From NCBI GenBank assembly GCA_016778985.1, contig JADHOM010000020.1, positions 1 through 36,669 on the forward strand: 36,669 nt of DNA, given 5' to 3'. The translations under genes and the position numbers were made by a program. The notes under the pieces were generated by a model. It worked only from the letters and a program-made list of their open reading frames with translations, was not told where the DNA came from and did not search any database. Numbering within the stretch: position 1 is the first letter of the stretch; each line of letters opens with the position of its first letter. The stretch is from Alphaproteobacteria bacterium (GTDB taxonomy: Bacteria; Pseudomonadota; Alphaproteobacteria; Puniceispirillales; UBA1172). This document shows, in pieces, positions 1 through 36,669 of this stretch.

Positions 1-198
1 CCAATAATCCTCAAGTCTCTGTGTCACTGACTGTGCGGCACGGACAGCACTAGCATATGATTTGGTCTTCAAGCTGAAGGACAATCTATCAGAAGCATAG
101 TGCTTCTTCACATCATAGGGGACACGTCTAGTGTAATAGTAGACCCCATCTCTGTTGGACACATAACGAACATCAGAATTGTACATCACTCTGTACAT
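1..198 (-). CDS. Integrase (tyrosine recombinase type), N-terminal fragment cut by window edge
   Basis: The reverse strand is open from an ATG at 198 to the window edge (66 codons, no stop). A GAGGTG ribosome-binding site lies 6 bases upstream of this ATG; a second in-frame ATG at 186 has no such site. The protein begins with the pattern RYVSNRDGVYYYTRRVP (residues 11-27), followed by a basic stretch and SFSLKTKSYASAVRAA (40-55). This order (short opening, G-V-Y-Y-R-R-x-P, then SLKT and A-x-x-x-A) is that of the N-terminal arm-binding/DUF6538-like region of phage and island tyrosine recombinases. The catalytic R-H-R-Y domain would lie outside the window, so the enzyme class is inferred from the N-terminus and from the position beside a tRNA gene. 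It reads away from tRNA-Arg, as expected for an integrase at the tRNA end of an integrated element. Confidence 0.72.
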   Translation of the reverse strand, partial: MYRVMYNSDVRYVSNRDGVYYYTRRVPYDVKKHYASDRLSFSLKTKSYASAVRAAQSVTQRLEDYW

Positions 199-266
199 CA
201 CCACACCTCGCAGACATTGCACAATGCCTACAAATCAATGTGTTAGCACATGATGTGATGGGGAAA
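199..266. other. Candidate attachment-site/regulatory interval between integrase and tRNA-Arg
   Basis: This short interval between the tRNA 3' end and the integrase start contains two compact inverted repeats: CATTG-CA-CAATG at 215-226 and ATGTG-TTAG-CACAT at 238-251. Such sites next to an integrase can serve as recombinase or excisionase arm sites or as an operator for the integrase gene. The role is inferred from position; only the symmetry is seen directly. Confidence 0.35.
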
Positions 267-343
267 TGGCGCGCCCGGAGAGATTCGAACTCCCGACCTT
301 TTGATTCGTAGTCAAATGCTCTATCCAGCTGAGCTACGGGCGC
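267..343 (-). tRNA. tRNA-Arg (anticodon ACG)
   Basis: The reverse strand folds as a complete cloverleaf of 77 bases including an encoded CCA (267-269). The acceptor stem is GCGCCCG/CGGGCGC with G as discriminator, the D-arm is GCTCAGCTGGATAGAGC, the anticodon stem-loop is TTTGA-CTACGAA-TCAAA, and the T-arm holds GTTCGAATC. The loop gives anticodon ACG, read as ICG for CGN arginine codons after A34 deamination. The gene is intact, so any element inserted at its 3' end restored the tRNA sequence. Confidence 0.95.
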
Positions 344-351
344 ATGAGCAT

Positions 352-380
352 TTCATAAAAGGTTTTTGGCGAGAACGCAA
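352..380 (-). promoter_or_regulatory. Candidate promoter of tRNA-Arg
   Basis: On the reverse strand TTGCGT (375-380) and TATGAA (352-357) are separated by exactly 17 bases, and the -10 box ends 8 bases before the mature tRNA 5' end. Spacing and position fit a sigma-70 type promoter; it is not proven. Confidence 0.45.
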
Positions 381-491
381 GCCCCTATAAGTCGTACCCG
401 CCCATGCCGTGCTAAAGCTATCGTGACAAGCCAAACATAATTCAGTAAACTCCGCAATAATTTGACATAGTGCTATTGAGGAGCCAAGCCA

Positions 492-980
492 ATGAGTAGA
501 TTGCCACCGGAAAAGTCATTTCCTGTATCGTGGGAAGAATTACACCGGACATCAAAAGCGCTAGCTTGGCGATTGCTGGATATGAAGCCATTTAAAGGTA
601 TTGTTGCGGTCACGCGCGGTGGCCTGGTGCCTGCCGCGATTGTTGCAAGAGAGCTGGATTTGCGGCTTATCGAAACGGCTTGTATCGCCTCATATGACGG
701 CAACAGACAAGGTCAGTTGACCATGATTAAATCGCCAAGTGAGGCCAGTGACGGCGATGGCTGGCTCATTGTTGATGATCTTGTGGATACTGGTGAAACA
801 GCAAAAGCCTTGCGCCAGCAGCTGCCGAAAGCCCATTTCGCCACCGCCTATGCGAAACCAGCGGGCCGGCCATTGGTCGATACGTTCGTCACTGAGGTGA
901 GCCAAGATACATGGATTTTCTTCCCTTGGGATATGGAACCGCAACCGATACAGCCTATCGCCGGTCAGCGGCCGCGCTAA
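492..980 (+). CDS. gpt: Xanthine(-guanine) phosphoribosyltransferase
   Basis: Purine salvage enzyme that joins xanthine or guanine to PRPP to give XMP or GMP in the cytosol. The 162 residues compare with about 152 in the E. coli enzyme. The PRPP-binding loop [13 protein letters not shown] spans residues 92-104, and the hood/base-binding C-terminus ends with the WIFFPWDME stretch typical of Gpt. The conserved [11 protein letters not shown] segment (38-48) is also present. The start ATG at 492 is preceded by GAGGAG (478-483) at good spacing. The gene stands alone on this strand and ends tail-to-tail with the sensor kinase, overlapping it by 4 bases. Confidence 0.93.
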
Positions 981-2371
981 AACCACCAGCGTTTTTTGGC
1001 CTCATCCTTAATCACATGATGCGCTAAGCGAAGCCTGAACTCGGTGCCGCTTTGGGATGTTCGTGATAATCGCAAATCACCATTATGGGCATGGGCAATA
1101 TCACGGGCAATAGATAAGCCAATACCAGTCGCGCCGGTGCGACCGCTTTTAAACGGTTTGAACAGATTGGCTTGGGCGGTTTTATCTAAACAAGGGCCAT
1201 TATCAGAGATATCAATCACGGTGCTTCGGCCAGTTTGCCAAACGGTGATGGAAATCATGGTCGCAGTCGCCTTTTTTGCATTATCCAATAAATTAAAAAT
1301 TAGCCTAAAAAACTGATCTTTATCGACATAGAGGTCATGGGGGCCATCATATTGGATATCCAAATCAAGCTGACGGCGGCATTCATCAATCAAGTCCGGC
1401 ATATTCATTCGTTCAATGTTAATATTATTTGGTGTGCTGATATAGGCCAGTAATTGCTTGCATAAGATAATGGCACGCTCAATGGCACCATTCACCAAAG
1501 GCGCCGCTTGCGTCACTCTAGGATCATTACTTTCGGTCAATCGATCAGATACTAATACGGCTGAGGCGAGCACATTCCGCATATCATGATTAATTTTTGC
1601 CACTGCATAGCCTAACTCCAACATTTTTTCGCGCTGGGTAAGTTCATATTGCGTGCGATGTTGTAGACTGACTACGGCGCTATATGCTTCGTCTATGATG
1701 CTGTCATCAGTATTTTGCCATTCGGGCGCTGAATTAAAGGGAGACTTTGCAAAATTGCTGACACTCTCAATTAATCGTTTAAGCGGCTTGACCACCAACC
1801 ATTCCACGACAATACCAAAGGGCAGGCTGACCAATAGAACCAATGCAAATACCAAAATAGTGATGCGCCAAAAATAATCACGGATAGAGGCGGTGATGAA
1901 ATTTGGTGGCGCGATAAGAGTGACTACGCCGATGTCAGCAATATTTGCGCCCAGCTTGATTAGTTCTTCATCATCCTTCGATAACTCATCAAGTTTAAAA
2001 TCCATAGCATAGGGAGCCGTTTGCCAGCCCATAAGTCCAGTAAATGCATGACTAATGCTGGTGCTGGATTGATGCTCCGGGATTGGAGTCGGGTCATCAT
2101 TATTAAAATAAGCCGGCATAGGCTGATCGTTAAGATCGGTTAATGTAATGCGCGGCTTATCAGGGCTGGGGATAATCTCACTCACAAATCCTAAATCACC
2201 AGCTTGCTCACCTTGAAGCATAGCCACTTGATGCAAATATAACTGACGTTTTGCTTCTTCGAGCATTTCATCACGATGAAATTGAGATAGCGAGGGGATA
2301 AGAATGAACATTTGCGCTATCAGAATGATAGCTGTCATAATGATAATGAGTTGCAGTGATAACCTATTCAT
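977..2371 (-). CDS. Sensor histidine kinase (orphan)
   Basis: Inner-membrane two-component sensor of 464 residues. A first membrane segment (about 7-28) is followed by a periplasmic sensor region (about 30-165), a second membrane segment (168-188) and a HAMP-like linker (about 190-245). The dimerisation/phosphoacceptor helix carries the motif [12 protein letters not shown], with His262 as the likely phosphorylated residue. The ATPase domain shows an N-box [13 protein letters not shown] (357-369), a G1 box DISDNG (387-392) and a G2 box [10 protein letters not shown] (415-424). No response regulator lies beside it within the window, so its partner and signal are unknown. The H-box is somewhat unlike the common HE-R-P form but keeps the His-Asp pair. 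The periplasmic part has no domain I recognise. Confidence 0.9.
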
Positions 2372-2566
2372 TGCTCCATCCTATACTGGTTGACAATGCA
2401 ATTTATGGTATCTTTAGTATTACTTTATCACCATTTTCTAATATCTGTAAAATGAAAGACATCACAATAATGCCTAAGTATTGAGTTTTTTGTTATGATT
2501 GATTGACTTTATGGGGAAAGTTGTCTACAAACCCGTTACTTTAACATAGTAAGTGGAGCGGCCGTT
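2372..2566. other. Intergenic region between the sensor kinase and rpmH
   Basis: This divergent interval must hold the promoters of both the kinase (minus) and the rpmH operon (plus). Apart from the rpmH promoter candidate at 2503-2531 I see no strong repeat, no RNA gene and no recognisable DnaA box (TTATNCACA). Confidence 0.5.
2503..2531 (+). promoter_or_regulatory. Candidate promoter of the rpmH-rnpA-yidD-yidC operon
   Basis: TTGACT at 2503-2508 and TACAAA at 2526-2531 are spaced by 17 bases and lie 36-64 bases upstream of the rpmH start. It is the best sigma-70-like pair in this interval. Confidence 0.45.
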
Positions 2567-2701
2567 ATGAAACGGACTTTTCAACCAAGCAATCTGGTTC
2601 GCAAACGGCGTCATGGGTTTCGCTCACGTATGGCTACTGTTGGTGGTCGTCGTGTGATTAGCTCTCGTCGTAGCAAGGGACGCAAGCGCCTTAGCGCCTG
2701 A
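2567..2701 (+). CDS. rpmH: 50S ribosomal protein L34
   Basis: A 44-residue, strongly basic protein of the large ribosomal subunit. It reads [15 protein letters not shown] and continues with HGFRSRMAT and a C-terminal [11 protein letters not shown], matching L34 along its whole length. The start is the ATG at 2567, and the stop is TGA at 2699-2701, 8 bases before rnpA. The rpmH-rnpA-yidD-yidC order is the classic bacterial arrangement that couples ribosome and RNase P protein supply with membrane-insertion factors. Confidence 0.97.
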
Positions 2702-2709
2702 AGTCTTTA

Positions 2710-3111
2710 ATGACGGGGCTAGAATCTATCCCCAAACGCCGTGATTTTGTTCTTGCCTCAACCAACGGGCATCGTTTTGCGGTGCCTGGCTTAGTGTTAC
2801 AAATGCGTAACCGTGGTGATCAAGACAAAGCAAGGTTTGGGATTACTGCCAGTAAAAAAATAGGTAACGCGGTCGCACGTAATCGTGCCAAGAGACGTCT
2901 GCGGGCGCTGGCAAGTGAGTGTCTTTTAGATCAAAGCCAGTTAGGACATGACTATGTGCTTATCGCAAGATATAATACCAACAGCTTGTCATGGCCAGAA
3001 CTCGCGCATGGATTAAACAAAGCTCTGGCTAAACTAGATCAATCTAAGATGTCAGATGCTGATGCTGAAACAGCACCTAAACCATCCAAGCAGAATGAAA
3101 CAAGCTCATGA
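2710..3111 (+). CDS. rnpA: Ribonuclease P protein component
   Basis: Protein subunit of RNase P, which binds the catalytic RNA and pre-tRNA to help 5' end maturation. The 133-residue protein carries the family signature FGITASKKIGNAVARNRAKRR (about 63-83), including the RNR motif. An N-terminal KRRDFVLAS segment and a C-terminal YVLIAR strand match the RnpA fold. The last 20 or so residues are polar and probably disordered. It starts 8 bases after rpmH and overlaps yidD through an ATGA junction, so translation is probably coupled. Confidence 0.95.
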   Translation: MTGLESIPKRRDFVLASTNGHRFAVPGLVLQMRNRGDQDKARFGITASKKIGNAVARNRAKRRLRALASECLLDQSQLGHDYVLIARYNTNSLSWPELAHGLNKALAKLDQSKMSDADAETAPKPSKQNETSS

Positions 3112-3392
3112 TATCAATTTTGCTTCGCATGATCGCTATAATTCAACAGGCTTTCATGTGGCTTGTTCTGGCACCAATTTATGTCTATCGCTTTACTTTA
3201 TCGCCTCTTATAGGCCGAGATTGTCGTTTTTTACCGACATGTTCGCAATATACCATTGAGGCCATCCGCACCCATGGTGTATGGTCAGGCGGCTTGATGG
3301 GTATTCGGCGTATTGGCCGTTGCCATCCTTGGGGTGGTGGCGGTCATGATCCAGTGCCTCCTCGCAACACATCTTCAGAACCGTCGGAGTAG
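3108..3392 (+). CDS. yidD: Membrane protein insertion efficiency factor YidD
   Basis: Small membrane-associated protein (94 residues) that assists YidC/Sec-dependent insertion of inner-membrane proteins. It has a hydrophobic/amphipathic N-terminus (LLRMIAIIQQAFMWLVLAPI) followed by YRFTLSPLIGRDCRFLPTCS and a GRCHPWGGGGHDPVP segment. The three conserved cysteines (CRFLPTCS, RCHPW) and the R-x-x-C-H-P-W motif are diagnostic for the family. Its ATG overlaps the rnpA stop by 4 bases, and yidC follows after 3 bases. Confidence 0.95.
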   Translation: MISILLRMIAIIQQAFMWLVLAPIYVYRFTLSPLIGRDCRFLPTCSQYTIEAIRTHGVWSGGLMGIRRIGRCHPWGGGGHDPVPPRNTSSEPSE

Positions 3393-3395
3393 TTG

Positions 3396-5237
3396 ATGAA
3401 TTCGGATAATAAAAACCTTATCCTAGCTGTGACAGTATCAATGCTGATTCTTATTGGATATCAGTTGTATTTCACACCGCCACCCCCCACACCAGAACAG
3501 ATAGCTGCCCAAAATGCGGCCACGCAAGTGGCTTCTGATGGCTCACCTGTTCCCTCGATAAGCGCCGAAGTGATGCAAAGCACGCGGGCGATTGTTGATA
3601 TCATTAATGCCCCGCGTATTCAGATTGAAAACAGTAAGGTGTCGGGGTCAATATCACTTGCTGGCGGCAGAATAGATGATCTTCGGCTTAAATCCTTTAA
3701 GGTGGAAAACGATCCAGCATCAAACGATGTCAGTTTGCTGCGCCGGACAGGTACAGAAGATGCTTATTTTGCCGAATCGTATTTCACCAGTTTGACAGAT
3801 AATGGCTATGGTCGAGCGATTGACCGGACGACGATCTGGGATGCCGATGGGGATGTGCTATCGCCGGCAACGCCAGTTACGCTTAGCCATGAGCAGGATG
3901 GGGTGCTTTATAAACTGACTTATAGCATTGATGATGATTATATGATCAGCGTCAATAGTTCGGTTGAAAATACCTCCGATCAGGTTCAGCGCCTTGGCTC
4001 TTCGACGCGCATATTGCGCCAGAAACCAGCCTATTCTGAATGGATTTCTTATGCTGGGCCAATGGGATATTTCAATGCCGATAGCGGTAATGTATTTCTC
4101 GATTTCTCTGATGTCTCAACGACTATTAGCTGCTCCAATGATGAACGGTTTTGCAACGGTGGTGATACTGTTAGCTGGATTGGGGTGTCTGATAAAAACT
4201 GGCTGACAGCAATTATTTCATCATCGAGTAATCAGAGCGATTATATTATGCGGCCGCTGGATGCGCCGAACTTTGATGCTATCCGGGCTCAGTTAGATGA
4301 CAATACCCGCAGCGTTATTGACGCTATTGAAACAGGTAATTTGTATGAAGGTAGCGGCCAGCCTATTGATTTATCGAGCACCCAAAAACCGGTTGAACTG
4401 GCGCAGGGTGATAGCGTTAATTGGAGCGTTGATCTGTTCCTTGGTCCGAAAAAATATACAGTTCTTAACGCTTATCAGGACAATCATTCAATCCCCCGCT
4501 TTACCAATTCGATTGATTGGGGATGGTTTGAGTTTTTAGCCAAGCCGATGCTGATTGTCATTGTCTGGATTAATCAATATGTTAGCAATTTTGGTATTGC
4601 GATTATCCTGCTCACTGTCTTGATTAAGATGTTGTTTTTCCCATTGGCTAATCGGTCATATAAATCCATGGCTAAGATGCGTGAATTGGCACCACAGGTC
4701 AAAGATTTGCGCGAACGGTTTGGTGATGACCGGCAGCGTCAACAACAGGAAATGATGGCCTTATATCGAAAGGAAAAGGTCAATCCAGCGTCAGGCTGTT
4801 TACCTATTCTGTTACAAATCCCGGTCTTTTTTGCGCTTTATAAAGTGCTTTATGTGACGATAGAAATGCGCCATGCGCCATTTTTCGGGTGGGTAACCGA
4901 TTTATCCGCGGTTGATCCAACTTCAATCATTAATCTGTTTGGGCTATTGCCTTATGATACCAGCTTTGCGCCAGCGCTTTTGAATATCGGTATTTGGCCG
5001 ATCCTGATGGGGGTGACGATGTTTATTCAAATGTCACTAAACCCACCGCCACCGGATCCGGTTCAGGCAAAAATATTTAAGTATATGCCCGTCATGTTTA
5101 CCTTCTTGCTGGCGACATTCCCTGCTGGATTGGTGATTTACTGGACATGGAATAATATTCTAACTATCGCTCAGCAGTGGTTCATCATGCGCGGTGTGCG
5201 CTTGGAAAATCAGGCAAAACATAAGGTAAAAGGATAA
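3396..5237 (+). CDS. yidC: Membrane protein insertase YidC
   Basis: Inner-membrane insertase (613 residues) that inserts membrane proteins alone or with SecYEG. The layout is that of Gram-negative YidC: one N-terminal membrane segment (about 7-24), a large periplasmic beta domain up to about residue 370, and a C-terminal five-helix core. A cytosolic basic loop between core helices one and two (SYKSMAKMRELAPQVKDLRE) and the NPASGCLPILLQIPVFFALY stretch mark the conserved core. I prefer the ATG at 3396 over the TTG at 3393 because GGAG at 3385-3388 sits 7 bases before it. It is the last and largest member of the rpmH cluster before engB. Confidence 0.96.
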   Translation: MNSDNKNLILAVTVSMLILIGYQLYFTPPPPTPEQIAAQNAATQVASDGSPVPSISAEVMQSTRAIVDIINAPRIQIENSKVSGSISLAGGRIDDLRLKSFKVENDPASNDVSLLRRTGTEDAYFAESYFTSLTDNGYGRAIDRTTIWDADGDVLSPATPVTLSHEQDGVLYKLTYSIDDDYMISVNSSVENTSDQVQRLGSSTRILRQKPAYSEWISYAGPMGYFNADSGNVFLDFSDVSTTISCSNDERFCNGGDTVSWIGVSDKNWLTAIISSSSNQSDYIMRPLDAPNFDAIRAQLDDNTRSVIDAIETGNLYEGSGQPIDLSSTQKPVELAQGDSVNWSVDLFLGPKKYTVLNAYQDNHSIPRFTNSIDWGWFEFLAKPMLIVIVWINQYVSNFGIAIILLTVLIKMLFFPLANRSYKSMAKMRELAPQVKDLRERFGDDRQRQQQEMMALYRKEKVNPASGCLPILLQIPVFFALYKVLYVTIEMRHAPFFGWVTDLSAVDPTSIINLFGLLPYDTSFAPALLNIGIWPILMGVTMFIQMSLNPPPPDPVQAKIFKYMPVMFTFLLATFPAGLVIYWTWNNILTIAQQWFIMRGVRLENQAKHKVKG

Positions 5238-5240
5238 GAT

Positions 5241-5882
5241 ATGGCAGAAACAGATGCGGGTGAACTTGCTGATATTGAGCAAGGCCGGAAGCTGTTTCTG
5301 CGTCCATGCCAATTTGTTGCAGGGGCAATGACAGCTGACCAATTGCCTGATATGCAGTTGCCGGAAATTGCCTTTGCTGGGCGTTCAAATGTTGGAAAAT
5401 CATCGCTGATTAATGCCCTGACTAATCAGAAATCCCTCGCCCGAACCTCACAAACGCCAGGGCGGACACGCCAGCTTAATTTTTTTGATTGTGGGGGGCA
5501 GCTATGTCTGGTTGATCTGCCGGGATATGGCTACGCGAAAGCATCAAAAACGGATATCAAGGCATGGACTGGCCTTACCTTGGATTTTCTTAAAGGCAGG
5601 GCAACATTGAAGCGCGTCATGCTACTGATTGATAGCCGCCGCGGTATCGGTGACAAAGACAGAGAGATCATGTCTATTTTTGACAAATCGGCTGTATCGT
5701 GGGCGGTTGTCTTGACTAAGATCGATAAGCTTAATGCTAGTGAAAAGGTAACAGTGACGACCAATACTTTGGCTGAGGCGGCAAAACATGTCGCCGCTTG
5801 GCCAGGGGTGTTTGCAACATCAGCCGAAAAAACAGTTGGTATCGACGAATTGCGGGGTCATATCTTTAGCTTAATTGATTAA
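5241..5882 (+). CDS. engB: Ribosome biogenesis GTPase EngB (YihA/YsxC)
   Basis: Small TRAFAC-class GTPase (213 residues) needed for late assembly of the 50S subunit. The P-loop GRSNVGKSS lies at residues 47-55, the switch I region reads RTSQTPGRTRQLNFF, G3 is DLPGYGYAKAS and G4 is TKID. The length and the PGRTRQ stretch are typical of EngB. The start ATG follows the yidC stop by 3 bases, with AAAAGGA just upstream inside yidC. Gene order yidC-engB-argB is common in alphaproteobacteria. Confidence 0.96.
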   Translation: MAETDAGELADIEQGRKLFLRPCQFVAGAMTADQLPDMQLPEIAFAGRSNVGKSSLINALTNQKSLARTSQTPGRTRQLNFFDCGGQLCLVDLPGYGYAKASKTDIKAWTGLTLDFLKGRATLKRVMLLIDSRRGIGDKDREIMSIFDKSAVSWAVVLTKIDKLNASEKVTVTTNTLAEAAKHVAAWPGVFATSAEKTVGIDELRGHIFSLID

Positions 5883-5901
5883 TTCCAATCATCATCAATG
5901 C

Positions 5902-5921
5902 GGGCTGATACTTGCCCTTTT
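5902..5921 (+). terminator. Weak candidate terminator after engB
   Basis: GGGC-8 bases-GCCC followed by TTTT sits 20 bases after the engB stop. The stem is only 4 base pairs, so this may be a partial terminator or chance. Confidence 0.25.
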
Positions 5922-5961
5922 CGTTGAAATCAGGCATTGATAACGCCAAAGGATGAAAACG

Positions 5962-6864
5962 ATGGAAAGCATTACACAATCAAATCGGATGGAGTGGTTG
6001 GCCAAGGCCGGCATTTTGGCGGAAGCATTGCCTTATATGCGGCGCTATTCTGGTCATGCTATTGTTGTTAAGTTTGGTGGGCATGCTATGGGCGATGATG
6101 CCTATATTCGCAATTTTGCCGAAGACATGGTGTTATTGCGGCAGGTTGGGGCTAAGCCGGTTGTTGTGCATGGTGGTGGCCCGCAAATTGGTGCCATGCT
6201 GGAAAAATTAAACATCACCAGCGATTTTATCAATGGCTTGCGGGTGACCGATGCGGATACTGTATCGGTGGTGGAAATGGTGCTGAGTGGGGCAATCAAT
6301 AAATCACTCGTTGCGGCTATTAATGACGCTGGCGCTAAAGGCGTTGGGATTTCTGGCAAAGATGCTGATCTGATCAAGGCGAGAAAGTTGCTCAGCCAAA
6401 ATAAAACCAAGGATGGCATTGAGAGAATTGATCTAGGTTTTGTCGGAGAGCCTGAAGCCATTGATACATCAGTGATCAATGCCTTGATTGCGTCTGATCT
6501 GATCCCTGTGATTGCGCCTGTTGCGCGTGGTGCTGATGGCAGCACTTATAATATTAACGCCGATACGGCGAGCGGTGCTATTTCGGCGGCGATGCAAGCA
6601 ACACGGCTGCTTTTGCTTAGTGATGTCCCCGGTGTGATGGATAAAGATGGTCAGGTTATTCCTGATATTACGATCAGTCAGGCCAAGATGCTCATTGAAA
6701 ATGGAACGATTAGTGGCGGCATGATCCCAAAGGTAAATACCTGTATCGAAGCGGTTGAGGGCGGCGCCGAAGCCGCGGTTATTCTGGATGGCAGAGAAGC
6801 TCATGCGGTCTTGGTTGAACTGTTTACCGAACATGGTATTGGCACTATTATTAAAGCTGACTGA
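5962..6864 (+). CDS. argB: Acetylglutamate kinase
   Basis: Second step of arginine synthesis: phosphorylates N-acetylglutamate with ATP in the cytosol. The 300-residue amino-acid kinase fold shows VVKFGGHAMGD near the N-terminus, VVVHGGGPQIG (substrate and phosphate loop), an NINADTASGAIS segment and a C-terminal GGMIPKVNTC motif that binds nucleotide. There is an in-frame ATG at 5953, but AAAGG abuts it directly; the same AAAGG is 9 bases from the ATG at 5962, which I therefore prefer. The KVNTC region and N-terminal helix are typical of arginine-sensitive hexameric enzymes, though feedback control is inferred. Confidence 0.95.
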   Translation: MESITQSNRMEWLAKAGILAEALPYMRRYSGHAIVVKFGGHAMGDDAYIRNFAEDMVLLRQVGAKPVVVHGGGPQIGAMLEKLNITSDFINGLRVTDADTVSVVEMVLSGAINKSLVAAINDAGAKGVGISGKDADLIKARKLLSQNKTKDGIERIDLGFVGEPEAIDTSVINALIASDLIPVIAPVARGADGSTYNINADTASGAISAAMQATRLLLLSDVPGVMDKDGQVIPDITISQAKMLIENGTISGGMIPKVNTCIEAVEGGAEAAVILDGREAHAVLVELFTEHGIGTIIKAD

Positions 6865-6915
6865 GTATTTACCCGTTTAAGTGACCCCATAGTAAGAGTT
6901 AGAATTAGAGTAATC

Positions 6916-7605
6916 ATGGCACATATAGACAGCACCCCGATTTCTATTGACGCGATCAAGACATGGATTTTTGATCTTGATAATACTATTTATCCCGCGC
7001 AATCGCGGCTCTTTGATCAGGTACGGCACCGCATGACGGATTACATTCAACAGCATTTTTCGCTTGAACGTAACGCTGCCAAAGCTCTGCAAAGAGATTT
7101 ATTTCTGCGCCACCGAACAACCATGAAAGGCTTAATGATAGAACACGGGACTGACCCGCATCATTTCATGGATTATGTGCATGACATTGATCTAACAATG
7201 CTGGGATATGACAAGGAATTGGATGAGGGCATTGGCGCGTTATCCGGCCGCAAGGTTATTTTCACCAATGGCTCAGCTGATCACGCCGCTAACATTCTTG
7301 ATGCCTATGGGATCAAACATCATTTTGATTTTACCTATGATATCTTTTCAGCTGATTTTCAGCCTAAGCCTGAACCGCGCACCTATGTTGATTTTATGAA
7401 TAAGGCCAATATTGATCCGGCCTCTGCTATCATGGTTGAGGATATGGCGATTAATCTTAAACCGGCTTATGATATGGGGGTGACGACGCTCTGGCTTGAT
7501 CATCCTGATGAAGATGTGCCATCCGAAGGCCGCATGGATGATATCAGCCATATTCATTATATTGCTGATGACCTTAAACATTTTTTATCTTATACCAACA
7601 GATGA
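6916..7605 (+). CDS. HAD-superfamily pyrimidine 5'-nucleotidase (SDT1-like)
   Basis: Haloacid dehalogenase-type phosphatase of 229 residues. Motif I is WIFDLDNTIYP with Asp20 (nucleophile) and Asp22; motif II is VIFTNGS; the motif III lysine is in FQPKPEPRTY; motif IV is MVEDMAINLKPA. The DLDNTIYP opening and the small helical cap place it with the bacterial relatives of yeast Sdt1/Phm8, usually annotated pyrimidine 5'-nucleotidase. The true substrate may differ. It lies between argB and dapD, a placement seen in many alphaproteobacteria. Confidence 0.85.
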   Translation: MAHIDSTPISIDAIKTWIFDLDNTIYPAQSRLFDQVRHRMTDYIQQHFSLERNAAKALQRDLFLRHRTTMKGLMIEHGTDPHHFMDYVHDIDLTMLGYDKELDEGIGALSGRKVIFTNGSADHAANILDAYGIKHHFDFTYDIFSADFQPKPEPRTYVDFMNKANIDPASAIMVEDMAINLKPAYDMGVTTLWLDHPDEDVPSEGRMDDISHIHYIADDLKHFLSYTNR

Positions 7606-7609
7606 TATA

Positions 7610-7644
7610 ATTTGGTTTAATCTGAACAAGCACACCAACCAAAT
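7610..7644. promoter_or_regulatory. Inverted repeat in the dapD leader
   Basis: ATTTGGTT (7610-7617) and AACCAAAT (7637-7644) form a perfect 8-base inverted repeat with a 19-base spacer, directly after the HAD gene and 40 bases before the dapD start. It could be an operator or a weak transcript hairpin; no known riboswitch fold is visible. Confidence 0.3.
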
Positions 7645-7683
7645 ATCGAAAATGTTTTTGACATAATAATAAGGAGCCTAGCC

Positions 7684-8538
7684 ATGACCGATCTTGAGAC
7701 CACTATCAATCAAGCATGGGAAGACCGTGATCAGATTTCATTAGATACTAAAGGCGCCGTGCGTGAGGCAGTGATGGATGCCCTTAACATGCTGGATGAT
7801 GGCTCGGCGCGGGTGGCTGAACAAAAATCGCAAGGCGATTGGGTTGTCAATCAATGGCTAAAAAAGGCCGTTTTATTGAGCTTCCGGCTCAATGACATGG
7901 ATGTTATCCCTAGCGGCACCGAATATTCGGGCTATGGAATGGCGTCTTGGTGGGATAAGGTTCCATCAAAATTTGCAGGATGGGATGCGGCGCGGTTTCG
8001 GTCAGCTGGTTTTCGGGCTGTCCCTGGCTGTGTTGTTCGTCATTCTGCCTATGTTGCCGCTGGTGTTGTTATCATGCCCGGCTTTATTAATTTAGGGGCT
8101 TATGTTGATGAAGGCACTATGGTTGATACATGGGCAACCGTTGGCTCATGCGCCCAGATTGGCAAAAATGTTCATCTTTCTGGCGGCGCCGGGATTGGTG
8201 GAGTGCTGGAGCCATTGCAAGCAGGGCCAGTAATTATCGAAGATGATTGCTTTATTGGTGCCCGTTCAGAAGTCGTCGAAGGTGTTGTAGTTGAACGTGG
8301 GGCAGTGTTATCCATGGGTGTATTTATTGGCGCCTCAACAAAAATCATTAATCGTGAGACTGGCGAAGTCTTTATGGGGAGAGTGCCGGCCTATTCGGTT
8401 GTCGTGCCAGGTTCTATGGCAGGCAAGCCATTGCCTGATGGAACACCAGGACCGCATCTGGCTTGCGCGGTGATTATCAAACAGGTTGATGAGCGCACGC
8501 GATCAAAAACATCAATAAATGAGCTACTACGAGACTGA
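7684..8538 (+). CDS. dapD: 2,3,4,5-tetrahydropyridine-2,6-dicarboxylate N-succinyltransferase
   Basis: Lysine/diaminopimelate pathway enzyme that succinylates tetrahydrodipicolinate using succinyl-CoA. The 284-residue protein has an N-terminal helical domain and a left-handed beta-helix built from hexapeptide repeats (about residues 110-235, for example [15 protein letters not shown] and [18 protein letters not shown]). Segments such as [19 protein letters not shown] and [15 protein letters not shown] match the family. An AGGAG site lies 7 bases upstream of the start. dapE follows after 6 bases, so the two consecutive succinylase-branch steps are co-transcribed. Confidence 0.97.
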
Positions 8539-8544
8539 TGCCAT

Positions 8545-9702
8545 ATGACAGATGCTTTACTAGCTGAACATGAGCTAGCCCAAAAACTAATTCAATGTCC
8601 GTCAGTCACACCAGCTGAGGCAGGGACACTGGATGTACTGGACGCGCATTTAACCGGATGTGGGTTTCATGTAACCCGCCTGCCTTTTGGTGAAGGCGCG
8701 GATATGGTTGATAATCTATTTGCCAGACGCGGCACATCGGCGCCGCATTTTTGCTTTGCTGGGCATAGTGATGTTGTCCCCCCGGGCGCGGTTGAGGCTT
8801 GGCAAACAGACCCTTTTGCCGGTGCTATTGTTGATGATCATATGATTGGCCGTGGGGCTGTTGATATGAAAGGCGCGATTGCTTGTTTTGCCGCCGCTCT
8901 ATCACAATGGATTGATATTAATGCCGATTTTACTGGCAGTATCAGCATGTTAATCACTTGTGATGAAGAAGGCCCAGCCATATATGGCACCAAGCCTGTG
9001 GTGGAATGGCTGAAACAGCAGGGCCAAATGCCTGACGCGGTTTTAGTGGGTGAGCCGACAAATCCTGATCAGCTTGGCGATGTGATTAAGCATGGGCGGC
9101 GAGGCTCGTTGTCGTGTGAACTGACGGTTTATGGTGAACAGGGGCATGTTGCCTATCCACATTTAGCCAATAACCCACTTCATCGCCTATTAATGATGCT
9201 GGCGCCGTTGGAAAGCGGAGTTCTCGATAAAGGCAATGATACATTTGATCCAACAACCGCCGCCATCACCAGCATTGATACCGGCAATCCAGCCACCAAT
9301 GTTATCCCTGCTACATGCACAGCCAAGTTCAATATCCGCTTTGGCACAGTCCAGACAGCCAAGGGGATAGAAGATATGTTGCGCGCGCATTTTGACAAAA
9401 TCGGCGGTGATTATACGGCGCAGTTTCGCTTGTCAGCAGAACCTTTTGTGACCCCGAAAGGCCATTTCACTGACCTTGTTGCCGATGCTATTCATGAGGT
9501 GACAGGCATAAAGCCAGCCCTATCGACATCAGGGGGAACATCTGATGCGCGGTTTTTTGCGCCTTATACGGAGGTGCTAGAGTTCGGGTTAGTTGGCAAA
9601 ACCATGCATAAGGTTGATGAAGCGGTGTCACTATCTGATCTCAGCCAATTAACCAAAATCTATCACAATATTCTCAATTCTTATTTTCATGTGAGCGCCT
9701 AG
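8545..9702 (+). CDS. dapE: Succinyl-diaminopimelate desuccinylase
   Basis: Zinc-dependent M20-family hydrolase that removes succinate from N-succinyl-L,L-diaminopimelate. The 385-residue protein shows the metal and catalytic ligands: His74 and Asp76 in FAGHSDVVPPG, Asp107 in GRGAVDMKGA, Glu141-Glu142 in TCDEEGPA, and a C-terminal His in KTMHKVDE. The GGTSDARFF segment near the C-terminus is typical of DapE rather than of other M20 enzymes. A dimerisation lid domain lies in the middle (about 185-300). It sits directly behind dapD. Confidence 0.96.
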   Translation: MTDALLAEHELAQKLIQCPSVTPAEAGTLDVLDAHLTGCGFHVTRLPFGEGADMVDNLFARRGTSAPHFCFAGHSDVVPPGAVEAWQTDPFAGAIVDDHMIGRGAVDMKGAIACFAAALSQWIDINADFTGSISMLITCDEEGPAIYGTKPVVEWLKQQGQMPDAVLVGEPTNPDQLGDVIKHGRRGSLSCELTVYGEQGHVAYPHLANNPLHRLLMMLAPLESGVLDKGNDTFDPTTAAITSIDTGNPATNVIPATCTAKFNIRFGTVQTAKGIEDMLRAHFDKIGGDYTAQFRLSAEPFVTPKGHFTDLVADAIHEVTGIKPALSTSGGTSDARFFAPYTEVLEFGLVGKTMHKVDEAVSLSDLSQLTKIYHNILNSYFHVSA

Positions 9703-9705
9703 ATA

Positions 9706-10278
9706 ATGCTGCCACCGCCTCCTGGATTTAGTACAATTATAGCTGGCCTTATCTATGGGTGCAAGGTTGCTACAGCACAGGTGCGCGCAGGTGATCCTAA
9801 TGTTCATCGCCAGGATGTTGCGGCGGTTTGGGATGCGCTATGGTCAAGCTGGTTAATCTCGCTGATTATTGGCATTCCCCTCTTAGGTATCTGGAGCAGT
9901 TTACCAGGCTTGCTGTCATTCATGGTGCTGACGCTTGTCATCACTATGCTATATCCGGTGTTCAGTTATTATGCGCTGTTATGGCTTGGGCTTCAGCAAC
10001 GCTATCCATCATTTATTATTACAATGACATGGATCAATAATTTTCGTGAATTGCTGGTACTAGTGCTGGTTTTATTTTTTGCAAATGTGCCAGCGCAGAA
10101 TCTGTTGCTAATTTTGACGCCAATCACGTTTTGGATGCTCTGGGCGTTCTGGCGTGGGGCGACGCAAAGTCTTCAGTCTAGTGGCTGGACAGGTCTGTTA
10201 ATGCTGGCCTTACTGATTGCCGTCCATGTTATGGCCTATGTCATGATGGCGCTATCGCAATCACCGGCCTCTGGCTGA
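9706..10278 (+). CDS. Conserved-type membrane protein of unknown function
   Basis: I do not recognise a named family. The 190-residue protein has a short N-terminal part (about 1-45) with a possible reentrant hydrophobic stretch and then about five membrane segments, near 47-63, 68-95, 114-128, 130-149 and 161-183. There are few charged residues in the second half. It begins 3 bases after the dapE stop without a clear ribosome-binding site, so translation is probably coupled to dapE. A membrane protein after dapE and before truA is common in alphaproteobacteria. No catalytic motif is visible. Confidence 0.8.
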   Translation: MLPPPPGFSTIIAGLIYGCKVATAQVRAGDPNVHRQDVAAVWDALWSSWLISLIIGIPLLGIWSSLPGLLSFMVLTLVITMLYPVFSYYALLWLGLQQRYPSFIITMTWINNFRELLVLVLVLFFANVPAQNLLLILTPITFWMLWAFWRGATQSLQSSGWTGLLMLALLIAVHVMAYVMMALSQSPASG

Positions 10279-10300
10279 TACCCTAGCCTGCATATGGGTT

Positions 10301-11044
10301 TTAAGGATAGATCACTTCGGTCAGATAAAGCCCTTCTGCTGGTGCTGTTTGCCCTGCTGCTGATCGGTCGCGCTGATTAAGCGCCTCAACCAGATCATTA
10401 TTTTTCCATCGGCCTTGCCCGATAAGCACTAATGAGCCGATAATGTTACGCACCTGATGATGCAGAAATGATCGTGCTGACACCGCAATCCAAATCTCAT
10501 CATCATGCTCTGTCACATCAATCTGATCAATTGTTCGGATTGGGCTTGGTGCTTGACATTGCGTCGCACGAAAACTGGTAAAATCATGTTTTCCGACAAG
10601 CAATTGTGCCGCTTCATGCATTGCGCTAGCGTCTAGCGCTTGGCCAAAATGCCAGACCCGCCCCATTAATAAGGGTGAGGCAATGCGGCGCCTATGGATA
10701 CGATAGCGATATCGCCGCATAACAGCATCAAATCGGGCATGAGCATCATCAGCAACAATCTTTGCCCTAATGACGCGAATAGATGCTGGCAGATGGGCGT
10801 TTAGCGCCAATGGTAATTGCCGTTCATTAAAGCTGTTGGGAAGATCACAATGCGCCACTTGCCCTAACGCATGAACCCCTGTATCGGTTCTGCCCGCACC
10901 TTGCACAGCAACATCTTGCCTATGCCCTAAAATTGCGCTGGCGGCATGTTCAAGACAGGCTTGAATACTGTCGCCATTATCTTGGCGTTGCCAGCCGACA
11001 AAATCAGTTCCATCATATTCAATGGTGATGAAAAAGCGTGGCAT
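10301..11044 (-). CDS. truA: tRNA pseudouridine(38-40) synthase
   Basis: Converts uridines 38-40 of the tRNA anticodon stem-loop to pseudouridine. The 247-residue form begins MPRFFITIEYDGTDFVGWQ, the usual TruA N-terminus. The catalytic aspartate is Asp54 in GAGRTDTGVHALGQ, and the C-terminal segment SFLHHQVRNIIGSLVLIG is also diagnostic. A longer reading frame starts at 11110, but it lies inside fmt and has no homology; the ATG at 11044 is 4 bases after the fmt stop with AGGGA 8 bases upstream. Last gene of a def-fmt-truA operon. Confidence 0.95.
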   Translation of the reverse strand: MPRFFITIEYDGTDFVGWQRQDNGDSIQACLEHAASAILGHRQDVAVQGAGRTDTGVHALGQVAHCDLPNSFNERQLPLALNAHLPASIRVIRAKIVADDAHARFDAVMRRYRYRIHRRRIASPLLMGRVWHFGQALDASAMHEAAQLLVGKHDFTSFRATQCQAPSPIRTIDQIDVTEHDDEIWIAVSARSFLHHQVRNIIGSLVLIGQGRWKNNDLVEALNQRDRSAAGQTAPAEGLYLTEVIYP

Positions 11045-11048
11045 CGGG

Positions 11049-12074
11049 CTAGTCCCTATCTGCTGCTGCGATAATGTGATCAGGCATAGGATAGCCATTG
11101 AGATAGTCACGGCCTGACATGCTGGCCTTACCTGCGGGTTTGACTTGGGTTAATTCTATCGCGCCATCGGCGGTTGCTATGACGATGCCGCCGGTTTCCC
11201 CCTTACCCAGAATAGCCGCCGTTTTACCTGTTGTGTTTGTGGTAGCGGTGTCAGCGGCGGCGGCCAGCACATTAAGACGTTGAGTTTTATCTCCTTGCTT
11301 AATCATCATCCACGCCGCTGGCCATGGCGAGAAAGCCCTGACCTTATTAAGAATATTTGTTGTTGTCTGAGTGAAATCCAGCTCAGCTTCGGCATCAGAT
11401 ATTTTATGGGCATAAATCGCCTGATCATGATCTTGCGGGGTTAGGCTGGCAACGCCTTTTGCCAGCATGGGGATGGCCTCAGCCAGGGCAGTTGCGGTTT
11501 GATGCGCCAGTTTATCATGCAGAGTGCCAGTTGTATCGGTATCAGCAATCTCAATATGGCGTTCCAGAATAACGGCACCAGTATCAAGCCCTTTATCCAT
11601 CATCATGACAGAAACGCCTGTTTGCTTATCACCAGCTTCAATAGCACGGTGAATAGGTGCTGCCCCTCGCCAGCGCGGCAATATTGACGCATGACCATTA
11701 ATTGCCCCAAGCCACGGAAGTGCTAACACCGTCTCCGGCAAGATTAATCCATATGCGACCACCACCAACAGATCAGGTGCCAGCCTAGCTAATTCATCTG
11801 AGGCGGCTTGATCAAAGCGTTCAGGTGTTCGCACCATGACCCCAAGCGCATCGGCGGCTTGATGCACCGCTTGCGGGGTTAGCCGCATGCCGCGGCCTTG
11901 CGGGCGGGGCGGTTGGCAATAGACAGCAACTATATCATAATCCGCCGCCAGCACCTGCAATGCAGGCACGGCAAAATCAGGTGTCCCCATGAAGACTAGC
12001 CGCAATTTAGAGGCAGCAGGACTGTCATGGAAAGCCCCGTCATGGGGTTTAGTCGTCACGGTCAATACGCGCAT
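11049..12074 (-). CDS. fmt: Methionyl-tRNA formyltransferase
   Basis: Formylates initiator Met-tRNA using 10-formyltetrahydrofolate. The family start pattern LRLVFMGTPDFAVPAL appears only at residue 24, so the ATG at 12074 gives an unusual extension. That ATG overlaps the end of def by 26 bases and has AAGG directly against it; a TTG at 12065 has better spacing, so the exact start is uncertain. The catalytic region reads NGHASILPRWRGAAPIHRAI, with the Asn-His pair, and MMMDKGLDTG supplies the conserved Asp. The C-terminal OB-like domain (about 225-330) contacts tRNA. It is partner to def in the formyl-methionine cycle. Confidence 0.93.
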   Translation of the reverse strand: MRVLTVTTKPHDGAFHDSPAASKLRLVFMGTPDFAVPALQVLAADYDIVAVYCQPPRPQGRGMRLTPQAVHQAADALGVMVRTPERFDQAASDELARLAPDLLVVVAYGLILPETVLALPWLGAINGHASILPRWRGAAPIHRAIEAGDKQTGVSVMMMDKGLDTGAVILERHIEIADTDTTGTLHDKLAHQTATALAEAIPMLAKGVASLTPQDHDQAIYAHKISDAEAELDFTQTTTNILNKVRAFSPWPAAWMMIKQGDKTQRLNVLAAAADTATTNTTGKTAAILGKGETGGIVIATADGAIELTQVKPAGKASMSGRDYLNGYPMPDHIIAAADRD

Positions 12075-12570
12075 CCTTAGTCATTTTGCGGATAATCATG
12101 TCGCGTTTGATCCGCGACAAATAATCAATAAATAACTTGCCATTAAGATGATCAATTTCATGCTGAACACATGCCGCCAATAAACCATCGGCTCTCATCT
12201 GTTGCTCTGTGCCATGCTCATCCAAAAATTTCACCTCTACTTCGGCAGGGCGAGTGACTTCGCCACGATAGCCGGGAATAGACAGACAGCCTTCTTCCAT
12301 GCTTGCGGTATCATCTGATGCGGCCATAATCTCTGGATTAGCCATTTTCCAGATCATCGGCTCTGGGTCATTATCATCACTGCAATCCATAACAATAACC
12401 CGCAACGAGACGCCGATTTGCGGCGCCGCTAGGCCGAGGCCTTGCTCATGCCGCATCGTTTCCAGCATATCATCCATGAGCTGGCGAATATCATCATCAA
12501 CCGTTTTGACCGGCGCTGCCAGCTTCCGCAAAACAGGGGCGGGCAGAATTGATAGCGGTCGTATCGTCAT
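12049..12570 (-). CDS. def: Peptide deformylase
   Basis: Metal-dependent enzyme that removes the formyl group from nascent proteins. The 173-residue protein has all three family motifs: GLGLAAPQIG (44-53), EEGCLS with the metal ligand Cys95, and QHEIDHLNG with His137, catalytic Glu138 and His141. The start at 12570 is chosen because GGAG lies 7 bases upstream and the protein then begins MTIRPLSILPAPVLRK as in other deformylases; a longer frame opens at 12624. First gene of def-fmt-truA, divergent from rmuC. Confidence 0.96.
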   Translation of the reverse strand: MTIRPLSILPAPVLRKLAAPVKTVDDDIRQLMDDMLETMRHEQGLGLAAPQIGVSLRVIVMDCSDDNDPEPMIWKMANPEIMAASDDTASMEEGCLSIPGYRGEVTRPAEVEVKFLDEHGTEQQMRADGLLAACVQHEIDHLNGKLFIDYLSRIKRDMIIRKMTKDARIDRDD

Positions 12571-12706
12571 TAACTTACTCCAGATAAATAAATTGTCTTG
12601 CCAATGGGGTAGAAGAACCGCCATGCTAGGTCAAGACTAAATGGTCATCAGAAACCATATGGTGATAAAGATTGTATGATATAGAAAAGAAAACTAGAGA
12701 TAAATA

Positions 12707-13783
12707 ATGGATATGCAAACGCTTCTTATGCTAGCTCTAGGGCTTGGTATTGGCATTGGGGTAACCGCGATCATAACCATGATTAATCGCCGCCAAGGCC
12801 CTAATGATGGAATGGATCAATCAGGTTTGGCTGAACTCAAAGGTCAGCTTGACGCCATCACCCAGACAACAACGACCTTGCAGAACAGCATGATGAATAA
12901 TCTCCAAAATCATCAGCAGACCCTCAATGAAACGCTGCGCCAACAAGCCGAAACAACAAGTCTTAAATTAGGTAATCTAAACGAAAGACTAGCCGTGATT
13001 GATCGTGCGCAAGAACAACTGAAAGCGTTATCTAGCCAGACAACGCGGCTTGAAAATGTGCTTGCCAATAATCAAGCGCGTGGGGCGTATGGGGAAATCC
13101 AGCTTGAAAACCTTATCACCCAAATGCTGCCGGCAAGTGCCTATTCGTTTCAGCATAACCTGCCCAATAATAAACGTGCGGATTGCCTGTTACAGTTGCC
13201 AAATCCACCGGGGCCGATTGTCATTGATGCTAAGTTTCCACTCGAATCATGGTATGCACTAGGTCAGGCTGAGGATGATGCGGCAAAGGCGCAAGCCAGA
13301 AAACAGCTCGAAGTGGCCTTTATCAAACATGTCAAAGATATCTCAGAGCGCTATATTATTCGGGGCCACACGGCTGAAAGTGCCTTGATGTTTGTGCCAT
13401 CAGAATCGATTTATGCGGAATTGCATAATCATTTAACCAAGGCCTTGGAAACCAGCTTTGCTGAACGGGTGTATATTGTATCGCCAACAACCTTGATGGC
13501 AATCTTGAACACGGTACGGGCAGTGCTTCGTGATGTCAGAATGCGGCAGCAGGCGGCCTTTATTCAAGAACAGGTTGGCCGCTTGCTCAAAGATATCGGT
13601 CGGCTCAATGATCGCGTTGGCAAATTGGACAGGCATTTCAACCTTGCCCAGCAGGATATTGACGATATCACCAAATCGACCCGCGCGATTAGCCGCACAG
13701 GCGAGAAAATTGAGCAAATTGAAACCGATGATACAGCGACCAAAATTGATCCAATTGTTGAGCCACCAAGATTAGACCATTAG
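12707..13783 (+). CDS. rmuC: DNA recombination protein RmuC homologue
   Basis: Predicted nuclease-fold protein linked to limiting DNA rearrangements at inverted repeats. The 358-residue protein starts with a membrane anchor (about 4-25), followed by a coiled coil (about 40-125) and the RmuC core. The core shows RGAYGEIQLENLI, a PIVIDAKFPLESWYAL segment with the Asp-Ala-Lys of PD-(D/E)XK-like nucleases, and FVPSESIYAEL. The C-terminal 40 residues are charged and helical. A second in-frame ATG at 12713 is equally possible as start. The gene stands alone, divergent from def and convergent with recR. Confidence 0.92.
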   Translation: MDMQTLLMLALGLGIGIGVTAIITMINRRQGPNDGMDQSGLAELKGQLDAITQTTTTLQNSMMNNLQNHQQTLNETLRQQAETTSLKLGNLNERLAVIDRAQEQLKALSSQTTRLENVLANNQARGAYGEIQLENLITQMLPASAYSFQHNLPNNKRADCLLQLPNPPGPIVIDAKFPLESWYALGQAEDDAAKAQARKQLEVAFIKHVKDISERYIIRGHTAESALMFVPSESIYAELHNHLTKALETSFAERVYIVSPTTLMAILNTVRAVLRDVRMRQQAAFIQEQVGRLLKDIGRLNDRVGKLDRHFNLAQQDIDDITKSTRAISRTGEKIEQIETDDTATKIDPIVEPPRLDH

Positions 13784-13838
13784 CCATAAGTGAGATTATG
13801 ATTAGTGCGATTAAAACGCTGCGAGTGTTTAGGCATTT

Positions 13839-14444
13839 CTAGAATTGCTGGCGGGCTTTCATCGCTTGCGCCAAGGTTCCATCATCAAGATAATCCAGCT
13901 CACCGCCAACCGGGACACCATGCGCAAGGCGCGTAATGCGCGTATCAATCCCGACCATTTGATCAGCGATATAATGAGCAGTCGCTTGCCCGTCCACTGT
14001 CGCAGAAAGCGCAAGAATTACCTCTTCAATATGTTCTGTTTTTACGCGTTCGACTAAATAATCTAACCGCAAACTTTCTGGATTAACGCCGTCAATAGCG
14101 CTGAGGACGCCGCCTAGAACATGATACCGGCCAGTGAACACGGCGGCGCGTTCCATGGCCCATAAATCAGCGACATTTTCGACAATGCAAAGTCTGGTTT
14201 GGTCTCTGGCATTGTCTTGGCAAATCCCGCAACAGCTGGTCAAATCCAGATTGCTACATTCGGTGCAACGGCGAATAGCATGCGCAACAGCCAGCATATC
14301 TTCGGCTAAAGGCACCATCTGGCTATCCCGATTATTGATCAGATGGAGGGCGGCTCGGCGCGCCGATCTTGGGCCTAATCCGGGTAATCTGGATAAGCGT
14401 TTAATCAGCTGTTCAATCGGGTTTGATGTCATCTGGCTGGCCAT
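13839..14444 (-). CDS. recR: Recombination mediator RecR
   Basis: Acts with RecF/RecO to load RecA on gapped DNA. The 201-residue protein has an N-terminal helix-hairpin-helix (LSRLPGLGPRSARRAALHLI), a four-cysteine zinc site (Cys60, Cys63, Cys72, Cys75 in CTECSNLDLTSCCGIC) and a Toprim domain beginning LCIVENVADLWAME. The C-terminal THITRLAHGVPVGGELDY-like stretch (here RITRLAHGVPVGGELDYLD) is diagnostic. It follows ybaB by 4 bases and ends the dnaX-ybaB-recR operon. A second ATG at 14432 is possible. Confidence 0.97.
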   Translation of the reverse strand: MASQMTSNPIEQLIKRLSRLPGLGPRSARRAALHLINNRDSQMVPLAEDMLAVAHAIRRCTECSNLDLTSCCGICQDNARDQTRLCIVENVADLWAMERAAVFTGRYHVLGGVLSAIDGVNPESLRLDYLVERVKTEHIEEVILALSATVDGQATAHYIADQMVGIDTRITRLAHGVPVGGELDYLDDGTLAQAMKARQQF

Positions 14445-14448
14445 TGGC

Positions 14449-14781
14449 TTAAAATGGTAAATCCAAACCGGGCGGCAGAGGCAGATCGCCAGTTACATCT
14501 TGCATGCGCTTGGCTTTTTCCTGCTCGGCCTTGTCTTGGGCATCACGAATGGCAACAACGAGCAAATCCTCCAGCATGTGAATATCATCTGGATTGCTGG
14601 CGCTGGCGGCATCGGCGCTGATGGAAATCGACTGGATGCGGTTATCACCAGATACCGTCGCCTTGACAACGCCGCCCGCGGCCTCACCTAAACAGGTTAT
14701 TTCCGCCAGCTCTGCCTTGACGGTAGCTAGCTTTTCTTGCGCTGCTTTGGCCTTTTTCAACATCGATGTAAAATTACGCAT
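14449..14781 (-). CDS. ybaB: Nucleoid-associated protein YbaB/EbfC
   Basis: Small DNA-binding protein (110 residues) that forms a tweezer-like dimer. It begins MRNFTSMLKKAKAAQEKL and carries the central VKATVSGDNRIQSISI strand pattern and the LPPGLDLPF C-terminus of the family. The start at 14781 gives the normal N-terminus; an upstream in-frame ATG (14805) lies within dnaX. The gene overlaps the dnaX end by 8 bases and is followed by recR, the arrangement seen in most bacteria. Confidence 0.95.
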   Translation of the reverse strand: MRNFTSMLKKAKAAQEKLATVKAELAEITCLGEAAGGVVKATVSGDNRIQSISISADAASASNPDDIHMLEDLLVVAIRDAQDKAEQEKAKRMQDVTGDLPLPPGLDLPF

Positions 14782-16663
14782 GATCGGCTGTCTTCTCATT
14801 ATCATCTGGCAATTGATTTAGTGGCTCATCTAGTGGCTGATCTGGTGGCTGATCTGGTGGCTGATCTGCCAACTCATCTGCGGCGGCATTGGCGGTCACA
14901 TCGCCATCACCATTTTCGGCATCATCAACCATGACCATACCTTTGAGCGGCATGATCTTATGAATTTTAGCACCTGGGAAGGTTTCTAATGCCGTTTGCA
15001 TCATGGGGTCAGCGATAAGTCTATCCTCAAGCGCCTGTTGTTTTTGCTGATCAATTTCATTTAATGTCTCACTACCTGCTTGTGAGGTCACAGAGACAAT
15101 CCAGCGCATCCCTGTCCACTCTGATAAAAGATAGGCAATCTGCCCTGGGGTGCTTTCATCAAGCGGCTTATCTGTCGAAAACTCAAACCGGCCAGCATTG
15201 AGCTGAACTGGTCTGATGCGGGTTTTTAGATAGGCGGCCAGTTTTAATTCACCGTGATCTTCAAAGATTTGTGCCATCTGAGTCATATTCTCGGGCGCTG
15301 GCATCAGATCAGGTGTCGCATTTGCAGAAACGGCGGGGGCGGCAGGGGCGGTGCTAGCTGGCTCATCCTGATCAGCGATGCGAGGGGCCACCAGGTCAGA
15401 TACTGCTGCCTGTTGTTCAGAAGTTGGGGGCGCTGATGTGTCGGCGCTAGATTTTGGTGGCGCCAATTGGTCAGGTGAGATGTCTTTGAGCTTTTTGACC
15501 AGATCACCCGGTGTTGGCATATTGGCGACATGAGCAAGCCGGATCACAACCATATCGGCGGCGGCATGCGGATCAGGGGCAAGATTAACCTCACCATGAC
15601 CTTTGAGCATGATTTGCCATGCTCTAGCCAGCCGCGATAGCGTCATATGGCTTGCTATGTCATGCAGTTCATTCTGTTCGGCTTCGGGTAAGTCTTCGAT
15701 ACTGCCACCAGCCGCAATTCGGCTTGCCATATGGATATAATCTAGCATATCGGCGATCACCATGATCGGCTCAGCGCCACTCTTGATCGCATGATCCAGC
15801 CCTGTCATAGCGGCGTCGGGATTACCTGCAAGTGCCGCTTTGACAATTGTGATTGCATCCATTCGACCGGCCTGCCCAAGCATGGCGGCAACCGCATCAT
15901 CTTCAATCTGGTTGCTGGTCAATGCTGCCGCTTGGTCAAGCAAGGATAGGGCATCTCTGACCGATCCCTCAGCGGCACGGGCGAGACGTTTTAATGCAGT
16001 TTCTGTTATACTGATCTGCTCTTTATCAGCAATCATAGCCAAATGCTTGGCCATCTGATCTGTGCCAACACGTCGTAAATCAAATCTCTGACACCGTGAT
16101 AACACCGTGACAGGAACTTTTCTGATCTCAGTTGTTGCAAAGACAAACTTAACAGATTCTGGCGGTTCTTCCAAGGTTTTGAGCAGAGCGTTAAAAGCGT
16201 TGCGCGACAACATATGAACTTCATCAATAATGTATATTTTATAGCGCGCAGATAGTGGCGCGTAATGCACACCGTCAATAATATCACGAACATCATCAAC
16301 GCCTGTATTACTGGCGGCATCCATTTCCAGCACATCAACATGGCGAGAATTGGCAATATCTGTGCAATGGGTACAGACACCGCAAGGCGTTAATGTCGGC
16401 TGACCTTTGCCATCTGCGCCCACGCAGTTTAAGCCTTTGGCTATGATCCGTGCGGTGGTAGTTTTACCGATACCGCGCAAGCCAGTGAGGATAAAGGCAT
16501 GCGCAAGGCGACCCATAGCAAGCGCGTTGCTAAGCGTTTGCACTAAACTGTCTTGGCCAATCAGCTCATCAACCGTATTTGGCCGGTATTTTCTGGCCAG
16601 CACCCGATATGGTGCGGCCGGCTGGTCTGCTGTGTTTCCTATATTGGGCTGATCTGATGGCAT
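14774..16663 (-). CDS. dnaX: DNA polymerase III subunits gamma and tau
   Basis: Clamp-loader ATPase of the replicative polymerase (629 residues). The AAA+ domain has Walker A GLRGIGKTT (61-69), a four-cysteine zinc module (Cys80, Cys94, Cys97, Cys100), Walker B IYIIDEVHM (143-151) and an SRC motif (LSRCQRF). The collar domain follows, then a proline/alanine-rich linker (about 400-455) and a tau-type C-terminal domain. The last 30 residues contain a Q-P-P-D repeat encoded by a 12-base tandem repeat. No clear A-rich slippery site for gamma production is visible. First gene of dnaX-ybaB-recR. Confidence 0.97.
   Translation of the reverse strand: MPSDQPNIGNTADQPAAPYRVLARKYRPNTVDELIGQDSLVQTLSNALAMGRLAHAFILTGLRGIGKTTTARIIAKGLNCVGADGKGQPTLTPCGVCTHCTDIANSRHVDVLEMDAASNTGVDDVRDIIDGVHYAPLSARYKIYIIDEVHMLSRNAFNALLKTLEEPPESVKFVFATTEIRKVPVTVLSRCQRFDLRRVGTDQMAKHLAMIADKEQISITETALKRLARAAEGSVRDALSLLDQAAALTSNQIEDDAVAAMLGQAGRMDAITIVKAALAGNPDAAMTGLDHAIKSGAEPIMVIADMLDYIHMASRIAAGGSIEDLPEAEQNELHDIASHMTLSRLARAWQIMLKGHGEVNLAPDPHAAADMVVIRLAHVANMPTPGDLVKKLKDISPDQLAPPKSSADTSAPPTSEQQAAVSDLVAPRIADQDEPASTAPAAPAVSANATPDLMPAPENMTQMAQIFEDHGELKLAAYLKTRIRPVQLNAGRFEFSTDKPLDESTPGQIAYLLSEWTGMRWIVSVTSQAGSETLNEIDQQKQQALEDRLIADPMMQTALETFPGAKIHKIMPLKGMVMVDDAENGDGDVTANAAADELADQPPDQPPDQPLDEPLNQLPDDNEKTADHA
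14821..14868. repeat. 12-base tandem repeat in the 3' end of dnaX
   Basis: Four consecutive 12-base copies of GTGGCTGATCTG: the first differs at two positions, the other three are identical. In the dnaX frame they encode an acidic Q-P-P-D/Q-P-L-D/E-P-L-N series near the tau C-terminus. A copy-number change would keep the frame. Confidence 0.9.
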
Positions 16664-16746
16664 GGTATTCTTAGCCTGTTGGGGTTAGAAGCGTGGGTAT
16701 GATCACGGCCTTATCAGTAATTATCAGATTTTGTTAATTCAGTCCG

Positions 16747-16770
16747 ATTAGTCTAATGCCATTAGTCTAA
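16747..16770. repeat. Direct repeat upstream of dnaX
   Basis: ATTAGTCTAA occurs twice (16747-16756 and 16761-16770) with a 14-base period; each copy is itself nearly palindromic. It lies between the 3' end of the SRP RNA and the dnaX start, so it may be part of the dnaX promoter/operator. Function is not known. Confidence 0.4.
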
Positions 16771-16787
16771 AGTTCAACAAAATAAGC

Positions 16788-16877
16788 GGAAGACTGAATG
16801 ACCCGATCGAAACATGCTTTGGCTGCTTCCTCTCGGACCTGACCGATTAAACAAGGTGACCGTCCACCCAGCCTTCC
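16788..16877 (-). ncRNA. ffs: Signal recognition particle RNA (4.5S, small bacterial type)
   Basis: The reverse strand contains the universally conserved SRP core GGTCAGGTCC-GAGA-GGAAGCAGCC. The outer strands GGAAGGCTGGGTGG and TCATTCAGTCTTCC pair over 14 positions (allowing G-U), giving the long hairpin of the small bacterial SRP RNA; the ends given are those of this helix, and the primary transcript may be a few bases longer. The RNA binds Ffh and FtsY for co-translational targeting. The apical tetraloop is GAGA instead of the common GGAA, still a GNRA loop. The gene lies between pheA and dnaX on the same strand. Confidence 0.9.
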
Positions 16878-16902
16878 TGTTCCATGTATGGGATATTCTG
16901 AC

Positions 16903-16940
16903 AAAAAGCGCAAGCCCTAGCGAGGCTTGGGGGCGCTTTT
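16903..16940 (-). terminator. Rho-independent terminator after pheA
   Basis: On the reverse strand, AAAAGCG...CAAGCC and GGCTTG-CGCTTTTT form a 13-base-pair stem with a C-rich bulge and end in five T. It begins 17 bases beyond the pheA stop and ends 25 bases before the SRP RNA. A-tracts on the 5' arm make it potentially bidirectional. The distal arm also carries TTGCGC, which is 17 bases from CATACA just upstream of the SRP RNA and may be its -35 box. Confidence 0.8.
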
Positions 16941-16956
16941 GGTGCAATATCTGGCT

Positions 16957-17838
16957 TTAATCGCTGCCATTAGAGGTGGCGTAACGCGCTTTGTCAGCGG
17001 GATAGCATCCTAGTATCGTAACGGCATCTTTAGGACAGAAAAATCGCAATTCTTCTAGCGCTAGCGCAAAACTAGGGCTTTCAACATGGGTTTCGGCATC
17101 AATATAAAATTGCACGGCGGTAAAATGACCATCCAGCATATAGCTTTCCAGTTTGGTCAGATTAATGCCGTTTGTAGCAAAACCGCCTAAGGCTTTATAT
17201 AGTGCGGCTGGCACAGACCTAAGCCGAAAGATTAGCGTTGTGATAGCAATGTCAGACTGATTCGCCGGATATTCTGGAGTTTTCGCCATAATTAACATGC
17301 GTGTCGTATTTGTTGCCGCGTCTTCCATATTGGCTTTCAAAATATCAAGACCATATATATCGGCTGCCAGCGATGAAGCAATGGCGCCAACACTAGCATC
17401 ACCCTTAGCCGCGACATCTGCCGCCGCCCCAGCGGTATCAGGATACATGTGAGGGGTAAGACCAAGCGCCTGCAGACCACTCCGACATTGGGCTAGCCCT
17501 TGCTCATGGCTTTTGACCGTTTTTAGCTGCTCTAGGGTGGTTCCCTTTACTGCCAGCAAGTGATGGTTAACAGGCTGAAAATGTTCGCCAATAATACTTA
17601 ACCCAGATGATGGCAGAAGATGATGAATATCAGCAACACGACCAGCCACCGAGTTTTCAACAGGAACCATGGCGTAACGCGCCCTACCATCGACAACGGA
17701 TTGAAGCATATCTTCAAATGACACACAAGACAGCGTGTCCATATCAGGGAAGCGCATCTGGCAAGCGAGATGCGAATAAGCACCGGGAACGCCCTGATAG
17801 GCAATAATATTATTAGAATGTGAAGGTGATGATGTCAT
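16957..17838 (-). CDS. pheA: Prephenate dehydratase
   Basis: Converts prephenate to phenylpyruvate in phenylalanine synthesis. This is the monofunctional form (293 residues) with no chorismate mutase domain. It begins with IIAYQGVPGAYSH, has the VPVENSVAGRV motif (58-68) and the catalytic Thr-Arg in NTTRMLIM (177-184). The C-terminal ACT domain (about 205-280) contains the regulatory KLESYMLDG segment, where the family has ESRP or ESYM, suggesting feedback by phenylalanine. It follows kdsB on the same strand by 26 bases and ends at a strong terminator. Confidence 0.95.
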   Translation of the reverse strand: MTSSPSHSNNIIAYQGVPGAYSHLACQMRFPDMDTLSCVSFEDMLQSVVDGRARYAMVPVENSVAGRVADIHHLLPSSGLSIIGEHFQPVNHHLLAVKGTTLEQLKTVKSHEQGLAQCRSGLQALGLTPHMYPDTAGAAADVAAKGDASVGAIASSLAADIYGLDILKANMEDAATNTTRMLIMAKTPEYPANQSDIAITTLIFRLRSVPAALYKALGGFATNGINLTKLESYMLDGHFTAVQFYIDAETHVESPSFALALEELRFFCPKDAVTILGCYPADKARYATSNGSD

Positions 17839-17864
17839 TAGAATTCAGTTCATTAATAATTTGC

Positions 17865-18659
17865 TTAAGTTAAATCAAATCGTTTGGCGGCAGCTTCTAA
17901 ATCTGCTTCAGTATCAATTCCGGTAATAGCCATGTCAACCGCAATGGCACCGATCCGCATGCCGGCTTCTATGGCGCGCAGTTGTTCTAGTTTTTCTGAT
18001 CGTTCCAGTGGTGATGGCGGCAACGCAATAAACTGCTCTAAGGCAGACCGCCGCCAGCCATATACACCAACATGATGCCACATAGCGGCTAATTCTGATG
18101 TTGTCTGGTCTGATGCCTTTTCATCAATTACGCCGCCATAAGGGATCGGGGCGCGGCTAAAATAGATCGCCCATCCTGTTTGGGTTATATCATTGTCAGG
18201 CCAAGATACAACCGCTTTGACAACTGAATCTAGATGAACCTCCTCGGCGGTTAATAAGGCCACAGGGGTAATGATATCAAAGGCGTCGCTGTTAAGGGCT
18301 TGGTTCAACTTAACTAGCATATCAGGGCGCATTTCGGGTAAATCACCTTGCAAATTAATAACATGTGAAAAAACTTGATCAGGGTCAATCTGTGCTAATG
18401 CCGCCGCCACCCGATCAGATCCCGATGGCAGATCAGGATCAGTAATGATTGCTTCCCCACCCTCAGCCCGGATAATGCCGGCAATATCACCGCCATCACA
18501 GGCCACAATAACGCGGCCAATATCAGCTTCTATGGCGCGCCGCCAGACTTGAACAATCATCGGCGCATCCCCAACATGGCGCAATGGTTTGCCAGGTAAA
18601 CGTGATGCCGCCATGCGAGCCGGTATAACGATTATGGTATTAGAGACATTCTGTCGCAT
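17865..18659 (-). CDS. kdsB: 3-deoxy-manno-octulosonate (Kdo) cytidylyltransferase
   Basis: Activates Kdo with CTP to CMP-Kdo for the lipopolysaccharide inner core. The 264-residue protein opens with IIVIPARMAASRLPGKPL, the nucleotide-binding signature, and has VIVACDGGDI, INLQGDLPEM (metal-binding Asp) and a C-terminal GIDTEADLEAA stretch. The ATG at 18659 is preferred over 18665 because AAGAG then lies at normal spacing. The family usually reads VNVQGDEP; here the Glu is replaced by Leu (QGDLPEM), which is common in alphaproteobacterial proteins. It forms a unit with pheA. Confidence 0.95.
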   Translation of the reverse strand: MRQNVSNTIIVIPARMAASRLPGKPLRHVGDAPMIVQVWRRAIEADIGRVIVACDGGDIAGIIRAEGGEAIITDPDLPSGSDRVAAALAQIDPDQVFSHVINLQGDLPEMRPDMLVKLNQALNSDAFDIITPVALLTAEEVHLDSVVKAVVSWPDNDITQTGWAIYFSRAPIPYGGVIDEKASDQTTSELAAMWHHVGVYGWRRSALEQFIALPPSPLERSEKLEQLRAIEAGMRIGAIAVDMAITGIDTEADLEAAAKRFDLT

Positions 18660-18727
18660 CAGCATACTCTTGTTATCAATTCACCTGTCTTTATCATGTC
18701 AATCATATTATGACTAGAACATTGCTG

Positions 18728-18755
18728 TTCACATGAATATAGTATTTGCTATAAC
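18728..18755 (+). promoter_or_regulatory. Candidate promoter of cytochrome c gene
   Basis: TTCACA (18728-18733) and TATAAC (18750-18755) are spaced by 16 bases and lie about 125 bases upstream of the cytochrome c start. Another weak TTGACC lies nearer the gene without a good -10 box. Confidence 0.3.
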
Positions 18756-18879
18756 ATGGGACGACAACGGTTGGGGCTAGTGTAAACTGGTTTCTGCTGG
18801 ATGGTAATGGATATCAAGCGGGTGTACACTTGACCCTAGTTGAGATGCCATGCTTAGGGGGAAAGTAAGGAAACGTATC

Positions 18880-19422
18880 ATGGATAATTTGAATTTTAAT
18901 AAAATCGCGGCAGGCGTACTTTGCGGTGGTTTGCTTCTGATGGCAGGGATTAAGGCTGGTGAGATTCTGCTGCCGCATCAAGACATCGAAGAAAATGCAT
19001 ACCCGTTTGAAGTTGCGGAAGCAGGTGATGGGCAAAGCGCCCCTGCTATCCCTGAAGATACAGGCCCCGAACCTATTTTGGCCATGCTAGCAAGTGCAGA
19101 TATTGATGCTGGACAAGCTCTATCTAAAAAATGCACAGCCTGTCATAGCTTTGATGCTGGCGGCCCCAATAAAGTAGGCCCAAATCTCTATAACATCGTT
19201 AATCGCGGTATCGGCGGGGTAGATGGTTTCAAATATTCAACGGCGCTTAGTGAGTTTGGCGGCAATTGGGATTATGAACAGCTCAACGGCTTCCTCTATA
19301 AGCCAAAGTCATGGGTGAACGGAACGAAAATGAATTACGCAGGGCTTAAGAAGCCCAATGATCGTGCTAATATCATTGCTTGGATGCGGACGCTTTCTGC
19401 CGATCCTGCCCAATTACCCTAA
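18880..19422 (+). CDS. Membrane-anchored class I cytochrome c (CycM-like)
   Basis: Periplasmic electron carrier held by an uncleaved N-terminal membrane helix. The 180-residue protein starts at the ATG preceded by AAGGAAAC; an upstream in-frame ATG at 18850 is less likely. The membrane anchor covers about residues 8-30, a proline/acid-rich linker about 35-70, and the haem domain the rest. The haem motif is Cys85-Thr-Ala-Cys88-His89, and the sixth ligand is probably Met151 in NGTKMNYAGLKK. The layout matches the CycM/c552 type that passes electrons to terminal oxidases. It lies divergent from kdsB, a frequent alphaproteobacterial context. Confidence 0.92.
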   Translation: MDNLNFNKIAAGVLCGGLLLMAGIKAGEILLPHQDIEENAYPFEVAEAGDGQSAPAIPEDTGPEPILAMLASADIDAGQALSKKCTACHSFDAGGPNKVGPNLYNIVNRGIGGVDGFKYSTALSEFGGNWDYEQLNGFLYKPKSWVNGTKMNYAGLKKPNDRANIIAWMRTLSADPAQLP

Positions 19423-19457
19423 GGATGAAACCGTAAGGATGAAATAGATGTTTCATC
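19421..19457 (+). repeat. Repeat and hairpin after cytochrome c gene
   Basis: AAGGATGAAA occurs twice (19421-19430 and 19435-19444), and GATGAAA-TAGATG-TTTCATC (19438-19457) forms a 7-base-pair hairpin with no T-run behind it. It may slow transcription or stabilise the upstream message; it is not a clear terminator. Confidence 0.4.
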
Positions 19458-19490
19458 TAAATCGATAACATCATAAAGGAGTTGCCGATA

Positions 19491-20261
19491 ATGCTAGATG
19501 AACTGGCTGGATTTGCGGCAACTCTTACTGATCTGACGCGGCCTATCGTGCATCAGTATTTTCGGCAAAACCCCAACATTATCCAGAAGCAAGATAATTC
19601 ACCTGTGACGCTCGCTGATCAGCAGGTTGAGCGCGTCTTGCGCAAGGCTATCCTTGGCCGCTATCCTGATCACAGTATTATCGGTGAAGAAGATGCGCAC
19701 CATTCTGGCCAAGCCCCATATACTTGGGTCATTGATCCAATTGATGGGACGCGGGCGTTTAGTTGCGGTAATCCATTATTTGGAACATTGATTGGTATTC
19801 TCAAGCATGGTGAGCCGCAAATTGGCATTATTGACTTGCCAATGTTGGATAAGCGCTGGGTTGGTCAAATCGGCAAATCCAGCTCATGTAATCAGACCAT
19901 CTGTCAAACCTCATCTATTCAGCATCTTGCGGCGGCACGAATTGCAACAACAAGCTCATCTTTGTTAGGTGAGGCTGGCTTGCCAAAGTTTGAGCATTTA
20001 GCTGCAGCCTGCCGGGTTGTCAATTATGGCGGGGATTGTGCCAATTATGCGCATTTGGCTAGTGGCTGGTGCGATATCGTAGTTGAGGCTAATTTGCAGG
20101 CCTATGATATTATGGCAGTGGTTGCGGTTGTTATGGCGGCTGGCGGCATGGTTAGCCAATGGGACGGCAAGCCTATCCTTCTGGATGATTTTGATGGTAG
20201 TATTATTGCCGCTGCTACCCCGGAGTTGCATGCGGCGGCGGTGTCATATCTCTTGGACTGA
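19491..20261 (+). CDS. hisN: Inositol-monophosphatase-family phosphatase, probable histidinol-phosphatase HisN
   Basis: Magnesium-dependent phosphatase of 256 residues. Metal ligands are visible as Glu66-Glu67 in IIGEEDA and Asp82/Asp85 in WVIDPIDGTRAF; the C-terminal Asp lies in NLQAYDIMAVVAVVMAAGG. The segment SPVTLADQQVERVLR and GTRAFSCGNPLFGTLIG resemble the HisN branch, which dephosphorylates histidinol phosphate, more than SuhB or CysQ. The substrate is an inference, and no other his gene is nearby. The ATG at 19491 is 9 bases after AAAGGAG; the upstream TTG at 19482 touches it directly. Confidence 0.85.
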   Translation: MLDELAGFAATLTDLTRPIVHQYFRQNPNIIQKQDNSPVTLADQQVERVLRKAILGRYPDHSIIGEEDAHHSGQAPYTWVIDPIDGTRAFSCGNPLFGTLIGILKHGEPQIGIIDLPMLDKRWVGQIGKSSSCNQTICQTSSIQHLAAARIATTSSSLLGEAGLPKFEHLAAACRVVNYGGDCANYAHLASGWCDIVVEANLQAYDIMAVVAVVMAAGGMVSQWDGKPILLDDFDGSIIAAATPELHAAAVSYLLD

Positions 20262-20296
20262 AATATTTCAAGGACTGACATATTTCAAGGACTGAA
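20256..20296. repeat. 17-base tandem repeat at the hisN/reductase junction
   Basis: GACTGAAATATTTCAAG (20256-20272) is followed by GACTGACATATTTCAAG (20273-20289) and the start of a third copy (20290-20296). The first copy holds the hisN stop codon; the partial third copy leads into the AAAGGA ribosome-binding site of the next gene. Confidence 0.9.
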
Positions 20297-20306
20297 AGGA
20301 ATAGCC

Positions 20307-21266
20307 ATGTCTTCACAAAAACAACCAGATCAAAAAGACATTCTTGTGGTTTACCATAGCTCAGATGCGCCGATGGAGAAATGGCAAGAGTGGCTGAGCC
20401 GCCTTGATCCGCGTATCCGGCTTGTCGCTCTTGATGATGAGGCGTCACATCAGGCAGAGGTGATGATCACATGGTCACCGCCTTATGGCGCCATTGCGGC
20501 GCGGCCACATCTCAAAGGCGTTATTTCATTGGCACAAGGCGTTGATCATTTGCTTGATGATCCATCCTTGCCGCGTGACATCATTATTGGTCGTTTGATT
20601 GATCCCTTTATGTCAGAATCAATGGCTGAATGGGTGATGCTAGCCATCCTCAAACAACATCGTGATGAAGCGGCTTATGCCGCTGCCGTTCCTCGTCAAG
20701 AGTGGATAAGTCTAGAGCCGCGGATACCGTCAGATTATACTGTTTCGGTTATGGGAATAGGGGCTATTGGTGGTCATGTTGCCGAAAAAATTGCCTATTT
20801 TGGGTTCAATGTTCTGGGCTGGTCACGGACAGAGAAATCAATCAAAGGGGTGACTAGTCTAACTGGTGATGAAGGGTTTGCACATTGCCTGAGCCAAGCT
20901 GATTATGTGGTATCGGTGCTGCCACTAACCGCCAGTACCAGAGATATTTATGATGCAAGCGTTTTCCAGCAGATGAAATCCGGCGCTTATTTTATCAATT
21001 GCGGACGTGGGCTTCAGGTGATGGAAGATGATCTGATCACAGCCCTTGATAACGGCCATTTGAGCGGGGCTTGCCTAGATGTTTTTCGTCAGGAACCGCT
21101 ACCCACAGGGCATCCGTTATGGAGCCATGGTAAAGTTACTGTCTGGCCGCATGTGTCTGCACAAACAAGTCCTATTACCGCCGCCAAGCAGGTGCTAGCA
21201 TCAATTTTGGCTATTCGTGATGGCAAACCGCCAGTCAATCCAGTTGATATCAGTAGAGGGTATTAA
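20307..21266 (+). CDS. D-2-hydroxyacid dehydrogenase, GhrA-like (glyoxylate/hydroxypyruvate reductase)
   Basis: NAD(P)H-dependent reductase of 319 residues. The nucleotide-binding loop is GIGAIGG (150-156) in VSVMGIGAIGGHVAEKIAYFGF. Catalytic residues are Arg234 in NCGRG, Glu263 in RQEPLP and His282 in WPHVSAQTSP. The absence of an N-terminal formate dehydrogenase-like stretch and the overall pattern fit the GhrA branch, which reduces glyoxylate and hydroxypyruvate. The exact substrate is inferred. An AAAGGA site lies 8 bases upstream of the ATG; the gene follows hisN by 45 bases and is convergent with the aminopeptidase. Confidence 0.88.
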   Translation: MSSQKQPDQKDILVVYHSSDAPMEKWQEWLSRLDPRIRLVALDDEASHQAEVMITWSPPYGAIAARPHLKGVISLAQGVDHLLDDPSLPRDIIIGRLIDPFMSESMAEWVMLAILKQHRDEAAYAAAVPRQEWISLEPRIPSDYTVSVMGIGAIGGHVAEKIAYFGFNVLGWSRTEKSIKGVTSLTGDEGFAHCLSQADYVVSVLPLTASTRDIYDASVFQQMKSGAYFINCGRGLQVMEDDLITALDNGHLSGACLDVFRQEPLPTGHPLWSHGKVTVWPHVSAQTSPITAAKQVLASILAIRDGKPPVNPVDISRGY

Positions 21267-21305
21267 GCGGGGCTATTAGGGGGTGTGTTAGGCAGCAATC
21301 CCTAA

Positions 21306-22718
21306 CTAGTTATTTTCAGCAAGCTCTCTAATATAGCTGAACGCCGCGCGCATAGCCATGGCTTCGCCGCCTTTTGGTCGGCCAGGCCTTGCGCTTAAGT
21401 TCCACGCCATAACATCAAAATGAACCCATGGCTGCGGCCGCGCAAGGAAGCGTTCTAAAAACAACGCCGCGGTAATGGCACCGCCATATCGTGATGGTCC
21501 GGTGCTAGAAAACGCGGCGTGACCTTGATCCAGTTGTTTACCATATGGCGCATGCAGAGGCATCCGCCAAACCGGATCATGGGTTTTTTGCCCATGCGTG
21601 ATGAGGCTATTTGCGACATCATCCTGATTGCTGAACATCGCGGGCAATTCCGTGCCTAGCGCCACCCTAGCGGCACCTGTCAAAGTCGCAAAATCAATAA
21701 TCAGATCATTGTTATCTTGGGTGGCTAAGTGGAGAGCATCGGCCAGCACCAGACGGCCTTCGGCATCGGTGTTACCGACCTCAACCGGAATACCAGCCGC
21801 CGTATCAATGATATCCAATGGCCGCATAGAAAGCGCCGAGATTGCATTTTCGGCAGCAGGAATTAGCACTCTTAAACGGATAGGTAATGCTAGCGCCATA
21901 ATCGCCTTGGCAAGACCGAGAACATGCGCCGCCCCACCCATATCTTTTTTCATAATCTCCATGCCTGATGATGGCTTAATATCCAGACCGCCACTATCAA
22001 AGGTAATGCCTTTACCAATTAAGGTAATGCGCGGGGCTTTATCGCCACTTGTATTATTCCAGCTTAAATCAATCAGGCGTGGGGCAATTTCTGCCGCTCG
22101 GCCGACGGTGTTAATGGCGGGAAAACACCTCGCCAACTCATCCCCCTTGGTGACAGTCATAGCAGCATCATAGTCAGCGGCCAGTGTTGCCGCCGCTGCC
22201 TCTAAGCCTTCGGGGGTCATGATATTAGCAGGTGTATTGATGAGATCACGGACTAGTGCTGTTGCCTCAGCTAGGGCAATGACGCGGGCGCGCATATTAT
22301 CATCACTGATCACCAGCTCAGCCTTGGCGGCGGCGCTATGTGTGCTCGTGCGGTATGTGTTAAACCGATAATTGGCCAGCGCCCAGCCCAGCGCATAATT
22401 TTCTAATGTGCCATTGTCAACGTCATGGTCAGCGCCATTGTCAGCGTCATGGAGAGTATATCGTCCAGCCGGCATTTTTGCCGCATAAGCCCCATCATCA
22501 AAGGCATTACCGCTATCGCTCTGCAGCATCGCCTCTAGGCTATGGTCGCTATCTGGCAAGCTAATGACCTTGTGATGCGAAGGGGTGAAGCCATGGCTAT
22601 CTATCCAGTTTATCCAGCGTGGCTCTGCCACCTCGCGCCAGTCCTGCCATGCTGATTTAGAGCATCGAATAATCGGTTTGCTATCATCTGATGGTGCAAT
22701 GAGCTGATGGTTAAACAT
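21306..22718 (-). CDS. M17-family leucyl aminopeptidase
   Basis: Cytosolic dizinc aminopeptidase of 470 residues that trims peptides. The catalytic C-terminal domain shows GKGITFDSGGLDIKP (metal-binding Lys and Asp), KKDMGGAAHVLG and the family signature NTDAEGRLVLADAL. The N-terminal domain is short and divergent, as in the PepB/shorter M17 group, and contains an acidic D-N-G/A-D-H repeat encoded by a 24-base-period duplication. The ATG at 22718 is chosen because GAGG lies 6 bases upstream; a GTG at 22730 is in frame. Its start lies 28 bases beyond the stop of the MATE gene, which precedes it on the same strand. Confidence 0.93.
   Translation of the reverse strand: MFNHQLIAPSDDSKPIIRCSKSAWQDWREVAEPRWINWIDSHGFTPSHHKVISLPDSDHSLEAMLQSDSGNAFDDGAYAAKMPAGRYTLHDADNGADHDVDNGTLENYALGWALANYRFNTYRTSTHSAAAKAELVISDDNMRARVIALAEATALVRDLINTPANIMTPEGLEAAAATLAADYDAAMTVTKGDELARCFPAINTVGRAAEIAPRLIDLSWNNTSGDKAPRITLIGKGITFDSGGLDIKPSSGMEIMKKDMGGAAHVLGLAKAIMALALPIRLRVLIPAAENAISALSMRPLDIIDTAAGIPVEVGNTDAEGRLVLADALHLATQDNNDLIIDFATLTGAARVALGTELPAMFSNQDDVANSLITHGQKTHDPVWRMPLHAPYGKQLDQGHAAFSSTGPSRYGGAITAALFLERFLARPQPWVHFDVMAWNLSARPGRPKGGEAMAMRAAFSYIRELAENN
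22410..22452. repeat. 24-base-period duplication inside the aminopeptidase gene
   Basis: GCCATTGTCAACGTCATGG (22410-22428) recurs at 22434-22452 with one change. In the coding frame it gives an acidic Asp/Asn/His-rich repeat between the N-terminal and catalytic domains. Confidence 0.85.
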
Positions 22719-22745
22719 AATCGACCTCACATCTTGGCAATATTT

Positions 22746-24131
22746 TTAATCTAAAATGACACGAATATGATTTAACCGTATCCATAATGTAGCCCCTCTT
22801 AGCCCAAGAAGAATCATAAAAGCAAGCCATATCCCGATTAAGCCAAGCCAAATATTCATTACATAGAGTAATGGCAGAAAGACAATAACCGACAAGAGCA
22901 TAGCATTGCGCATATCACGGCCCATTGTTGCGCCAACAAAAACCCCATCCATTTGAAAGGCAATCACCGACACAACAGGCATAATGACGAGAATAGGCAG
23001 GATCTGGTGGCTCCTCTCAACAACCTCAGGGATACTGGTCATGACGTGGATAAAGGCATCTCCGAATAAGGCGAGCAGGATCGCCATGCAGACGGACATA
23101 ATAATCGCCAAATTGGTAGTCTCGCGTAGAGTATGATTAAACATGACCATATTGCGGCGACCAATGGCGCTGCCAGTGAGGGCTTCTGCTGCATGTGCAA
23201 ACCCATCAAGCGGATAGGCAATCGTTGCAAAAATAACAAAACCAATTTGTGATGCTGCCAGCGCGACATCATCAATTGCCGATGCCGCATTAAGAACAAT
23301 CAATTCAGATAAGATAATACAGCTTGTCCGGATAGTAAGATCAAAGCCAAGCCCCAGATAGCGCCGCATGGCGTCAAGGTTCATAATGACTTTAAGCGAT
23401 AGAAAAGATAATGGCGTTATTCGCCTAATGGCAATAATTAGCATTGGCAGAGTGACCAGCAAGCCGCTGTAATGGGCAATGGCGGTGGCCAGTGCAACAC
23501 CCTCAATGCGCATGCCCAACCCATAAACAAGAACAATATTACCAATAATATTGATCGAGTTGACGGTGATAAGCTGGATCACCGTGGCACCAATGCGCTG
23601 AAGCCCAAACATCACCCCCATGATCACCATATTGATGGTAATCGCCGGGGCAGATATGCAGACAATCGTTAAATAGCGTGACATGCCTTCCCTAACCTCA
23701 TCACTCATCGACAGCGTTATGCTGGCCAGATAAATAATCAGTGGGATCAATAAAATGGTGAGCAATCCAAGGATAACAGCAACATAGAGGGCACGCCAGA
23801 AATGGGTTAGCACCATTGCGCCATCATTAGCACCTGCGGCCTGTGCCACAAATCCGGTTGTCGCCATCCGCAGAAAACCAAAAATGGCTAGGATCAAGCT
23901 GAGGATAAAGCTGCCCATTGCGACTGCACCAATATAATGCGGGGAATTTAGATGCCCCATTACTGCCGTATCAACAATCCCAACTAGAGGAATTGAGCTA
24001 TTCGCAATAATCACCGGAACAGCAATTCGCCATGTTTGCTTGCGAATAGCGGCGCGGTCGTTGCCATCAATGCTTTTCAGCACTTGATCAGCTGTCTGCG
24101 CGTCATTTAGATGTGTGTGTTGTTTTGTCAT
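22746..24131 (-). CDS. MATE-family efflux transporter (DinF/NorM-like)
   Basis: Inner-membrane cation-coupled multidrug or metabolite exporter. The 461-residue protein has about twelve membrane segments in two halves; the first half contains IPLVGIVDTAVMGHLNSPHYIGAVA, the family's N-terminal pattern, and the second half has YPLDGFAHAAEALTGSAIGRRN and QMDGVFVGATMGRDMRN. The latter two place it in the DinF branch. Substrate unknown. No DinF-type LexA box was identified. It is transcribed with the aminopeptidase and divergent from the ArnT-like gene. Confidence 0.92.
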   Translation of the reverse strand: MTKQHTHLNDAQTADQVLKSIDGNDRAAIRKQTWRIAVPVIIANSSIPLVGIVDTAVMGHLNSPHYIGAVAMGSFILSLILAIFGFLRMATTGFVAQAAGANDGAMVLTHFWRALYVAVILGLLTILLIPLIIYLASITLSMSDEVREGMSRYLTIVCISAPAITINMVIMGVMFGLQRIGATVIQLITVNSINIIGNIVLVYGLGMRIEGVALATAIAHYSGLLVTLPMLIIAIRRITPLSFLSLKVIMNLDAMRRYLGLGFDLTIRTSCIILSELIVLNAASAIDDVALAASQIGFVIFATIAYPLDGFAHAAEALTGSAIGRRNMVMFNHTLRETTNLAIIMSVCMAILLALFGDAFIHVMTSIPEVVERSHQILPILVIMPVVSVIAFQMDGVFVGATMGRDMRNAMLLSVIVFLPLLYVMNIWLGLIGIWLAFMILLGLRGATLWIRLNHIRVILD

Positions 24132-24218
24132 GCGGTTTATCGCTAGATAGTGTCTTTATTGATCATTACAAATCAGCTTAGTGTTTTCACTACACTTAAA
24201 TCGGGATATAGTGCGTCC

Positions 24219-25934
24219 ATGTCTTCATTGTTTTCATCTATACCCCAATTATGGCGAAAATACCCATCCTTTTTCATGCTAACATTAGTCATGTTGGTTG
24301 CGGTTCTGCCTGGGGTGACTCACCTGCCGCCTATGGATCGCGATGAAGCACGCTATATGCAGGCAAGTCGTCAAATGGTGGAAACTGGTGACGTCATCAC
24401 GATCAGGTTTCAAGAAGAATTACGCGCCAAGAAACCTGCTGGAATATACTGGATGCAGTCAGCATCTGCATGGGTGTTTGGGGAAAATGCGCCAGCCTCA
24501 TATCGTCTGCCAAGTGTTGTTGGCGGCATTGGGATTATGCTCATTACATTTATCATGGCGAGCCGCATGATGTCGCCGATGCAGGCGACATTTGCCGCCG
24601 GATTTATGGGACTAAGTCTGATCCTAGCGGCAGAATCAAGGCTGGCAAAAACTGATGCCATGCTGGGCTTGTTAATTATCATCCAGCAATATGCGCTATG
24701 GAAAATTACGACACTGCAGCGTCAAGATAAATATGTATCTGGCCGATATGCGCTTATCCTTTGGGTATCACTGGCGCTTGCTATTTTGGTTAAGGGCCCA
24801 ATTGCCCCGACTATTCTAGCTCTCACTATGCTCGGGATTATCCTGCTTGAGCGGCGCTGGCACTGGCTTCTGGCAACACGTCCATTAATGGGATTGGTGG
24901 TGGTGACGTTGATGGTCTTGCCGTGGGTGCTATTGGTGACGGCGGCAACTAATGGAGCGTTTCTTGATATCGCGATCAGAGACGACTTTGTTGGTAAGCT
25001 GCAATCAGGGCAAGAATCTCATGGTCTGCCTTTTGGATCGCATCTGATATTTTTGCTGATTGTATTCTGGCCGGGGAGCTTGCTAATCGCGCGGGCTATT
25101 CCGGGGGTCTGGGCGCATCGGTCATCACCAACAACGCGATTTTTGCTGGCTTGGATAATCCCATTTTGGTTGATCATTGAACTAACGCCAACAAAACTCC
25201 CGCATTACAGCCTGCCTGTGTTGCCTGCGCTGGCCATGCTTATTGCCTTTTTTGGTCTACCAGCGGTGCCGCCACGACCAGCTTCGCTGCGCACCTATTC
25301 AGGGCAGACGGGGCTAGCATTCACATGGCGTCTTATCAAAATTGTATTCTCTCCGCCGATATTGATCATAGCCTATGAATATCTTGTGCTTGTGTTGGGG
25401 GCGGCATTGGGCATGTTTGTCTTTATTGCGGCTAGTCTCTATGGTGGCTCTTTATTTCTGGGGACTCTAGCCGTGCTGTTGGCGCTCATAGCCACTGTCT
25501 TAGGCTGGTTATGGCGCCGCCAGCCGACCCGTCATATCTATCTTGCCGCTATGCTAATCTGCGCGGCAGGGTTTCATAGCGTCACCTTTGGCGGTGTGCT
25601 GCCGGGGATGAGCGATTTTCACCTAGCGCCGCGGATTAAGGCTGAACTGGCTAATAAAGACTTGCTTGATTATCCGATTGCTGTCGCTGGTTATCATGAG
25701 CCGTCATTGGTCTTTGCGCTTGGCCAGGATGTGTTGCTATTTACATCTGATCAAGCGGCGGTATTTCTGGCCGAGGCTAATGATAATATTGCGATTATTG
25801 AAGATAAATCAGCGCCATTATTTCTGGAAACGCTGGGCCGGCTTGATGTCAAAATTATCCAAGATGGCAGCATTGAGGGGTATAATTACTCGCGTGGGCA
25901 ATGGGTGCGCCTGGTGATTTACAGACGGCAATAA
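24219..25934 (+). CDS. ArnT-like glycosyltransferase (GT83/PMT family)
   Basis: Inner-membrane transferase that uses a polyprenyl-phosphate-linked sugar as donor and modifies a periplasmic acceptor, classically lipid A. The protein (571 residues from this ATG) has about eleven or twelve membrane segments. The first periplasmic loop carries PPMDRDEARYMQASRQMVETGD, the metal/donor-binding pattern of the ArnT and PMT families, followed by ELRAKKPAGIYWMQ. A GTG at 24150 is in frame, and neither start has a clear ribosome-binding site. C-terminal soluble part about 480-571. It is followed by a DPM-like GT2 and an LAB_N gene that could supply and handle the donor lipid. Sugar and acceptor are unknown. 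Confidence 0.9.
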   Translation: MSSLFSSIPQLWRKYPSFFMLTLVMLVAVLPGVTHLPPMDRDEARYMQASRQMVETGDVITIRFQEELRAKKPAGIYWMQSASAWVFGENAPASYRLPSVVGGIGIMLITFIMASRMMSPMQATFAAGFMGLSLILAAESRLAKTDAMLGLLIIIQQYALWKITTLQRQDKYVSGRYALILWVSLALAILVKGPIAPTILALTMLGIILLERRWHWLLATRPLMGLVVVTLMVLPWVLLVTAATNGAFLDIAIRDDFVGKLQSGQESHGLPFGSHLIFLLIVFWPGSLLIARAIPGVWAHRSSPTTRFLLAWIIPFWLIIELTPTKLPHYSLPVLPALAMLIAFFGLPAVPPRPASLRTYSGQTGLAFTWRLIKIVFSPPILIIAYEYLVLVLGAALGMFVFIAASLYGGSLFLGTLAVLLALIATVLGWLWRRQPTRHIYLAAMLICAAGFHSVTFGGVLPGMSDFHLAPRIKAELANKDLLDYPIAVAGYHEPSLVFALGQDVLLFTSDQAAVFLAEANDNIAIIEDKSAPLFLETLGRLDVKIIQDGSIEGYNYSRGQWVRLVIYRRQ

Positions 25935-25993
25935 AGCATCGATCATTTGCCCCCATATTTGCCAGCCATGTCATACCCATATGAACCCTTGGA

Positions 25994-26022
25994 TTGACGT
26001 TAACGCTTTGCTAAAGTATATG
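25994..26022 (+). promoter_or_regulatory. Candidate promoter of the GT2-LAB_N pair
   Basis: TTGACG (25994-25999) and TATATG (26017-26022) are separated by exactly 17 bases, 42 bases before the GT2 start. It suggests that the two small genes can be expressed apart from the ArnT-like gene. Confidence 0.5.
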
Positions 26023-26033
26023 CATTTGGTGAC

Positions 26034-26050
26034 AGGCAACAGCATTGCCT
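26034..26050 (+). promoter_or_regulatory. Leader hairpin before the GT2 gene
   Basis: AGGCAA-CAGCA-TTGCCT forms a 6-base-pair hairpin ending 2 bases before GGAA, the likely ribosome-binding site of the GT2 gene. A regulatory role is only possible. Confidence 0.3.
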
Positions 26051-26063
26051 TTGGAAAAATGAA

Positions 26064-26813
26064 ATGAATGATCTTCCTGAAATTAGCGTTCCTGAAATTA
26101 GCGTTGTTGTGCCAGTAATGAATGAAGCTGGAAACATTCAGCCTTTGATTGTTGGTATTGAAGCGGCTTTTGGCAAACGCGCAATTGAGATTATTTATGT
26201 CAATGATGCCAGCACAGATGATACACTTGCGGAGCTAAAGGCAGAAAAGGCGACGCGCCCGTATTTGCGCATCATTACTCATAGTAAACGGTCAGGCCAA
26301 AGCGCTGCCCTGCGGACAGGCATATTTGCCGCACGTTCGGAACGCATAGCAACGCTTGATGGTGATGGCCAAAACCCGCCTGCTGATCTGGTAAATCTGG
26401 AAAAGGCGTGGCAGCAAGCAAAGCAAGATCATGATTTGGTGATGGCTGCCGGTGTTCGCCAGAGGCGCCAAGATAACTTGGGTAAGCAGGTGGCATCACG
26501 CCTGGCTAAAAGACTGCGGGCTTGGCTGCTTGGCGATAAACATCCCGATAGCGGTTGCGGGATTAAGGTATTTGATCGCGCTTTATTCTTACGGATGCCG
26601 TATTTTAATCATATCCATCGGTTCATGCCGATTATTGCCAAGCGTGAAGGGGCAGAAGTGCTAGCGGTTCCAGTTGATCACGCTGCCAGACAAGTTGGCA
26701 GCTCAAAATATGGTAATCTTGATCGATTGCTGGTCGGTATTGCCGATATTAGAGGTGTAATGTGGCTAATGCGGCGAAGCCCAAAGAACCTTGAAACACA
26801 TGAATTGGAATAA
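26064..26813 (+). CDS. DPM1-like family 2 glycosyltransferase
   Basis: Cytosolic GT-A enzyme that most likely loads a sugar on a polyprenyl phosphate. The 249-residue protein shows VVVPVMNEAGNI (14-25), the UDP/GDP-contact motif NDASTDDT (47-54) and the metal-binding DGDGQNPP (99-106). It lacks the C-terminal membrane segments seen in many DPM-like proteins, and the following LAB_N gene may provide the membrane partner. The N-terminus carries an exact 15-base duplication giving PEISV twice. Expressed probably from the promoter at 25994-26022. The sugar is not predictable from the sequence. Confidence 0.9.
   Translation: MNDLPEISVPEISVVVPVMNEAGNIQPLIVGIEAAFGKRAIEIIYVNDASTDDTLAELKAEKATRPYLRIITHSKRSGQSAALRTGIFAARSERIATLDGDGQNPPADLVNLEKAWQQAKQDHDLVMAAGVRQRRQDNLGKQVASRLAKRLRAWLLGDKHPDSGCGIKVFDRALFLRMPYFNHIHRFMPIIAKREGAEVLAVPVDHAARQVGSSKYGNLDRLLVGIADIRGVMWLMRRSPKNLETHELE
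26076..26105. repeat. Exact 15-base tandem duplication at the GT2 N-terminus
   Basis: CCTGAAATTAGCGTT occurs at 26076-26090 and again at 26091-26105 without change, adding PEISV in frame just before the first beta strand of the Rossmann-like fold. Confidence 0.95.
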
Positions 26814-26818
26814 TCACA

Positions 26819-27268
26819 TTGTTTGAACTGATTGCAACTTTATCTCAAATTATTGAACAGACAGCGATTAGCCTGTCATGGCTATTGGTGACAATATTTC
26901 CATTTCTACCCGAAAGCCTGGTCGAGCATCCTGAAACAATCATGATCATTATTGGTTTTGGTGGTCAGTTTCTATTTGCCATGCGCTTTATTATTCAGTG
27001 GATAACATCTGAACGTGAACAGAAAAGCGTTATTCCCATTGCTTTTTGGTATTTTTCCATTGGTGGCGGTTCGGTGCTTTTGCTTTATGCCATCTGGCGG
27101 CAAGACCCAGTCATTATATTTGGTCAGGGGCTGGGATTGTTTATTTATTTTCGCAATCTGTATTTTGTTTCGCGCGACCGTCGGCATAGTGTTTCCGATC
27201 AGGATCAGGATCAGGATCAGGATGAAGATCAAGACCCGCCATCGCCACATCAGCCTTCAAAAAAGTAA
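26819..27268 (+). CDS. LAB_N (lipid A biosynthesis N-terminal domain) membrane protein
   Basis: Small membrane protein of 149 residues. After a hydrophobic N-terminal stretch (about 15-30) three membrane segments follow (41-57, 73-92, 97-114). The signature FGGQFLFAMRFIIQWITSEREQKSVIP followed by FWYFSIGGG and IFGQGLGLFIYFRNLY matches the LAB_N family, found alone beside DPM-like transferases or fused to LpxB in some bacteria. It probably helps with polyprenyl-sugar lipid handling. The C-terminus is an Asp-Gln repeat (127-138). The best start is a TTG at 26819, 6 bases after the GT2 stop; the next ATG would cut into the first family motif region. Confidence 0.85.
   Translation: MFELIATLSQIIEQTAISLSWLLVTIFPFLPESLVEHPETIMIIIGFGGQFLFAMRFIIQWITSEREQKSVIPIAFWYFSIGGGSVLLLYAIWRQDPVIIFGQGLGLFIYFRNLYFVSRDRRHSVSDQDQDQDQDEDQDPPSPHQPSKK
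27198..27233. repeat. GATCAG hexamer repeat in the LAB_N gene
   Basis: Six consecutive hexamers of the type GAT-CAG/GAA/CAA encode a repeated Asp-Gln tail. The four central copies are identical, so slippage could vary the tail length in frame. Confidence 0.85.
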
Positions 27269-27295
27269 TCTCAATATATTAATTTGCTAACTTGT

Positions 27296-27715
27296 CTAAA
27301 GCGTTGTTTCGGTCATCCGTAATAACTCCGCCCAATGATCGGCGGATACAGGCACAACAGATAGCCGTGATTGCCGAACTAGCGCCAGGTCTTCGAGCAA
27401 TGGATTGGCTTTAATCTCAGCCAGCGTGACAGGTGTATTGACCGTTTTCACGGCCTTTAGATCGACCATACCAAAGCGGCCGCTTTCATCAGTATGGTCT
27501 GGATGATATAACGCGATCACCTCAACAATACCGACAATTCTTTTTTCATTGACGGAGTGATAGAAAAATCCCAGATCACCAAGTTCCATGGCTTTCATAT
27601 TGTTGGAAGCTTGGTAATTGCGGACGCCATCCCAGCCTGTTCCAGTTGTGCCAGCATCGAGTTGATCTTGCCATGACCATGTTGAGGGTTCTGATTTGAA
27701 TAACCATGTTTTCAT
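27296..27715 (-). CDS. EVE domain-containing protein (THYN1-like)
   Basis: Small PUA/YTH-like domain protein of 139 residues. It begins MKTWLFKSEPSTWSWQDQ and contains WDGVRNYQASNNMKAM and GDLGFFYHSVNEKRIVGIVEV, all hallmark EVE segments. The fold binds modified bases in nucleic acids; the bacterial role is not settled. The ATG at 27715 has GGAG 6 bases upstream; a longer frame from 27727 is less likely. It follows gpsA by 30 bases on the same strand. In many relatives a YciI gene stands between them, and none is present here. Confidence 0.92.
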   Translation of the reverse strand: MKTWLFKSEPSTWSWQDQLDAGTTGTGWDGVRNYQASNNMKAMELGDLGFFYHSVNEKRIVGIVEVIALYHPDHTDESGRFGMVDLKAVKTVNTPVTLAEIKANPLLEDLALVRQSRLSVVPVSADHWAELLRMTETTL

Positions 27716-27745
27716 TTTAGTCTCCACATGTTGTTGCTGATGCTG

Positions 27746-28732
27746 TTATCCCCATTCCTGATCAACAGGTCTGGCCAGCAATAATTTTATTTCTGATTTA
27801 ATATCTGCATGATGATTAACCACTCTGTCAATGGCGGCGGTAATTGGCGTTTCCACGCCTAGGGCAGTTGCTCGTGCCACTATACTGGATACGGTCTTTG
27901 CGCCCTCGGCTAAGTCAGATGATGGCGTCGTGCCTGACCCTAATGCAAAGCCAAAGGAGTAATTACGGGAATGGCTATCGGTACAGGTGAGAAACATATC
28001 ACCAGCCCCGGCTAGCCCGAACAAGGTTTCCTTTCGCCCTCCCAATGCGAGTGCCAGCCTGCTGGTTTCGGCTAGTCCACGGGTAATCAGCGCGGCTCTG
28101 GCATTATCACCTAATTGCAGGGCAGCGGTGATGCCAGCGGCAATGGCAATGACATTTTTCACCGAAGATGCAACGGCGACAGCGATGGGATCATCACTTG
28201 TGTATACCCTTACTGAACTGGAAGAAAATAATCGAGCAATAGTTTGTGCCATCGCCGCGTCATGTGATGCCGCAACAAGGCAACAGGGCTTACCGGCAGC
28301 GGTCTCATCAGCAAAGCTAGGGCCGCAAAGCATAACAATATCTCGCCCCAGATGCTTTTCGGCAAGCTCGGGCTGAAGATCGCCGGTATTGGCTTCTAGG
28401 CCTTTCGCGGTTAAGGCAATAACAGCATCAGCAGGCGCATATTTCCGGATCAAGCTTAGCGCCTCGACGGTGGCGGCAACAGGCACAACAACCAATACCG
28501 TGTCTGCGCCATCTAAAGCTATCTTGGCATCAGTTGTTGCTAGATGTGGCGGCGTGATGTCTTGATGATTAAGCCGTGGCGAGGTTCCTGCCATTAATGC
28601 GTCTGCCATATCCTGACGCCGAACAAGCATGTTAATATCATGATTTTGGCTGCCGTCATTAGCGGCACTTGCGAGCACCGAGGCAAGGGCGCTTCCCCAT
28701 GCACCGCCGCCAATAATCGCACATTTACTCAT
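27746..28732 (-). CDS. gpsA: Glycerol-3-phosphate dehydrogenase [NAD(P)+]
   Basis: Reduces dihydroxyacetone phosphate to sn-glycerol 3-phosphate for phospholipid synthesis. The 328-residue protein opens with CAIIGGGAWGSALASVLA (Rossmann dinucleotide loop GGGAWG), contains ALTAKGLE, MLCGPSFADE (substrate site), a conserved SVKNVIAIAAGI segment with the catalytic Lys, and GLAGAGDMFLTCTDSHSRN. The start overlaps the tsaD stop by 4 bases (ATGA), so tsaD, gpsA and EVE form an operon. Confidence 0.96.
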   Translation of the reverse strand: MSKCAIIGGGAWGSALASVLASAANDGSQNHDINMLVRRQDMADALMAGTSPRLNHQDITPPHLATTDAKIALDGADTVLVVVPVAATVEALSLIRKYAPADAVIALTAKGLEANTGDLQPELAEKHLGRDIVMLCGPSFADETAAGKPCCLVAASHDAAMAQTIARLFSSSSVRVYTSDDPIAVAVASSVKNVIAIAAGITAALQLGDNARAALITRGLAETSRLALALGGRKETLFGLAGAGDMFLTCTDSHSRNYSFGFALGSGTTPSSDLAEGAKTVSSIVARATALGVETPITAAIDRVVNHHADIKSEIKLLLARPVDQEWG

Positions 28733-29808
28733 GACGCATTATCCATATGGTGAGAGGTATGTTGTACCGTCATATCAGGGGTTAGGCTCGCTAGTGGCCA
28801 GCGCGGTAAAGGCGCAAAATCTCGTCCAGATGGTGACAGTCCGGCATGCTGATATTCGGCGGCAACCCACGCTATCATGACAGCATTATCGGTGCAAAGA
28901 TGGATAGGCGGCGCATGAAACGAAAAGCCCTCGAACACACATAGTTCTTTGAGCCGCTCGCGGATAGTCTGGTTTGCGGCAACCCCGCCCGCCACAACAA
29001 AATCGGGGGTATCAATATCAAAATCAGCGCGAAAGTTCTGCATAGCTGCACGGCTTCGGTAATAAAGGCAGTCACTGATGGCAGCTTGCAGGGCGGCGGC
29101 TAAATCAGATTTCTGCTTAGCGTCCTCGCCGGTCTCTTGCCAGGCCTTGATGACAGCTGTTTTCAGACCCGAAAAAGACAGATCACAGCCCGGTTTTTTG
29201 ATCATTGGTCGGGGCAGATCAAAACGGCTAGCATCACCTGATTTAGCCAGATGTTCAATATTAGGGCCGCCGGGCATAGGCAGACCAAGCGCTTTCGCAG
29301 ATTTATCAAAAGCCTCACCTGCCGCATCATCTAGCGTAGCCCCATAAAGCCTATATTGAGCGGGGGCTTCGACCGCCAAAATCTGCGTATGACCGCCTGA
29401 TACCAACAGCAACAGATAGGGAAACCGCACGCCATTGGTCAAACGTGCGGTCAAGGCGTGTCCCTCAAGATGATTAACTGCGTAATAAGGCACAGAAAGC
29501 GCCGCCGCCATAGCTTTCGCAACAACAGTCCCAACCAAGACGCCACCAATTAATCCGGGGCCGGCGGTGGCAGCAATAGCGCTAATCTGATCTTTAGTGA
29601 TGTTAGCCTCGGCTAAGGCGGCCTTGATGACGCCTTCAATGCGGTCGATATGGGCGCGGGCGGCAATTTCTGGAACGACACCACCATGACGTTGATGCTC
29701 GCTGATTTGTGATGAGATTTGGCTTGCGTAAATATGACCATTGTCGCCAATGATGGCGGCAGCGGTTTCATCACAACTGGTTTCAATACCTAGAATAAGC
29801 TGTTCCAT
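28729..29808 (-). CDS. tsaD: tRNA N6-threonylcarbamoyladenosine transferase
   Basis: Catalytic subunit that transfers threonylcarbamoyl to A37 of ANN-decoding tRNAs, together with TsaB and TsaE. The 359-residue form begins MEQLILGIETSCDETAAAI; an in-frame ATG at 29835 adds nine residues without homology. The metal ligands are His113 and His117 in NHLEGH, and VSGGHTQ is the nucleotide-binding segment. GVAANQTIRERL and a C-terminal TDNAVMIAW complete the ASKHA fold pattern. Neither start has an ideal ribosome-binding site (AGAGG is only 2 bases from 29808). It is divergent from hemC, the standard alphaproteobacterial layout. Confidence 0.95.
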   Translation of the reverse strand: MEQLILGIETSCDETAAAIIGDNGHIYASQISSQISEHQRHGGVVPEIAARAHIDRIEGVIKAALAEANITKDQISAIAATAGPGLIGGVLVGTVVAKAMAAALSVPYYAVNHLEGHALTARLTNGVRFPYLLLLVSGGHTQILAVEAPAQYRLYGATLDDAAGEAFDKSAKALGLPMPGGPNIEHLAKSGDASRFDLPRPMIKKPGCDLSFSGLKTAVIKAWQETGEDAKQKSDLAAALQAAISDCLYYRSRAAMQNFRADFDIDTPDFVVAGGVAANQTIRERLKELCVFEGFSFHAPPIHLCTDNAVMIAWVAAEYQHAGLSPSGRDFAPLPRWPLASLTPDMTVQHTSHHMDNAS

Positions 29809-29900
29809 AACCTCTTTTAGCGCAAATTGCCACATTGGTCAGCCGATTTTATCGGGTTTAGGCTTGGCAACACCCCTCATTTGTGCGTAAACATCTTGAT

Positions 29901-30887
29901 ATGACTAGATCAGATCATAATCCAATTAGTGATGATGCGCCACTTGTTCTGGCAAGTCGGGTATCGCCACTTGCGCGTATTCAAGCTGAAGATGTGCAAA
30001 CCCGACTAGCCGCAGTGCCATCGACCATAGCGACGTTTTCAACGCGCGGGGATGAGGTGCTGGACAGACCGCTTGCCGATATCGGCGGCAAGGGCTTATT
30101 TGTTAAATATCTTGAACAGGTGATGGGTGAAGGCAAGGCTGATGCGGCGGTTCATTCGGGTAAAGATATGGAAGCTGAATTGGCTAGCGGAACAGAGATA
30201 GCGGCTATTTTGCCGCGCGCTGATCGCCGCGATGCGCTGGTTGGTGCTTATAACAGTTTGGATGCATTGCCGAACGGCGCGGTGATAGGCACAGCTTCGG
30301 TGAGACGTGCTGCATTATTGCGCGTCAGGCGACCAGATGTGACGCCCAAATTGTTACGCGGAAGCGTTAATTCGCGCCTGCAAGCGCTTAAAGATGGGCA
30401 ATATGATGCTATCATTCTGGCTATGGCGGGATTAAATAGACTTGGCATCACAGAAGATGTGCATCCGCTAGAACAAGATATTATGCTGCCATCTTCGGCG
30501 CAAGGCGCGATCATTGTACAAGCCCGTTCAGTGCTAGATATATCAGTGGAAGATATATCGGGCGAAGGCCATTATCGCAGGCAAGCGGTACTGGCGGCAA
30601 TGCATGGTATTAATGATGCTATCACAGCCTCAGAAGTTATGGCTGAACGTGCCTTTTTAGCCAGCCTTGACGGGTCATGCCGCTCGCCTATCGCAGCTAG
30701 TGCAACTCGGTCAGGTGATCAGATGACGTTTTGTGGTCAGATATGTTCACCAGATGGCACAAAACATTTCGCTGATGAGGTTGTGATTGTCGCAAGTGAT
30801 GCGATTGATGCGGCGACCGATATGGCGGCGCGGTTGCTGGATAAGGCTGGCGGCAGGTCATTTCTGATGCATGGGGTTGATGCGTGA
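29901..30887 (+). CDS. hemC: Porphobilinogen deaminase (hydroxymethylbilane synthase)
   Basis: Assembles four porphobilinogens into hydroxymethylbilane in haem synthesis. The 328-residue protein has the substrate arginine region LASRVSPLARIQA, the VHSGKDM loop with catalytic Asp89, GTASVRRAALLRVRRPD and RGSVNSRLQAL, and the cofactor cysteine Cys260 in GSCRSPIAA. In most homologues the loop reads HSxKDxPT; here Met-Glu follows KD, a modest deviation. The ATG at 29901 is preferred to the GTG at 29883, though neither has a good ribosome-binding site. The stop overlaps the hemD GTG. Confidence 0.94.
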   Translation: MTRSDHNPISDDAPLVLASRVSPLARIQAEDVQTRLAAVPSTIATFSTRGDEVLDRPLADIGGKGLFVKYLEQVMGEGKADAAVHSGKDMEAELASGTEIAAILPRADRRDALVGAYNSLDALPNGAVIGTASVRRAALLRVRRPDVTPKLLRGSVNSRLQALKDGQYDAIILAMAGLNRLGITEDVHPLEQDIMLPSSAQGAIIVQARSVLDISVEDISGEGHYRRQAVLAAMHGINDAITASEVMAERAFLASLDGSCRSPIAASATRSGDQMTFCGQICSPDGTKHFADEVVIVASDAIDAATDMAARLLDKAGGRSFLMHGVDA

Positions 30888-31666
30888 TACAAGCGCAAGA
30901 TGTTCTAGCGATTACTACTCGGCCTTTGATGGATGCGGAGGCTGATTGCCGGTTTCTGAAAAGCCGTGGATTAGAGGCTATAGCTCAGCCTGTCCTAGAT
31001 ATAGTGCCGTTACCGCATCCACCATTTCCGCAAGCGGCGGAAGCTACCATTCTAACGAGCCGTCATGCGGCTAGTTTTATCAAAGCAGAAGCCGAGCAAG
31101 CCGGGCTATTGGAAAAACCATGCTATGTTGTAGGTGATGCCACCGCCAGAGCGGCGAGCTATGCTGGATTTCAAGATGTTTATATTGCTGGTGGTGATGG
31201 CAACGCCTTGCAGGAGTTGGTGCAATCATCACCTTATCGGCATTTTTGCTGGCCGAGTGCGCATCATTCCGGGTTCAATATTAAAACCGCGCTAGAAGCA
31301 TCAGACGAAAAATTGGTTGAACGGATCATTGTCTATGAAGCAAAGCTCATGGAAACGCTGAATGAAGCGACCATCGAAGCCATAAAATTGAGCCAAGGAC
31401 CAGCGTCGTCTTGTATTGTATTGGTGCATTCTGGCCGTGCTGGTGCGCATTTTCATCATTTGCTTGATCAGCATGATCTTAGCGCCTATCGCCAGCATAT
31501 AACGCTAATTGTTATCAGTAATCGGGCGGCTGGACTTTGTGGTCAGGGTTGGCATAAGATTCATGTGATTAAATCACCATTACGGTCTTTGATGTTGATG
31601 CAAGCATTGGATTTAGCAGGGATAACATGTCATGATGATAACATCAGTGATATGCCGCTAGATTGA
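30884..31666 (+). CDS. hemD: Uroporphyrinogen-III synthase
   Basis: Closes and isomerises hydroxymethylbilane to uroporphyrinogen III. HemD proteins are poorly conserved; the assignment rests on the two-lobed Rossmann-like pattern (LAITTRPLMDAEADCRFLKSRG, TILTSRHAASFI, CYVVGDATARAASYAGF), the length of 260 residues, and the position between hemC and the Mic60-like gene. The start is a GTG whose last two bases are part of the hemC stop, giving translational coupling. Confidence 0.9.
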   Translation: MIQAQDVLAITTRPLMDAEADCRFLKSRGLEAIAQPVLDIVPLPHPPFPQAAEATILTSRHAASFIKAEAEQAGLLEKPCYVVGDATARAASYAGFQDVYIAGGDGNALQELVQSSPYRHFCWPSAHHSGFNIKTALEASDEKLVERIIVYEAKLMETLNEATIEAIKLSQGPASSCIVLVHSGRAGAHFHHLLDQHDLSAYRQHITLIVISNRAAGLCGQGWHKIHVIKSPLRSLMLMQALDLAGITCHDDNISDMPLD

Positions 31667-31692
31667 TGTCAGATAAAGGATAGCAAACCCCT

Positions 31693-32976
31693 ATGGTGAG
31701 GAAGAAAAAACAATCTGAGGATATGGCCTTGCCTGCTGATGAAGCGGTCATTGAAGGGTCAGCTGAACATATCCCGGATGAGGATATTAATGAGGATATT
31801 GTTGCAGATGTTGTAGAGGATGTTAATGCTGGCGATGATCAGGCCGAAAAGCAGCATCAGCAGAACCGGCACCATCAGTCAGCACGTCCCAGCCGATTGC
31901 GGCGGCTAGGTATTGCGCTTTTATTACTAGCTGGACTGGCAATATTAGCGGCGGCGATAAGCTTGGGCTGGATAAACCGCCAAGCCATTGATGCGGTTAA
32001 TAGTAATCTTGCCATGCAAGCGACATCATCGCAACAGCAGGCTAGCCAGCTTAACCAGATTGAAGCCGAGTTAGGTGCATTGAATAGTGCTGATGCCGCC
32101 GATACTGCCGATATAGCAGATAAAGATGCGGCGTTAGCGCAAAGACTAGATGCGTTAGAAAACCAGATTGCGGCTTTGCGAACGGAACTGACAACATTAG
32201 AAGATCAATTAGCACGCCTGCCAGCAACTCCAGAGACAGCTCCAGACGCGCAATCTGGGGGGCAATCTGGGACGGCTGATGATATGATGATTATGGCAGA
32301 GCAACTGGCTGAACTGGAACAGCGAGTTAATAAGCTTGCGGGACAGTTTGATGAGCAGGCGTCGTCGCTTCAATTGCCAGATCAAGATCAATTAGAAGAC
32401 CAATTAGAAAGTCAGGCAGAAGATCAGGCAGAAGACCAAAACACAACTGATGATGGGGCAGATGATGCTTTATCACCCGATCTAATTTCACCTGATCCAA
32501 TTACATCCGATCGAATTACACTGGAAACCGTGTTTAACCGCATTACCGTCGGTCAGCCATTTGCTGATGTATTGGATATCATGGCGCAAGACCATCCCGC
32601 GTTATCAGAATTACGGCCATGGGCGGATGCGCCGCCAGCCTCACTATCAGCATTATGGGTTGAGCTAGATCAGCTTTTGACGGATCACCTGAACCCTAAT
32701 ACAGATACAGATACAAATACATCTGATGATAGCTGGTGGGGTTGGCTGATGGCGCCATTATCTGATGCGATTAAGATAACCCCTATCACGCCACAGCTAG
32801 AGGCAAAAACCATGCTGACAAAAGCGTGGCAGGACCGCGATGCTGATCTTGCCATAAAAGCCGCAGCAGAACTAGCCGAGACGCATCCAGCGCTTGCTGA
32901 TTGGCATGATGCTATGCTGCGGCGGCAAGCACTTGATCAGGTGGCAAATAAACTTGCCGCTATCTTGGAGGAATAG
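31693..32976 (+). CDS. Mic60/mitofilin-like inner-membrane protein
   Basis: Alphaproteobacterial relative of the mitochondrial cristae organiser Mic60 (COG4223 type), identified by position in hemC-hemD-X-hemY and by architecture. An acidic cytosolic N-terminus (about 1-65) is followed by one membrane segment (71-92), a coiled coil (about 105-225) and a C-terminal helical region (275-427) corresponding to the mitofilin signature. A region rich in Asp, Glu and Gln (225-275) with repeated D-Q-L-E/D-Q-A-E and S-P-D-x-I units lies between coil and signature. In other bacteria this protein forms membrane contacts and helps to shape intracytoplasmic membranes; here that role is inferred. A hemX-type role, as named in some genomes, cannot be excluded. 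Confidence 0.8.
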   Translation: MVRKKKQSEDMALPADEAVIEGSAEHIPDEDINEDIVADVVEDVNAGDDQAEKQHQQNRHHQSARPSRLRRLGIALLLLAGLAILAAAISLGWINRQAIDAVNSNLAMQATSSQQQASQLNQIEAELGALNSADAADTADIADKDAALAQRLDALENQIAALRTELTTLEDQLARLPATPETAPDAQSGGQSGTADDMMIMAEQLAELEQRVNKLAGQFDEQASSLQLPDQDQLEDQLESQAEDQAEDQNTTDDGADDALSPDLISPDPITSDRITLETVFNRITVGQPFADVLDIMAQDHPALSELRPWADAPPASLSALWVELDQLLTDHLNPNTDTDTNTSDDSWWGWLMAPLSDAIKITPITPQLEAKTMLTKAWQDRDADLAIKAAAELAETHPALADWHDAMLRRQALDQVANKLAAILEE

Positions 32977-32978
32977 TA

Positions 32979-34259
32979 ATGCGGCGAATTTTCGGACTCA
33001 TTATCTGGATTTTAATCATCGCCAGCATTGCGCATGTCTTAGCCACACAAGAGGGTATATCCGAGATTAATTACTTTGGCTGGCGCATTGAAACCCATAC
33101 CAGCCTGTTAGTAGCGGCGATCTTATTTCTGATCTGGATCATCTTTGTGCTAGATCGGGTATTGAGCTTTGTTGCCAATATTCCACATCGGATTAGTGGC
33201 GGCTTTTCCTCACGCCGAGGCAGGCACGGGCGCCGCGCATTAGCTCTTGGCATGGCGGCGGCAGCGGCTGGTGATGGCAAGGATGCCATGCGCCATGCGC
33301 GTAAATCTGTGCATTATCTAGGGCATGATGTCATGACCGATTTGCTGATGGCGCAAGCGTCTAGCCTTAGTGGCGATAGACAATCAGCCCAGCGTTATTT
33401 TCAGGCTCTGACACAGCATCAAGATACTGCCTATTATGGGCATATTGGACATATGCGATTGGCATTAGAGGCAGGCAATGAGGAAGACGCGCTTATCGCT
33501 GGCCGTGAGGCGCTGGCATTAAAGCCGCGCTCAGCCAGTATTGCCCATGCTTTATTTGCGCTTGAGGCAAAAGCCAAGCATTGGGACAAAGCCGAAGATG
33601 CGCTATTAATCGCACGTCAGCACCAATCGCCAGAACAAGCCCAATATAGCAGAGATGCTGAGGCTATTATTCTGCTCGAAAAAGCCAACCAGGCCGATAG
33701 TGCAAAGACCAAGCAGCGCTTGCTCAGCCGGGCGTTGAAAGCCAAGCCTGATTTCTTGCCAGCGGTATTGGCACAAGCTCAGCTCTATCTGGCTAATCAT
33801 CAAACACGCAAGGCGACAGCATTACTGGAAAAGCATTTTCTTCATGCGCCGCACCCTGCACCAGCCAAGCTTCTCATTGAGCACTGGTCAGGAAATAATG
33901 CCCGCAAGCTTGCCCGGTTCATCAAATTGACGGAAAAGGGAGGCCAGCAAAAGGAAGCCTTGCTAGTTACCGCGCAAGTTGCCTTTGATCAACAATTATG
34001 GGGTGAGGCAGAACGGCTATTAACGCTTATCCCGAATGCTGAACGTGATGCGCGTGTCTGGCAATTGCTGGCGGATTTGGCGGAACATAGCGTCGCCGAT
34101 CATGATACGGTTAAACCTGATAGCAGTCAGATTTTGCGGCAAGCGGCGATTGCACCCAGACAGCCAGAATGGCGGTGCCAAAGCTGTCATAGCCAGTTTA
34201 CAGAATGGCACTCGATTTGCCCGCAATGCCAAGCCTTTGCCAGCATCAAATGGCAATAA
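32979..34259 (+). CDS. hemY: HemY-type TPR membrane protein with C-terminal zinc ribbon
   Basis: Inner-membrane protein of the HemY_N family (not the protoporphyrinogen oxidase of the same name). The 426-residue protein has two N-terminal membrane segments (3-21 and 42-62), a basic loop, then TPR helices through most of the protein. At the C-terminus WRCQSCHSQFTEWHSICPQC forms a two-CxxC zinc ribbon (CQSC and CPQC), reminiscent of the rubredoxin-like ribbon of LapB. A GGAGG site precedes the ATG, 2 bases after the Mic60-like gene. Function is unclear; the gene order suggests a role in haem or envelope homeostasis. Confidence 0.88.
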   Translation: MRRIFGLIIWILIIASIAHVLATQEGISEINYFGWRIETHTSLLVAAILFLIWIIFVLDRVLSFVANIPHRISGGFSSRRGRHGRRALALGMAAAAAGDGKDAMRHARKSVHYLGHDVMTDLLMAQASSLSGDRQSAQRYFQALTQHQDTAYYGHIGHMRLALEAGNEEDALIAGREALALKPRSASIAHALFALEAKAKHWDKAEDALLIARQHQSPEQAQYSRDAEAIILLEKANQADSAKTKQRLLSRALKAKPDFLPAVLAQAQLYLANHQTRKATALLEKHFLHAPHPAPAKLLIEHWSGNNARKLARFIKLTEKGGQQKEALLVTAQVAFDQQLWGEAERLLTLIPNAERDARVWQLLADLAEHSVADHDTVKPDSSQILRQAAIAPRQPEWRCQSCHSQFTEWHSICPQCQAFASIKWQ

Positions 34260-34648
34260 GCAAGCTGTTCAATGAGGTCATAGATTAAAGCCGCTGCTGA
34301 CCGCTTAGCCATTCTAGCGTTGTATAAGATGTCGCCATATGTGGTGCAACAAAGTCATCTTTTTCAACTAAATAAAGAAAGCCAAGGCGACGCTCGATCC
34401 CAAACCGATCATCGGTTTTGCGAGATGGCTTCCTCATCTGTTGGTGTGATCGCGCCATCTGATTTTCTATGGCATGTAAACTTGTCATCGACATAATAAT
34501 ACTAACGACAGAGATGAGCAGAAGTTTACTGCCTATGCGATATTATTTCAGGCATGCCGGCTGACAGAAGCAGTGACTAAGCAATGCTATCTTGTCATGA
34601 AAATCAATCCTTTTTTCATGTTAAGGCTGGTTCATATTCAGGCTGGCT
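34260..34648. other. Sparse region after hemY with one small reading frame and AT-rich hairpin
   Basis: This 389-base stretch holds a doubtful 69-codon minus-strand frame (34285-34494). It also has a perfect inverted repeat CATGAAAA/TTTTCATG at 34596-34603 and 34613-34620, a possible terminator for the minus-strand gene at 34649, though without a T-run, and an imperfect direct repeat AGGCTGG(T/C)TTCA around 34624-34650. I see no RNA gene here. Confidence 0.4.
34285..34494 (-). CDS. Small hypothetical protein
   Basis: A 69-residue frame with no recognised family. It begins MSMTSLHAIENQMARSHQQM, is basic in the first half, then has RFGIERRLGFLYLVEKDDF and a polar end. Codon use resembles the neighbouring core genes, and no gene opposes it, which argues for a real gene. 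No good ribosome-binding site precedes either Met1 or Met3, which argues against. It lies tail-to-tail with hemY. Confidence 0.4.
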   Translation of the reverse strand: MSMTSLHAIENQMARSHQQMRKPSRKTDDRFGIERRLGFLYLVEKDDFVAPHMATSYTTLEWLSGQQRL

Positions 34649-34933
34649 TCAGCTATCAACGCGAAATTTGCGGGCGCCCTCGGCGATCGTCATCTTATTC
34701 TGGGCGCGCACTTCTTCAACCTCTGGCTTGATCTGATTAAAGACGGATTTGGCGGTTTTCTCATCAGGGTAATGAATGATGTAGACACCGGCATTATCGG
34801 AGGTCTGAACAAACTCTGCTGACAAGGCACCAAGCGACACGACTTTTGGTGACCAGACATTTTCAAAATAGGTTAACGTCATGTCAAAGTTTAGCTTTGA
34901 CTGTGCTGTGATATTTACAATCCTAACGAACAT
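34649..34933 (-). CDS. Small protein, probable dimeric alpha-beta barrel
   Basis: A 94-residue protein with a strong ribosome-binding site (AGGAG, 6 bases before the ATG). The opening [23 protein letters not shown] and the closing [24 protein letters not shown], with a central [16 protein letters not shown] strand-helix, resemble the ferredoxin-like dimeric barrel of ABM/Dabb-type proteins. No catalytic residue can be named and the class is a tentative reading of secondary structure. It appears to be transcribed alone. Confidence 0.65.
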
Positions 34934-35046
34934 TTTATCTCCTAAACATATGCGTTAGTGCTGAGATATTATTATTCTAAAAGGCTCAATAGCCGTTAAA
35001 CTTAATATAGGGCAAGTCGCAGCTTTTCATAATTTGAAACTCAATC

Positions 35047-35502
35047 TTATTGAAGAAGCGCCATCAAACCAGTTTTTGCATTGCCGACAAATTGTAAAAT
35101 AGTTGAGCCATTATCCCTAATTTTTTCGCCATGAGCGATCAATTGGACGCTGTTCGATTGATAACACTTAATGACGTCTTCATAGGTTTCGTTGGTATAA
35201 GCACCATTTTCATATTTAGTGAAAATAAGCTCAATATTCTTTTGCATGACGCTATCAGCTTGCAGGATATCCTGTTGATCCGGCATCGTTCCAAACACAT
35301 AGCCAAAATAACCAGCATAGGCGACTTCTAGCGCAAGCTCCAGGGTGTCACTGTTTCCATCAAGGTCATACGTAATAGCCGCATCACCAATAATCATTCC
35401 GGCACAAGCGGCAACTTCATTGACCTCAGATGCACGGGCTTGGGATGATGGGTATAAAGCTGAGGTAAATAGTACCGCAGTAGCAATCAAAATAGCTTTC
35501 AA
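35047..35502 (-). CDS. Small secreted/periplasmic protein of unknown function
   Basis: The 151-residue product begins with a typical signal peptide (MKAILIATAVLFTSALYPSSQARA, cleavage likely after ARA at 22-24). The mature part has two cysteines, one in VAACAGM and one in VIKCYQS, that could form a disulphide; the rest is helical (TLELALEVAYAGYFGYVFG, SVMQKNIELIFTKYENG). I recognise no family. The start is a TTG at 35502 preceded by GAGGAGAG, an unusually strong ribosome-binding site that decides the start; no ATG is available upstream. It lies between the barrel-like gene and tRNA-Thr. Confidence 0.7.
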   Translation of the reverse strand: MKAILIATAVLFTSALYPSSQARASEVNEVAACAGMIIGDAAITYDLDGNSDTLELALEVAYAGYFGYVFGTMPDQQDILQADSVMQKNIELIFTKYENGAYTNETYEDVIKCYQSNSVQLIAHGEKIRDNGSTILQFVGNAKTGLMALLQ

Positions 35503-35604
35503 TTTTCTCTCCTCTATTAGTTACCTCTAAAATATAGATTTGATTGATTTACTGGCAACCCTCATAGGTGGATATTGGGCCAGCTTTTTTTACCGCAGAA
35601 TGGC

Positions 35605-35636
35605 TTGCCAAATTGATCAATGGGCGCGTATATAAT
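35605..35636 (+). promoter_or_regulatory. Candidate promoter of tRNA-Thr
   Basis: A perfect TATAAT (35631-35636) lies 22 bases before the mature tRNA 5' end. TTGCCA at 35605-35610 is 20 bases away, or 18 bases from the overlapping TATATA at 35629-35634, so the -35 assignment is weak. Confidence 0.4.
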
Positions 35637-35658
35637 GGAGAAGTATATCCATCTTTGG

Positions 35659-35734
<76 letters not shown>

Positions 35735-35873
35735 TATTTTCTGTTTATTTATAGTGCTTTACATATTTAAAATGCTTCATATTGATGTTGTTTACAAAAA
35801 GTTATTAGCGTATTGTGAGCAATAAAACGATATTAAAGCGAATAATCAGAGTAAATACACCTGTTATGGCTTG
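35735..35873. other. AT-rich gap after tRNA-Thr
   Basis: This 139-base AT-rich stretch lies between the tRNA and the DUF5681-type gene. I see no second copy of the tRNA 3' end in it, no terminator and no coding frame. Confidence 0.4.
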
Positions 35874-36179
35874 CTAGCTGGCAACGCTTGCTTCTCTTGC
35901 TTTAATCCTGCCAGAAACCACCCTCAGAGAGGCGAGGAGTCCGCCAGACTCCTGAGCAAGCAACTCTTGCTTTGGCTTGCCCCAACCCCTGTCTAACAGC
36001 GCCTGAGCGGCCGTTCCGCGCACACGCTCATCCTTGCCATGCCTCATGAGGTCAACAAGCGTATCAATAGCCTCGCTAGTATAGGTTCTAGCAAGCTCAG
36101 CAACCTTATATTCATCCTTTGGTCGCCCAGAAGGGTTGCCTGAGTGTCCTGAGATGTATTGACCACGGGAGTTACGCAT
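35874..36179 (-). CDS. DUF5681-type protein (phage/mobile-element associated)
   Basis: A 101-residue protein. Residues 9-21 read ISGHSGNPSGRPK, the G-N-P-x-G-R-P-K signature of DUF5681, a family frequent in prophages and integrated elements and sometimes sitting at the place of a small terminase. A helical part follows (EAIDTLVDLMRHG), with ERVRGTAAQALLDRGWGKPKQ at 51-71. Function is not established. The ATG at 36179 has no clear ribosome-binding site. It lies between tRNA-Thr and the SUMF1-fold gene, both minus-strand, giving an accessory look to this edge. Confidence 0.7.
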   Translation of the reverse strand: MRNSRGQYISGHSGNPSGRPKDEYKVAELARTYTSEAIDTLVDLMRHGKDERVRGTAAQALLDRGWGKPKQELLAQESGGLLASLRVVSGRIKAREASVAS

Positions 36180-36203
36180 AGATAGCCATCAGAAAATAAT
36201 TAA

Positions 36204-36669
36204 TTACTTATTATAACATCTAAACCCAATATAGAGCACGGCCATATCTCTTGGCTTAGTTGCTCCATAATCAGCCTTGATTTGTTCTGATCCATACCAC
36301 CACGAACCACCCATCGTAGCTTGTTGTTGGTCTTCTGGAGATATCATAGCCCATTCCCAGACATTAGCCCCCATATCATAAAGACCATTAATGCCTTGTT
36401 TGGTTGTGCCTACCCTTGCATGCCCATGGCCTCTCATAAGCATTGAAGAGAAGTCCGGTTTGTTATTTGGATTACCTTTGGGATTGCCGCATTCATTTAG
36501 ACAATTAGCTCCAATAGGGGACGTCCCAGAAGGGTATGGATAAGTTATTCCTTTTTCATATTCGGGATGAAAAGGGCGTTGCTCAGTATATGCATAGTTT
36601 ATCCATTCATCGCGTGTAGGAAGTCTTTTATCCTTCCATGTACAATAGGCTTGTGCCTCATCATATGTG
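36204..36669 (-). CDS. SUMF1/FGE-sulfatase-fold protein, C-terminal part cut by window edge
   Basis: The reverse strand is open from the right edge to a TAA at 36204-36206, giving the last 154 residues. Diagnostic segments are YDEAQAYCTWKDKRLPTRDEW near the edge, then GLYDMGANVWEWAM, a GGSWWY motif and the closing IGFRCYNK. This is the formylglycine-generating-enzyme/C-type-lectin-like fold. The active-site cysteine pair of true FGE, expected between GGSWW and GFRC, is absent, so it is probably not a sulfatase-activating enzyme but a member of the large group with binding or unknown roles. The part holding any signal peptide lies outside the window. The internal Met codons are not likely starts. 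Confidence 0.85.
   Translation of the reverse strand, partial: TYDEAQAYCTWKDKRLPTRDEWINYAYTEQRPFHPEYEKGITYPYPSGTSPIGANCLNECGNPKGNPNNKPDFSSMLMRGHGHARVGTTKQGINGLYDMGANVWEWAMISPEDQQQATMGGSWWYGSEQIKADYGATKPRDMAVLYIGFRCYNK

Follow-up and report, generated by a model that had tools for sequence, protein, structure and literature searches.

The window comprises the whole of contig C31 (36,669 bases) from a 2.1-Mb genome assembled in 43 contigs. An intact tRNA-Arg(ACG) gene with an encoded CCA end was located at 267..343 on the minus strand (ARAGORN; Rfam tRNA model, 69.7 bits). Its last 17 bases, TCTCTCCGGGCGCGCCA (267..283, minus strand), consist of the 3' strand of the T-stem, the acceptor strand and the CCA and would form the attL core, as judged from the chains of cores in relatives. 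A leader, here termed the A arm (199..266, minus strand), runs from the tRNA end to the start codon of an integrase gene (int) and was delimited with the near-identical leader on contig C27 and the element on contig C5. Of int itself, the window holds the initial 66 codons (1..198, minus strand), which encode an N-terminal domain matching Pfam DUF6538 (PF20172, E 3.4e-16). DUF6538 is the N-terminal domain in many tRNA-targeting integrases. The distance from the tRNA 3' end to the int ATG is 68 bases and int points away from the tRNA, which confirmed the placement in the preliminary description of an integrase N-terminus about 70 bases from an intact tRNA-Arg and reading away from it. The frame is open over 1..222 on the minus strand (74 codons from a GTG at 222); comparison with relatives makes the ATG at 198 the more probable start. 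The 66 visible residues could be aligned with a clade of ∼390-aa integrases (23 full-length relatives) and were 57% identical to the C5 copy; the tree of this clade was built from full-length members, without the window fragment. As the contig ends at base 1, inside int, the catalytic domain and the cargo lie outside the window. No second copy of TCTCTCCGGGCGCGCCA was present in the 43-contig assembly when up to two mismatches were allowed.

A phosphoribosyltransferase-like gene occupies 492..980 on the plus strand, outside the element, and was recognized from its open reading frame and from matches across the order. These were present in 44 of 61 genomes and most of the loci inspected had tRNA-Arg(ACG) alongside; by this measure, the gene is a conserved chromosomal neighbor of tRNA-Arg(ACG) across the order. 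The shared locus was occupied by an integrase of the ∼390-aa clade in five genomes (G000, G016, G022, G025 and G037), and tRNA-Arg(ACG) loci of other genomes contained no clade integrase within the stretch seen. Judged from this distribution, the locus is a recurrent target of elements of the clade. When the joined flanks of one element were compared with the 61 genomes, matches were obtained to one side or to the tRNA only, and among the occupied and unoccupied tRNA-Arg(ACG) loci of the 61 relatives there was no provable empty site.

Near the right contig end (35659-36669), a tRNA-Thr(CGT) gene is followed by a minus-strand ORF with a GNPSGRPK motif and by a second ORF, which we take to be sulfatase-modifying-factor-like. 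This region of the window contained no clade integrase and no inverted core.

Related integrases in the same genome and across the order

A search of the genome with positions 1-400 of the window recovered the same int start on C27, where it stands at the contig end, and one with 71% identity on C5. The C27 copy adjoins tRNA-Gly(GCC) and the C5 copy adjoins tRNA-Leu(GAG). Because the geometry of tRNA and int recurs at both places, it is not due to chance. The alignment of C31 with C27 showed few differences up to about position 258 and diverged abruptly near the tRNA end, since C27 bears tRNA-Gly(GCC) at that place; the alignment and the different flanking tRNAs together show that near-identical int starts occupy different tRNAs. 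Both contigs break at the identical base within int, which we infer to be the behavior expected of an assembly repeat.

The int gene on C5 is full-length (386 aa, with DUF6538 and Phage_integrase domains) and lies between the two copies of a perfect 93-bp inverted repeat. The first copy starts within the T-stem of tRNA-Leu and extends across the CCA and the leader up to the int start, and the inverted copy sits immediately past the int stop codon. Contig C39 of this genome bears one more element end, whose core is a different one, and C21 bears an integrase remnant. C39 was considered as the missing portion of the C31 element and was rejected, as the two have no sequence in common and their cores differ. 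Within 1159-2515 of L014 (G000:C3), in the same genome, another integrase (a 409-aa frame) adjoins a different tRNA on the same strand, and no similar inverted repeat flanks this gene.

Matches to the integrase were obtained in 46 of 61 genomes (the genome itself and 60 relatives), with a maximum of 11, reached in a complete SAR116 genome. The catalytic residues R, H..R, W and Y were nearly invariant among the full-length relatives, and the C5 copy possesses the catalytic domain. In relatives, the same arrangement of tRNA and int was present at 12-13 tRNA species. Hosts of the clade include SAR116, Roseobacters and others; a second set of records contained SAR116 cluster bacteria, Candidatus Puniceispirillum, alpha proteobacterium BAL199, Ruegeria, Thioclava, Thalassovita and Maritalea. 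Judged from these relatives, a SAR116-cluster bacterium is the most likely source of the window. In the tree, the short DUF6538 integrases were separated from the long ones as a single clade (node support 0.77). At tRNA-Arg(ACG), the int modules of L221, L222 and L223 were ∼97.7% identical, and their upstream chromosomal flanks just 79-89%, suggesting that these modules spread horizontally of late.

Mirrored attachment sites in complete elements

The anatomy of integrated elements in relatives was tRNA-core(+) - A - int - A' - core(-) - B - cargo - B' - core(+). Along complete genomes, successive cores alternated in orientation, with (+) within the tRNA, (-) behind int and (+) at the far end, so that the outer cores are direct repeats and an additional inverted core lies between int and the cargo. 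The far boundary of whole elements was a direct copy of the tRNA 3' end, at a distance of roughly 4-16 kb. The A and A' arms are perfect or near-perfect inverted repeats of 33-103 bp that meet at the core. B and B' form a second pair of perfect or near-perfect inverted repeats, in which the stretch behind core(-) mirrors the stretch before the last core(+). Of the 15 elements that could be delimited, 14 had B arms that matched exactly over 98-1131 bp outward from the core, in one of these with an offset of a single base. An inverted repeat flanked int in 35 of the 43 loci examined across the order and in 58 of the 81 integrase genes of the second set (at least 25 bp exact in 55), a set that overlaps in part with the first. 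The repeat was absent from about a quarter of the loci, in part because the contig ended before it could appear.

The layout recurred within the genome of the window, among complete genomes and in the isolate Ruegeria sp. TM1040, whose sequence is finished. The Ruegeria element resides on a megaplasmid at tRNA-Phe, has direct cores at both ends and carries a type I restriction system as cargo. Its A arms measure 85 bp and its B arms, with the core counted in, 1148 bp. Each inverted B arm contains a BRO-family gene (15478-16053 and 25822-26397 of L254, the megaplasmid locus), and the two encoded proteins are identical.

The membership of the window integrase in this family rests on sequence similarity, and its A arm would be expected to recur in inverted orientation behind int. 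The left edge had been described beforehand as the tRNA end of an integrated element; that assignment stood with respect to the attL and the tyrosine recombinase family, and it was incomplete in that the second, inverted att site and the two sets of inverted repeats lay beyond the sequence it drew on.

The cargo of these elements included a fatty-acid hydroxylase, a macro-domain protein, Mza defence proteins and a protein matching ZacB. Near-identical int modules were paired with different cargo, and complete genomes contained multi-element arrays. In one joined stretch at tRNA-Arg (L091 with L106-L108, G016:C1 from 1652000), three more direct tRNA-Arg cores were present at positions 22831, 30323 and 41748, each with an identical ATCGAACT flank in front. 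These extra cores look like accreted cargo units, apparently without an integrase of their own.

Probable maintenance of the repeats and proposed mechanism

The arms were compared between related elements. Columns that had changed in both arms outnumbered those changed in one by 527 to 74 over all comparisons, and by 116 to 21 when restricted to 14 non-overlapping pairs in which each locus was used once. By these counts, the paired arms evolve in concert. As controls, 19 longer DUF6538 integrases (429-623 aa) from other Pseudomonadota were analyzed in regions of about 8 kb. These proteins have the same N-terminal domain and are often tRNA-adjacent, but they fall on separate tree branches, and none of the 19 regions contained an inverted repeat or an inverted core; a direct core was present in three. 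In the clade itself, the direction of int could be decided in 59 cases, and in 58 of these int pointed away from the tRNA. At the single locus with int pointing toward the tRNA (L233, G029:C5, 1-9000), the int module holds an additional gene and the repeat has shrunk to 20 bp; this locus is possibly a natural inversion. Taken together, the concerted arms, the repeat-less controls and the constant int direction suggest that the repeat is maintained.

We consider it probable (roughly 0.8) that the left edge of the window is the attL of an element integrated at the 3' end of tRNA-Arg(ACG) by a ∼390-aa DUF6538 recombinase, and that the element behaves as follows. The intact tRNAs and the direct repeats strongly imply conventional integration and excision via the outer cores. 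Given the mirrored anatomy, recombination of the outer cores would yield a circle with two complete attP sites (B'-core-A) that face opposite ways. The integrated form would retain one complete attP, inverted, between int and the cargo. The recombinase would insert the circle at the tRNA 3' end via the attP beside the int start, thereby rebuilding the tRNA, and excision would proceed by attL x attR recombination. Exchange or copying between the two inverted sites may hold the arms identical. The retained attP could serve as a landing site for more elements and for cargo exchange, a role for the mirrored site that fits the arrays and the pairing of near-identical int modules with different cargo. 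From the constant int direction, just one site or strand would seem to be productive. This asymmetry might arise from strand-biased integration or from sequence beyond the repeat that makes the two sites unequal.

One competing reading is that of an ordinary tRNA-integrated island, where the inverted repeats would be incidental and without a role. It would account for the conventional ends, with an intact tRNA at attL and a direct 3'-end copy at attR, and the longer DUF6538 integrases often adjoin tRNAs without such repeats. However, in many genera the repeats begin at the core on either side and are nearly always perfect, and the paired arms change together; we therefore regard this reading as unlikely. 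Still less likely is an amplification like that of the yeast 2-micron plasmid (FLP/FRT), in which two unique regions are parted by inverted repeats bearing the recombinase site. Recombination between the inverted sites would flip a replicating element and convert theta replication into double rolling-circle replication. The layout is shared with that plasmid and one element carries a Prim-Pol with an AAA ATPase, but this was the only replication module among the cargo examined, most of which had no replication gene. No close relative of the integrase was found in phage records or on small plasmids; the extrachromosomal search returned one megaplasmid match and one close IMG/VR contig with an 84-bp repeat. 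Frequent flipping should also yield both int directions, yet 58 of 59 point away from the tRNA, and free flipping is thus unsupported. The elements further differ from the 2-micron plasmid in being integrated at a tRNA, with a nearly constant int direction.

A possible, though doubtful, alternative is that the mirrored sites fold a single strand into a double-stranded attP, with single-stranded integration as in integron cassettes and CTX phage. Perfect arms on either side of the core would give a continuous duplex, and a strand-specific substrate would be expected to give a constant int direction. The SE elements of Vibrio, which are likewise small tyrosine-recombinase elements, are reported to circularize in a strand-biased manner (PMC9345347), and such a bias is one possible explanation of the one-way int direction. 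SE elements differ in that their terminal repeats are short and imperfect (19 bp), that they have two integrases and that the description consulted mentions no tRNA target (PMC9345347). Against folding, no single-stranded form, relaxase or rolling-circle initiator was found in the cargo examined, and the B arms, at up to 1131 bp, far exceed the needs of a hairpin site. Just as tentatively, the mirrored sites may belong to a distinct integration route. Pairing between the inverted repeats, within a single strand or in a strand-biased intermediate, would form the attP; a phage-type tyrosine recombinase would thereby insert the element into tRNA genes with a constant direction, and a complete attP would stay in the chromosome for the next element. 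With respect to the int direction, a folded strand or strand-biased reaction and unequal binding beyond the repeat explain the data equally well. Lastly, the structure could be an artefact of assembly or amplification, with hairpin chimeras by contig ends; many of the loci were taken from single-cell or metagenome assemblies, and on C5 the repeat is close to a contig end. This was ruled out by the occurrence of the same structure in single-contig genomes and in the finished Ruegeria TM1040 megaplasmid, which leaves the artefact a negligible probability.

Comparison with known elements and significance

The elements with mirrored att sites resemble Islander-type tRNA islands in the intact tRNA, the adjacent outward-pointing int and the direct 3'-end copy at the far end. 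They differ from such islands in the extra inverted core with full arms between int and the cargo, and in that both modules are ringed by perfect inverted repeats. Tycheposons, known from Prochlorococcus and reported in Methylophilaceae too, are also marine, tRNA-targeting elements with a tyrosine recombinase at the tRNA end and variable cargo; the secondary description consulted (PMC10872708) mentions no inverted att sites, and tycheposons are set apart to that extent. No account of this layout, with mirrored att sites within long perfect inverted repeats, was found in the open-access literature searched.

The elements are frequent in abundant marine bacteria, where they occupy a dozen or more tRNA species, with cargo that includes genes for defence, transport and metabolism. 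As a rule an element has one attP, and the presence here of a second, inverted one within long perfect repeats is a departure. This raises the testable questions of how the direction is chosen, how the arms are kept identical, how near-identical integrases come to reside at different tRNAs and how the arrays grow.
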